Assembly: GCA_018340375.1 (NCBI GenBank)
Contig: JAFFJZ010000009.1
Coordinates: forward strand, 13,594,501 to 13,658,500
DNA length: 64,000 bases
DNA from: Gonatopus flavifemur
Lineage: Eukaryota; Arthropoda; Insecta; Hymenoptera; Dryinidae
Reading direction: 5' to 3'
This document shows, piece after piece, positions 1 through 64,000 of this stretch. The notes under the pieces are model-generated. The model was not told the DNA's origin and made no database searches. It saw only the letters and a program-made list of their open reading frames with translations. Made by a program: the position numbers and the translations under genes. The stretch's first letter is position 1. Every line of letters begins with the position of its first letter.

Positions 1-803
1 AATCCTTTTTGTGAGTGCACATTTAACTGTTGAAATACTATTGATGTTCCAAAATTAGAAGAATTTTGGGGTCAGATCGCTTTAACAGGCCGCCATTTTG
101 ATTTCCAGTTCTGATGGAAGTCAAACTTCGAATGGGCGCGCAGATACGGTTTGAGTACTTGTATTAGAGTTGCAGTCCCTGGAGATGGAAAGCAGAACGC
201 GGAACCTTCGGTTGAAAGGGAAAGCAAATAATTCTCTCTTGTCAATCAAGGATTTTCGCTTCTTTTTATGTCCACGTGACGCCATCCTCAGAGATATCGA
301 CACAGTTTCACCACAGATGAATTTGGGTCTGGACGATCCTCCGCAAGGATCGACGAGGTTTTCACTGTCCTTTCAATAGATGTGGGAGGTAGAGATTTGC
401 TTTTTGAAAGATTGAATAAGGTAAACTATCCATCCATTACACTGATGATCGATTAACATATATTATCATATCTTGTCTTCTCATACACTGGAGAAAATTA
501 TTTTTGTTCAAGAGTGATATCAGCTGGGCTAGAGGGATTATCGACGTGTTAAGCACATGTCTGTGAAATTTTATGTGTAGCAATGTGTGCTATAGAAAAT
601 AAATTCAGTTACTAAGACCATATAAATTTTGTAGTTCTCATTGTCCACACACCCATTCAGAACGTCAAATCACTAGAATACGTACGCTTAATATTTGTGA
701 ATATTTTCATTACTGTCCTAAGGTGAGGATATACCGCTCACAACTATACGAGCACCCTCTTACAGTAATCGATAGTTGTGTGAATATCGATCGATATGAC
801 GGT
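1..803. other. AT-rich sequence without a recognisable gene
   Basis: Only short open frames occur here and none has a recognisable domain, splice context or codon bias. I see no RNA gene and no clear repeat boundary. It is treated as intergenic or ancient repeat sequence. Confidence 0.5.
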
Positions 804-811
804 GTTTGTTT

Positions 812-1299
812 GGGTCGGTGCCGAATCAACGAAAAACCAAATCAACGAGAAAAAATTTATTAGCAGTATGAAGTTGTCATTTTGTTGCAGTATGAAATGA
901 AATTAGTCATAGATCATTGATTAAATTAAACGAAAATTCTTCATGTTAACCTATTCACTGCGCCCGTTTATTACAGTAGACACGTAATTCATCATTCTAA
1001 TAAAATTATTAATGATCTTCCTAATCGATCGGTACAACCAAACTGTTTCAAACGTCTGTAGAGAACGAAAATCGGTTTGCTGTTATCATCAACATAACCA
1101 TACCATAATCATAAACATAACAAAGGGAAATTAAGTTTACCATGGGGTTGTGTTAGCAAATCAATGTTTTTTACTTTTTGTTTAATTTAATCAATGATCT
1201 ATGACTAATTTCATTTCATACTGCAACAAAATGACAACTTCATACTGCTAGTAGATTTTTTTTCGTTGATTTGGTTTTCCGTGGATTCAGCACCGACCC
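812..1299. mobile_element. 488-bp foldback MITE with 8-bp target duplication
   Basis: Two arms of about 120 bp (roughly 812-935 and 1187-1299) are inverted copies of each other and start GGGTCGGTGC. The element is flanked on both sides by GTTTGTTT (804-811 and 1300-1307), an 8-bp duplication of the kind made by hAT-type transposases. The ends do not begin with the usual hAT CAG, so the superfamily is uncertain. It has no coding capacity. Sixteen bases separate it from a Helitron 3' end. Confidence 0.8.
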
Positions 1300-1315
1300 G
1301 TTTGTTTCTATCCTA

Positions 1316-1356
1316 CTAGCGCCGACGGCCGCTTCGCGGCCGCCGTTGCTTCCATG
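1316..1356 (-). mobile_element. Helitron 3' terminus (hairpin plus CTAG)
   Basis: Read on the minus strand there is a GC-rich hairpin (stem GGCCGC/GCGGCC, three-base loop), then a few bases, then CTAG followed by T. That is the standard Helitron 3' end: a terminal hairpin, CTRR, and insertion between A and T. The same terminus recurs at 29026-29065. The Helitron coding remnant at 4235-7587 reads leftwards on the same strand, so this may be its own 3' end, with the mariner at 2052-3348 inserted between. That link is inference. Confidence 0.65.
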
Positions 1357-2051
1357 ATTTTCCAACACATTCAATTATTGAACTCCTTATCTTACTGGAA
1401 GGCGCACTCCTCATTTTTTCTATAGCAATGGTCCGGTGAGAATTTGTAGAGAGAGATGACGCCATGAGTAAGGAGCTATCTCCCTTCAACTGTAGACGCG
1501 ATTATAGTTCAGCATTAAGCTGAGATTTCATGCTGACCTTTTTGATGCAGTGGCACATTAGTTGAAGGAAGAGGCCCTGTCATTTTTCCTCCATTATCCA
1601 ATGATCGTTGCGTCAAAAACGCCAGCATGAAATCACACCTCCAAGCTGAAATAAGCGCGACAATGGAATCGGGTTTGATGAGAGAGAGAGAGAGAGAGAG
1701 GTACGATTGGAAGTGCTTGCGTCTTTGTCTACCCCATCAAAACGGCGAGGAAGAGGATCGATTGGGTGTGTTTCTATGTTCCTGCCAGCAGCTAACATAA
1801 GGGGAAAGAAGTGAAATGACGGGTTTTCCTAACCCTGTGAATACGAAATCATTCAAACCGATTGATGGTGCAAATCTCCGATTAGAATGATTCAAACTGG
1901 AAAGTGAATTGAACTACCCTAGTTGAAAAAATCAGTTGATCTTCGCCAAATTTCACTAAATTACAGTTCAACTTGGACAATTTTTTGGCCAAATTTCACC
2001 GGTGATTTGGTCAGAAAAATAAATTCTTCCAATGTATCGTGTATAACATTA

Positions 2052-3348
2052 TACGAGGGTGGATTGATAAGTTTCCGGCCTGACCAAGAAAAACAACGTT
2101 TTTAAGAATTTGTTTTTTTTATTTCTCAACATAATCTCCTCCAAGGCTGATACATTTCTCATAGCGGTGTTCTAGTCCAGTAATGCCATCTCTATAGACT
2201 GATTCGTCAAGCTCCTCAAAATACCCATTCACAGCTTCGATTACTTCTTCATTGTCCGCAAATCTCTTACCGCCAAGCCATTTTTTGAGGTTAGGAAACA
2301 GATAATAGTCACTCGGGGCTAGGTCTGGAGAGTAGGGAGGGTGCGGCATTAATTCAAACTTCAGATCGTTGATTTTAGCCATCGCAACGATTGACGTGTG
2401 CGCTGGTGCGTTATCGTGATGAAACAAGATTTTTTTCTTCGCCAGATGAGGTCGTTTAATTTTCACTTCGTGGCTCAAACGTTGCAATAAGTCTGCGTAG
2501 TATTGACCAGTGATAGTTTTACCCTTTTCAAGGTAATCAATGTATATAATACCTCTTGCATCCCAAAAAACAGTAGCCATAACCTTGTTCGCCGAAAAAA
2601 TTGTTTTTGCCTTCTTTGGAGTTGGTTTCCCTGGTCCAATCCACTGTTTAGACTGTTCTTTGGTTTCAGGAGTGTAGTGGTGGACCCAAGTTTCGTCAAC
2701 GGTTACGAATCGACGCAAAAATTCGCTTGGATTACGCTTATACAACGCCAAATTGGCGGTAGAAATGTTCTTTCGAATCAATTTTTGGTCGACTGTTAGC
2801 AAACGCGGCACCCATCTTGCACAGAGCTTTTCCATATACAAATGTTGGTGCAAAATATTTTGTACACGTTCATATGACATCTTACAGGTCTCAGCTATCT
2901 CACGAACTTCGAATCTGCGATCTTTCAGCACTATTTGATGGATTTTTTCGATCATATCTGGAGTTGTGACCTCAATGGGGCGTCCTGAGCGAGGCTCATC
3001 AGAGGTGCTCACACGACCCTTTTTAAACTCGGAAACTCACTGCTTAACGGTTGAATATGATGGGGAGGATGTCCCCAGTGTTGAGTCCATCTCTCCTTTA
3101 ATTTCCTCTGGCGTTAACCCCTTCAAATAAAAGTATTTGATGACAGCACGATTTTCCAGCTTTTCCATTTTTACGAAAAACACAGAGGCGTCTTGGTCAG
3201 CGTGCTCTCAAAACTAAACTAACATGGCGATCGGACTGAAACTATAGCTACAAGCTATCTAAGGATGGTACTATAGAACGCCACCTCAAGGTAGGCCTAG
3301 TGGCGCCATCTCTTGGTCAGGCCGGAAACTTATCAATCCACCCTCGTA
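2052..3348 (-). mobile_element. mariner element, full length with perfect TIRs
   Basis: The element has 38-bp terminal inverted repeats (2052-2089 and 3311-3348) that match perfectly in my comparison. It is flanked by TA at 2050-2051 and 3349-3350, the mariner target duplication. Its length of 1,297 bp is typical of mariner. It contains one transposase frame on the minus strand with a single stop codon. Perfect ends and a nearly open frame suggest a fairly recent insertion. It may lie inside the larger Helitron that reads through 4235-7587. Confidence 0.95.
2119..3168 (-). pseudogene. mariner transposase, one nonsense codon
   Basis: Cut-and-paste DNA transposase. An ATG at 3168-3166 opens a frame of about 350 codons, the usual mariner length, interrupted once by TGA at 3037-3039 (codon 44), where related proteins usually have Trp. 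The N-terminal helix-turn-helix region is therefore split off. Downstream the catalytic core is complete: VTVDETWVHHYTPETK (first Asp), HHDNAPAH (second Asp) and YSPDLAPSDYYLF (third Asp), the D,D(34)D signature. A GTG in frame at 3012 could only give an N-terminally deleted protein without the DNA-binding part. It is probably inactive by one recent point mutation, yet could still be mobilised in trans because its ends are intact. Confidence 0.95.
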
Positions 3349-3450
3349 TACAGTAATACATGCTTCAATGTAACCAGGAAGGATGTGTAGGTTATTTTCT
3401 CATTGTTAGTTCCACAGCTATAGCGATTTGAAATTTTTTAGCTTCTAGCT

Positions 3451-3588
3451 AGTGATGGGCGATATTTCACGTTATCGATATTTTATATACAATTTTTACC
3501 AAGTTTTTGTCGAGATTTTATAAACTTCAATATGAACGTGACAAACTTCCTATAAAAATATCGATATTTCCAGACATTGTCCATCACT
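3451..3588. repeat. short inverted-repeat element (MITE-like)
   Basis: It begins AGTGATGGGC and ends GTCCATCACT, with further inverted similarity inwards around ATATCGATATTT motifs. The ends resemble hAT-type termini, but I could not find a convincing 8-bp duplication. Noncoding, 138 bp. Confidence 0.4.
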
Positions 3589-3850
3589 ACCTCCAGCCAA
3601 TCAGAATTCAGCAACTTCAAATTGCTAAAGCTCTGGAACTAACAATAATAAAATAGGTTAATTTTTTCCACAGATCCGCCGTTTCCCAACTTAGCGAATG
3701 ATGTGAAGCCTAAGTATGTAGCACACAATGCCTTCGAATGGTTTTCGTCTGAAAAAAACCTGAAAATGTTCATATCTCCATAACTAAGCGTCGAAAGCAT
3801 TTTTTTCGAACGGAAAATTATTGCATTCCGACTGCAGGATATGCTGTAGT

Positions 3851-3980
3851 AGGGCCGAAGCTGAAATCTAATTCAATGTGATTGTATATAAAATTTTTAT
3901 GAAGTTTTTATACAAATTTATAGAAACTTGATAAAAATTGTATAGAGAATCACATTAAATCCAGATTATAGCCTCAGCCC
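3851..3980. repeat. 130-bp palindromic MITE
   Basis: The left half (AGGGCCGAAGCT...) is an imperfect inverted copy of the right half (...AGCCTCAGCCC), with long AT-rich arms meeting near 3912. No target duplication could be recognised. The word CAGCCC also occurs just downstream near 4090, so a second decayed copy may adjoin. Confidence 0.45.
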
Positions 3981-4234
3981 AGAGCTGCCACTTCTAGGGT
4001 AATTTCTCATGGATCAACCTATTGTATACGACGGTTGGGTGGAACAACCAATAAGAATAATTGAGTTTACCCTAAAGTGACAGCATTGCCTCAGCCCTAT
4101 GCTGTAGAAGGGGGAATTATGAATTTTGGGACACCCGGTATATATTGACACGAGGACTGTCAGAATTCACGTGTTCGAAGAAGAATTCGAAATGCTTGAA
4201 GGAAGTTGTGGTACCATTAGATTCCCATGCAGTT

Positions 4235-5739
4235 TCAGGTCTTCTCATACAATTCTTTATAAACAATATTTGCTGTTTTATTAAATTCTTTTTGATTTCC
4301 TAATGAAATTTCCAAAGCATTCCACGAACGTACTCTTGAAAATGCTACGTAGAGTTGCCCGTGACTGAAAACATCACGTCTCAAATCGATTCCAATTTTT
4401 TCAAATGTTTGACCTTGCGATTTGTTTATAGTCATTGCAAAAGCAACTTTTATTGGCAATTGTCTCCTTTTAAATATAAACGGATAGATATTCTCACAAT
4501 ACAGTGTAATGCGATTAATATAATATAATCTCCTTCTTTGTCACCAGTCAATATTTGGCATTGAAGAAGATTGTTCTTCATTTCAAGGATTTGTAATCGA
4601 GTCCCATTACACAGCCCTTGATGAATGCTCGAGTTTCTAATCAACATGACTGTGCAATATTTTCGAAGTTTGAGTTCATGTGGTGGCAATCTTGGCGGGT
4701 TTAGAGAATTTAAATATTCTGGTACAATAGCATCATCAATATTACCATTGTTACAATTTTCAACACTACCGACACTCGCGTAAATTTTTTCGGTTGATTC
4801 ATCTAATAACCCCATGACTCTGTGATTTATGTCATCAACATCAACATTTCTGGCCGATAATATTGCGTATGAGGTGATATCATGGAAACGTTGATTCCTC
4901 ATGAGGGAACCATAAACTTCATCAACGATATCAACGTCTCGTGCGACTAAACATTGTTCAGGCACAGTTATCTTATCTTCATCGTCATTTTCAGTTCCGT
5001 TCCCAACATCTAATAAATAAGCCGCAAATTTACTTCCTTCTGGCAACGCTCTCATATTTTGTGTCAATGAGAATTTAGTAAAATAATGCCATAATGAACT
5101 AAATTTGATTGATAAGTCAACATTTTCGCTTCGCGTTCCATTCACTCTAACTGGCAGTAATTGCCTAAAATCTCCTCCTAAAATCATGAGTTTGCCTCCA
5201 AATGGGAAATCGTTCTTCATTGAATCGCGCAAAGTGCGATCTACTACTTCAAGTGCATAACGTGGGGCCATTGGTGCTCCGTCCCAAATGAAAATATCAG
5301 TCTTTCTGAGATTCTCGGCTTCGTTTGATTGAAATTTAATCGATGTCGTAGAATCATGGGAAAGAGGTACTGGCAACCCGAAAGTACGATGAACAGTTTT
5401 ACCTCCTGGTAAAAGAATTGCCGCAATTCCTGTAAAAGCCATTGTACAAACTTTTTTATTTAGAGCTTTTATCAAATGATACACTGTAGTGTATACAAAT
5501 GTTTCACCTGACCGTCCATCAATATAAAAACACGAAATCATTTCATTTTCAGTATTGCAATTAATTTTGTTCATAATAGTATCAACTACTTGTTTCTGCT
5601 GCTCATTTAATTTCAAGTACTGATCTTGACCAATTCTATTATGCTCATTAAGAGATATTTCAGAAATTGTTTCCTCCACTTCTGATACTTGTGGCATTGA
5701 TGGGTATTGAGACAGATTATACCCATCTCGTACCAGCAT
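4235..5739 (-). pseudogene. Helitron helicase domain (Pif1-like), frameshifted
   Basis: SF1B Pif1-type helicase half of a Helitron RepHel protein, which would unwind DNA during rolling-circle transposition. Visible are a degenerate Walker A region (DGRSGETFVYTT, where the P-loop Lys/Thr pattern is lost), an intact Walker B region (GGDFRQLLPV), NMRAL, and the C-terminal motifs KVAFAMTINKSQGQTF and YVAFSRVRSW. The last two lie in another frame (4235-4459) from the main part (4450-5739), so at least one frameshift falls near 4460-4530. P-loop loss and frameshift make it inactive. Confidence 0.88.
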
Positions 5740-5744
5740 CGTGT

Positions 5745-6745
5745 CTATTTGAATGTAAGCTCTTCTCGTGCTTCCTCAATTGGCAGTGTTCGGGAAAAAT
5801 CTTCCGACATAGCGTCTTGGAAATCTTCCCATAATTTTTCAGGATGAATTGGCTGACAGGATATCAAAATTCTCACAAATAATTCGCGCAATTGACGTGG
5901 TATCATCCACACTTCAGCTTCGTGCATAGCTCTCATCCATTCTTGGTCATCTTCAATTAATCCCCGGGCTAAACAGGCTGCTACGTATGTATTATAAAGG
6001 ACTCCATCAACAGTGCGCAAATCTGAAAAACTTGTTGACCCTTCAACATGAATCAAAAGTAAACGAAGATGATATAGTTCAGTTTGCGTTGGACTAACTG
6101 AATACATGCGACCTCAAACGTTGAAATTCGATTTCCGTGGATTCCAATATCCTTTATAAAAAGTATATTGTGTTGGTATTTCCGAATCAATGTAATTTCT
6201 TGCAGATACGTCACGCTGATTCAGAGCAAAATAATCGATGAGCATACTCTGTTTGCCCACAGCATCATTTCTGTCATCTCCATCATCGAAAGTTATTGTT
6301 AGCTGGTTTTCTAAGTGAACTGGTAAACGCAAAATAGAATGACTCTTCGCTTGCAATATTTTAGAAAGAATTCTACCAGCCGCCTCTACAGGACTGACAT
6401 ATCGTGCTTCAATAAAATTCTTACATTCATCATAATCTTCAATTTGATCAGCATTATTAACACTTTGAACTGTCCCAGAGAACATGTCATGACCTTTGAA
6501 CACATATTTATATGAATATTTCACAGCTTTGATATCTGAAACAATTTCCACATTGATGTGACAATTAAAATAAAGGAGTAAATATGGACTATAAGGTACA
6601 ACATACCGATTGTCAAACACGAAATTCGATCGTCCGCGACAGTAAGTTTGCCCTGTATTCCGTCTTTAGTAATGAGGATACCCATTTTCATCCATAGTCG
6701 TTTTCTTAACAGATGCCTTTGGGAAACGCTTTGAGCATCGCCCAT
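5745..6745 (-). pseudogene. Helitron RepHel linker region, broken in several frames
   Basis: This is the part of RepHel between the Rep nuclease and the helicase. Recognisable are VVPYSPYLLLYFNCHINVE, KYSYKYVFKGHD and, further on, YVAACLARGLIEDDQEW, all typical of animal Helitrons. Three pieces (6706-6745 in a shifted frame, 6114-6620, 5745-6107) are separated by stops or frameshifts. The order is colinear with the helicase piece, so this is one decayed gene. Confidence 0.85.
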
Positions 6746-7587
6746 CTTTCAAACACCAATCGCCGCACGGACCATGGATCATGCAATTTCCTTATAAAAT
6801 GAGATTCCTTAGTTGAAATTGTAACAAATTCTATTGGTTTTGGCATTTGGGTCGGAGCACTGTTTGAGATTTTATTATTTTTTGCAGTGATTATATCATT
6901 CTGATTTGGAGAAAAGGATACTACTATTGTTCTTGGTTTGGAATCACTTCCTCTTGAAAATCGATTTTGACGAATTGAGATCATATTCTTTGTCGTGATA
7001 TCTGGTCGAGAAACATTTCGCGATGAAGAATTATCATCCACAGAGAAAATTTTTGATTGATTTCTATTGTGTGAAACACTTGGTTCAAATTTTCTCTCAG
7101 AAAAAGTTCCAACAAATTTTGATGTTTGACAGTTAATACTTGGCAAACTGCTGATGGAAGTTTTATTTAAAACTCGAGTGGATCCCTTTGATAATGAATC
7201 GTTATTTGTGATCTGAGTAATCATATGAGAATTTTTCGTCGACACTGTAAGAAATTTCATGGATTTTGATGTTTCAGCGGAAGAATTATTTGAGATTAGT
7301 TTATTTAGCTCAACTGTTTTATCATTTGTCGGCTGAGTTTTGGAAACCACAAATGTCCGTGATCTAGCATCTTCTTGAATTGACAATTCATTCTGATGCT
7401 GAAGAATTATTTTGTTTGTAGAATTTTCATTGCCAGCAGAATTTGATGTGGAAGGTTGAGATTTAGAATTTGAACCAGTGATATTTGGCAGAAACAGACG
7501 TTTCAATTTGTCATTGTTCAAAATTATTCTCTTTTTCTCATTGTTTCTACAGCTCAATGCTTCATCATCTGCTTGCCTGTTTGACAT
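6706..7587 (-). pseudogene. N-terminal Helitron piece, HUH nuclease missing
   Basis: The 293-codon frame is rich in Ser, Asn, Thr and Lys and low in complexity for about 265 residues. Near 6750 a different frame encodes the conserved cysteine-rich CMIHGPCGDWCLKDG segment that normally follows the Rep nuclease. No HUH (His-hydrophobic-His) nuclease motif or catalytic Tyr pair is visible between them. Either an internal deletion removed the Rep domain or the N-terminal frame is unrelated sequence joined to the remnant. A start at 7587 is possible but unsupported. Confidence 0.6.
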
Positions 7588-10068
7588 ATTTCAATAATTT
7601 GGGTTTATAAATACAGTTCGATAGGTAAAATTGACTTACGAACTTGTATTTTAACAACTTTAGTACAAATTCTCATTCGTAGATCGTTCAATAATATACA
7701 AAAATGTAGGTATGTGGAAACTATCACAGTTGACTTATTTTAGTGTTACTAACTGTTTGAAATACGCATTAATGCTGGAGCCCTTTCTACTTTATCAGAT
7801 TTTGTGTTTCAAGAATCTTAATTTTTGAGTTCTAAGAATTGCAATTTTCTGAAGAATTTCTAAATTTTATTATAAATAATTTTTTTTTCTCTGAATCCTC
7901 AATTTTGAGTTCTTTTTTCTGATTTCTCAATTATAGGTTCTTTTTTCCTGATTATCTATGATTTGTCAATTCTCAGTTCTTATTTCTAGTTTTCTGGGAG
8001 AATTCCTATTCCTAACCGCCCTCCTTCAAGGAGAGTAGGAGTAGAACCTGAAAAAAGAAATAATTTGTAATCATATTGTTCTGAAATTCAACCATACATC
8101 TGTATCCTAACCCTTTCAGTCAAATGAGCCCATCTTTTGTAGAGAAGATTTCATAAAAACTCATGCATAGAAACTGTGAGGCCCCTGGTTGAAAAAATCG
8201 CTTCTTGTCAAATCCCATTGAATCCTGTACAATGTTCTGACCAAATACAATCGAATTCTCTCTCTCAGATTCAATGAATTTTTTCAACCAGAGGCTTCAG
8301 GAGGTTTGATATGAGCATTTGTCCAAAGATTCATAAGACTTCATGAGAAATGAAATGGGCACAAAATTGGCTTCCCTTTGAAAAAACTTCAACAGGAACC
8401 GATAGATATAATTTTATTGGAATCATTAGGTTTCTATCGATTTCCTGTGTTTTGTCAAAATCGTCATAGGTTTCTTTTGAATTCCATGTGGAAGCCGATA
8501 TTCTATCACTTCTTATTGGTACCATCAGTAAAACTCCATATTACCTATGGAAGATAATTCCTCATTGGGAAATCATGTTATTTTGTCGAAGGATCTATGG
8601 GAACCCTGCAAAAGAATATTCCATTCAAAGGAATTGACAATCACATGTGTGAATACGATTTTTGTATATTTGACGATTGAAAACATTCAGTGTGAATACC
8701 TTTCAATTCCTTCTCTAAGATTCGAACTGTCGTTTGTGAATTCTTTTCAATCGTTTATTCCTCCGAAATTTTTTTGAACCATTGATATCTGTGTATTTCA
8801 ATTCCTTCCAATTCGTAACCTTCTCACCTTTCTATTGGAATTTCATTTCGTATCTTTGGATTCCAATGCAATTGGTTGAAAAAGTTGTATTGCTTGGAAT
8901 TAGAATGATTAAATCTGTTGATTCATCCGAATACAAAGAGTTTTCGAGTTATGTTTTCAGTTAGAACGGCTAATTTTGGAAATTGATTTGGATTTATATT
9001 CCCTCCACAGGAATTCAGATATCGTATTCGTTCCCATTGGAATTTTCAATTCCTCTGAACGGATCATTTTCTTACAGGGAATCTACTGGAATTATTGGAT
9101 TTTTCCAACAGGATTTCATCAGGCTCTTGATAAGCTACCGTGGAATATCTCATTGAAAGAAGGAAAATTCCCCATGAGGTTTTGCTGGATTTTTGTCGGG
9201 GAATATATCAGAATGTATGAGCACGTATTAGATTCTTCCAACAGGGTATTATAGCACCCTCTTCCTATTTTCCTTTTTGTCATTGATTTCACATTTGCTG
9301 TCAAACCCTGATGACGAAAAATTTTTTTGAAAATCTGTGAAAAATTCTCTGAATGCCACTGAAAACCCTTGAAAACCCCTGGAAGAATCTGAAAAACTAT
9401 GGAAATCTATGAAAATTTCTTCCAATTGTAGGAACTTCTGAAAAACTTTCGCTTATTGGACATTTTTTGTTTTAAACCAATGGACCTTTCTCAAAATATC
9501 TAGAAACATCTCTGAGAAGCTTCAAATTTGTCTAGAAATCACTGAAATCCTCTGAAAAACTCTTCACAGAAAATCTCTGAAAATTATTCCACCACGAAAT
9601 CCTGAATTCTTTGACATTGTCAGTGGAGAAATAATTCAAGTTTTGAAACATAATTATATATTTTGGATCCAGGATTGTTTATAATCAGTATAAATAAACG
9701 TATCTCAAAAAACTTGTACTTTTGTAAATCTAATTTGACTGAAAGGGTTAATAAGAAAATAAATCTCACCTTCAATGATATCAACGTAAAATGAATGCAT
9801 CGTTGTACGTGAGTTAATTGCGAACATGTACAAACCCGTGGTATCAATAATTGAGAACGTTGTGGTTATAATTGAGCACTGGAGTCGAATACCAATTGTC
9901 ACTCGAGATGAGAAAAATTGTTTCTGTGTTATAAAATCATTTGAGGTTATTTGGTTAGTTATAGGAGATTCAATCTCACATAACAATCCTTGTGAAATTC
10001 AAATGCTCTGATTGGATAACACCACATATGAAACATATGAAAGCAATGTTTCTTGAATTCTGCGTGCC
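7588..10068. other. AT-rich noncoding sequence with degenerate direct and inverted words
   Basis: Short words such as GGAATT, TTCCAATTCC and GAAAAACT recur throughout 7800-9600 without a clear period, like a decayed foldback or satellite-like repeat. Short frames at 8331-9304 are products of this composition. One stretch (about 9748-9986, minus) ends at a good donor (GAAG|GTGAGA) and might be an exon, but no domain could be named. No promoter or RNA gene was recognised. Confidence 0.4.
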
Positions 10069-10425
10069 ATCTAGGATATCCTCCCCGTGGATGATTGCGG
10101 GTGTTCCAGGGGGATATTCATGATACCTGTCCTTGATATCCTTTTTATCCATTCCTGGTAGTATCTGCTTCCTTTACGTGCTGGGGAGGATAAGTATCTC
10201 AGAGTTGGATCTTTTTCTTGAGTGGAATGAACTACTCAAGAAGAGGGATACGAACTGAGAGAAACGGAATCATCCTAATGCCAGAAACATCGGCGAAATT
10301 AAACGGAAGGAAAGCGAGGGGAAACTACCTTCCTTGACATGTTTCAATACTTCCCGAGGAAATGAAACCTTTTTCCTCACCTGGGATATTATGTAACAAA
10401 AACAAACAAACAAATTAATAGATAC

Positions 10426-12330
10426 ATGATGGCGCTCTCTCGGGTAAAATATTCCGGAGGTAAACTAGTCTCCCGTTCGGATCTCCGGGTGGAGGCTCCT
10501 CGAGGAAGCTTCATCAGCAAGGAACGAGAACCGAAGAATAGGATAGGGGAAAGGAACAACATTCTTCGAGTCGGAGCGTGGAATGTTAGATCACTGAGGC
10601 AAGCGGGAAAATTAGAAAATTTGAAATTAGAGATGAATAGGTTGAATGTAGACGTAATGGGGATTAGCGAAATGAGATGGCCACAAGAGGGCGATTTCTG
10701 GAGTGGGGATTATAGAATGATTCATACAGGATCAAAGAACGGTCAAGCAGGTGTAGGAATTGTAATGCATAAAAGAGTAGGAAATGGAATAGAAAATTAT
10801 TTGCAACATAATGAACGCGTGATGATGGTTAAAATCAGAACAAAACCGGTACACACAGTCATAGTCCAAGTATACATGCCCACATCTGCATATTCGGAGG
10901 AAGATATTGGAAAAACGTACGAAGAAATAGAAGAAGTGATAGAATATGTGAAGGGAGAAGAGAATTTGATAGTGATGGGGGATTGGAATGCGGTAGTAGG
11001 ACAAGGAAAAGAGGACAACATTATGGGAGATTTCGCGTTAGGGAGGAAGAACGATAGAGGACAACGTTCAGTCGAATTTTGTGAAAATCATAACATGGTT
11101 ATCACAAACACTTTATTCGAAAATCATCCAAGAAGAATCTACACCTCGAAAATGCCAGGAGATAGAGCAAGATACCAAATTGATTACATATTAGTGAAAC
11201 AAAGATTTAGGAACCAAGTGAAAAACTGTAAAACTTATCCCGGTGCAGATATAGATAGTGATTATAATATGTTGATGATGAAATGTTCTCTGAAATTCAA
11301 ATCTCTGAAGAAGAAAAGGAAAATGCAGGAAAGATGGAATTTGAAGAACCTCAAGCGGAAACAAACACATGAGGCACTCGAGAAAATGTTGGATGAAAAA
11401 TTGGGAGATCAAGCAGAGAAAGACTTGGGAATAGAGAGGAGATGGACAAAGATGAAGGGGGATATAAGAGAATGTGCGGATAAGATTTTGAAGAATGATG
11501 GAGTAGAACCTAAAAACCCATGGATAACGGGAGAAATTTCAGAATTGATAAATGAAAGAAGAAAATACAAGAATAATGATAGCCAAGAAGGCCAGCAACG
11601 ATACAAATCATTGGGAAATAAAATAATAAGGGAATCAAGGGAAGCAAAAGAACAGTGGTTAGAAGAGGAGTGTCAGGGAATAGAAATAAGATTGCATTTA
11701 GGAAGAATAGATGAAGCATATAGGATTATTGAAAGATTCTCCGGACAAATGAAATCTAGAAGCAATAAGATTAGAAACTCTCTAGGACGACAATTGATGA
11801 GAACGGAAGAGAAAATAGAACAGTGGATCAATCATTTGGGAGACTTGTATAGAGGAAACGATGATATAGCACTTTTAGAGAAGGAGGAGGATGTAGATGA
11901 GGAAGAATTGGGAGATTCGATATTGAGATCAGAATTCGACAAGGCTTTGAAAGAATTGAAAAATAATAAAGCGCCAGGCATAGATGGCATAAGTGCGGAC
12001 CTCATAAAAGCCTCCAGTGAAGGAACTCGCGACGCACTGTTCGAATTAGTTAGAGATATGTACGAGAAAGGAGAAGTACCGGAAGATTTCCAACAGAATA
12101 AAATTGTCGCTATCCCGAAAAAACAAGGGGCAGACAAACGCGAGGACTACAGAACGATCAGTTTAACTTCACATGCTTCGAAAATACTGACCAAAATTAT
12201 ATACAGGAGGATGGAAAATAAAATAGAGAGTAGATTAGCAGAAGATCAGTTTGGTTTTAGAAAGAATAGGGGAACGCGAGAAGCAATCTTAGTGTTATGG
12301 GAGAGGATCACGGGGATAAAATACAAATGA
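10426..12330 (+). pseudogene. LINE ORF, 5' part: endonuclease and start of reverse transcriptase
   Basis: The protein nicks target DNA and primes reverse transcription there. The APE-like endonuclease occupies about residues 45-290: GAWNVRSL, the catalytic Glu in ISEMRWP, GDWNAVVG and QIDYILV. The usual catalytic His in the terminal SDH motif is Tyr here (SDYNML), which should impair nicking. Residues 300-520 are a charged linker. The reverse transcriptase begins near residue 515 (NNKAPGIDGISADLI) and runs to DQFGFRKNRGTREAIL. The last 13 codons before the stop at 12330 come from the inserted LTR. The true continuation starts at 24379 in the same frame. Confidence 0.9.
12289..12292. repeat. 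4-bp target site duplication TTAG (left)
   Basis: TTAG precedes the TG of the left LTR. The same TTAG follows the CA of the right LTR at 24375-24378. A 4-bp duplication is usual for errantivirus-type integrases. Removing one copy and the element restores the LINE reading frame. Confidence 0.9.
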
Positions 12331-12593
12331 AATCCCAAACTTGAATTAACGATTTTATTCTAGAGGTAGAGTACAAAGCGAACGTGCGCTCGCGACGGAG
12401 TTCAAAATCGGAGTGCTCCCCAAGCGCGTCGTCTTCTAGCCAAAGCTTGAGAAAAAGGGAAAGCGTCCACCCTTTGGGTTTTTCCCGTAACGGTGGTGCG
12501 TTCTCTCCTACAGTGTTTGGGAATTTCCTGTTCGAGTACAAGGGTGTATGTATGTGTGTGTGTCGGTGTAGAGGGTAAGGCAGTGCCGTAACA
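12293..12593 (-). repeat. 3' LTR of the errantivirus-like element
   Basis: 301 bp, starting TGTTACGGC and ending CCCATAACA on the minus strand. An AATAAA poly(A) signal lies at 12359-12354, about 60 bp before the LTR end. Apart from 12433 it matches the other LTR base for base. Confidence 0.95.
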
Positions 12594-12604
12594 CGCCCCC
12601 CCTT
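12594..12604 (-). promoter_or_regulatory. polypurine tract for plus-strand DNA priming
   Basis: On the minus strand AAGGGGGGGCG directly abuts the 3' LTR, the position expected for the polypurine tract. The run is interrupted only by one C next to the LTR. Confidence 0.75.
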
Positions 12605-12605
12605 G

Positions 12606-12645
12606 GATGAGAAAGATGTTATCCCTGGATAACATCTTTCGCATC
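12606..12645 (-). other. 19-bp stem hairpin next to the polypurine tract
   Basis: Two 19-base arms pair at 18 positions with a 2-base loop. In the RNA this would be a very stable stem immediately before the polypurine tract. It might serve RNA export, stability or priming. The function is inference. Confidence 0.7.
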
Positions 12646-13108
12646 ATGACAATTGTGATGTGCCTTTATTACACTTGTTTTTGGTGTATTTATGTACTTA
12701 TCTATGTGTGAGGGTAGAACATTCCGATTTGCACATTGATTTTTCCTTAAAATCTAAATATAAAAAAAAATGAAAAGGAACCCTTCATGTCGGTACATTT
12801 AGTGACTTTTTTTTTTCTTTTTTTTTTCTAGTTTGTTTTTGTGTAAGTCAATCGTAATTCCTTTTGAAAGTAAAAAGAGTATATGTATATGTTTACTATA
12901 AGTATATGCATCCGTATTGTAGCAGTAGTAATGAAATGTATATGTATTTTCCATTTTTTTTTTCATTTTCGTTTTTTTTTTATCAATTACTAAGTATCAA
13001 GTCTTTATTCCCATTGCGATGGTCATAGAAGTTCGAAGAAATTCATGGCTATGTGCATATACATATTTGAAGGAAGGGAATAATTCTTTGGTCAATTTGA
13101 AATGTTGG

Positions 13109-13139
<31 letters not shown>

Positions 13140-13336
13140 GTGTATGTATATATATGTGTGTCTAGCAAGTAAATGTTACCTTGACTGTTTCTCATGTCCT
13201 ATCTTATGGAGTATGATTATGTTTTTGAATAGAAGTATAAAATGAGATGAAAAGAGGAAAAAAAAAAAAAATCGATTATATGCTTATTTACTAGTTTCAG
13301 GGAAATATTTCCCCCGTTATTATTATTGTTGTCCTC
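12646..13336 (-). other. AT-rich 3' noncoding region of the LTR element
   Basis: It holds homopolymer runs of A/T and a TA/TG microsatellite at about 13109-13161. No ORF or domain is visible. It separates the fourth ORF from the polypurine tract. Confidence 0.7.
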
Positions 13337-13789
13337 TTACGATGTTCCGTCCTGTCTTTGGTAATCATGTTCTCCATCGTTCCCCAGCATCACCATCTCG
13401 TGACCACGTTCTGCCGATTCGGTATCTCCCTGGGATTCTGTGCAGTGAACTCTCAAGGGGTCTCTGTATACTGTTACGTGTCCCAAAAAAAAACAGTTCT
13501 TCTCTGTTTTCTGGTTCAATTCTCTGTAACATTCTTCGCATGTTACTTCATTTCCCTTGATGTAAATATTCTTTTCGGTCTTATTTACGTAGCAAAATGC
13601 CTTGTTTAGGCACTCGTATGTTTCTTCGTGGTCTTGGGGTCTGGCTCCATCTATTTCTCCTTCATTTGCATCCAGCTCCATCGGTAACAATCCGTGTTCT
13701 TCCTCCTCCTCCGTTTGAATTGCGAAATTCAACATATATCTGTAACAGTGAATCGGTGTTATCGTTTTTTTTTTCCTGTCTATTATCAA
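13337..13789 (-). CDS. fourth ORF: small cysteine-rich, probably secreted accessory protein
   Basis: Unknown function. The open frame spans 150 codons but has no ATG at its beginning (first codon TTG). The first ATG is codon 19. A splice acceptor TGTTACAG lies at 13747-13740 and is identical to the env acceptor. Splicing the leader exon (23595-23570) here keeps frame and would supply a start and a hydrophobic N terminus. The body has a Glu run, then six cysteines (spacing C-x5-C-x17-C-x2-C-x11-C-x16-C), which could form three disulfides, and one N-glycosylation sequon (NKT). No transmembrane segment is visible. It lies 39 bp downstream of env. Internal initiation at codon 19 is the alternative. 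Confidence 0.6.
   Translation of the reverse strand: MIIDRKKKTITPIHCYRYMLNFAIQTEEEEEHGLLPMELDANEGEIDGARPQDHEETYECLNKAFCYVNKTEKNIYIKGNEVTCEECYRELNQKTEKNCFFLGHVTVYRDPLRVHCTESQGDTESAERGHEMVMLGNDGEHDYQRQDGTS
13740..13747 (-). promoter_or_regulatory. predicted splice acceptor for the fourth ORF
   Basis: TGTTACAG on the minus strand. The exon starts at 13739 with A as the third base of a codon. Sequence and phase equal those of the env acceptor at 15760-15753. The upstream tract is only weakly pyrimidine-rich in both cases. Confidence 0.55.
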
Positions 13790-13828
13790 TTATTTCGTTT
13801 TCTGTGTCATAATTTTCTTCTTTTTTTC

Positions 13829-15751
13829 TCAGTATCCTTCCATATAGTGCGGTTGTTTCTCTTCTTTTCTTTGGGATTCTTCGGGTGTCGTTTTCACGTC
13901 CTCCGGGATGATTTCTAATGGGACTACTCCTTCTTCTCTTACGTATTCCTGTTTTGTATCTGTGTAATGTGTAGTGTATTTCTTATTACATAATTTGTAT
14001 ATGTAGGCCATCAGACAGATCGGGGCATATTTGCTCAAGAGTATAATTATTGTCATTAACATAAATATTGTTCCCAATCCATATAACCCGTTTTCCAGTA
14101 GTGTTAATTTTCTGAGTGCTCTTTTCTGTTTCTGAATCTCTTCTGCTTGTTTATTTATGTCTACTAGCCTTGTTCCCATCGCTGCTAATTCCCCTGTTTC
14201 TATATGTGTTCCCTTGTTTAACACTGCTGTGTAAATCTCTTTGAAATCTACATTCTCTAATGAATTATTCAGAAATGTTTTCTGTATTTCTATGGGAGGT
14301 AAATACATTTTGTTTTCTGAAGAAAAAAGTGTTAGTGAAGTTGGTAACGTCGCGGATATGGAGTTCCCTGTACATTTCGGTTTTATTTTCAATAAGCCTG
14401 TATTCTCCAATGTTATTGCTACTGTTTCCTCTTTTGGGCACTCGATGTGCATTGATTCTCTCTCTGCCACTGAGTATAGCCAACTGTTTGGTTCTGATAA
14501 CTGTGTCCAGAATGGGGTTGTCAATGTGATTATCCGCACGTCGCAAGTGTTCAGATCTACATTTTCTGGGTTCATAAACAACTCGCTTTCGCATACTTTC
14601 TTATTGTAAATATGGAATAACGGCTGTTTACGTTTGCAAATATACTGGTTTAATGAAAATTTGCAATTTCCAAAATCTATCTCTGAAAAGTATGTATATG
14701 ATAATCTATTAGTTGTTATTGCAAAGAACGGTGCTATCGGTATTATGTAGCCAAATTTATTCTCTCTCATTCTAGTTGGCAATGGGATTAATCTATAGGT
14801 TGAAAATATTTGTGGGTTCAACAAAGGAATTGTTAGCACATATATAAGTTTGTTCTTTATGTACGCTATATCTAGTTTCGAAATTCTGACTAACTCTTCT
14901 GCATACTCAACTTCCAATGGAATTGGGATTCTTCCATGACTAGTTGTTTTACTGATTTCCTTTAATCCTTGAATTATTTCTGTTGGAGTTAAGATCTTCG
15001 GATGGATAATTCCTTGTTTTGCGAATAGAATTGCATTAATTATGTAATTCAAGTCTGTTTCGTATTCGTTGATAAAATTTTCTATTTCTGATAAAGCTGC
15101 TACCATCTGAGTTTCTAATGAGTTATGTACGACTTTTCCCTCCAAGTCTTTGATGTATTTAATCACCCTTCCAAAATGTTTTTTGTTTTCTTGTATTTCC
15201 CTTATTATCTGTTCCGATTTGTTTTGGAATACGCTAATCGAAGATCTTATTATGTGTGTTTGTTCCGTGAGCAACGCGGCTAAGCTTTGAGTATTGTTAT
15301 AGGTTTTATCTATTTGCTCATTATAATATTCAGCGTCTTTCTCATCCAATGTTCCGAACAATGCCCTGGATACTTGTCCAATAAATCCCAGTGGGGCACT
15401 TCTTTTCTTAATATTTCGTTTTTCCCTGTCAATTTCTGTGCGACCTACCAAGTTCTCTATTTGACCCTTCAATTCTTCAATTTTCCTTGCTCTGATCTGC
15501 AATCTCTTTACTAATACGTATGTTGGACATCTGAAATTTCCTCCATGGCATTCTTCGTGTACTTCTTCTATTATTTTTGGTATCGTCCAAGTTATATTCA
15601 AAAATTTGTCCAAATCCAAATATGTTAAAAGTTTCCACTCGTTATCGTATACGTATAAATTTCCAATTTTTTCGTAATATAGTCCCGGGTTATATTTGAA
15701 TTCTGTTTTTCTATATGTTGTTTCCGTTCCCGCTGTTGTTGCTACCGTCAA
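13829..15751 (-). CDS. env: Env: fusion-type envelope glycoprotein (baculovirus F-like)
   Basis: Putative membrane glycoprotein of an endogenous errantivirus, related to baculovirus F proteins. Of 640 codons, the first part (residues 1-117) ends in a basic furin-like site RNIKKR (112-117). It is followed by a hydrophobic, Gly-rich region (120-134) typical of the fusion peptide, a long helical ectodomain with conserved cysteines, one transmembrane segment near residues 560-590, and a cytoplasmic tail of about 50 residues. The frame overlaps the pol stop and begins with TTG, without ATG or signal peptide. An acceptor (TGTTACAG, AG at 15754-15753) at the frame start suggests expression from a spliced mRNA whose leader exon supplies both. 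The frame has no breaks. Confidence 0.88.
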   Translation of the reverse strand: MTVATTAGTETTYRKTEFKYNPGLYYEKIGNLYVYDNEWKLLTYLDLDKFLNITWTIPKIIEEVHEECHGGNFRCPTYVLVKRLQIRARKIEELKGQIENLVGRTEIDREKRNIKKRSAPLGFIGQVSRALFGTLDEKDAEYYNEQIDKTYNNTQSLAALLTEQTHIIRSSISVFQNKSEQIIREIQENKKHFGRVIKYIKDLEGKVVHNSLETQMVAALSEIENFINEYETDLNYIINAILFAKQGIIHPKILTPTEIIQGLKEISKTTSHGRIPIPLEVEYAEELVRISKLDIAYIKNKLIYVLTIPLLNPQIFSTYRLIPLPTRMRENKFGYIIPIAPFFAITTNRLSYTYFSEIDFGNCKFSLNQYICKRKQPLFHIYNKKVCESELFMNPENVDLNTCDVRIITLTTPFWTQLSEPNSWLYSVAERESMHIECPKEETVAITLENTGLLKIKPKCTGNSISATLPTSLTLFSSENKMYLPPIEIQKTFLNNSLENVDFKEIYTAVLNKGTHIETGELAAMGTRLVDINKQAEEIQKQKRALRKLTLLENGLYGLGTIFMLMTIIILLSKYAPICLMAYIYKLCNKKYTTHYTDTKQEYVREEGVVPLEIIPEDVKTTPEESQRKEEKQPHYMEGY

Positions 15752-18700
15752 TCTGTAACATGAGCAAGTTTTAACTTGTTACTATGTACTGTTTTCGTCC
15801 TCGTGGGGGTTATATATATTATTACGTTTGTTTCATTTATCATTGCTTTGACTTTGTAAGGTCCTAGATATTGGTCATCTAGTTTCTTTTTCGCTTCGTT
15901 TACTAAAAACACTAAATCTCCCGGTTCGAACTTTCGACAATTCGTTTTTCTGTCGTAATATTTTTTAGCTTTTGCTTTCGCTTCGTCCAATCTTATTGCA
16001 GCTGTTCTTTGTGCTTCACTAATTTTGTTCGTGAGTTCTCTTAAAAAGGATTCATATGTTATTTCGGGGGTATCCTTGCAGTTGAATGTTGATGGCAAAC
16101 GTACCAATTTCCCGAAAATGAGTTCAAACGGTGTATATCCCGTGCCCTCGTGTACCGCGGTGTTATAAGAAAATATCGCGAATCGAATCCATCTGTCCCA
16201 ATCCTTTTTATCGTTGATATAATGTTTTAAATATTCTATCAACCCCAGGTGAGTCCTTTCTAGAGAGCCATTTGATTGTGGTCTATATGGAGTTGTTTTT
16301 ATTTGTTCGATTTGGAACAATTGTGCAAAGTTTTTCATAACTATACTCATGAAATTTTTCCCCTGGTCCGTTAAAATTGATTTGGGTGTACCGTATCTGC
16401 AAATGAATTCTTCCGCCAGTGTTGTTGCTATTGTCTTGGCTGTCGCATCTTTTAATGCGTAAGCGTCACAGTATTTCGTGAGGTTGCATTGGAGTGTCAA
16501 TATGAATTTATTGTTTCTGTCTGTTTCTGGCAATGGTCCTACGATATCCAGAGCCACCTTTTCAAACGATTCCGTAGGGGTATCTGTTATCACCATCGGT
16601 TGTCTGGTTTTAACTCTGGTTACTTTCGTTTTTTGACAGTTCATGCAGTTTCTTATATATTCTTGAATGTCTTTCTTCATGGTTCCCCAGTAGTATTTAC
16701 TTCGAATTCTGTTATAAGTTTTTGCAATTCCCTTATGGCCTCCTATTAACGACTCGTGGTTTTCTTTTATTATATCTATTCTGTCCTCTTCTATCGGGTA
16801 TATTATTTCATCAAGGCAGATTTGTACTTTGATGCCTGTATTCATGAATAAATAGCTCAGGATTTTCTTCACGTGCAACATTTGTAACTTCGTCAGCGGT
16901 ATTTCTTTTACCGCGATTGCTATTTTCTTTCGTTTATATTTTATACAAACATCTCTTAATGTTTCTAGGATGTTGAACATTATCTCCGTGGTTATTTTAT
17001 CGTGTTCTTGATTTTTCGATACTACTGTGAAAATATACATGTCTTTATTTCTGCTCATTATAATATCACCCAATGTTGGTTCCCATTTTTTTAATTTTGA
17101 TTTGTTCAAAAATTCCCTGTCATATAGTTCCCTGAGTGTTTCCGTGTTTGTTTCGAGATCCGCCGATATAAAGTGGACATAATCGTCATTCGTAAGTGTT
17201 AATTTATCTCGAGTTTCTGTGATATTCGTATTCGATGTGATATTTGCAAATTTTCTCAAAAATTCCATGTATTCCCCTCTATCTTCCTTGAGGTAATATT
17301 TTCTCTCTGTCTCTGATTTTTCTTCCTTTCCTATTACACTCCCCTTTTTTTCATCTTCTTTACTTGGTTTTTCATCTCCATTTTCACTTTCCCTCCTTGT
17401 TCTTCCCCTTTTTTCTTCTTGTATTTGCGTTTCGTCGTCCGTTGTATTTCTTTGATGATGATGATGAATCATCGCCTCCGTCTCTCCAACTTCGTGGACA
17501 AAGGAGTCGTCGCTCATCACTACATTGTTTTCTATTGAATCTTGTTTATGTTCTACCTCTCTGTCTGTTTCTACATCTGTACCCACTGTATAATCTGTAT
17601 CAATTTCTGTGACTCTATCGTAATTTTCTATTTCCGCGAGTGATTCCAATGATGCGTGTAAATTGGCGACTTCTGTTGTTGTTGATGCATCTGTTTCGTC
17701 TTCATCTGTATTTTCCCCATAATAAATCCTTCGCGTTTTCCTAGTTACTCTCATCGGTTCATTATTGGAAGATGATCTTGCTCTTTTGAATAATGTCTCC
17801 GTTGGGTCTCCTCCATTTTTCTGCTCCTGTCCTATTATTCTTTCTTCTTTGCTATCTCGTCCTGATCTCATTTCTTCTCCCTCTTCCGAGCTTGTTGTGC
17901 TTGGTAGCGGTATATTTTTCATATACTCTGCTGGCAAGTAATTTTCGCACCTCTCGTTCTCTTTCTGCATCTTCCTTTCCGCTGGGTTCCCTGATCCAGA
18001 TTCTGCTGATCTGTTCTTACGTTTTCGCAGGTTGTATGTATATCCTGGTTTTCCTATTGCCTTTGTTCTTGGATATTCTAATCTCTTCTTCTTCCTCTTT
18101 GGTTTCCGAACACTTGAAGCCCTCCCTTCTTTCCTTGAATCCGAGTTTGTACTTACTGTTAATGCTTTTCTTTTTGCTGCAATTGGTAATACTTCTTTTA
18201 TTTCCCTTGGTATTCTAGATAGCGCATCTGCATTTTTATTTGTTTTCCCCGTTTTATAGGCAATTGTATACGAATATTCTTCTAGCTTTAATCTCCATCT
18301 CATCAATCTGGATGATGGGTCACTCACGTTGTTTAGATATATCAATGGCTTATGATCCGTTACTAACGTGAAGTTATTCCCATATAAGTATGGCCTGAAG
18401 TGTTTCACTGCGTAAATAATTGCTAAAAGTTCTTTTTCCGTGACTGTATAATTTATCTCAGCTCCATTCAATACTCTGGAAGCATATGCGATCGGTAAAT
18501 CTTCTCCTATCTTACCTTGACTTAATACCGCGCCTATTGCAAAGTTTGATGCATCCGTTGTCAATACGAATGGCTTCGTGAAATCCGGGTATTTCAGAAT
18601 TGGCTCCTTGCAGATGATGTCTCTCAAATGTTCGAAGGATATCTGCTGTTGTACTCCCCATGTGAATTTTGTGTTCTTCTTCAATAGGTTATTGATAGGC

Positions 18701-20907
18701 TTTGCTATTTTTGCGAAGTTTGGGATGAACCTCCTATAATATCCTATTAATCCCAGAAATTGTTTAATTTGTTTTGGATCCTGAGGGGTTGGGTAATTTT
18801 TAACCACTTCAATCTTCTCTGGATTCGGTTTTATTCCTTCTTCCGTTATTATGTGCCCAAGGTACGCCACTTCTCGTCTCAAAAATTCGCATTTTTCTGG
18901 ATGTAGTTTTAATCCTACCGCATCCAGTCTATCCATAAGTGCGTTGAATCTCACTTTATGCTCCTCCAATGATCTTGCGATTAAAATTATATCGTCTATA
19001 AAGGTTTCGATTCCTAGTAGTCCCTTCAAAACTTGATTGATCGTTCTTTGATATGTTGCTGGCCCATTTTTCAATCCGAAGGGCATTCTGAGGAATTCGT
19101 AATGTCCCTCCGACGTTGAAAAAGCTGTTTTTGGGATGTCCCTTTCGTCCATCGGTATTTGATGAAAACTAGAAGGCGCATCAAACACTGAGAAATATTT
19201 TGCACTACCCAGTTGTTCCAATAATTCTGTTGTATTCGGTATCGGGTGAGCATCCATAATTGTTTTCTCGTTCAGCTTCCTGTAGTCAATGACCATCCTC
19301 CATTTTTTCTGTCCATTCGCATCAGGTTTTTTTGGTACCACCCACACTGGCGAATCGTATGGTGATGTCGAAGGTCTTATTATTTCATCTTGCAGTAACT
19401 TTCCAATTTGTTTATTGATTTCTTCTTTGTGAACTTGCGGATGTCTATACTGTTTTGTGTTTATGGGAATCTCATCCGTAGTTGGTATTTTGTTTGGTGG
19501 TACTCTGGCTGCTGTCAATTGATCCCCTGGTAAGTAGAACAAGTTATTCTTATTTTTTGTGATCTCTAAAACGTGGTCCTTTTCTTCTTTGTTCAAATGG
19601 TCCAAACTAAGTTTCGATTTTAGTAACTGTATCCTCTCTTCCTGTGTTTGTATTATTTTTCCTTCGTGCTGTGTGTTGTCTTGTGTTTCGAAGTTTCTCT
19701 TTTCGTGTACCATTGGTTTGTTCTCCATGTGTTTTATTCCTAGAAACCTTTCTTTTCCTACAGCTTCCCTTGGTTCTTCTGCTACCTTATTGTTTTCCGA
19801 ACCCCGTGAGTGTCGATTGTCCGTTATTTTTATTGCTGGTTGAGTTTTTCTTTCTATACCCACGTTCGTTGTTTCCTCTGAAGTATGTACCTTTCGCTGC
19901 CTGGTTTTTTCTACTTCTTTGGGGTTTTCCCTTACGTTTCTCGAGTTTGTAGGCACATCTGTTTGGCATATTTCGTTATATTTCTTTGCTGTTTGTAACT
20001 TTTCCTGTCCCCCCCTTTTATTCCTGTCGGTTCTATTTATTTCTCTTGGCTTCGTGTATCCTTCCACTTCATTATTATTGGTATGCCTGTTATATTTCAT
20101 TTTTCGTTGACTATTTGCAAAATACACTGACTCAGCATACATATTCCCACCATTAATTTCGTGCTCTTTCTCCCCTAAATCCTCTGATTCTTGGCTCGTT
20201 TCTAATATTTCTACTTGTTCTAACTCTAATGTTGGGACAGGTATTTTTACATCATAATCATTTGTGTTAAACGCATACGTGAATGTTGTGCCATTATGAT
20301 TTGTAACCAATGCTTCTTGTGCGAAAACGTTGTCTCCTAACTCTAAATCGTTTATCATACCCGTTCGCATATTTTCCGCGTTTATTAGCCGAACTGGAAT
20401 CACTTTCTTTGAGCTCGCTGGAATCATTAATTTTGTGCTTTCAAAAGGGATTTCTATATTCTTTTTCGTGATGATTGAGTTTGTCACGAATGACAGTATC
20501 GCTTTCTCGTTCTTCAGGAACTCCACCCCTATTATCCCGCTTTGTTTGATTGGAAAATCATTTGGCACTATATGAAAAATGTGTTCGCTTCCGTCGATTT
20601 CTAGTCTTACCTCTGCCAACGTATGAATCAGTTGTTTTGTTATGCCTTCAAGTGCTATTGTTTTTTCCGGTTCGCAATTTGTATATGGTGTGAGTACTTT
20701 TTCTTTGATAATGTTCACCTTCGCGCCTGTATCTACTAGGAAAATTTCTTCCCATTTCTGGAATTGTTTGGATTTCAAAGTAATTTCAACATTTTCCCCT
20801 CCTGTGCTATTATTCATTTGAAAAATAGGTACTTTTAATTTTCCTTTTGATCCCAAATCGTACCCTCTTTTGGAACCTAATCGCAGTTTAAATCCTCTTC
20901 GTCCTTT
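15748..20907 (-). CDS. pol: Pol polyprotein: protease, reverse transcriptase, RNase H, integrase
   Basis: Replication polyprotein, 1,702 codons from the first possible start (20856); the frame is open from 20907 and has no ATG near its beginning. It is probably made as Gag-Pol by -1 frameshifting at 20892-20886. Counting from 20856: aspartic protease active site DTG at 42-44; reverse transcriptase with RMPFGLKNGPATYQ and an FIDD active site near 618; RNase H beginning TTDASNFAIGAVLSQ; an acidic/basic low-complexity insert of about 300 residues; a possible degenerate macro-like domain near 1260-1345; an integrase zinc finger ending CMNCQK; an integrase core with Asp near 1439 and 1495 and Glu near 1530; and a GPY motif near the C terminus. 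No break is visible. Confidence 0.95.
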   Translation of the reverse strand, partial: KGRRGFKLRLGSKRGYDLGSKGKLKVPIFQMNNSTGGENVEITLKSKQFQKWEEIFLVDTGAKVNIIKEKVLTPYTNCEPEKTIALEGITKQLIHTLAEVRLEIDGSEHIFHIVPNDFPIKQSGIIGVEFLKNEKAILSFVTNSIITKKNIEIPFESTKLMIPASSKKVIPVRLINAENMRTGMINDLELGDNVFAQEALVTNHNGTTFTYAFNTNDYDVKIPVPTLELEQVEILETSQESEDLGEKEHEINGGNMYAESVYFANSQRKMKYNRHTNNNEVEGYTKPREINRTDRNKRGGQEKLQTAKKYNEICQTDVPTNSRNVRENPKEVEKTRQRKVHTSEETTNVGIERKTQPAIKITDNRHSRGSENNKVAEEPREAVGKERFLGIKHMENKPMVHEKRNFETQDNTQHEGKIIQTQEERIQLLKSKLSLDHLNKEEKDHVLEITKNKNNLFYLPGDQLTAARVPPNKIPTTDEIPINTKQYRHPQVHKEEINKQIGKLLQDEIIRPSTSPYDSPVWVVPKKPDANGQKKWRMVIDYRKLNEKTIMDAHPIPNTTELLEQLGSAKYFSVFDAPSSFHQIPMDERDIPKTAFSTSEGHYEFLRMPFGLKNGPATYQRTINQVLKGLLGIETFIDDIILIARSLEEHKVRFNALMDRLDAVGLKLHPEKCEFLRREVAYLGHIITEEGIKPNPEKIEVVKNYPTPQDPKQIKQFLGLIGYYRRFIPNFAKIAKPINNLLKKNTKFTWGVQQQISFEHLRDIICKEPILKYPDFTKPFVLTTDASNFAIGAVLSQGKIGEDLPIAYASRVLNGAEINYTVTEKELLAIIYAVKHFRPYLYGNNFTLVTDHKPLIYLNNVSDPSSRLMRWRLKLEEYSYTIAYKTGKTNKNADALSRIPREIKEVLPIAAKRKALTVSTNSDSRKEGRASSVRKPKRKKKRLEYPRTKAIGKPGYTYNLRKRKNRSAESGSGNPAERKMQKENERCENYLPAEYMKNIPLPSTTSSEEGEEMRSGRDSKEERIIGQEQKNGGDPTETLFKRARSSSNNEPMRVTRKTRRIYYGENTDEDETDASTTTEVANLHASLESLAEIENYDRVTEIDTDYTVGTDVETDREVEHKQDSIENNVVMSDDSFVHEVGETEAMIHHHHQRNTTDDETQIQEEKRGRTRRESENGDEKPSKEDEKKGSVIGKEEKSETERKYYLKEDRGEYMEFLRKFANITSNTNITETRDKLTLTNDDYVHFISADLETNTETLRELYDREFLNKSKLKKWEPTLGDIIMSRNKDMYIFTVVSKNQEHDKITTEIMFNILETLRDVCIKYKRKKIAIAVKEIPLTKLQMLHVKKILSYLFMNTGIKVQICLDEIIYPIEEDRIDIIKENHESLIGGHKGIAKTYNRIRSKYYWGTMKKDIQEYIRNCMNCQKTKVTRVKTRQPMVITDTPTESFEKVALDIVGPLPETDRNNKFILTLQCNLTKYCDAYALKDATAKTIATTLAEEFICRYGTPKSILTDQGKNFMSIVMKNFAQLFQIEQIKTTPYRPQSNGSLERTHLGLIEYLKHYINDKKDWDRWIRFAIFSYNTAVHEGTGYTPFELIFGKLVRLPSTFNCKDTPEITYESFLRELTNKISEAQRTAAIRLDEAKAKAKKYYDRKTNCRKFEPGDLVFLVNEAKKKLDDQYLGPYKVKAMINETNVIIYITPTRTKTVHSNKLKLAHVTD
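15753..15760 (-). promoter_or_regulatory. predicted env splice acceptor at the end of pol
   Basis: TGTTACAG on the minus strand, with the exon starting at 15752. It lies within the last codons of pol, as expected for errantivirus env mRNAs. With the donor at 23569 the intron is 7,817 nt and the joined frame is open. Confidence 0.7.
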
Positions 20908-22055
20908 TCAATTTCGATCACGTTTATATTCTTCTTCCTACATTCTATACTATCGTGTCCGGCATTGTTGCAATTCCTACAGAATTTTTTCGATCTTGCT
21001 AAAGCCCTACATTCTTCTGTATCATGTCCCGTCAAATTACAAAAGGTACAATGTTTCCTAGATTTTTCATGTGCCCTACACTCTTGTATCATATGCCCCG
21101 GTCTCTTACAAAAAATACAATACCTTATATTCCCTCGCGTATCATGTTGATCATCATTCAATCTTTGTTCATAGTTTCTCGCTTGGTAATTTAGTTGTAC
21201 TTGATGTGAATTTGGTCTAAATTGTTTGTATTGTGTGTTGTATGGTGGTGTGGTGTGTGTGTTTTGTGTGTAGCTTGTGCTAGGTCTCGAATTTGTATAT
21301 TGCAGTGAATTTGCATGTGTTTGGTATTTCTCATAATGATTATGTGGGTTTGACATCTGCGGTCTCGTGTATTGTACATTTTTCTGTCCCGTTCTTGTTG
21401 GACAATTTCGATGAGTGTGTCCTACTGTTCCGCAATATTGACAGTCATCGTTCCTAAAACCCGTGAATTTATTTGTTCCTAGTCTTTTCGCCCTATTCTG
21501 TAAATAATCCCATGCTGCAACTGCTTGGTCTATCGCTTGTTTTAAAGTTTTTGGTTCCGTGTTCGTTACTTTATTCTCTAATTCGTCGTCTAGAAGCCCT
21601 GCGATGAAACTTGTTGAAGCTGTGTTTTCTAATCCTGCAATTATCCCTGTCGCTACTTCGGGTTCATTATATTCCTTTATCACATCTTTAGCTCTACTTT
21701 GGATATTTTGAATCCGTCTCCCAAACTCTACCGGTGTTTCCCATCTTTCTTGTTTCGCAAAAGCTAGTTCTATTTGCCACTTCGATTGTGACTGTTTTGG
21801 TAAGTAAATTTTTTTTATTTCTCTAATCAAATCGTCTATGTTCTCGAAATCTATATTCCCCACGTTCAAATCTGCGTCCCCCCGTATTTTCGTCCGCACT
21901 ATACTCGCTAAAAGTTTTTCTTGCCCCGGTTGTATCAAGTCGCGTGCTATTTTACAAGATCTGATAAACGAACCCGCGGGTATATTATGCCCATCGAAAA
22001 TTTGTACGCACTCCGCTGCGTCCCGTAAAGAAAACGTATTTCTTGTATTTTGCAT
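20877..22055 (-). CDS. gag: Gag with four CCHC zinc knuckles
   Basis: Structural protein of the particle, 392 codons from ATG 22055 to TAG 20879-20877. Residues 1-200 look like a helical capsid region of Ty3/gypsy type. Four CX2CX4HX4C knuckles follow: CQYCGTVGHTHRNC, then after a Gln/Asn/Tyr/Thr-rich spacer CIFCKRPGHMIQEC, CTFCNLTGHDTEEC and CRNCNNAGHDSIEC. These would bind the RNA genome. Drosophila errantivirus Gags generally lack knuckles, as far as I recall, so four are notable. The end overlaps the open pol frame by about 30 nt. Confidence 0.93.
   Translation of the reverse strand: MQNTRNTFSLRDAAECVQIFDGHNIPAGSFIRSCKIARDLIQPGQEKLLASIVRTKIRGDADLNVGNIDFENIDDLIREIKKIYLPKQSQSKWQIELAFAKQERWETPVEFGRRIQNIQSRAKDVIKEYNEPEVATGIIAGLENTASTSFIAGLLDDELENKVTNTEPKTLKQAIDQAVAAWDYLQNRAKRLGTNKFTGFRNDDCQYCGTVGHTHRNCPTRTGQKNVQYTRPQMSNPHNHYEKYQTHANSLQYTNSRPSTSYTQNTHTTPPYNTQYKQFRPNSHQVQLNYQARNYEQRLNDDQHDTRGNIRYCIFCKRPGHMIQECRAHEKSRKHCTFCNLTGHDTEECRALARSKKFCRNCNNAGHDSIECRKKNINVIEIEKDEEDLNCD
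20886..20892 (-). promoter_or_regulatory. -1 ribosomal frameshift heptamer TTTAAAC
   Basis: In the gag frame the heptamer is read T TTA AAC, two codons before the gag stop. Slipping back one base enters exactly the open pol frame. TTTAAAC is a known strong slippery sequence. I did not identify a convincing downstream pseudoknot. Confidence 0.8.
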
Positions 22056-24054
22056 ATTCGCCTATGTTACTGTTTGTGTGTTTGTTGTTGTAGTTGTTAG
22101 TGTGTTTGTTTGTGGGATGGTATTATCACCGCCTGGATTCATTCCAAAATTTTTTTTTTTTCACGTGAATTTCTTCGATTTTTCAAGTATTTTATATAAT
22201 TGAATAACTTTTCTCTCCCCTACTTTATTGCCTCTGATGATCAACAATCTCGCGAGTTTGCCTTCTCTTTCCTGAGTTTGTTATCAGCTAATCTGAATTA
22301 TTAAAATACCCAGTTGAGAAGGATTTGTGTGGATGTAAATAATAAAAATAAAAAATATATATATATATGCGAAGAAATGTTGAAAATAACACATTCACGT
22401 ACGTAATTCTGACCTAAGGAACTGATGTAATCGGGAGAAAAAGTATCAATTTGAAGTGATTCTCAATTAAGCAAACATTATGTGTTACTTATATATATTA
22501 CACGAAATATCTGTCGATTTGACGTACGGTTACCAGCACATCAACGTGAAAGTTATGCTACTGGATAGGAATGCGAAATATACAAGCACTCAACATTTAT
22601 AAGCTGTTGATATGATTCGTACGTGATCTGTCAAAACAACCGTTTAAATTAGAGTCACTGAATTGTGTCTACAAAAGGCATCTGAAGGCTATTGAGAAAG
22701 TGATTAACATGATATATGTCATATTAGCATTTTTTTTTGTATTCAGTGTAAACCATTTTGTACATGACGAGTGTGTTATATTCAACCAATTCGTTTCAAC
22801 TGTTTACAATTTACGTAATACTGGATATTAATTTCACTGTTTTTCATGCAATGTGGGTGTGTCGTAATTGAAAATCTTTATGTCATTGAAAAATTTTACA
22901 CAAGAATTCTGATCTCATTTGATTAAAACATGGAAAATCGTTTTGGAATATAAATTTTACGTACAATTTCGTGTTCTTTTTTTTTTGTTCGTTTCTGTTT
23001 TTTGTTTCAAATTTGTAGACTACTGTTATCGGAATTATTTTTATTTGTTCATATATTTACCTCTATTCACTTTGAGTGTATTGTGTTAATAGAGAAAAAA
23101 AAAAGAGAATATAGATAACAAAAAGGTGCGGAATAGCAGTAAATATTGCTCTATAACTGATTTTACACGATATCAAACAATTTATCATTCATTTTCTCTC
23201 GCTATTCATTGTTCATGTTAACTCCCCGCCGTTATCTTCCAAATATACGCATTGATCGGGAACAATATCCTTTTTCTTTTTACTGATTCCAATAAAATTA
23301 TACTTATTATTTCCTGAATTTCATTAAGACGAGTCTAGTGAAATTTCTCATGTGTGTTGAATCAATTTATGTTCGTGTAGTTCCGAAAATCAAAACAAAT
23401 TTTTCTCCATCTTTTTTTTTTTTTTTTTTTAATCTACTTAGATATTTGAAATAATTCGTTTATTTTTCCCTATCAATGCGGTATTTTTGTTCAGTGTTAT
23501 ATTAATATCTATGATGTCTGTGTGGTGTAAATGTATGTGGAAAAGACGGATTTTTTTTTCATAGCTTACAGGAGTAGTCCTATTGCGTTCCACATCTCCG
23601 TACGGCGTCGCTTCCCTTGTTGGTTCGGTCGGCCTTTCCTTCCTTTTTCCTCGTTCTAATGTTGACTTTCAATTGTTTAATCACAATTTTCACTGTTTAT
23701 CAGTCACTTGTCTATTGTCACTGTTCATTGGCACATTCACTATTCCGTCGTATTTTCACCTCTTCAATTCATCGTCCCCCTTCCACTAGTTGTCCTTTCA
23801 CGTCGTTTAATTTTTATTCTATCGTTTATTGTTTATTCCACTCTTCACTGTTAGTTTTTTTCTTTTTCACTTTTATGATTCACTGCTTTTTAATGCACTT
23901 TCAGTGTGCTTCCGCGCGCGTCGCGTGTTGAGGAGAAGTATTTTGATTCGTTCGGGACTTCTTTAATTGAAAAAAAATTTCCTCATTGGTTTTGGTTTTG
24001 TTTTTTTTTATTTTTTTTTTATTTGATTTGTTTCTTGAATTAGTGCTCTTCAGG
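22056..24054 (-). other. leader of about 2 kb of the LTR element
   Basis: AT-rich sequence between the primer binding site and gag. It contains the predicted leader exon ending at 23570 and several homopolymer runs, but no long coding frame. Such a length is unusual and may hold packaging or translation-control structures. Confidence 0.6.
23570..23595 (-). CDS. leader mini-exon with start codon and donor
   Basis: ATG at 23595-23593 opens eight codons plus two bases, mostly small and hydrophobic residues, ending at a donor GTAAGC (first base 23569). Joined to the acceptors at 15753 or 13740 it stays in frame and completes a hydrophobic N terminus like a signal peptide. In unspliced RNA the same ATG gives only a nine-codon upstream ORF that stops at 23566. 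The assignment rests on frame, phase and motif agreement, not on RNA evidence. Confidence 0.65.
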
Positions 24055-24072
24055 CGAACACCGCTGCCACCA
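24055..24072 (-). promoter_or_regulatory. primer binding site, probably tRNA-Leu
   Basis: One base inside the 5' LTR. The plus strand reads CACCGCTGCCACCA at its end, which from memory matches the 3' end of tRNA-Leu (AAG/UAG family) including CCA. About 14 bases match. tRNA-Ser and tRNA-Lys, the primers known in Drosophila errantiviruses, do not fit. Confidence 0.65.
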
Positions 24073-24073
24073 C

Positions 24074-24374
24074 TGTTATGGGAGAGGATCACGGGGATAA
24101 AATACAAATGAAATCCCAAACTTGAATTAACGATTTTATTCTAGAGGTAGAGTACAAAGCGAACGTGCGCTCGCGACGGAGTTCAAAATCGGAGTGCTCC
24201 CCAAGCGCGTCGTTTTCTAGCCAAAGCTTGAGAAAAAGGGAAAGCGTCCACCCTTTGGGTTTTTCCCGTAACGGTGGTGCGTTCTCTCCTACAGTGTTTG
24301 GGAATTTCCTGTTCGAGTACAAGGGTGTATGTATGTGTGTGTGTCGGTGTAGAGGGTAAGGCAGTGCCGTAACA
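24074..24374 (-). repeat. 5' LTR of the errantivirus-like element
   Basis: 301 bp, identical to the other LTR except 24214 (T instead of C). It is followed by the second TTAG target duplication at 24375-24378. AATAAA lies at 24140-24135. I see no TATA box, so an initiator-type promoter is likely. Confidence 0.95.
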
Positions 24375-24378
24375 TTAG

Positions 24379-25495
24379 CACTCAGGGCAGTAATAGAGAG
24401 GAGGATAGTGCTGAAGGAATCTGTGTACATAGGTCTTGTAGATATACAAAAGGCTTTCGATAATGTGGACTGGGAGAAGATGTTTGCGATCCTGAAGAAG
24501 GTGGGAATAAATTATAAAGATAGGAGAATAATATACGAATTATATAAGAATCAAAGTGCAATAATAGACATAGAGGGTCAGGAAGGGGAAGCACGAATAA
24601 GAAGAGGGGTGAGACAAGATGCTCATTATCGCCACTGATTTTCGATTTATATATAGAAGAAGCAATGAACGAAGTGAAGGAGGAAACCCAATCGAAATTA
24701 CAGATTCAGGGAGAAAATATAAGTATGTTGAGATTCGCGGATGACATAGCTATATTGGCCACGAGTAGTACTGAGTTAGAAAATATTCTCAACACTATGA
24801 GAACAATATTATTGGAAAACTATTGTATGAATATAAATAAAGACAAAACAAAATTCATGATGTGTACAGCAGCGAAAACAGCTAGAAGAACGAAAATCGA
24901 AATAGATACCGAGACAATTGAACAGGTGAAAGAATTCAAATATCTAGGAAGCATAATTACAGAGAACGGCAAAAGCGGAAGAGATATAAGAGCAAGAATA
25001 GCACAAGGGAAACAGGCTTTTCACCAAAAGAGACAGTCATCATGCTCGAAAAATATAAACTTGGAAGTAAGGAAGAAATTCTTGAAAAGTTACGTTTGGA
25101 GCACAGCATTATATGGTTGTGAAACTTGGACAATGGGGGAAACTGATCAACGAAGACTTGAAACTTTTGAAATGTGGTGTTATAGGAGGATGCTTAGAAT
25201 GAAATGGATAGACAAAGTCAAAAATGAAGAAGTACTCGAGCAGATAAATGAAGAAAGAAATCTTTTGAAACACATCGTGGAAAGGAGAAGCAATCTTATT
25301 GGACACACATTACGGCATGAGAGTTTATTGAAAACAATATTGGAAGGGAAAATGAATGGTAAAACTGGTAAAGGTAGACCTAGAGCAAGTTATATGAAGC
25401 AAATCGTACAAGACAAGGGATGTAGTAGATATGTAGAAATTAAACGTTTGGAGGATAATAGACAGGGGTGGAGGGTTCCATCAAATCAATCGTAA
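24379..25495 (+). pseudogene. LINE ORF, 3' part: reverse transcriptase core and C terminus
   Basis: Continues the frame broken at 12292. It contains LVDIQKAFDNVDW, then GVRQ, where one base is missing near 24618 and shifts the frame. The normal continuation (CSLSPLIFDLYIEEAM) is readable in the next frame, followed by the catalytic LRFADDIAIL and the C-terminal WSTALYGCETWTM and LIGHTLRHESLL segments. The stop is at 25495. So apart from the LTR insertion this copy has one frameshift and the endonuclease His-to-Tyr change, and is inactive. Confidence 0.9.
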
Positions 25496-25531
25496 GACTG
25501 ATTACTCCATGATGATGATGATCTAGGATAT

Positions 25532-26236
25532 ACAGAGGAAAATGTCAACAAATCGTGTTCAAATCAAATCATAAATGACTAAAATCAAATGAGTTGAATG
25601 AATAATAGTTATCAAATGGAGATAGTTACCGAATTATTAATGAATATAATCTGGATGTTTGTCCTCGTATCTAAAGATGTCTTACATATATTTTGAAAAT
25701 AATGAAAAATTCAAAAAAATCTGCAAAACGATCCTCTTCATATTCTTAATTCTTAATAATGACGAAACAAATACTCCTGCAGAATCTCAAATCGATTCAG
25801 AGCTTCCTTCGAAAGTCAAATCGAAATCAAAACATTATTGATTGAAACTATATATTAATGATAAATGAAGATGCATTAGAAAAATAAAACGAAATATAAT
25901 GGCAGAACACTTTCTTTTCTTTATAATCATTCATATCGTATATTTGTTATCAGAAAATAATTGAAAAAATATCATCAACATTGCCCTTGAATTAAATAAA
26001 TATGCATTGTTTTCATATAATATATTGAGAAATTATAATATTATTTCAATGAGTTTCATATTCAATAGTCATTGTTTTTCCTATCCTAATGAACAATTAC
26101 ATTCAACGCAGTCTCATTTTTTCACATCAATCACAGTGATCGCAGTCTTTCATTTTTCTTATATTATATATCATATTTCCAAACTAATTGTGTATTCTGA
26201 TCACACCAATTCATGAATACTTCAGTTTTGAATCCT
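25532..26236. other. AT-rich sequence without a recognised feature
   Basis: No domain, RNA gene or repeat boundary could be supported here. Short frames are of random composition. Confidence 0.5.
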
Positions 26237-26502
26237 ATATACTCGATACCCACATTCTAAAACGTCGTATCGCACTTTTAGAAAATTTTTCAGGACCCTA
26301 TAAAAACAGTTCATTATCTCAACAAAAACAAAAATTTATTCATTTTCACTGTTTAATTCAACCACTATGAGTCACTACTATGAAGTTAAAAATTCAAAAT
26401 GAATCAATTTTTGTTTTTGTTGAAATGATAAAGTGCTTTTATCGTGTCCTGAGAAATTTTTCAAGTGGGATACGACGTCTCAGAACGTGGGTATCGATAT
26501 AC
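26237..26502. mobile_element. 266-bp foldback MITE
   Basis: The left end ATACTCGATACCCAC and right end GTGGGTATCGATAT are inverted, and the arms match imperfectly for about 100 bp on each side, through motifs such as ACGTCGTATC / GATACGACGT. TA dinucleotides adjoin both ends, so Tc1/mariner-type mobilisation is possible. Confidence 0.6.
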
Positions 26503-26927
26503 TGAAGTATAAGAAGAATTTATAAGATTATAAATCTTTTTAAATCTCAAACGAAAAAACCAAAAATTTCGTCACCATTTCAAATAAGAAAAACTAACCA
26601 GAAAGGCCAGTAAAGAGAGTTCGAAGGAATACTGGTGCTTATCTTCCAAAATAAAAACATCAAGTTGGAGAACGAATAGAAAAAAAAATTGAATTTCCAT
26701 TTCTTATGTAACGAATCTATCCATATCCTGAAGGTAATTATTGAATCAGTGAAAACGATGATTCTTTATAACGATGAATCGTTTTACACGATTCGGTTTT
26801 CAGCGCTTTTCACCCACTGAATGAAATATTCATAAAAAAAACAAGAAACTTGGAAAAAATTCAAGATTTCATGATGAAATTGTTGCACCAAGTGCTTACT
26901 TTAAAAAAAAAACAGAAAGAAATCATT

Positions 26928-27971
26928 TTAACTTCTCATTATATTCTCAAATCCGTTTCTCAATGATGCAGCCTGCATCACTTCATCGTCGACTACTTCC
27001 AGATCTTCGAATGAATCCATTCGGAAGTGAACTGTTTTTGGCGTCAAAGATTCTAAGTGTCCAGTGAGACAAACTTGTGTGCCGACTTTCGGGGATTTAT
27101 CACTTTGAAAATTCATCACTCTTATTTCTATTTTGTGGCTTCCGTCAATCAGAATTCCAAGCCCAAAACTAATATTCCCTCTGGGAACAGCAACAAAGGC
27201 AGTTTTCACATAACCAGTCATCTCTGAAACAAAAAAAAAAATAAGATAAAATATAACATAGGGTATTGAATACAATCAAGTTCTTCCACACAAAAGTTCA
27301 GAAGAATCCGAAATCTTTCTTATTTTATTATTCAAAGTTGCTTCACCAGCGTTTTGAATTTCAACTGTTTCGAGTGGCACATTGGACGATGCAAGTTGAC
27401 GTACTCCCAGTAAGTCCACGATTGAATAATTTTGAACCGATAATTCAATGGACATCAGTCCTTCAGCAGGATCAAAATATTGCGGATGTACCGCGTTGAC
27501 ACGCGCAAAAGTAATTTTGATGACCTAGAACTATGCGAATTTAGAAACGCTAGCATTGTGTAAAATAAAATTCGAAAATATCAAATAATTGAGGTGACTT
27601 ACTTGATGCAGCAAAAACGGTTGAAGCTCCTTAGCTCTATCTTCCCAGAAGAGAATACGTAACTTGCGTTTCTCACAGTTAGTGCCGATACATCGCACTA
27701 AATATGGTTATGAATCACCAACTGAATTCCGTTTACTACGTGGGGGCTCAATGCTCTCCACGAACAATGTCACCTCCCTATAATGCGATGTCTAAAATAT
27801 TATTAATATAGATCAAATCAAATATTCAAATCAAATATATTTGGATATTTCTAAACAAATGGGGTGAAAACTTACGCTGTACTATCACCAGCAACTAAAG
27901 CGTCCAGCTCCTCTGTCATGCTCAACCCCACGTCTGCCATAGTAATGCAAAGGAGCACCGATGAAGAGATC
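26928..27971 (-). pseudogene. spliced gene with two possible OB-fold domains, one stop codon
   Basis: Four exons fit with correct splice signals and phases: 27971-27876, 27777-27603, 27524-27347 and 27223-26928 (stop). Introns begin GTAAGT or GTGAAG and end AG, with a strong pyrimidine tract before the last exon. ATG in the first exon gives MADVGLSM and about 238 codons. Segments KRKLRILFWEDRAKELQPF...VIKITFARVNAV and VGTQVCLTGHLESLTPKTVHF look like two OB-fold strands, as in single-stranded DNA-binding (RPA-like) proteins; this is inference. One in-frame TAA at 27708-27710 breaks the first domain. A further upstream exon (28168-28091) and donor (28397) are plausible. Confidence 0.45.
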
Positions 27972-28168
27972 CTTTCAATCGTTGAATATGTTGTAACTTT
28001 TTGTAACAAAAAAAATCATATACGATGTCAAAAATATACAAATTTGGTTCATCCGACAATGGAAGAGTACGAATAATTGAAGGATATTACCTTTTGACAA
28101 TATTTCCCAGATATTGCACAGGAGCATCAATGGGAAGAGGAGCCTCTTTCTGCACGAGTCACTTTTCT

Positions 28169-29025
28169 CTGGAACAAAAAAATTCCTATCATATATTGTG
28201 GTATTATTAAACGATGAATTTTATATCAAAAAGAAATGACACGTTATATGACATGAAACGACCACGTTCCTTATAGGTTATGTGATCAGAAGTTTGGATT
28301 CGAATAAAAATATACAAATTAACTTCAAATAAAAATATTATACAAATTAACTTCATTTTTTTGCAATAGAAAAGTAATAATAACTGATGATTCTTACCTT
28401 ATGTGAAGATGATCGACGACGATGACAGTATGACGAGCAAAATTACCACCATACGTAATTACACCACACTCAATCGATTATTCGATCAATTTATGGAAAA
28501 AAATTGGCTCTTGAGTCCTTAAACGCGTCGTTGTATAAAATCGGATGGCCACGTGCGGCAAGCGAATGTCTCTGGTATCACTGGTCACTGATCCGGAGAA
28601 ACACGTGCGATCGTAATGGAGTCTGCAGGAGGAAAGAGGCAGAAAGAAGGAGCTGTCCAATCCAATCGTTTGGGCGGAATAGCTTTTCCACGCATGCGCG
28701 TGTCAAAGTGAACAAATCAGATCTACCGGGCAATTCAACGGAATTGAAAAAATTGATTTACATGAATGCATATACTAATCCATTGAATTGATTCATCTCT
28801 TCTACATAATAATGCTATTTATTTGATTTCATTAATATTTCATATTTCATTACAAATTACAAATAATCATTCATCAATTGTTTCATGTACATGCGCATTA
28901 GTTAGTTTTTTGTGTTGTGCGTTTCCGTCTTCGATGTGTGTTCTGAATCGATATGATCGATTGTGAAATGCGAGATGATCATCTCGGATGCGATACTTTA
29001 TCGCATGTTCGTTTAGTTAAGAGGA
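28169..29025. other. probable 5' flank of the OB-like gene
   Basis: A donor-like CATAAG|GTAAGA lies at 28398/28397 on the minus strand. GC content rises at 28500-28700, which may be the promoter side of the spliced gene. No TATA box stands out. The remainder is AT-rich without recognised features. Confidence 0.3.
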
Positions 29026-29065
29026 CTAGCGCCAACGACCGCTTCGCGGTCGCCGTTGCTTCCCA
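29026..29065 (-). mobile_element. second Helitron 3' terminus
   Basis: The minus strand shows hairpin GACCGC/GCGGTC, then CTAG followed by T, almost identical to the terminus at 1316-1356. Similarity stops beyond about 40 bp, as expected for different Helitrons sharing a terminal signal. The element would extend towards higher coordinates. Its 5' end was not found. Confidence 0.65.
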
Positions 29066-30343
29066 ATTATTAGGATTTCACCCACCCACACAGCGACACA
29101 AATAAGAGAGAGTTCTCAATGCATCCATTTTGAATTCTTATGGTGCGACATGAATTCATTATGCACTCTTTCTGAGCCAGGCGCTGTGTAGGCAGGTAGC
29201 ACAAGAAGCTCTATGAGAATTTGAAGAAAATTACGAATCCTCGGGAAGAATTCTTCAAGACTGTCGAAAGTATTCAAATGGACACTTACAGAGTACTCAG
29301 AGAACTCGCAAATACCCGAAGAATATATCCATACAGCGCCGGGAGGTCTTTCGAATGTTCAAAAACGTGCTTGGTTACACACAGAACGTGCAAATATCGT
29401 CTGAGGATGTTCTAAGAACGTCACATGTATGTCCTAGGTGGGGATGGGTGCTGTGCGCGTGCGATAAGTAATATGCGTTCACTACGTGCAGATTATGCAT
29501 GAAACATGTAGAATACGCAAAAAATGCATGAAAGATTGTGAAATCAATTCCGACTTGAAATTTGAAATTCGGAATATATGTAATAGGTATTTATGAGTGT
29601 TGAAATAGTAAACCATTCATAGTTTTGAAATTATAAACCAACTTGACCACACAGTAAAAATTTTATATTAGATACTAGCATATTTATATTGTACTTTTGT
29701 GATATTTTGTTGATTATGTCGCTTTGAACCACAAGTATACGAGCATTCACCATACTCTCTTGTGAGGATGAAGATAAATATGTTATGATTTAAAATAAAT
29801 ATAATTCTGATCCTCATAATAAAGTATATCCCACGAGCACCATGAAAATAAAGTAATCTTTGATATAAACTTTTCTCTGTACATAAACAAAGATGATGCA
29901 GAAAACCCCCTCTAGTTATCCGCATTATCTGCGTGAGTTTTATGCGCACATTATTCCTTGCATAAAACCTCCCGTATTATGCGCACCCAACCCTGGTCCT
30001 AGATGAGTGCAACCCTACTGAAAACGTCCCATAAATTCTGATATTTACCTTTTATGAGATTTTGATGTGTATTTTTCCAAGAGGTTATACTTATTTAACA
30101 GAATGAATGAGAATTATTATAAGAATGTATCAGAATTTATAAGGATCTCATGAGAGCTGTGAAATCTCATAATGAATGATAAAATAAAGAACAATCTATC
30201 AGTTTTTGATGTGTATTTGTCCGAGAACTTATGAGCATTTATGTGATCTTATGAAACTTTTCCAACAGGGAAATGTCCCGGTCAATTCTATTCATGTGCA
30301 CCATGCGACGTACTGGGAAGGGTTCAATAAAGGTTTCCATAAA
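29066..30343. other. AT-rich sequence, no gene recognised
   Basis: Probably the body of a non-autonomous Helitron whose 3' end is at 29026, but the 5' TC end could not be fixed. Short frames carry no recognisable domain. Confidence 0.35.
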
Positions 30344-30702
30344 GGTGTAATTTCATACGAGCATCAAACGTCCAGCGTCGAGCGATTTTCACATTTTCTG
30401 GGATTCAGCGTGAAAGCTAAACAGTGTTTAGCTTTGACGCCGTTCTAACCCATAATTGAGTTTCAGCACAATCCGTAATTATTAAATCATTCTCAATAGT
30501 GCAGGATAAAGGAGGCACTTCAGCTCAAACAATATATATTCATATATGTTCAATCTTCTTTCTTCCGCACAGAGAATAGTTAAAAGACAACTTTTAACTC
30601 TCAAATTGAGCGTCGAGAAACATCATGAAGCTTTGACGCTGAAACCTAGAACCTGGGAAAATCGCTGGTCGCTCAACGCTCGACGCTCGTGTGAAATTAC
30701 AA
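30344..30702. mobile_element. foldback MITE of about 360 bp
   Basis: The left arm (GTAATTTCATACGAGC..., with AGCGTCGAGCGATTTTC) is repeated inverted at the right (GAAAATCGCTGG...GCTCGTGTGAAATTAC). The arms are about 120 bp and imperfect. No target duplication was identified. Confidence 0.55.
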
Positions 30703-31137
30703 CTTAACGTTGCGTGAAGCTGCGCACATGTTTTTAAAGGTTAGTTTTTATGGAAGTCTGTTAGGGAAACATTCTGAAAACGGCCCGTTTTAGATGGAAG
30801 GAATGTGTTGAGAACGTAGTCGAGGGCATCCGAAATGCTGGTACTCTCAGCATTTGGAGAATCTACTCCTCGGGGACCAAGACACGCAGAACCAAATGCA
30901 CGTGTTCAAAACGTTCAGAGAACATTCTGTTGTGTCTGGGTGGCTCTTTGAGAATTTCTCTCTCCATCGGATTGTAATACTTTTGATAGTTATTGCAAAA
31001 TTTCTGAAGAGTTCTCTGATACTGGAAAATAGTCCAACAGTGGACCAAAATTTTCAGTGTTCAGCGATGGCACACACGGCACGAGCATGTTTCAAATGAA
31101 CTTTCATCATGTCAGTTCCGAAAGAATTCGTGTTGAC

Positions 31138-31395
31138 CCAGACGAAAATTCCCGGGTGGGCGGGATTTCCAAATTCGCATGTGGACTCAGGTTCCCGCCC
31201 GGGACCCGGCAGCCGGGTCAGATGTGGACTCTGGTTCCCGCTCAACCTGACCGGCACCGAGTGGGAACCAGAGGCGTTCCAGGCAGAACCTGGCTCGTCC
31301 TGGGCAGAACCTGGTCAGGACTTGGCGGGTCCCAGCCAGGAACCTGAGTCCACATGCGAATTTGGGAATCCCATCCACCCGGGAATTTTCGCCTG
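31138..31395. mobile_element. GC-rich 258-bp foldback MITE
   Basis: Inverted ends of about 55 bp, beginning CCAGACGAAAATTCCCGGGT and ending ACCCGGGAATTTTCGCCTGG, surround a GC-rich centre with repeated GAACCTGG words. The high GC content stands out sharply from the AT-rich surroundings. Frames here are incidental. Confidence 0.65.
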
Positions 31396-32200
31396 GAGAA
31401 TTCTTGGAAATTCCTCAAGAATTCTTTCTAAATACCAAAAATTCATGAACAATCCATTCTGAACTGGAATACCGCGGACTCTTGAAGAATCCCACGATGA
31501 ACTTATAAAGAATTCTTCATGAACAAATCAGGGCCAAAGTGATATATGGGATTGCTTCTAGTTGAAACCACCTTGTTGAAAATAATAAGGGGAAGTGTTA
31601 TATTTTTTTTAATTAATTTTAGTCTGACGATTTTTATCACGCGGTTCCTGGACTAATACATGCACGCAGGAAATCCGTGGGATATGACATAACTCAACCT
31701 TTCCGCGACTTTCCATCTCGCGATTGTGTGATTTTCTACCCGTACTGCGAAGAAAAAAAAATTACAAAATCAAAGAACATAAATCTCAAATTTCGGTGAT
31801 ATTATTCCACCGTGAAGTTGGAGATCTCAAACCATGAAATGAGGTGACAAAAAATCATTGATCGGTTGATTTTGTTTCACGTCAATTGCGAGATGAGAAG
31901 TCACGGAAGGTTAGATGATGTAATGTCTCGCGGGTTCCCTTTGTGTGCATTTTCATCCTTATTTTTTATCTCGAACAGCACCACACAACAGCACACGAGT
32001 TTGGGATGAATTCACACAGAACTCTTTCTGAATACGACAGGAACTGCTGTGCTGTTTGGGATGAGAATGCAATCTTTCTCAATTAAAATTCATGGTATTT
32101 TGGCTTGATCGTTACGAAACGGTACAAATTCTTCCGTTTATATTCCCTTGATGAAAGCATCTGAATAATTATGCAGAAATAGGCATTTTCTGAGTTTTCA
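31396..32200. other. AT-rich sequence without a recognised feature
   Basis: No ORF, RNA or clear repeat boundary supported. CACACGAG / AGAACTC words near 31990-32060 resemble the short MITE family found at 61201 and 63159. Confidence 0.4.
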
Positions 32201-33223
32201 TCCCTGGTGAAAAAATTTCTTTCAATTTCTCATATTTTTTCATCATTTTTTCCATGATTTTCTTATAAAATCCCATAACTCCTCAAGGATTTGGAACATC
32301 ATTATGAGATATAATGTTCTCATGATTTTCCATAATTTTCTCATAAAATGTTCATATTTTCTCATAATTTTTGCATAAAATTCCATAATTTCTGAAGGAG
32401 TTTGAACACTCTTACGAGAAATGCTTTTCTCATAATCCTCATACTATTTGATAATTTCTCATAATTTTTCATTAATTCTCATGAATTTTGAATAAAATCT
32501 CACCATTTTTCGGAAAAGGAGGTGCTGTTGTGAAAAAAAAACAATTCCTTTCCAAAATTTCCAAATTTTTTATAATTTCTCCAAAACATATGTTCATAGA
32601 GTCACATAAGATTTAGCATTCATTTTTTTGATGAGACGCTATAGAACATTCCGAAGTAGCTGAACCAAGTGATCCGGATCACTTTTCAACCAATGAAAAA
32701 GCTCGGAAATTGATCCGGATCACTTGGATCAGTTACTTCAGCAGGCTTTTATGTTCCATATGTGTTGATATTTCATATTATCCTCCTCATTTTCACGGAT
32801 GCGAGAAGGAACTGTATGAAATTTTCAAGAAATTAAGAGATATATGCAATTTTTTTGAGAAGTTAGAAAATTATATGATGATACACTTTTATTTATGAAT
32901 AATTCTAACTTTTTGGGTCAGAAATTATGAGTTTTTATGAGAAATTATGACTTCTCATGGGAAACCATATCTCATAGTCATCATTATATTTATGAAAAAT
33001 TTTATGTAATTTTATGAGAAATTATGAAAATCTATGAAATGATATGATTTCATTCATGAGAAATTATGACTTGTTATGAGAAACCATTTCTCATACTAAA
33101 TGTTCCAATCCCTTGAGAAATTATGAAAATTCATGACATTTATGAAAATATATGAGAAATTATAAGAAATATGAAAAAATACTGAAACATATGAGAAATT
33201 ATGTAAAACTTTGTCGCCAGGGA
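32201..33223. mobile_element. 1.0-kb foldback element built of CATAATTT/AAATTATG words
   Basis: It begins TCCCTGG and ends CCAGGGA. The left 300 bp is dense in TTTCTCATAATTT and the right 300 bp in ATGAGAAATTATG, so the arms are degenerate inverted copies. A smaller palindromic element (32652-32741) sits in the centre. No coding capacity. Confidence 0.55.
32652..32741. repeat. short palindromic repeat, copy 1
   Basis: About 90 bp containing two inverted AAGTGATCCGGATCACTT cores, with GTAGCTGA and TCAGTTAC at the ends. A second copy lies at 62358-62460. Confidence 0.7.
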
Positions 33224-33563
33224 TTCCACATTCATATGTCATCTGGTAATGAAATTTCATCGAATTCAGAATAAGTAGTCATTATTTTCCTGGAAGTTTA
33301 CGAAACATCTGATGGAAATTCATTATATGACTATAAAAACACAAACATTGCAATTATATTTGAATAATATTAAAGATTATTATTCCATGAATTAGGTTAT
33401 GATTCATAACATAGTGACATGATATGTCGCATGTATTTACTGCGTCAATGATGAGTGGATTATTCACATATAACATTGCAATATCTCGGATATTATAATA
33501 CATTATATTCGAAACAGAATCCAATACGATGTGAATGGAACATTGATATGTGTCTGATACGTA

Positions 33564-36500
33564 TCCCAATGAACATGAAAATCTTTTAGATATCTAAAAG
33601 ATGTCTCACGAAAGATATCTTTCAGATCTTTCTAAAAAACCTCTTTTAGATATCCAATAGACACAGTCTGAAAGATATCTTTATTCCAGCTCTGAATAAA
33701 GTCTTCTGGATATCCAAGACATATAGTCTAAAAGATGTCCTCAAACTGTTCCTAAAATACGTCTATTATATGTCTTTCAAACATCTGTTCCGTATTCCTT
33801 ATTCGGAATATGAATCATTCCGTTTCCGTTTGTTCCACTCCACAAATATACTCATGTGTCACATGAAACATACTTCTTCTCGTGTCTCGCGTTTCTTCGT
33901 ATCGCGTCTATTATACTGCGTGTAAATTACAAATCAAAATTACAATTCATCATCAACCACGATTTGGATCGACGAGCTGATGGGAAAGAATCAAGATACG
34001 ATCATTAGGTAAGCAGATCTTTCTTTTTTTTCGCATGATGCCTTCCCACTGTTTTTCATAATAACAAACCAGCAATGTTCACAGTGATAATTCAATAAGT
34101 TGAAGTCATGATAAAATAACATTATTATGATAGAAAAACTGTAGGAATCGCAAAACATTGAATTTAGCTTTGTCATTTTGTGTGAATATTAAGGACCAAT
34201 TGATTAATTCCATAGGAAATGATGAGAGCCGGTAGATATAAAAAATGAGGTTATTTCGTTTCAACAGTAGCGGCTCGAGCAATCATCCTTCTCTCTTTCC
34301 GTTCAAACAGTTTCTAGGTAACCGCCTCACCTCCTAATCTTTACTTACGCGCATATTCAAACGAACGGTGAAAGAGAAGGCTGATTTTGTCGAGCCGCTA
34401 GTGCGTTTCAATAACAATTCAATCGCGACAGTCAGATTGTGCATTGACTCTTGATGTATCAAAGTAGTATAATGTATGATATATCCCATAATTAGTTATC
34501 TTAATAATTGAAATGCCATGTATTACCGGTGTTCGTATAATATGTTAGCATCGACATAACCTCATAATCCTGTATAGCACAGAGTTTGGGTTAATTCTCA
34601 GTTGATCTCAAATGAATGATTTATCTATAAATAGCACAGAATTCATGGAAAAGTTTTGTGAGAAAATCTCTTACGAATCTTGTGTTACTTGGAATTATAT
34701 AAATTCTGAGCATGTTATTTTCATCTACCGCGGGACGTTCACATCACATCTTCCAAACGTCCTTTCATGAAATTTACCCTTCAAAAACACGAAGTCACAC
34801 GGTGAACATGAATGGACTAAACAGGACATTTGTATGTCCCTGGAAACGTTCTTAGTACATCCTGAGATGTTATTTGTACGTTCTCTATGCAACCAAATAC
34901 GTTTCCTGAACTTTCAGAAAACCTCCCGATGCTGTATGGGGAATTACTTCCAACCTACTTCTAAGTACGCAGTGTAAAATCATTGCTTTAGGGGGGCATA
35001 CAAATTTATAGCTATTCCGTTGACTGAACACTACGTATTTTTGAGCCATATCAAATATATGAACGCTGAGTTATCTCGGAAAATGCGGCAGTATTACATT
35101 AAAACTACTTTCAAATATGCAGTGTCAAATACTTCCATAAAAAACGCGTAGAAACTCATAATATTCTACAGATTTCTACACCAAAGTACACCAATATACA
35201 TGAAATAGTTGGACCGGAATTGTGTGGCGTAAAACTATGTGTACATGGAATATTTCCATAGAAATACATAGGATGCCGTAAAATATGGGAGTTTGTGCGT
35301 CCGAGTACGGTTCACTACATGGAGTAATCAGAAGCGGATTAGCACAACCTACGAAGAGTCCCAGTGTTTCGTGAGAATCCATATTATTTTACTTAAACAC
35401 TTTCTGCTCATCATGAAAAAACTGCAAAGATTATTCATTCTGGAGTCGTCAAGGATTGAACCTGTTTCGGGTCTGTTTATGTTATGATATAAGACGATCG
35501 TTAAGAAATTCATTCACAAGGGTGTCTTTCATATATACGTTGATGAACATGTTTGTCGTAGCTGCTGGAAGTTGAAAATTCACAAGATACGTATTGGAAA
35601 TTTTAATGTCCTTCCACATTTCCTCTATCCCTAACGATACTTGAAGGCTTTTAAAATGTCGTAAGAATGTCCGGATGTGTTCAAAACATTCGCAAAGTGC
35701 TACCCTGTAAAAAAAATCTGCCAATTGCAATGAATGGTATATTTGCATCGAAAATTCACAATTGAATACGATCAATCACGATATTTGATTAGCTTCAAAG
35801 CAATCTGTAACAATTGTTCATTAATGAACTCCTCTATGGAAAAACTCTGATAAGTGCTGATATCTTCTGATAAATTCTTGAACAAAAGCACATCAAATCC
35901 TCATAGGGAATTTTCATTTTATATGTCTTGATGAGATTTTCCATAATGGGTTATGAAATCCAATTTTGTGCCCATTGATTCTCGTAGTGGCATTATAAAA
36001 TTCCATAAATGCCTGGACGAATGCTCATATAAAATCTCATGAAGTCTCATAGATTCCACGTATCAGTTCTTATGAGATCTTTCCCATAGGGTGATACAAT
36101 TTGAAATCGTAATTTTACAATAGAAATGAATGCGCAATTGATTACGATTGATCAAACGTTTTTTCAATATGTGTTTAAGCAAAAATACCATTGGGGATTC
36201 ATTCTCAATCGGATTTTTTTTACAGGGTATACAAAATATCCAAGAAACTTGTTATAGCTAGGAATGGATTTCGGCATGCAAGAAATTGATAAAAATCTGT
36301 TATATCTTAGACATTCAAAAGATATATTTTATATATTTGAAAGATACATTTTAGACATTGAAAAAACATAATTTAAATATATGGAAGACATATTTTAGAC
36401 ATCTAAACGGAATATTTTACATATCGAAAGGATATATTTTCGGTATCTAAATGACTTATTTTGAACAACTTACCGACATATTTTAGACATCCAAATGATA

Positions 36501-37716
36501 TGATTTAGATGTCTAAAAGATATCGTATAGATGTCTGAATACTTTTGTCGGACCTTATTTAGATATCTAAACCCTGTCGAATTTTGTTACATAAGACATC
36601 TATTAGATATCTTCTAGACATCTTTCCGACAATCCTAAAAGACATCTTTCGAAGTTTGAAGACATCTTTTAGATACCTAATAGATGTCTTTTTGTCTCTG
36701 TGCTATACAGGATGATGAGGTTATGTCGCTTCCAACATATTATACGAACACCGGTAATACATGGCATTTCAATTATTAAGATAACTAATTATGGGATATA
36801 TCATACATCATACTACTTTGATACATCAAGAGTCAATGCACAATTTGAATGTCGCGATTGAATTGTTATTGAAACACAGTAGCGGCTCGACAAAATCACC
36901 CTTCCCTTCCACCGTTCGTTTGAATATGCGCGTAAGTAAAGGTTAGGAGGTGAGGCGGTTACCTAGAAACTGTTTGAACGGGAAGAGAGAAGGATGATTG
37001 CTCGAGCCGCTACTGTTAGAACGAAATAACCTCATTTTTTATATCTACCGTCTTTCATCATCTCCTATGGAATTAATCAATTGGTCCTTCATATTCACAC
37101 AAAATGACAAAGCTAAATTCAATGTTTTGCGATTCATACAGTTCTTCTATCATAACAATGTTATTTTATCATGACTTCAACTTATTGAATTATCACTGTG
37201 AACATTGCTGGTTTGTTATTATGAAAAACAGTGGGAAGGCATCATGCGAAAAAAAAGAAAGATCTGCTTACCTAATGATCGTATCTTGATTCTTTCCCAT
37301 CAGCTCGTCGATCAAAATCGTGGTTGATGATGAATTGTAATTTTGATTTGTAATTTACACGCAGTCTGATAGACGCGATACGAAGAGACGCGAGACACGA
37401 GAAGAAGTATGTTTCATGTGACACATGAGTATATTTGTGAAGTGAAACAAACGGAAACGGAATGATTCATATTCCGAATAAGGAATACGGAACAGATATT
37501 TGAAAGACATATAATAGACGTATTTTAGAAACAGTCTGAGGACATCTTTTAGATTATATGTCTTAGATATCTAAAAGACTCCATTTAGAGCTGGAATAAA
37601 GATATCTTTCAGACTGTGTCTATTGGATATCTAAAAGACGTTTTTTAGAAAGATCTCAAAGATATCTTTAGTGAGACATCTTTCAGATATCTGAAAGATT
37701 TCCATGTTTATTGGGT
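33564..37716. mobile_element. 4.15-kb foldback element with 1,019-bp arms
   Basis: The arms 33564-34582 and 36698-37716 have the same length and are highly similar inverted copies; a 61-residue frame at 33991-34176 recurs at 37104-37289 with two changes. The ends are TCCCAAT.../...ATTGGGT, flanked by TA, suggesting Tc1/mariner-type insertion. Both arms contain the same nested small inverted repeat (CAGTAGCGGCTCGA... at 34265 and 36877). The outer arms are rich in AGACATCTTTTAGATAT words, which recur at 36290-36690. The 2.1-kb spacer has no recognised transposase. Exon-like sequence at 35482-35727 (minus) is unproven. Confidence 0.8.
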
Positions 37717-38515
37717 TACCATCCCGTTTCATATGTTTTGCGATCAATAAATACGTACATATAGTCACGGTTAATAATTATAATATTGTCATGTAACTTT
37801 CGTAATGTTTGCAAAAAAGCGATGTGCAATTTCAGTTTTTGGCATAGAGAATATGTGTATTAATTGATCCTCGTCTGAAACCATTCAATATGTTCAATTG
37901 AAAAAATACAGTATACGTCGTCACATTTTTTGAGAAATTCTTGTGAGAAATGCGCTTGGTGTATACGCTTCATCTTCACCAGGGAACGTACAAGTTGCTA
38001 AACATTTGATTTTCACCGGAAAATTGTGCGAACAATATGAAATTATCTGAGGTTACATGGGGACTAGCTCAAAAGTCGCGAACAATATGTTTGAATTTTG
38101 AGGTCATTCAATCTCATTTCAAATCAATGTAGATGGTGAATGTAGAAGTATTTGATAAACAGAGTTTCATTACGCCGGCAATTTTATAATCTGGGATGCT
38201 CCTGATTCATGTTGAGCCATATGGCCTGTCATTCTGAGCTGTATAAACTATATCCATTCTGAAGTCAAACAAATCACTGTACACAATATTCATATCCTTG
38301 TGACAGCTATACGGCCGGGCTGTTTTCAAAACAACCCGTGAGTTTGGTTGAGACAAGGATCTTCTTCCTGTATCGTGTGTTTTTTTTCAGTGTATGACTA
38401 GAGTTGGGTATACTACTCTATCATCGTAACTCGTCATATTGGGAGTACAAATTGATTCGGTCCGTTTTTTTACAGTTGAAGATGCGTTTATTTCAGGAGA
38501 ACATGAATCATCAAA

Positions 38516-39418
38516 TTAATCAAAGTATTGTCCATCGCTGGCGATCACTTTTTCCCATCTTTCGGATAATTTCCGAATCCCGTCACGGAAAAACGTCTCG
38601 TCTTTCGAGGTGATCCAAGTTAAGAGCCAATTTTCGATTTCTTCGAACGAAGTGAACCGGTGGCCTGCCAAATCGTGCTGCATCTGTCGGAATAACCGGT
38701 CATCAGGAAGAGCAATGTCCGGCGAGTACGGCGGGTGCGATAGAATATCCCACTTCAACGTTTCCAGATAGTTTTTCGCTACTTTTGCGACATGAGGACG
38801 AGCGTTATCGTGTAAACGAATAACTTCGTCATGTCTTTCCTCGTATTCCGGACGTTTTTCTCGTAACGCACGACCCAAACGAATCAATTCTAGCCTATAG
38901 CGATCACTCGTAATAGAATCACCAGGTTTTAGCAGCTCATAGTATATTTGGTACCCTTTTGGTGCCACTAGATACACAGCATGATCTTTGAACCATGAAT
39001 ATTCCTCTTTGGTGTCGATGTTGAAGTCAATGGCAACGACCGGGCATAGCATAGTATTTTATTTCCTTGGGGTTATTGTGGGATATCCATTTCCCATCTC
39101 CTGTCACAATCCGATGGAAGGACACCTTTCTTCGTTGTCTTTGAATCAGCTGCTCGCAAGTGAAAAGTCGCCGTTCAATGTCTCTAGGCTTTATGTCATG
39201 AGGCACCCAATTACCTCGCTTTTGAATCATGCCCATGGATTGTAATCGTACGGAAACTGCTTGTCACGTAACTCCTCATGATTCCGCAAGCTCCTGTTGC
39301 GTTTGACTCGGATCTTCGTCGAGTAAAGCCTTCAATGCCTCGTTTGCGAATTTTTGTGCTTGTCCTGAGCGAGGCTTGTCTTCGACACTGAAATCGCTAT
39401 TCTTAAAACGTTGAAACT
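38516..39418 (-). pseudogene. mariner transposase remnant, 5'-truncated
   Basis: A second, older mariner lineage. Readable in two frames: GNWVPHDIKPRDIERR, FHRIVTGDGKWISHNNPK (first Asp region, degraded), LHDNARPHVAK (second Asp) and HPPYSPDIALPDDRLF (third Asp region, altered). Upstream, to 39418, the helix-turn-helix region carries at least two stops, and the first part of the protein is missing. The DNA turns into unrelated TTCGAA-rich repeat at about 39419. I found no inverted terminal repeats. Confidence 0.88.
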
Positions 39419-39419
39419 A

Positions 39420-39610
39420 GGGGTGTGCGAACCGTTCGAATCTCGAACCGAACTCCTACTGTTCAGTTTGGTTCGAACTTCGAACTCAATCAGTAAAAAA
39501 AGGTCGGTTCGGTTCGAGTTTCGAACTCAAATAGCGGAAAAAGTTCGGTTCGGTTCGAATTTCGAACTGCATTCATTGAAAAAATTTGGTTCGAGTTTTT
39601 CATTTGTCAG
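39420..39610. repeat. degenerate tandem TTCGAA-rich repeat
   Basis: About three units of roughly 50-55 bp containing GGTTCGG..TTCGAA..TTCGAACT. It abuts the truncated mariner. Origin unknown; the open frame across it is incidental. Confidence 0.55.
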
Positions 39611-40011
39611 TTTGAATTGGAATCCATCTTTATCTTTGTTCATCTTCCGTGTTTTCAACTAGCGCCTCTATGCAAGGTATATAGGTACTATCCCAAAACA
39701 GTATGTATATATATATATATATTGTTGCCTATGTAATATAGTACACGGTACCTACCAGAGATAGTGCTAGTGTAGCTCTCAAATCTTTTCGCTTTCTAGA
39801 GACCAATATCTGATCAGGGTTATCAACTAAACGATCGCACACCCCGTTCATTAGCCAATTCTCATATAATCGAAGATATGATTGGTTAATCTGAAAGAAT
39901 CGACTAATCAACGCCGAGTACGAGAATTTTATTGACAACTCTGTACCTAATCCACTGATATATATATATATATCGGTGGTTTTTTCTCATTGTCTTTCCG
40001 TACTGTAATCT

Positions 40012-40147
40012 AAGGCTGCTCTCCCATGGACCGGAATTTCTAGGGAACGGAACGGAATCCGCAGACCCAATTGGTTCATGGATAGTAACTTACTGGAATT
40101 CCTTGCAAATCCCCCAAAAAGTCCGGTCCATGGGAGAGTAGCCTAAG
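40012..40147. mobile_element. short MITE with CTCTCCCATGGACCGG ends
   Basis: The left end AAGGCTGCTCTCCCATGGAC and right end GTCCATGGGAGAGTAGCC are inverted copies of about 25 bp around a 90-bp core. No clear target duplication. Confidence 0.6.
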
Positions 40148-41508
40148 GAGACATGGTACAAACAAATTGCACTTTAAAAGTTTTTCAATAGTCTCTGGTA
40201 TTTTACAATTTACGCAAGTGAGTGTTTCTCATTAAATGATTCATCTAATAATGTGAAATGTAGTAAAACAAGACTTTTGACATTATGTTGATTGAAGCTT
40301 CAAAACATAATCAATGGTCATACTCTGAGAATTCATTGAACATTGAATAAAAAAAACAGGAAGAATACGTACATTCAAATGTATTTGAGGAGAAACGAAT
40401 AATTTTCGAATTCATCGAGAGTTTTTGATTCACTTGGCGTACTGAGAAGTTCTTAACCTCAAATATATAGTTTTTCAGCAGATGTTCTGAAAAGTCATTC
40501 CATTTCAACTCCGGATATATGATTTTTCGCACGTGCACTGTAAAAAACTTTCTGGTGAATTTACCAGTCTGAGAGTAGTGACAAAAATAACCTATTCTGA
40601 GAGTAGTACTTTTCCACTAGGGGAAGATCATTCGTATCAAGTTGGTAAAATGATGTATGGGTGATGTGAAATTACACCGCGAATTGTGAAATTGCAACGC
40701 CACACGAGGCTACGATTCATTTGTAATTACGCTACAAAAACAAAAAAATTTGCCTCGGAATTGTAAATTCACAACTTCGGATTGTCAATATCCCGATAAT
40801 ATTGAATTTTGAATTAATCAGTAAAATTGTTTGAAAATTATAATTTTCCTAACTCTCCATGAATTCAGTTTGGAGAATTTTCCCTGAGCAAATATTCTAA
40901 GAGGGTACCCTCTGGTTTTTTTTTCTAAACTTTAGTGAGTACTGAAAACTGTCATGTAAAACACGTTGAAAATAATAGGTCAATGTCTTTACTTTCATTG
41001 AAGAATTATTTTCTCTTTCAAGTTTGAGAAATAAATATTAACAAAACATTTATCTCATAATGAATTGTATATTTGGGAATGGTTAAATTCAACGATTCCA
41101 ATGATACTCAAATTCTACGTATATTTTGACAATACTCTTCCACGGAATATTTTTGCTTTATATCAAAAGTTCCTAAATGTGAAAATAAACATTTTACATT
41201 TTGTTTCTTTGCTTATACAATAAAATCACATAAGAATATATCACAGTAATCAAAGCTAAGAACATATCACCAGATAAGAATCATATCACAACTTATTCTA
41301 AAATTATAAGTATAATTGAAATCAAAATTATAATTATAGGTCATTACATATGTTTTTTTCGATTTCAATGTGAAAATATGAATTTATAAATATTAATATA
41401 TCTGTATCTCTCGCTGTTAACGAGTGGGGTATTAACAGCGACGAAACAGTTGTCTGCTATCACATGGACTTTGGCCTATTTATGGTACCCTTTAGCACAG
41501 AGCCGGAA

Positions 41509-41879
41509 TCATAAATTTTGTTCTCCTTGTTCCTCGTGGTTTGGTTCTACGGCGCTTGTTGTCACCTCTTCAAAGGTAACGTAATCTGCGACGTTGATGG
41601 CATTCAATTTTTTCAATAAGGCTAAAACTTCCCTTTTGACCACTTTTGATTTGCTACGTTGGGCTTCGTCATTAGAAGGAATGCCACAAAGGTACATTTA
41701 AATCAAAATTAAAGTACAGCCATGGGTCTTTGGATACGCGCGATTGAATATAAAATATGAGCACATGACCATCTGCATAGCCTCTACGAAAGACGTGGTT
41801 TTTTGAACCATTGATCCATCCACAATGAGCCAGTATGTATCAGCGAGTTTTGCGTTCTGGTTGTGAGCATTTTCTTGTT
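41509..41879 (-). pseudogene. gene-like last exon of an unnamed protein family, one stop
   Basis: A good acceptor (TGTTATTACAG) precedes a frame that reads TYWLIVDGSMVQKTTSFVEA, then MCSYFIFNRAYPK, one in-frame TAA at 41700-41698, and VKREVLALLKKLNAI before a stop at 41509. Proteins with this pattern (SF.EA......YFVFN..YPK...T.....) are common uncharacterised, often repeat-associated, proteins in insects and fish, as I recall. I cannot name the family. Exons upstream were not found. Presumed a captured or transposon-derived fragment. Confidence 0.4.
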
Positions 41880-42416
41880 CTGTAATAACAAAATAATTTA
41901 AAAGATTTCGGCGATATTATTCACACCAGAGATGGGAAAGGAATTATAAATATATCCGTACTTATTCATGGTACAAAGTACTTTTGTACTCTGTACTCAT
42001 TCGCACTCTAAGTAGAAATTACATTTGCAGTTTGGAATAGTTTTTAGCAATTTAGAAGTTTTTAAAAACACTTCATAATTGAAATTTTGAATGAGTACAA
42101 AGGACAAATGTACTTTTCACCCGTTGCTGCGAAGAAATCCCCAACTCTAAATGTACTGTGTGATTATGATGGCAATACAAGTAAAGAATTGCATTAAAGT
42201 AACCCATTTCTGACTCACACAACACAAGCATGTTCCAAATGAAGTTCTGTCAAGATATCTTTCTATCTTTCTTTCCAAAAGAACTCATAATGAATCCTTG
42301 AGAGTTCTTTATGAATTCATCTTGAAGATCAACAGTCCGCAAAAAATACATTCTGAACTGTCGTAAGGCGGGTGGTTCAACAATTTCACTATTAATTCAT
42401 CAAGAAGTCCTCAAAT

Positions 42417-43753
42417 CAGCATTTGATAATGTTGTTCCTTCCAAACTATTGAACTTCCTTATTAGAAAAGGTTGCCCTTCTCATATTTTTAAATATTTAT
42501 ATCAATGGTTATTAAACAGGAAATGTATTTTCAATCACAGGGATGGCTCTAATACTGTACGTTATTTCAACAAAGGAGTACCTCAAGGTGGGGTACTAAG
42601 CCCTACCTTGTTTAATTTATATATTAGTCAAATATGTTCGGAGTTTGGTGATAATGTTGTATTGCTACAGTTCGCTGATGATACGGCGATTGTGGTTAAG
42701 GGAGGAGGTAGTTTAATGGGAAAGAAAATAGCGTCAATAAAAGCTTTTCATAAAATTTATATTGATTTGGGAAAACTAGGATCGCAGTTATCTATGGAAA
42801 AAACAGTATGCATGAATTTTCACAAAAAAAGTAACAGTAGAAATTGTAACGAATGTATTGACTCAATATCTTTACGTGGCAGAGATTTCATATCATCTCT
42901 CAATCAAAAATTTCTTTGAGTTTTGTTTGATAGGCATTTGGATTTTGAAACTCATATAGAAGCTGTGAAGTATTAATGTTCTTCGTCTCTAAACTGTATT
43001 AAAATGCTGTGCAATACATGGTGGGGTGGAGATCCTATTACTCTTTTGAACTTTTATACTAGTTATACTCGTAGTATTATGGATTATGGGCTATTTAGTA
43101 TGGCAAATGCTTTCTGGTCAAAGCAATTCTCTATACTACAAAAAATTCAAAATGAAGCACTGAGGATTTGTTTTGTTTACAGAAACTCGACTCCCATATG
43201 TGTTATGCACGATGAAACTAAATTGTTAGAAGTTAAATATAGAACTTTGTCCTTATGCACTAAATATGTTGTTAAATGTGCCAGTATTATCGATCATCCC
43301 GTAAATCAAGTGCTAAATAAATACGAAAGGGTTTATGAAACTTTGAATTTTGCTAATCCAAATTGCAATGATTCATATGTACTTCATACTTATAGGTCAA
43401 ATAAGGATATTATTAGTATTACTTGTAAGAATGAAACACAAGTCAGCTTTATGTTGGATTACTTTGACAATCTCAAGATTTTGGGCATTGACACTTTGTC
43501 GGGATTTAATATATCAAATAAAACTGATTTTTCTCTTTTCTTAGATAATTTGATATAAAACAAGGGGATAAATAATGAAATTCTGTCTCTTTATACTGAC
43601 AGTTCTGTTATTGAGAATAATATTTCAACAGGAGCCGCAGTGTATTCCGAAAATTTGTTGATTTTAAAATCCATGCATCTCTATTGTAGCGTTTATACTG
43701 CGGGAAATATTGCAATCTTGGAAGCTATTGACCTATGTTTTGATAGTAATAAC
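42417..43753 (+). pseudogene. LINE with RNase H (I/R1-like), reverse transcriptase part
   Basis: 5'-truncated non-LTR retrotransposon. It begins within the reverse transcriptase at AFDNVVPSKLL, and continues with KGVPQGGVLSPTLFNLY and the catalytic LLQFADDTAIV, then the thumb region and the start of RNase H (LYTDSSVIEN...AILEAIDLC). Stops in frame at about 42918, 42976 and 43556 show decay. Interrupted at 43754 by the 2.94-kb insert. The RNase H resumes at 46696 exactly where it broke. Confidence 0.88.
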
Positions 43754-43923
43754 TTGTCACGTCCAGGAACCTCCTACGAAGATGCCTTCCTTCGACATGG
43801 ATCAGAATTGAAATTCATAGGTGAATTCCATTACTGATTTTGATTCATAGATATTTGATGGACCGGGAGGAATGAAAAAGTGAGACAATCTGATTTAAAT
43901 GAGGTGAAAAATAAACAAACCAA

Positions 43924-43929
43924 TTTATT
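43924..43929 (-). terminator. poly(A) signal of the small spliced gene
   Basis: AATAAA on the minus strand, 23 bp beyond the stop codon at 43952. Confidence 0.65.
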
Positions 43930-43951
43930 ATAAAATATGATTAATAATACA

Positions 43952-45412
43952 TCACAAATTTTCAGGGTGGTCCTCAAATAACCTCATGCATATAATTCTT
44001 TCATTCTCTTCTTTGGTAAACTTAATTTTCCTAATGATATCTAAAGAAAACTTAGCATATTTGTGAACGAAATCCTTACATACTATACATTTGAAATATT
44101 CCTGGTTAGTTTTAACCCATACATCACACCTACGTGATAAGTTAGGTTTGTTCCTATTATTATCTCCAAGTTTCACATTTATCCTTCCTTTGGGTACTAA
44201 TTTTATAGCTTCGTTATACTCTTTGAGAAATTCTGTATATTTTCTCGTTTCCTTAATTATTTTATTGCGCGTCCTACGTGCAGCTTTTTTATCCAATCTA
44301 TCCCCATGGGTATTCTTTAATCTTTGCTTATCAACGATGTGCCTCTCAGCTTCACGTGAATCTTTGATAATTGATTGGATGTCTCGAGTCACTGGAAATG
44401 GAAAGAGAAAAAAAACTCAAATTCCTATATAATCAATTCCAAATGGGAAGATTATATAAAATGGATTGATGGGGGCAAATTTATATTGTTGAAATGAAAC
44501 CTATGGCATAAATGCAAATTTCCGAATTATTCAAATTTAATATGATTTTATTTGAAATAATAGCCGCAAGTGCCATCATCAAAACGAACCACAAGTGTTC
44601 TAACTTATGACCACAAGTGTCATTTGATAACAAAACACATCTAATGTTCTCGTTCCACAAGTGACCCGAAACATAGATATTAGAAGGAGATATTAGTTAT
44701 GGGATTAGAATGTATCTAATGTTCTGGTTCCTCGAGTGACCCAAAACATAGATATTAGAAGGAAATATTGGTTATGGAATTAGAATGTATCTAATGTTCT
44801 GGTTCCTCAAGTGACCCAAAACATAGATATTAGAAGGAAATATTAGATAATGTATTAGAATATATCTAATGTTCTGGTTCCTCAAGTGACCCAAAACATA
44901 GATATTAGAAGGAAATATTGGTTATGGAATTAGAATGTATCTAATGTTCTGGTTCCTCGAGTGACCCAAAACATAGATATTAGAAGGAAATATTGGTTAT
45001 GGAATTAGAATGTATCTAATGTTCTGGTTCCTCAAGTGACCCGAAACATAAATATTAGAAGGAAATATTAGATAATGGATTAGAATATATCTAATGTTCT
45101 GGTTCCTCAAGTGACCCAAAACATAGATATTAGAAGGAAATATGAGATAATGGATTAGAATATATCTAATGTTCTGGTTCCTCAAGTGACCCAAAACATA
45201 GATATTAGAAGGAAAAATTAGTTAGTAGAGAATCTCTATCTTGATTCCACAAGTGATTCAACTAGAGAAAAATTATATATATACTTACTGTTGAATTGGG
45301 GTTTGTCGTCGGAATTTGGGATTAGAGTTTGTAGACGAAATTTGGAATTGTACGAATTGTAAAAGTTTAAGGTTCAATGTGACACTGTATGTTGAAGTTT
45401 GGAAAAACTAGT
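43952..45412 (-). CDS. small spliced gene of unknown function, start codon split by the intron
   Basis: Exon 1 is about 45412-45289 (noncoding except its last base), the intron is 45288-44392 (GTAAGT...TTTCCAG, strong pyrimidine tract), and exon 2 is 44391-43952. Splicing joins the final A of exon 1 to TG of exon 2, making ATG in a good insect context (CAAC before it) in frame with a 145-residue protein. Unspliced RNA has no ATG there. The protein is Lys/Arg-rich and probably helical in residues 1-70 (DKKAARRTRNK), then has C-x12-C-x2-C-x4-H, a possible zinc site. I recognise no family. TATA box and poly(A) signal are correctly placed. No break is visible. Confidence 0.6.
44641..45225. repeat. 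75-bp minisatellite, about 7.8 copies, inside the intron
   Basis: CTAATGTTCT recurs at 44641, 44716, 44791, 44866, 44941, 45016, 45091 and 45166, an exact 75-bp spacing. Two unit types alternate (GGTTATGGAATTAGAATGTA and AGATAATGGATTAGAATATA). Because 75 is divisible by three it gives a false repeated open frame on the minus strand. Confidence 0.95.
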
Positions 45413-45438
45413 GAGGTGTCAAAGGGCATTTCCTTGGG

Positions 45439-45447
45439 CTTTATATA
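45439..45447 (-). promoter_or_regulatory. TATA box of the small spliced gene
   Basis: TATATAAAG on the minus strand. A TCACT initiator-like motif lies 33-35 bp downstream (45414-45410), giving a likely start at about 45412. Confidence 0.65.
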
Positions 45448-46695
45448 CTCTTTTGGAAACTGACCTTTGAGTGGAGACTATTGCTTGAAAGAGGAGAGAC
45501 AATGTTTTCTTTCTTTCTATGGTCTCGAGAGTTTTTTCTATACCTATTTTCTTATGGTTAGATATTTTCCGAGGTTTCTTATGATTTTTAATGAATTTTA
45601 AGCCCAACAATATCCCTAAAGTTCATAAAATAATGATTAATAAGGTGTGTATAGCCTGATTAAGTCTTATCATTTATAATAACAAATGGTCATGCAATTT
45701 GAATGTCATATAAATTACACTTCTCAAACAACGATTTGGCAGCCAGAATTCTTATGGATAACTACATTGAAACATCATTTGCAAGATTGATTATTTATCA
45801 ATAGTATTGTTCAAGAATTCAAATCAATGTTTAAATGTAGTTAATGGATATTATTATTCGATAGTGATATGATAATCCATTGCTCGTGTGATGAATAAAA
45901 AACTATCGTTGTATTTGTAAAGAATCTGCTGTTTTTTCAATTTTGTTTGTAAAGTGATAGAAGGAAGTATTTGTTCAAAACATTTTTTAAAATAGGCTAA
46001 TCGATGATTTTATGATTTTTATTCAACTAATGAATGTAAAAATCATTATGTTATAGTTGGTCAGGATAAAAGATATGAGTATATAGTAAATTTTCGATGA
46101 TAATTATATCAATCAAAAGTTATTTCATATTCTAGTAGCCATGATCATTTCTGAAAATGCACGTAGGCTAAGGTTTTTCCTATATATACCTGAGAAGAGC
46201 ATAGATTCGTGTTGCATAGCTAGGTAGCGAAACAACGCAGAGCATTGTTCTGGTCACGATTTTTTATACATGCTTTTCCATTGCATGGAAGAGTTTCCCT
46301 GAGTCTGTCACCCACATGTTTACATAGTCTGCAGTGTTTGTATATAGAAAGGAATTCCTCGCATTATTCTTTCAAAAATGATTCACAGTTTGAATTAGCT
46401 TAGTCTTTAATTGAATCAGAGGTAAAACATTTGATGAAGGTGTGTATACGTTTATATGTACGTGTATACATATTGAAAGTGAAGAGAGAGAGAGAGAAAA
46501 AGAAAGCGGTCGAAAGTAAAAAAAATAGGTGTATATATATATATATATATTCATATGTATATAAATCTGGAAATGTAACAAGTATGTAATGAGAATGTTA
46601 CATATAGGAAAAGTGAAGGGTATGTGTATATATATATACATATTTATATGTATATAAATTTAAAAATGTGGTGGGAATGTAACGAGAATGTTACA

Positions 46696-47730
46696 AACTA
46701 TGGCAATTTCATTATTTTCTTTGATTCTAGATCTGCTCTTGAAGCAATAGAAAAAGGGGTTTTTTATCAAAAATCTAACCCGATTGATGTACTTGTGAAA
46801 AAGAAACTTATTGCTTCAAATAACTATGCTATTAATGAAAGAGGGTCACTATCTTCGATATGGATTCCTTTGCACATAGGTATAAAAGGCAATGAAGCAG
46901 CGGATTTAGCAGCAAAGGAAGCTACTAAGGTTAATTTTGATCCTTCAATTAAAATACCATATTCTGATATTTGTAAATTCAAAAAAAGAGTTATAAAACG
47001 TGAACAAGCTATAGCGTTGAGAATTGGCTTTCACTTTGATAAAGGAAATTTTTTTTTGAGTATTTTCATAAAGAAAACAGTGAAATTTGGTCGAAGGGAT
47101 TAAAGAGACCCAGACAATATATAATTATGTTCAATCGTATCGTTAGCTAGGAAGAATTATATTGCGGGTTCCAATTGTGACTGTGATATGGAAGTGGAGG
47201 AGACTATAAATCACGTTTTATTTAATTGTAAAACTTATGATAACCAAAGAGATTCACTACTGTCTAATTTATATGAATTGGGGTTTTTACCTTCTCTTTG
47301 TATAGAGAATCTCTGACATGATATGGATGTTAAGGTCATAGATATTATCTTCGATTTCTTTTTTAAATGTAATTTGAAATTTCGATTTCTGAATTGAGTT
47401 GTTTAATTTAAAGAAAAAAGGAATTTTGTAATACTTCCAGTGACACATGTAATTTTCATTCAATCATCTTTTTCATAATCTATTGTTCGGTTGTAACGGT
47501 TTAAGTATTTGTGTATTAATTTGTATTTCCCGCATTAGGGTGGCCATCTTGCGATATAAGTTATATGTTCAGTAACTTTAATATAGTGATGAGTCTATCT
47601 AACCTAGCACGGCTTGGGTTAGCTCTGATGTACAAATAACTATGTAAAATTGTATAATTGTTCAATTCTTTGTGTTGTAAAATTTTATGTATTGCATAAA
47701 TATGCAATAAAGTCGATTACTACTACTACT
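46696..47730 (+). pseudogene. LINE with RNase H, 3' part
   Basis: RNase H continues with NYGNFIIFFDSRSALEAIEK and WIPLHIGIKGNEAADLAAKE. A later part in another frame has CDCDMEVEETINHVLFNC, the C..C..H..C pattern common at the C terminus of R1/I-type LINEs. The element ends with a TAC-repeat tail near 47715-47730. Frameshift after about 47060 and several stops. Confidence 0.85.
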
Positions 47731-50700
47731 ACTCTCACGGACCATGCTATGATACTCCGATTCTTCCTTCTATGTAAGTGAGATCCACAATTATATTTCC
47801 ACTGAAATTTTTGAAATTATAGTTCTTTATGAAAGACACATATGCATATATACATATATTCAATTCCAACTTATTGTGAATCCCATGGAATTTGTTCAAT
47901 TGAACGAAAATAAATCGTTTCTATGTTTTTTGAATATAAAATTCATTATTATGGAAATATTTTTTCGCTAAAAGAATACAGGGACTTGCTCTTTATTCTA
48001 ATCTGCGTAATATTTCAACTCTGATTTCATTAAATCCACATTTTGTAATATGATCACTAGAAAACATGACAATATTACTTAAGGACCGAAGATTTCACGA
48101 CGGTTGATCGTGATTTTCAATTTTGGGTGAACTTTGACATATGCCGATAATTCACAATCCATTGTATTTTTACATGTTCCAAAGTAGGGAATTTTATAAC
48201 CTATGTTCAATCTGACATTTACAATTGTCACGGTACGTTCACATTTTTGACGTCAACGTCGCCATCTCAGGACAGAATACATCAGGGCTGCGGAGTCGAA
48301 GCTTTCACACAGCTGACTCCGACTCCGACTCCGGACCACTTGAAATTTCCGACTCCGACTCCGGCTCCGACTCTGGCTCTAGTGTTTATTCCCATGAATA
48401 AAAATTTCTAAAGAACCAAACTTGGACATAAGATAAACATTATTCGTGATCGAGGTTTTTCGACCTGCGTTTCAATATTTTATTTATTGATATATTATTC
48501 AAGTTCGATTCGCTAAATATGTCGAGGCTAAAATGCAAACAATTAACAGACCTCCAAGTCGTAACTAATTTTAATGTTCTATTACAAAATTGTATGCATG
48601 AATTATTCCTCCCATCAACATTGTTCGACAGATATAAATATTCCAAATGTTAGGAAAAAACTTCGTCAACAACTTTCGACAAACAATTTCCTCTAAAACT
48701 TTCATTCATGAACCGTTGATCTGATGCGGTACATAAATTTGTATGTTTCTATATGCAGCAGCTCATTGAACAATTAGAACCAACAGGGTGGATGAAAAAG
48801 CACGTTTCTTGATTATTTCAAAACATAATGAACACAAGAATCAATCAATGAAAAATATTTTGTTTCTGAATGTTTTCATTATTCACTGTAAAAAATAAAT
48901 GTGGGATATTTAACCAAAAATATTCCACCATGAATAGGGAACTTGACATCCTGATTTGGTAGAGTTTGCCCTCACTTTTTGAAGGATTCAACACCCAAAA
49001 AACAGAATAGTTCCTCAAAATGGAGGAAAAATCCCCTATTTTTGATGGAAGAATAATTCTCCCACGACCAGGGGATGGAATCCGTCATTTGAGTGAGGAT
49101 TAACTCCCCATATTTCCTCTAGTGTTTGTAAATCTGTCACATTTCTGATAACATCAGTGAATCAACACAATCTGCGAATGATTCTCAAACAACTCCGAAA
49201 CGATTTCCGTTCTGGTAATAAGAATAAGTGCAATATGAATCTATTAAGCGAATTAGCATGGAGTGATAGCAAGATTCGTTGGAAACGAGCAGTATGGAGC
49301 TTCTTGAATAATTAAGTAATAATTAAGGACTTATCTTCCATTTGAAACTTTCGTATCCATTGCAATACTGTCGTAATACAACCTTTACACTATCTGGAAT
49401 ACATCAATCGAAACAAAATTTTGCGTAAGAAATTTGGAATTCATTTGGAACATGAATAACAATCTATGAAAAATTTTGAATGATAAAATAGTCGATTAAG
49501 AATTCGTTCTCAAGAATAGAATGGCTTCTATCAAATCATTTTTCAGAGAAGCGCGAAAATCTGATTTGATGATTTTTAAAGAAGAAAACAGTCTTTCAAC
49601 ACTGACTTGTGTAGATGGCAATCCTATAACAGCTCTGGCAGCGTCTTGAACTATCAGTGGATATTTTTTTATAGCCTCTCGGACAGTGACATTGAATTCT
49701 ACTTCGTACTTCGTAGTACTACTACTAATCTATTGAAGTTTTCTACTTCGTTCAACGAAGAGCTGAATTTGAATTGAAATCGTGGATTTGATACTCCTAT
49801 TGCATCTTCGTCTAGCTTAGGTTTCTTTGTGTATTCTAATGAATCTAGGTGATGTTCATAGGTTGGATCGTTTGAATTCAATATGAATTCTTAAGAATTC
49901 TTTTCCTACTCCTATGTCGTATACCTATATGGGATTTCAGTGCTGCAACGACCTCAGCTCTCCCTGCAGAAACGGAATCATTCAGAACGATTGATAGTGC
50001 AAACCTCTGATGAAAAATGATTCGAACTTATTTAGAATCATTTAAGTCTGAAACGGGAAATTCGAGTCTGAAATGAGAAATGTACTAATTCGAAATTTGT
50101 ACATTTCTCATTGGAAAAATTTAATTTTGATAAGAATCAATTGATTCTTTAATGATCAATTAATCCTTTGAATGATCTCAGTTTTACGGGGACGTTACAT
50201 TCCCACTTAGAGATGTTCTATAACTCTCTTTCTCCATCCTCATACCTTTATATTTTCATTGATATGAAGAATTATAGCACCTTCTTACCGAACAGATCAT
50301 GAAAACAAACACATCAATTCCTACTCTCATTTCTTGATTTATCGTATTCATGTCAACAGAGAATTCTATGCATTTGATTTCGAAACATTACACTTTGAAC
50401 TTCGAATCAACGTGTGGAAATACATTGTCCCTGAATTCACATATGGATTCCTCGTTTGTGTTGGAGAAAAATTGAAAAAATTTTTTGCATGCAAATTTCA
50501 TCTCTTAACTGATGCACTTCAGATCCATAAGAGTTCATTGTGGAACCACTGTTGGAATCTATTACACTGAGAAAAAAATTAGCTCAATCAGAAGAACATA
50601 TTTTTTTGATCTAAGAATATATTTTTTTTCTCATCTCAAGAAAATGTGTACTTGGAGTAAGAAAATTTTGTCTATATCACACTGTATAGTTTCAAACTGG

Positions 50701-51084
50701 GTAATTTGATTTTTCAAAGAAAGTTTTCTTGAATCAAGAAAATATCGGGTTGGACTCGGTCAGACCAATATGTTCTCAGTTTGAGATTTCTTTTCTCTCA
50801 ATGTAATATGAGTTTATTACAATTGAATGATCAGAAGATTGAATATGTGTATTTTCAAGAATGAGTCAAAGAAATGAAAATATATTCCAAAGAGCACACG
50901 AAGTCCTCTGAATGTTTCAAAAACATAGCCTAGGTTCTGCGAGTCTTAACCTCCAAAAGCACATATTTTTACAGCATTTCCAATTTTAATGCAGCAAAAA
51001 ACGTTCTGAAAACGTGCATTTAGGAACTACAACACGTTCTCGTAATATTTTTCTAACGTACTTTTATGAAAACTAACTTTTTTC
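47731..51084. other. AT-rich sequence with a hexanucleotide repeat, no gene recognised
   Basis: Contains a (GACTCC)n-type repeat at about 48288-48384 beginning CAGGGCTGCGGAGTCG. The same motif family ends at 55696, so it is a dispersed element. Nothing else could be supported; frames up to 78 codons lack domains. Confidence 0.45.
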
Positions 51085-51092
51085 ATAAGGAG
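51085..51092. repeat. 8-bp target duplication ATAAGGAG (left)
   Basis: The same eight bases follow the element at 55601-55608. Confidence 0.85.
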
Positions 51093-52095
51093 CAGTGATG
51101 CCAGCGTTTGGTCGACCGAGTCGATTTACCCTCTCCATCTGACCATTTCTCGTCCCCACCATTCCTTCCCGGAGTACGCACACATTGAAACCCGTATTCA
51201 TGTGATTCGGAACCGGTCGGTTCACTTCGAGTCAGCTCGGACAATCGAGAGAGAACCAACTATCCGTCGGTCTTTGTCTTCTCAATATGTTTTACGATCG
51301 GCTAACTCCGTGCAAGATCGGAAAAAATTTAAAGCCCACGCGGTCGACTTACCGAAAAGTTTCACCGCTTTTTCTCTTCCAAGCGACAATTTTATTGTAA
51401 TCAGTATCGAACTGACTTACCCGGCACCCCGGGCAATTCTCGGCCGGGGCCCTTCGATATTTTTTTCGTTTTTTTTTTCAAATCAAGAGCCAGTTCAATA
51501 CTGATTATTAAATTATCACGATGAAATATAGATTTGATGCATAGCATCATTTAATTGAATTAAAATCGAATATGAGTAAATAATTTTTGAATGATTATTT
51601 ATTCTTCATAAATTTTATAAGATTATTGGTTATTCTTATGACTGATTATGAAGCTTTCAAGAACTCCTATATGTATTGTATAAAAATTTTCTAATAGTTG
51701 CGTATTTCTGATCATTATTTTAAATCTTGATGATTTTTCAATGAATTTCATTAGAATTGTCAATCAATCGATGGTTGAAAAATTCTAAGATAATTTGGGG
51801 ATCTATGATAAATGTCCTGCGGTGAATTCCATAATTTTCCCTGATGAATTAATTTTCAGAGATCACTATGATATTCCAATAATGAGGATAATCAAATCAA
51901 CATCGATTATCAGATGTTGATCAACATCAAAATAATAAGACTGAATATTCAATTGATCGAGTGCAAATTATTTTCAATGGACTGAATAATTAGATTTGAG
52001 CATTCAAATTGATATTTCATCATTTCACGCATTATCAGTCTCTTTGTTCCGCTGCATTACTTCATGGACGTAATATGTGGATCGGAATATTACAA

Positions 52096-52165
52096 GACCC
52101 CATAGCCTAGCGGCAAAAGACATGTTTCTTGCGGAAGAACGGTCGGGTTCGATTCTGTGTGGAGA
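52096..52165 (+). other. tRNA-like sequence with A and B boxes (left arm)
   Basis: TAGCCTAGCGG fits the pol III A box and GGTTCGATTCT the B box, 30-35 bp apart. Acceptor and T stems pair poorly, so it is a tRNA-derived relic rather than a working tRNA. The inverted copy is at 54528-54598 (minus). Confidence 0.45.
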
Positions 52166-54527
52166 CATTTCATTTTTTTTTGCCATCTCTCTGGTGAATA
52201 ATTAAATTTCACATCCGATTATTATTTTTTATGTCATTACATCGTCATGTTATCAATAATCCTGATCTTTCGGAATGCACTTGCGGATTCAACCAAGTGC
52301 AGGTCCGAGTCGATTGGAAACTTCCCAAATATTCGTGTCCATGAGATATACGCAGTAAAAAATTTTTCGTCAAATTCAACACACGAGCGAATGTTAACCA
52401 TTTTTCTTCACACTCAACTTGTGTTGATTCCAGAGTGACACTCACAAAGTGTTAATTTGAACTCGAATAACATTTCAATGTGTTGAAAATGAATCGATCG
52501 AACAGCATTTGATCAGTGTGTTAAATGAACACACAAAAGTGTTAAATATTCAACACTTGAATTTTAACACGTAGTTGAATATTCAACACTTGAATTTTGA
52601 CACGTACTTCTTTTTCACACAATGACGGAATTTCTCTTTACTGTGTAGACCGATCGATGCAGAATCTTCTGAAATGAGAAATTAATAGCACTTCAGAGGA
52701 ACGTTTTTGAAGAAGTGTACTTGCAAATTCCATCAAACCCTTTGACGAATTGATAAAATAATTTCGAAACTTTGTCTCCGTGGAATATAGACTGATCGAT
52801 TCGAAATCTTCTGAAAAGAAAAACAATGAATATCACTTCGAAGGAACGTTTTTAAAAGAGTGGACTTGCAAATTCCATCAATTCCTGTGACAAATTGATG
52901 GAAAACATTTCAGAAACTTGTGTCCATCGAATAAAGACCGATCGATTTGCAATCTACTGGAATGAAAAATGAAATCACTTCGGAGGAATGTTTTTAAAGA
53001 AGTATACTTGCAAATTCCATCAAACCCTTCGACGAATTGATAAAAAAATTTCGAAACTTTGTCTCCGTGGAATATAGACCGATCGATTCTGGATCTCCCC
53101 ACGGAGAGCAATGGATTCTAAGAAGTATGAAAAATATCATGAAGGCTGGAATATTTCATAATATATTTTCGAGTATGAGGACAAGTATCTAGATTATAAA
53201 TGTTATAAGTACAAGTATCCATTTATGATGAAGGTGTTTGTTTTGTGGTAGATGGTACTGTCAACTCCAGAGCTCTATATGAATTCACTAGTTCGAAAAG
53301 AATTCTTGAAGAGTTCTATTCTCGCTCTTGAAAAAGGATTCTTCGTGTGGTATCTTGGCGGGTTCATGTCCTGAGGAATATCTTTTTTCCCGATTTCATA
53401 TTATTCTTTTCTCAATTCAAGCAACTGAAGATAGTAATTGTAATAATCTTATATTATAATAGGAAATAACTTTTTTTCCTTGCTGTTATTATATTGATAT
53501 ATCACTGGATGACGGTACCATCTACCCCAAAACAAACACCTTCATCATAAATGGATACTTGTACTCATAACACTTATAATCTAGATACTTGTCCTCATAC
53601 TCGAAAATATATTATGAAATATTCCAGCCTTCATGATATTTGTCATACTCCTTAGAATCCATTGCTCTCCGTGGGGAGATCCAGAATCGATCGGTCTATA
53701 TTCCACGGAGACAAAGTTTCGAAATTTTTTTATCAATTCGTCAAAGGGTTTGATGGAATTTGCAAGTATACTTTCTCAAAAACGTTCCTCCGAAGTGATT
53801 TGATTTTTCATTTCATTAGATTTCGAATCGATCAGTCTTTATTCGATGGACACAAATTTTTGAAATTTTTTCATCAATTCGTCACAGGAATTGATGGAAT
53901 TTGCAAGTACACTCCTTCAAAAACGTTCCTCTGAAGTGCTATTAATTTTTCATTTCAGAAGATTCTGCATCGATCGGTCTACACAGTGAAAAGAAATTCC
54001 GTCATTGTGTAAAAAAGAAGTACGTGTCAAAATTCAAGTGTTGAATATTCAACTACGTGTCAAAAGTCAAGTGTTGAATATTCAACTACGTGTTGAAATT
54101 CAAGTGTTGAATATTCAACTACGTGTTAAAATTCAAGTGTTGAATATTCAACACTTTTGTGTGTTCATTTAACACACTGATCAAATGCTGTTCGATCAAT
54201 TCATTTTCAACACATTAAAATGTTATTCGAGTTCAAATTAACACTTTGTGAGTGTCACTCTGGAATCAACACAAGTTGAGTGTGAAGAAAAATGGTTAAC
54301 ATTCGCTTGTGTGTTGAATTTGACGAAAAATCTTTTACTGTTTATATCTCATGGACACGAATATTTGGGAAATTTCCAATCGACTCGGACCTGTACTTGG
54401 TCGAATCCGCAAGTGCATTCCGAAAGATCAGGATTATTGATAACATGACGATGTAATGACATAAAAAATAATAATCAGATGTGAAATTTGATTATTCACC
54501 AGAGAGATGGGAAAAAAAAAATGAAAT

Positions 54528-54598
54528 GTCTCCACACAGAATCGAACCCGACCGTTCTTCCGCAAGAAACATGTCTTTTGCCGCTAGGCTATGGGGTC
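54528..54598 (-). other. tRNA-like sequence with A and B boxes (right arm)
   Basis: Mirror copy of 52096-52165 with the same boxes. It confirms that the relic predates the folding of the arms. Confidence 0.45.
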
Positions 54599-55600
54599 TT
54601 GTAGTATTTCGATCCACATATTACGTCTATGAAGTAATGCAGCGAAGGAAAGAGACTGATAATGCGTGAAATGATGAAATATCAATTTGAATGCTCAAAT
54701 CTAATTATTCAGTCCATTGAAAATAATTTGCACTCGATCAATTGAATATTCAGTCTTATTATTTTGATGTTGATCAACATCTGATAATCGATGTTGATTT
54801 GATTATCCTCATTATTGGAATATCATAGTGATCTCTGAAAATTAATTCATCAGGGAAAATTATGGAATTCACCGCAGGACATTTATCATAGATCCCCAAA
54901 CTATCTTAGAATTCTTCAACCATCGATTGATTGACAATTCTAATGAAATTCAGTGAAGAATCATCAAGATTTAAAATAATGATTAGAAATACGCAACTAT
55001 TAGAAAATTTTTATACAATACATATAGGAGTTCTTGAAAGCTTCATAATCAGTCATAAGAATAACCAATAATCTTATAAAATTTATGAAAAATGAATAAT
55101 AATTCAAAAATTATTTACTCATATTCGATTTCAATTCAATTAAATGATGCTATGCATCAAATCTATATTTCATCGTGATAATTTAATAATCAGTATTGAA
55201 CTGGCTCTTGATTTGAAAAAAAAACGAAAAAAATATCGAAGGGCCCCGGCCGAGAATTGCCCGGGGTGCCGGGTAAGTCAGTTCGATACTGATTACAATA
55301 AAATTGTCGCTTGGAAGAGAAAAAGCGGTGAAACTTTTCGGTAAGTCGACCGCGTGGGCTTTAAATTTTTTCCGATCTTGCACGGAGTTAGCCGATCGTA
55401 AAACATATTGAGAAGACAAAGACCGACGGATAGTTGGTTCTCTCTCGATTGTCCGAGCTGACTCGAAGTGAACCGACCGGTTCCGAATCACATGAATACG
55501 GGTTTCAATGTGTGCGTACTCCCGGCTGGAATGGTGGGGACGAGAAATGGTCAGATGGAGAGGGTAAATCGACTCGGTCGACCAAATGCTGGCATCACTG

Positions 55601-55700
55601 ATAAGGAGTCGAAAGTGAAATCGAAGTCGATGAAATAACATTCGACCCCATCCATTCGACTCCTCGACTCCGACTCCCGACTCCGACTCCACAGCCAGGG
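55601..55700. repeat. fragment of a GGAGTCG-type dispersed repeat
   Basis: GACTCC-rich sequence ending CAGCCAGGG, the inverse of the CAGGGCTG start near 48288. The large foldback element lies at its edge, using the ATAAGGAG before GTCG as target. Confidence 0.5.
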
Positions 55701-56769
55701 GGCATAGAGTCCATGATAGGGAATTTTAACGCATTTGACATGCCATCTAGCGACCCGCTAGTGGTACTATGTGAGTATGGGAGTGGGGGATATCATGGAT
55801 ATCCACCACTCCAAATGTATTGAATTCTCATACACATCTACCCTCTTCCCATGTATGAAGATGAGAAAATTATATTATTTGATAAAATTTATTACTTATT
55901 CTTCTGTTGCTCAATATATAAATTCATTTCAAGAGTATAAAGACTTGGAGAATATCAATTTTTGTTGCATATTAAGATATCGAAGTTGAATATGAATTAT
56001 GATTTTATTCATTCAATGTCCACAATCCTAATCTCTCGCAAAGTGGAATCCCGTGAAGAATAATTGGATATTCCCCATAATATCCAAAATGATTTCAATT
56101 TCATGGAAACTTACGTGAATTATAAGATTCATTTGCGTTACAAATTTTATTGCAGAAATTATGATTTCATAGTAATTATATATCATTGTGTTATAATTAT
56201 ATATTATTCAATGTTGAAAACGTATTGTAAAATGAGTATTATGGCCAAGTATATCAATATTATAAATCTGATGTTGATATACGAAAAATGTAGCGTATAA
56301 GAAGGATATAATGAATCATGTCAACATATTGTACAGAGATATACGAGACATTTAATGAAAATATGAAATTTCAACAATGTACGGTATAATACAATGACTG
56401 CTTGAATAATGTATATAGGAGGGAACAACTTATTGCACAATTATATTTATATATATATATATGCTACTTAAAAACTAATATATGCATTCATATTCCGCTA
56501 CGGTTTACCCGTTCTTTGGGTTTATGCATTCAATCACAGTTAAAATTATGTTTGTATATATTCAAATTACATATCACATTTCTCCGTCACATTTGGTTAT
56601 GTCAGCCTTAGAAATTTTTACATAAAGGTAGGGATGTGAATCCGAGAACACTGATTACTCTCGTTCATAGAAAATATCAAGAATTTTGGTTCAGATTTTA
56701 TAAAAATGGATAGGAAGTAATCAATCAAATTGTCTATAAAAAAAGAAGAGTTACTGTTCTTGAAATAGA
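55701..56769. other. AT-rich sequence, no gene recognised
   Basis: Short frames with random-like composition. No RNA gene or repeat boundary supported. Confidence 0.45.
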
Positions 56770-56909
56770 GACGGGCAAAAGTAACAGTAATCGTTACTTT
56801 TATAGAAAATTTGTATCAAGTTTCTATGAATATTTCATTGAAATTTATGAAAAGTTGATACAAAATGTGTGTGGAAGGAACGATCACTGTTTCTTTCACC
56901 CATCCTTAC
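56770..56909. repeat. short imperfect inverted repeat (MITE-like)
   Basis: The left part GACGGGCAAAAGTAACAGTA and right part CACTGTTTCTTTCACCCATCC are imperfect inverses around a TATGAA-rich core with TTGTATCAAGTTT / AAGTTGATACAAA. No clear target duplication. Confidence 0.4.
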
Positions 56910-57162
56910 CTCGATGTCCCATCTCGACATCAAGCGATTATCTTTGGTCATACGATAATTAATCGAAAAATCTTAATTGACCTTTCCATACGTTGTCTGA
57001 TTCAATGAATCATGTGAAAGGAATGGACTGGAATATTCAAGGAAGTAAGATGCATCCATCCTCATGTCCTGTCTCTTTTGTATGTTTCTTTTTGAATTGT
57101 TTTGATTTTCGTAATGCCGCTAGGAATACATCATTTTTTGGTGGATTATCATATTTACCAGC

Positions 57163-59537
57163 TCAAATCATATTCACAGTATGCACCCAATTCAACAAGA
57201 ACATGCATACAAAAGTCTCTATAAACACTTGGCAGAATGCTCCTTTATGCTTTTGACAATAGAACCATTCAAAATCAATATATTTCTTCATTTGATTACT
57301 CAAAATTTCATAAACATTGGGTTTCGCGAATCGCGCAATAATTTGAGCCGAAAGTAAACGATGAGCTTCATGAAATATTTCCTTAAATACGGGTTCATTG
57401 TTGTTATCATCTGGTTTGAATATTTCTTTGCACTCTTCGCATGCTTTTATACTATGAAGTTTATTCCCAATTTTTCTGTATAACGTGCCACTACTGTAGA
57501 TACTACAAATGTTTGTATTATAGGTGGGGATTTGATTGTCAAATACACATGACTCATTCGATTTATATTCTGATGTCTGAGTATCTGTATCAACAGGTAT
57601 GATTGCTGTGTGTTCTTGCCTTGTTATTTTATTGTCATGTATCATGTCTTTCAAATTGAACAAGAATTCTCCTCCATCTGCTTCGCAATTGGCATGCATA
57701 GCATGTGGAGAGGATGAATTGTTTATTAGGAGTGCCTTATATGCACACGCGAATTGCCAGCAAGTTGGATTCACATTACGTTGTCCTTGTCCACGTATTC
57801 GACTAAAAAAATTTTCCAGGGGATCCTGATTAATATACCTCAGATTTAATTTCCGCAATCCATATTCCTGTGATTTCCTCCAAATAATTTCAAAATTGGT
57901 CAATGTGAATGTTAAATTATTCAAACAAGGTACTTTTTTCATCGGATTCGAAGTAATTTTGTTTACGAAACGCATTTTTGAAATCTCATTCCTTGCATTG
58001 GACCAAAATTGTGGATGTTCACTTTTAGAAGTAATCGCTTTGCGCCATGGTGCTTCTAAAGTTGCTCTAGTTCCCGCCATGGAATTGACCGAATCAAAAA
58101 CATCATTGAACAATCGTAACACATGTGCTGTATGTATTGCTTCTTGAGACATCTTCATGTTCCCTTCGGTCGTTGTAAAATATCCTATAACATGCCATAA
58201 ATATTTGAAGAGATCGCAATATGACAATCGATGAGAATATAAATTATAGGTTGAAGGATGGATGCGCGTGGCAGTATAATGATAATAATTTGCGAGGCTC
58301 TGCATTAAAGCAATATCAATTACCTGTTTGAAGTGCCTGTAATGAAATGTATCTCGCCATGCTTCTACTCAAAACTTGAGTGGCATATTTCACTCTCATC
58401 TTGGGAATTTTATTTGGATCCACATGTCGTTCATTAATATTGAATAATTTTCTGTCTAACTCAATATCATGAGTATCCATGTAATAAGCCAACCGTATGT
58501 GCTCCCCTTGAGCGAATTTCCTTTCTTCCAAAACTTTTTGAGGTTGGACATCATATTCTAAATGTTTGGTGACCATATTATTTCTTAAGGCTTTCATTAT
58601 ATGTGGTGGATCAAAAACTGGAACTATTTCATCGCCATCGACGTTGATTGTAGTGTGTGAATCTATTGAAAAATTGTTTAATGGTTATACATTTGAAACG
58701 ATTTGAGAGATATGATAATTGAAAAATATTCTTCATACTGAGAAAATGAGACTTACCCACCCGCTGTTCAATCGTATTTTCATTTGATAGTTTTAGTTTA
58801 TTTTGCATTTGAAGATGTTGAATTGCAGCTACATTCGTAGAGGCCTGATCGCAAACCGTCGCAATAATTTTTAAACCAGTCTTTTGGACTGCTCTTATTA
58901 TCGTTTTTGTGATTTCAGCTGAATCAAGAGATGTGGTTGAATGTTCACAAAATCCATAATATGAGGGAATTTTCCATCCACGATCAAGACCTCTTAACAT
59001 TTATACCAATGCGTGATCTATGAAATTTATTGTCACTTTGTCTCCAAAATTTTCAAAACCCACTATTCTTCGTGTTGTGGAATCAGAATCCAAATGAGGC
59101 TGTAGTGATACCTCATCCCACATCAAAATACAAAGTTTTTCTTTATCACTTTTCATGGTGTCAGCAATTTTTCTTGATCGATGTACAACTTGATGATGAA
59201 TTCCAGCATGCAATGGGATGCTCTTCAATACAGCTCTCAGAGTAACATCAGATGGTAGGGTAAATTTATCTTGCAGAAATCGATATGTTCTAGGCGATCG
59301 TTTATATAATGTGAGAGCCAAAAGTTTTCCATCAAGACTGAACCTTCGGCCTTTTGGTTTGAGTAAAACATTGTCCCACTGCATTTTCAAAAATACTTTT
59401 TGAGTCATGTTGAGATTTCGCATGACATATTCACATGCATTCGACATTGCAAAAGTTGTGGCTTCTTGAAGACGTGTTCGATATCTGAAAACAGAATCAT
59501 ACCCCATGAAGTCAATCAGTTGGATAAAATTCTTTGT
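57163..59537 (-). pseudogene. P-element (THAP9-like) transposase, two introns, one stop
   Basis: Cut-and-paste transposase of the P superfamily. Exon from about 59537 (acceptor TTGTTTTGTAG) with RTYRFLQDKFTLPSD and LMWDEVSLQPHL; an in-frame TAA at 59003-59001 follows DHALV; then MLRGLDRGW and ATVCDQASTN. Intron 1 is 58756-58663 (GTAAGT...AATAG) and joins in frame to VPVFDPPHIMKALRNN. Intron 2 is probably 58323-58185. The final exon to 57163 has NDVFDSVNS and QDPLENFFSRIRGQGQRNVNP, the family signature. The N-terminal THAP DNA-binding domain is absent; a MITE (about 59569-59908) lies upstream where it should continue. Inactive because of the stop and missing N terminus. Confidence 0.85.
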
Positions 59538-59568
59538 CTACAAAACAAACAAGCATTATGTTACATAA

Positions 59569-59908
59569 GAATCTTGAGCTTCCGGAGTGGAGCGGTGTCT
59601 CTGATCGGTTGGTTGCCGACGTTTCGCCATCATTGCGAGTGGCTCCTTCAGAGCAGTATGGACTGAAGAACCCTGCTAGAACGTGAAAAGAAACCGTATC
59701 AAAACATATGGAGGCATATTCAATTTCAATACGTTCTCATCCGGAAATTCCAACATGGGAAAGAAACCGACTTCAAACGTATGGAAACGTAACCCTATTG
59801 ACTTCGTTTCTGAATGACAGTTTTAGCAGGGAAGCCACCTGCAATGCTGGCGGAACGTCGGCAATCAATGGATCAGAGACGTGGCTCCACTCTGGAAGCC
59901 CAAGATCC
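59569..59908. mobile_element. 340-bp MITE upstream of the P-type exon
   Basis: The left arm (ATCTTGAGCTTCCGGAGTGG..., 59571-59652) and right arm (...CCACTCTGGAAGCCCAAGAT, ending 59906) are inverted with about 80 bp of imperfect match, including GTCTCTGATC and TTGCCGACGTT. It lies 32 bp from the P-type splice acceptor, in the presumed intron. Confidence 0.7.
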
Positions 59909-61200
59909 TTGTCTTCTTGAAAGTCACGGAAGAACATTCAGCGCACCATCGCTGAACAATTGATCATGTTATATACTAAATTAATACTCTAAATATGTGT
60001 AAATCACGATCTAATGATTTGTTATCCTGAATGAATGAAGAACATATATAGTGCTTGAAAAATTTTTGTTTCATATATTCGGTTTTTACATACGTCTGCA
60101 TAAATTATTGAAATTATGAGGGAGCACAAAATATATTTTTCATTTTTTTCAATGAATGTTATGTTGTTCCTTTAAATTTCCATCATTTTGACCAAAATGC
60201 GTCTTTTTCCTAGTGGTTATTATATGATTTCTGAAATAAATGACCCATCACAAGAATATATACGGGTGGTTCTCCTACCTAATCTTGCTTTGAGGTATAA
60301 CGATAATCGCAGATTGTTATGATGTATCGTGTAACTCTTCCATTACTGGTAGACATGAGATGCTTTGGACCTATTTTGTATGCTTATGTTCAGGTATGTT
60401 CTGATATTAGACTTTTATATCGAATGGAAAACTGGAAAGTTCATGACCGAAGTTTCAGTCACAGTAGAAGCTATAGCATCCTCATTTCACATGGAATATA
60501 GCACCTATCAGAAGTTTCATCTGATGCACATCATTTTGACATAGAACGCGTGGGAGTAAATAAGCTCTGTTCTGTTTTTTCAGACCCTCATAGAATTCAG
60601 TTAGAACTACAAATTCTCAAATTCCATCGATTTCGTACTGCGGTTTTATGAATCCGTTGTCACCCACCTTTGATGAGTTATGGGAAACTATGTCCTAATT
60701 AATAAATTATTGATAAAAATTGGAATTCAACCATGTAAACATTCGAGAAACGATCAAAGTTGATCGATGATATGGTTTGAAAGTTTTTTAATCGAATACC
60801 ATGAGAACAATCGAAATTTGTTGGTGGGTGTTCTTCAATTGATGAAATGAGGTGGGAATGGATTCATTACACTCACTGAAAACATCATATCCCCAAGAGA
60901 ACACGAGTCAAATAGATCAATTCTAGGTTGATTTCAGATGAATTCACATTCAACGTTAATTTAACCTTCAAATGTCCATAGCTATATTTTAAATTCAATA
61001 AAGGTTATTTGAACCTAAGTGTTCTCTCGAGGATGTGGGCCTGAAGGGCACAGAGCGGGACCCCTTCATGTCTATATACTCCATGCCAAACAGAGTGCAT
61101 CTGCTGGCTCTCTTAATCAAACCATCTCTCCAATTTTTCAGGAGAGAATTTACAAGAATAGATGAATTGAAAGAGGATGTTGATGCCATACTAAACATTC
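59909..61200. other. AT-rich sequence, no gene recognised
   Basis: The THAP exon expected upstream of the P-type transposase was looked for here on the minus strand and not found. Frames are short and lack domains. Confidence 0.4.
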
Positions 61201-61283
61201 CAGTTAGCGCATGAGTTCTGAAAAAGTTAATAACGAATGCTATGTATTCTTAAAGAACTCTTTTGGAACTCTTGTACTATCTG
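61201..61283. repeat. short MITE copy (AAGAACTCTTTTGGAACTC family)
   Basis: About 83 bp with CAGTTAGCGC at one end and GTACTATCTG at the other. Closely related to 63159-63241. Confidence 0.5.
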
Positions 61284-62357
61284 AGTTCGTCTATATGTAT
61301 CTGCTGTGCTATTATTACAGAATTACCATTCATACTCAAAAAAATACCTTGACCACACTATAAACGTTTAATAAAGAACATTTTACAGAAATGAAATTGA
61401 AAAATCGTACTTTGCCCCGTACAATTCTTTATGTATGCGGTGAAATAAACATGTGATGAAGTAATCCCAGCTCTCGACCGATTGTACAGAGAAGACTTAA
61501 TTATGGTGTATCATTTCACCAATATTTTGCACAAGGATTATTCAGAGGAACTGGGAATAATTCAATTTCATATTTGGAAATGTCAAGTATTACAGATCAT
61601 TTTCTGTATTCATTATCTTACAATTTCATATGTAATACTTTCAACGGATTTCCGAACCTTAATAAATAACCTGACACACTATGAAAGTAAAAATTATTAC
61701 AATAAACCCTTTATAGTTCTAACAATTATTACATAAACATTACATGAGGGAAGTAATAATTACAGGGTCTAAAATAATCAGGCTCTTAAAGATAAAAACG
61801 TTGAGAAAGTTTCTGTACTGCAGTTATAATGACCAGAAAATTGATTATAGCTGAATAAACTATCGATGTTTTAATTTACTATCTGTTCATTCCATATTCA
61901 TAATTATTTATATTATTCCATCATACAAAATACAACTCCTGATTTTATATTCAATTCAAAATTATATCATCAATGGATCTTTATTATGAATCAGGCTGTT
62001 AAGGGATTAATGACATTATTGACAAGTTGCAATGAATATCATTTGATAATATCAGTACGATTGAATATCGAATTTGAACTTGGTAACTTTGAAGAAGTAA
62101 AAATTCGATAGTTTGAATTTATTCAGTTTCAGAAGGAAATCAATCGAATTACAATAAGGTTCTTAAACGATGTGAGTGGTATTCGACTAATTTCAAGTTG
62201 GAAAACTCACTTCAGAATCGGAATGATAAGAACATTTTAGTCTCAATGTTCCCAATTCCATTCGAAAAATCGCATTTATATCCTGAAAATTGATATTCCA
62301 TTTTGTACTTGTCCTAAAAATTAAATTTTACATCAAAAAATTCCAAGAACACATCGT

Positions 62358-62460
62358 AGGCTTCCGATGTAACTGATCCAAGTGATCCGGATTACTTATC
62401 AACCAATCAAGAAGCTGGAAAAGTGATCCGGATCTCTTGGATCAGCTACTTCGGAAGCCT
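62358..62460. repeat. short palindromic repeat, copy 2
   Basis: 103 bp with inverted ends of about 35 bp starting AGGCTTCCGA and containing AAGTGATCCGGAT, related to 32652-32741. Its ends are more complete than in copy 1 and so define the family terminus. Confidence 0.7.
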
Positions 62461-63158
62461 CCATGTATCCATTAACTCTCTCGTAATGGTACACTTTATG
62501 GACCCAAGTTATCTAATATGTTATTAAGTTTAAACAAATAACACTTATTGTATACTTTAGATACCACCAGTGAGATTAAAAAATTCTCTTACAATACGTC
62601 CATGATTCTACAATCTGTAATAACCATTCCTAGTAAAACTGAATAAACCATATATATCGCATGTATGATTTTCAGAGGAAATTATATATAACTTATGCAT
62701 ATGAAATCCATATATCAATCATATATGGAATCATATGAAGTATATGATTTATTTCCACAAGAGATGTATTTTCTCAATATAATGAAATCTTCAAATTTCA
62801 ATTCTATGAACGACATTTTTCTGAACGACACTTTTTTTATGAACGACATGCCTTTCTTTTTAAGATACCATATTAGACATGAAGCATAAATTAGCGGTGG
62901 ATTCATATCACTTCTGATATAATTGGTTTATCAAATATTGAACCAGCTGGATCAAATAATTGGAGGGTTCTCAATCAGTTTTTAATACGGAGAATATTCG
63001 AATAAAATGTAATCAAGAATTGAATCAATTTACCGGTGGATTGTCTCCACGAGTTTAAGCTTCATATCTCTCTGGTGGAAATTTTTGATAGGATTGGATC
63101 AAATTGGATTAAATTTCTATCCGTTCGATCAAATTCTGGATTGGAACGGATTGTAACC

Positions 63159-63241
63159 CAGATAGCACAACGGTCCTGGAAAGATTCATAATGAATACAA
63201 TGCATTCATAAAGAACTCTTTTAGAACTCTTGTGCTATCTG
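63159..63241. repeat. short MITE copy (CAGATAGCAC ends)
   Basis: 83 bp with inverted CAGATAGCACAA / TTGTGCTATCTG ends and an internal AAAGAACTCTTTTAGAACTC shared with 61201-61283. Confidence 0.6.
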
Positions 63242-64000
63242 TGTAATACTATCCAAAGCGATCCAAAATATCCCCGTATCAACCAGGGCTAGACTGTTGA
63301 AAACTTTTGTAAACGTTCTCCATCCTAAAAAACGATACAAACATTGTCAATACTTTGCGTTACAATCACTTCATACACGCTATAAAAGTTTCATTTCTCA
63401 TGAACATTTGATGTACTTATATTCTTTCACAAATATAAATACCCTTGTTGAAAAAATCGTATACATTTTTCCAAAATTACTCCTTGGATAACGATCAAAA
63501 TTTCCTAAATAAATTATTTGACTTATATAACTTGAAACATTTTTGATACGGTTTTGCAAGTTTCATAAGTAATCACGAATCTTCATGCATTACTTTCAGA
63601 ATTCATCGAAATACACTCAGTATCCTTAAAGAAACTCATACAATTAATGTTTCGAAATCTTATAACATTTTTTCAACAGAGAAATTATGAACGACCACCT
63701 TTACGTCATCATGATACAAATTTAGTGTTCATAAAATTTATCTTCTGCACATATACTGGGCGACCCAGAATTTGCGAGCCGTATTTCACAGGCATATTCT
63801 TCAGTCAAAATGCAGTCATTTCCCGTTTGGACATTTTTTTTTTAGGCTGACTTTGCGAGATATGAGCATTTTTAGATTTCTCTTCAAATCCAAATGATTC
63901 AAAAGCACTGCATGGTACATACTTGAGCTGAACGCCATTCTGTGAGTTGGAAAACGGCGGATTTCTGGAAAAAATTGAACTATCATATCATTGTTTGTCC
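63242..64000. other. AT-rich end of window, no gene recognised
   Basis: Frames of 64-67 codons occur, but none shows domain or splice evidence. Confidence 0.4.

What the first reader, a model, noticed from the sequence alone, without database searches (positions are those of the whole stretch)
13740..23595. One leader exon may provide signal peptides for two proteins of an endogenous retrovirus
Env has no ATG and no signal peptide. A leader mini-exon (23595-23570) ends at GTAAGC after eight codons plus two bases. Two acceptors, at the end of pol (15753) and just after env (13740), share the octamer TGTTACAG and the same phase, so the mini-exon joins in frame to env and to the cysteine-rich fourth ORF. 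Hydrophobic residues fall on both sides of both junctions. A shared signal exon with alternative acceptors would be an economical way to make two secretory-pathway proteins.
Basis: partly seen in the sequence, partly recalled or inferred. Interest (0 to 1): 0.9.

Follow-up and report, generated by a model that had tools for sequence, protein, structure and literature searches.

The report
Retrovirus leader exon feeding two genes
A young insect endogenous retrovirus carries a tiny 26-base leader exon that, judging by conserved splice sites, probably starts both its envelope protein and a small cysteine-rich protein encoded after the envelope gene; RNA evidence is still needed.

Summary
The sequence observation holds. 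The window carries a young minus-strand insect LTR retrovirus (12293-24373) with a Baculo_F-type env. The 26-nt phase-2 mini-exon (23595-23570) is found in 8 of 9 fetched loci that have a clear primer-binding site and enough sequence. Genome-wide, 16 of 20 exact pattern matches lie upstream of an env or ORF4 relative. The env acceptor is kept, in phase, in 19 of 20 loci. The fourth ORF is a selected gene (29 matches). Its acceptor is YAG in 19 of 24 places, while an ATG follows it in only 9 of 24. An upstream start, most simply the shared leader, fits best.

The env segment drifts like a signal peptide (29% identity). The ORF4 segment is 80% conserved and precedes three CxxC pairs, so ORF4 looks more like an intracellular zinc-binding accessory protein than a second secreted one. 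A short peptide exon feeding Env is already known from Drosophila ZAM and Beagle elements. Its alternative use for a post-env gene was not found in the papers searched. No RNA evidence was available.

The parts
24074..24373 (-). 5' LTR (300 nt)
   Evidence: direct repeat with 12293-12592, given as 100%; one differing base visible to the eye
12293..12592 (-). 3' LTR (300 nt)
   Evidence: flanks 12289-12292 and 24374-24377 both read CTAA on the minus strand, a 4-bp target-site duplication
24055..24073 (-). primer-binding-site-like stretch next to the 5' LTR
   Evidence: position; the same stretch follows the LTR in relatives; tRNA not identified
23570..23595 (-). leader mini-exon, 26 nt, eight codons plus two bases, phase 2
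23564..23569 (-). splice donor GTAAGC; in unspliced RNA it supplies the stop of the leader frame
20877..22061 (-). gag-like ORF (by position; no significant Pfam match)
15748..20907 (-). pol ORF, 1719 aa, with RT, RNase H and integrase matches
15753..15760 (-). env splice acceptor TGTTACAG, inside the last codons of pol
13829..15752 (-). env exon (Baculo_F family)
13740..13747 (-). ORF4 splice acceptor TGTTACAG
13337..13739 (-). ORF4 exon; its 3' part is damaged in this copy

Best explanation
The element is a young insect endogenous retrovirus that makes two spliced mRNAs from one leader mini-exon. One donor (23569) is joined either to the acceptor at the end of pol, giving Env, or to the acceptor after env, giving ORF4. 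Both take their start codon and first eight residues from the mini-exon. The donor leaves CT, so any first base of the next exon gives Leu, and the phase suits both acceptors. In unspliced gag-pol RNA the donor itself closes the leader frame with a stop. For Env the composite N-terminus serves as a signal peptide. For ORF4 the leader supplies the start and a short hydrophobic front ahead of a strictly conserved motif; the product is most likely an intracellular zinc-binding accessory protein. Shown: ORFs, site conservation, phases, selection. Inferred: that splicing happens, that ORF4 uses the same donor, where ORF4 acts and what it does. Confidence below is for the whole statement; for the shared leader alone I would say about 0.75.
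For: Mini-exon: 26 nt, phase 2 and GTRAG in 8 of 9 fetched loci with a clear primer-binding site and enough sequence; exon identity 0.78, last 11 nt 0.95, flanks 0.35-0.46 over 7 non-identical loci; 16 of 20 exact genome matches lie upstream of env (within 20 kb) or ORF4 (within 25 kb) relatives. Env acceptor kept in 19 of 20 loci, same phase. ORF4: 29 matches, 22 of 26 distinct places under 2.5 kb after an env-clade match; pairwise pN 0.16-0.46 against pS 0.63-0.98. ORF4 acceptor YAG in 19 of 24, AAG in 2, AG lost in 3; ATG after it in only 9 of 24, yet codons 2-18 have pN 0.078 and pS 0.917 over eight copies, four of them without that ATG. Env post-junction segment 29% identical, ORF4's 80% (five loci). 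Three CxxC pairs and a His in 4 of the 4 longest copies aligned.
Against: No RNA evidence. The leader of C323a (L027/L082) has a primer-binding site but no mini-exon, and a weak primer-site-like stretch in L038 has none after it. AG is lost at the ORF4 junction in C88b, C373 and C392b. ORF4 is not recognisable after env in L016, L017, L022 and L064. The window's own ORF4 is damaged. Four of 20 exact mini-exon matches have no env or ORF4 match in range; at up to two mismatches the reversed control pattern gave 27 against 43. The weaker matches include C373, whose donor is altered, and C35, whose ATG position reads ATC. Zinc binding rests on cysteine spacing only; Pfam gives sub-threshold hits.
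Confidence: 0.5

Rival explanations
1. One reading: one signal exon sends both Env and ORF4 into the secretory pathway.
For: The leader peptides are hydrophobic and uncharged apart from one His. B-type ORF4 copies have a short hydrophobic run and then an acidic stretch after the junction. Acidic residues after a hydrophobic run favour translocation (recalled).
Against: The ORF4 segment is 80% conserved where env's is 29%; no steady small-residue cleavage pattern is visible to the eye; three CxxC pairs and a His suit a zinc site inside the cell.
Confidence: 0.28
2. ORF4 does not use the leader: it starts at its own ATG by internal initiation or from an internal promoter, and the acceptor match is incidental.
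For: The window copy has an ATG four bases after the acceptor, as do 9 of 24 places.
Against: 15 of 24 places lack that ATG, yet codons 2-18, ahead of any other Met, are the most constrained part. AG stays at the junction in 21 of 24 places.
Confidence: 0.08
3. ORF4 is made by splicing, but from another donor or through an extra internal exon, as in doubly spliced accessory messages of complex retroviruses.
For: Such messages are common in complex retroviruses (recalled).
Against: The known donor is already in phase, and no other exon is needed. A conserved second donor was not searched for, so this is untested.
Confidence: 0.11
4. ORF4 is a relic or is read through from env.
For: Several copies, the window's included, are damaged.
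Against: Purifying selection. The frame of ORF4 relative to env differs among ten loci and the spacer holds 1-8 stops in the ORF4 frame (env itself ends early in L006 and L018).
Confidence: 0.03

Closest known systems
Drosophila insect ERVs of the ZAM and Beagle subclades (PMC12992720; passages seen)
   Different: The passages seen name only env as the target of that exon. Here a second conserved gene after env has an in-phase acceptor. Pol phylogeny was not tested.
MMTV Env and Rem (PMC5371415; abstract and passages seen)
   Same: One signal peptide is expressed from two proteins of a retrovirus, Env and an accessory protein.
   Different: There the whole 98-residue signal peptide is shared; here only eight codons and two bases. 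ORF4 is unrelated to env in sequence, and its route is unknown.
Cer1 CERV of C. elegans (PMC10309623; abstract and passages seen)
   Same: A spliced accessory protein in an LTR retrotransposon, its C-terminal half encoded where env would be; five exons, some shared with gag.
   Different: No Env; a much longer protein (517 aa); exons 1-3 share the gag frame, whereas here the exon is shared with env.
sORF1/sORF2 of MDG1-group elements (PMC11952523; passages seen)
   Same: Small accessory genes in insect LTR retrotransposons; the paper reports some Lepidoptera elements with sORF2 after pol (7 of 22 consensus sequences).
   Different: Those transcripts show no splicing; sORF2 is a transmembrane protein, most with an N-myristoylation motif. 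ORF4 is Cys-rich, about 140 aa, after env, and neither it nor the leader begins with that motif.
Tax/Rex of HTLV (recalled; the passages of PMC3434621 seen do not state the shared start codon)
   Same: A gene after env that borrows a start from an upstream exon by splicing.
   Different: No sequence relation was tested; different virus family.

Membership tests
insect endogenous retrovirus (Errantivirus-like, Metaviridae) | LTRs with a short target-site duplication | tested here: met
insect endogenous retrovirus (Errantivirus-like, Metaviridae) | pol with RT, RNase H and integrase, in gypsy order | tested here: met
insect endogenous retrovirus (Errantivirus-like, Metaviridae) | Env of the baculovirus F family | tested here: met
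   PF12259, 4.6e-46
insect endogenous retrovirus (Errantivirus-like, Metaviridae) | Env made from a spliced mRNA | not testable with these tools
   conserved donor, acceptor and phase; no RNA data
ZAM or Beagle subclade | place in a Pol tree | not tested
   no tree was made
MMTV Rem-type shared signal peptide | second protein contains the whole Env signal peptide | tested here: not met
   only the 26-nt exon can be common; the post-junction segments of env and ORF4 differ
sORF2/FAST-like protein | N-terminal myristoylation motif beginning Met-Gly | tested here: not met
   leader peptides begin MW, MM or MI; ORF4's own ATG, where present, is followed by Leu
zinc-finger or zinc-ribbon protein | conserved paired Cys/His ligands and a match to a known fold | tested here: inconclusive
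   three CxxC pairs and a His in 4 of the 4 longest copies aligned; Pfam only sub-threshold (Zn_ribbon_8, E 0.32); PDB search by sequence gave nothing significant

The most novel reading that the evidence does not exclude
This is a lineage of complex insect retroviruses: one leader mini-exon, through two alternative acceptors, makes Env and a conserved accessory zinc-binding protein encoded after env. The protein acts inside the cell as a regulator of viral RNA or of the host, an independent counterpart of Tax, Rem or CERV.
Probability: 0.42. Interest if true: 0.8.

Novelty: new variant of a known kind. Interest (0 to 1): 0.6.

Why it matters
Insect endogenous retroviruses are usually drawn as simple gag-pol-env elements. 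A conserved fourth gene that shares Env's start exon would make this lineage a complex retrovirus of invertebrates. It would show how one very small exon can serve two products while its donor closes the frame in unspliced RNA. The splicing claim can be tested with ordinary RNA-seq of the host, and ORF4 is a concrete candidate for an unexplored accessory function.

Tried and rejected
Octamer identity as evidence: rejected, because it is not conserved and a third copy lies inside ORF4. Own-ATG start of ORF4 as the general rule: rejected. Env read-through: rejected. ORF4 homologs outside this genome: none among 5.8 billion proteins with one sequence or with an alignment of eight (436 candidates, none scored E <= 0.1), none in viral contigs, no significant Pfam or PDB match. 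These collections hold few insect genomes, so absence there is weak.

Literature: seven searches bearing on insect elements listed no title or abstract on a post-env gene sharing the env leader exon; two more were on MMTV (58) and HTLV (67). Only listings and the passages or abstracts cited were seen. Most subscription papers are not held, and the appendix figures of PMC12992720 were not seen. PMC13172572 held none of the six terms sought.

Limits of the counts: of 90 env matches, comparisons used the 20 with loci (L004-L023), plus 3' pieces of 9 further clade places and 9 distant ones. The 90 include several pieces of one copy. Some copies are near-identical pairs (C354/C366, C176/C355, L016/L017), so counts are not independent events. 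One search used 40 env and 26 ORF4 places; three of the 29 ORF4 matches were pieces of places already listed. Of 24 ORF4 places, the starts of several were extrapolated and the junction read by eye.
Full report
What is there. On the minus strand, 12293-24373, lies an LTR element with 300-nt LTRs. One search gives them as 100% identical; one differing base is visible to the eye. The flanks carry the 4-bp duplication CTAA. Along the element come a gag-like ORF (22061-20877), a 1719-aa pol (20907-15748) with RT, RNase H and integrase matches, an env of the baculovirus F family (PF12259, 4.6e-46) and a small fourth ORF without a Pfam match. The genome (G000, 636 Mb, unnamed) holds many relatives. 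The closest named Env relatives in the protein search are from Hymenoptera: Odynerus spinipes (43% over 70% of the query), then Athalia rosae, Orussus abietinus and Osmia lignaria. That suggests, but does not prove, a hymenopteran host.

The mini-exon. Of 21 first-round 5' pieces (L003 and L024-L043), 8 held a recognisable mini-exon beside a primer-binding site and 13 did not. In most of the 13 no such site lay within the 4 kb fetched; L027 has one without a mini-exon, and its leader, read on into L082, has none either; L038 has only a weak site-like stretch. So the score is 8 of 9 loci with a clear site and enough sequence. The piece L086 ends just after its site, but the genome-wide search later found the exon of that copy (C176:1255988). 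All 8 exons have 26 nt, phase 2 and GTRAG, with peptides such as MMSIIGLL, MISIVGLL and MIGITGPL. L003 is a near copy of the window element, and L030 and L031 are near-identical to each other. Among 7 non-identical ones, mean ungapped identity is 0.78 in the exon and 0.95 in its last 11 nt, against 0.35-0.46 in the 30-nt blocks outside. In dinucleotide shuffles such an exon appears in 0.7-2.0% of 300 trials per locus; note that these seven loci were chosen because they carry it. A genome-wide pattern search gave 20 exact matches, 16 of them upstream on the same strand of an env-clade match (within 20 kb) or an ORF4 match (within 25 kb). With one mismatch it was 1 of 3, and with two mismatches 4 of 20. 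The reversed control pattern gave 27 matches against 43 in all at up to two mismatches, so most weaker matches are chance.

Two details. Read without splicing, the leader frame stops at codon 10 in 8 of 8, because the donor GTAAG or GTGAG supplies TAA or TGA in this phase; with a phase-2 GTRAG donor this follows automatically. And since the exon ends in CT, any first base of the next exon gives leucine; A, C and G all occur as first base of the ORF4 exon.

The env half. In 19 of 20 env loci CATGTT[AG]CAG is kept at the end of pol, followed by A, and the env frame opens in the same phase; L020 lacks the motif. The next eight residues have a positive mean hydropathy in 19 of 19, while their letters drift (mean identity 0.26 over ten residues in 11 loci). 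That is what a split signal peptide should look like. [quoted passage not shown]

The ORF4 half. ORF4 gives 29 matches in the genome; of 26 distinct places, 22 lie within 2.5 kb after an env-clade match. It follows none of the nine distant env loci fetched (L073-L081), and was not recognised after L016, L017, L022 and L064. Pairwise pN is 0.16-0.46 and pS 0.63-0.98, often saturated. Where the homology begins there is an acceptor: YAG in 19 of 24 places, AAG in two (C364, C313), AG lost in three (C88b, C373, C392b). In the places with AG the open frame needs two bases from the exon before it, as the leader donor gives. An ATG four bases after the acceptor is present in 9 of 24 places; elsewhere it reads ACG, ACA, ACT, GTG, GTA or something else, and the eight B-type places have none there. 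Yet codons 2-18, ahead of any other Met, are the most constrained part: pN 0.078 and pS 0.917 over eight A-type copies, four of them without that ATG. These residues must be translated also where there is no ATG, so the start lies upstream, and the in-phase mini-exon is the simplest source. Read-through from env is unlikely: the relative frame differs among ten loci and the spacer holds 1-8 stops.

Is ORF4 secreted? I think probably not. In five loci compared for both, the first 11 residues after the junction are 29% identical for env and 80% for ORF4. A signal peptide that is cut off should drift, as env's does. The segment LNFPxQTEEEEEHGLLP is kept in A-type copies; B-type copies have a shorter hydrophobic run and then an acidic stretch. 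In the four longest copies aligned the body has three CxxC pairs and a His in all four, and a further Cys in three. Pfam offers only sub-threshold hits, a zinc ribbon among them, and the PDB nothing significant. No homolog was found among 5.8 billion proteins or in viral contigs. The window's own ORF4 lacks the last CxxC pairs, and the C14 copy has a frame break in ORF4.

How it most likely works. One donor, two acceptors: leader to env for the envelope, leader to ORF4 for a small accessory protein. For Env the shared residues form the front of a signal peptide. For ORF4 they give the start and a hydrophobic front whose role is open. No junction has been seen in RNA, and the composite N-termini were not built or scored.

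Novelty. The env mini-exon is known. One signal peptide expressed from two retroviral proteins is known from MMTV Env and Rem (PMC5371415, abstract and passages). A spliced accessory gene in an LTR retrotransposon is known from Cer1 CERV (PMC10309623, abstract and passages). An insect endogenous retrovirus with a conserved post-env gene that shares the env leader exon did not appear in the listings. I rate it a new variant of a known kind.

Noticed in passing
10366-12330 (+) and 24548-25495 (+): The retrovirus sits inside a non-LTR retrotransposon on the other strand: an endonuclease plus the start of the reverse transcriptase lie on one side, the rest of the reverse transcriptase on the other.
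   Followed up: partly
16798-18270 (-): About 500 residues of pol between RNase H (ending near residue 878) and the integrase zinc-binding domain (from 1375) match no Pfam family; the pol ORF is long at 1719 aa.
   Followed up: partly
22055-22143 (-): An ATG upstream of the gag-like ORF is in frame with it, but a TAG lies between it and the next in-frame ATG at 22055; whether this is damage or a regulatory feature is unknown.
   Followed up: no
G000:C88:621829-624664: One relative has the mini-exon only 1.3 kb before its env match, which suggests that most of its gag-pol is missing.
   Followed up: no
G000:C25:43825, C166:3023086, C251:791357, C323:37047912: Four exact mini-exon matches have no env or ORF4 match in range; they may be further elements or remnants.
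   Followed up: no
26282-26460: Inverted repeat with 75-nt arms, 84% complementary, 29 nt apart.
   Followed up: no
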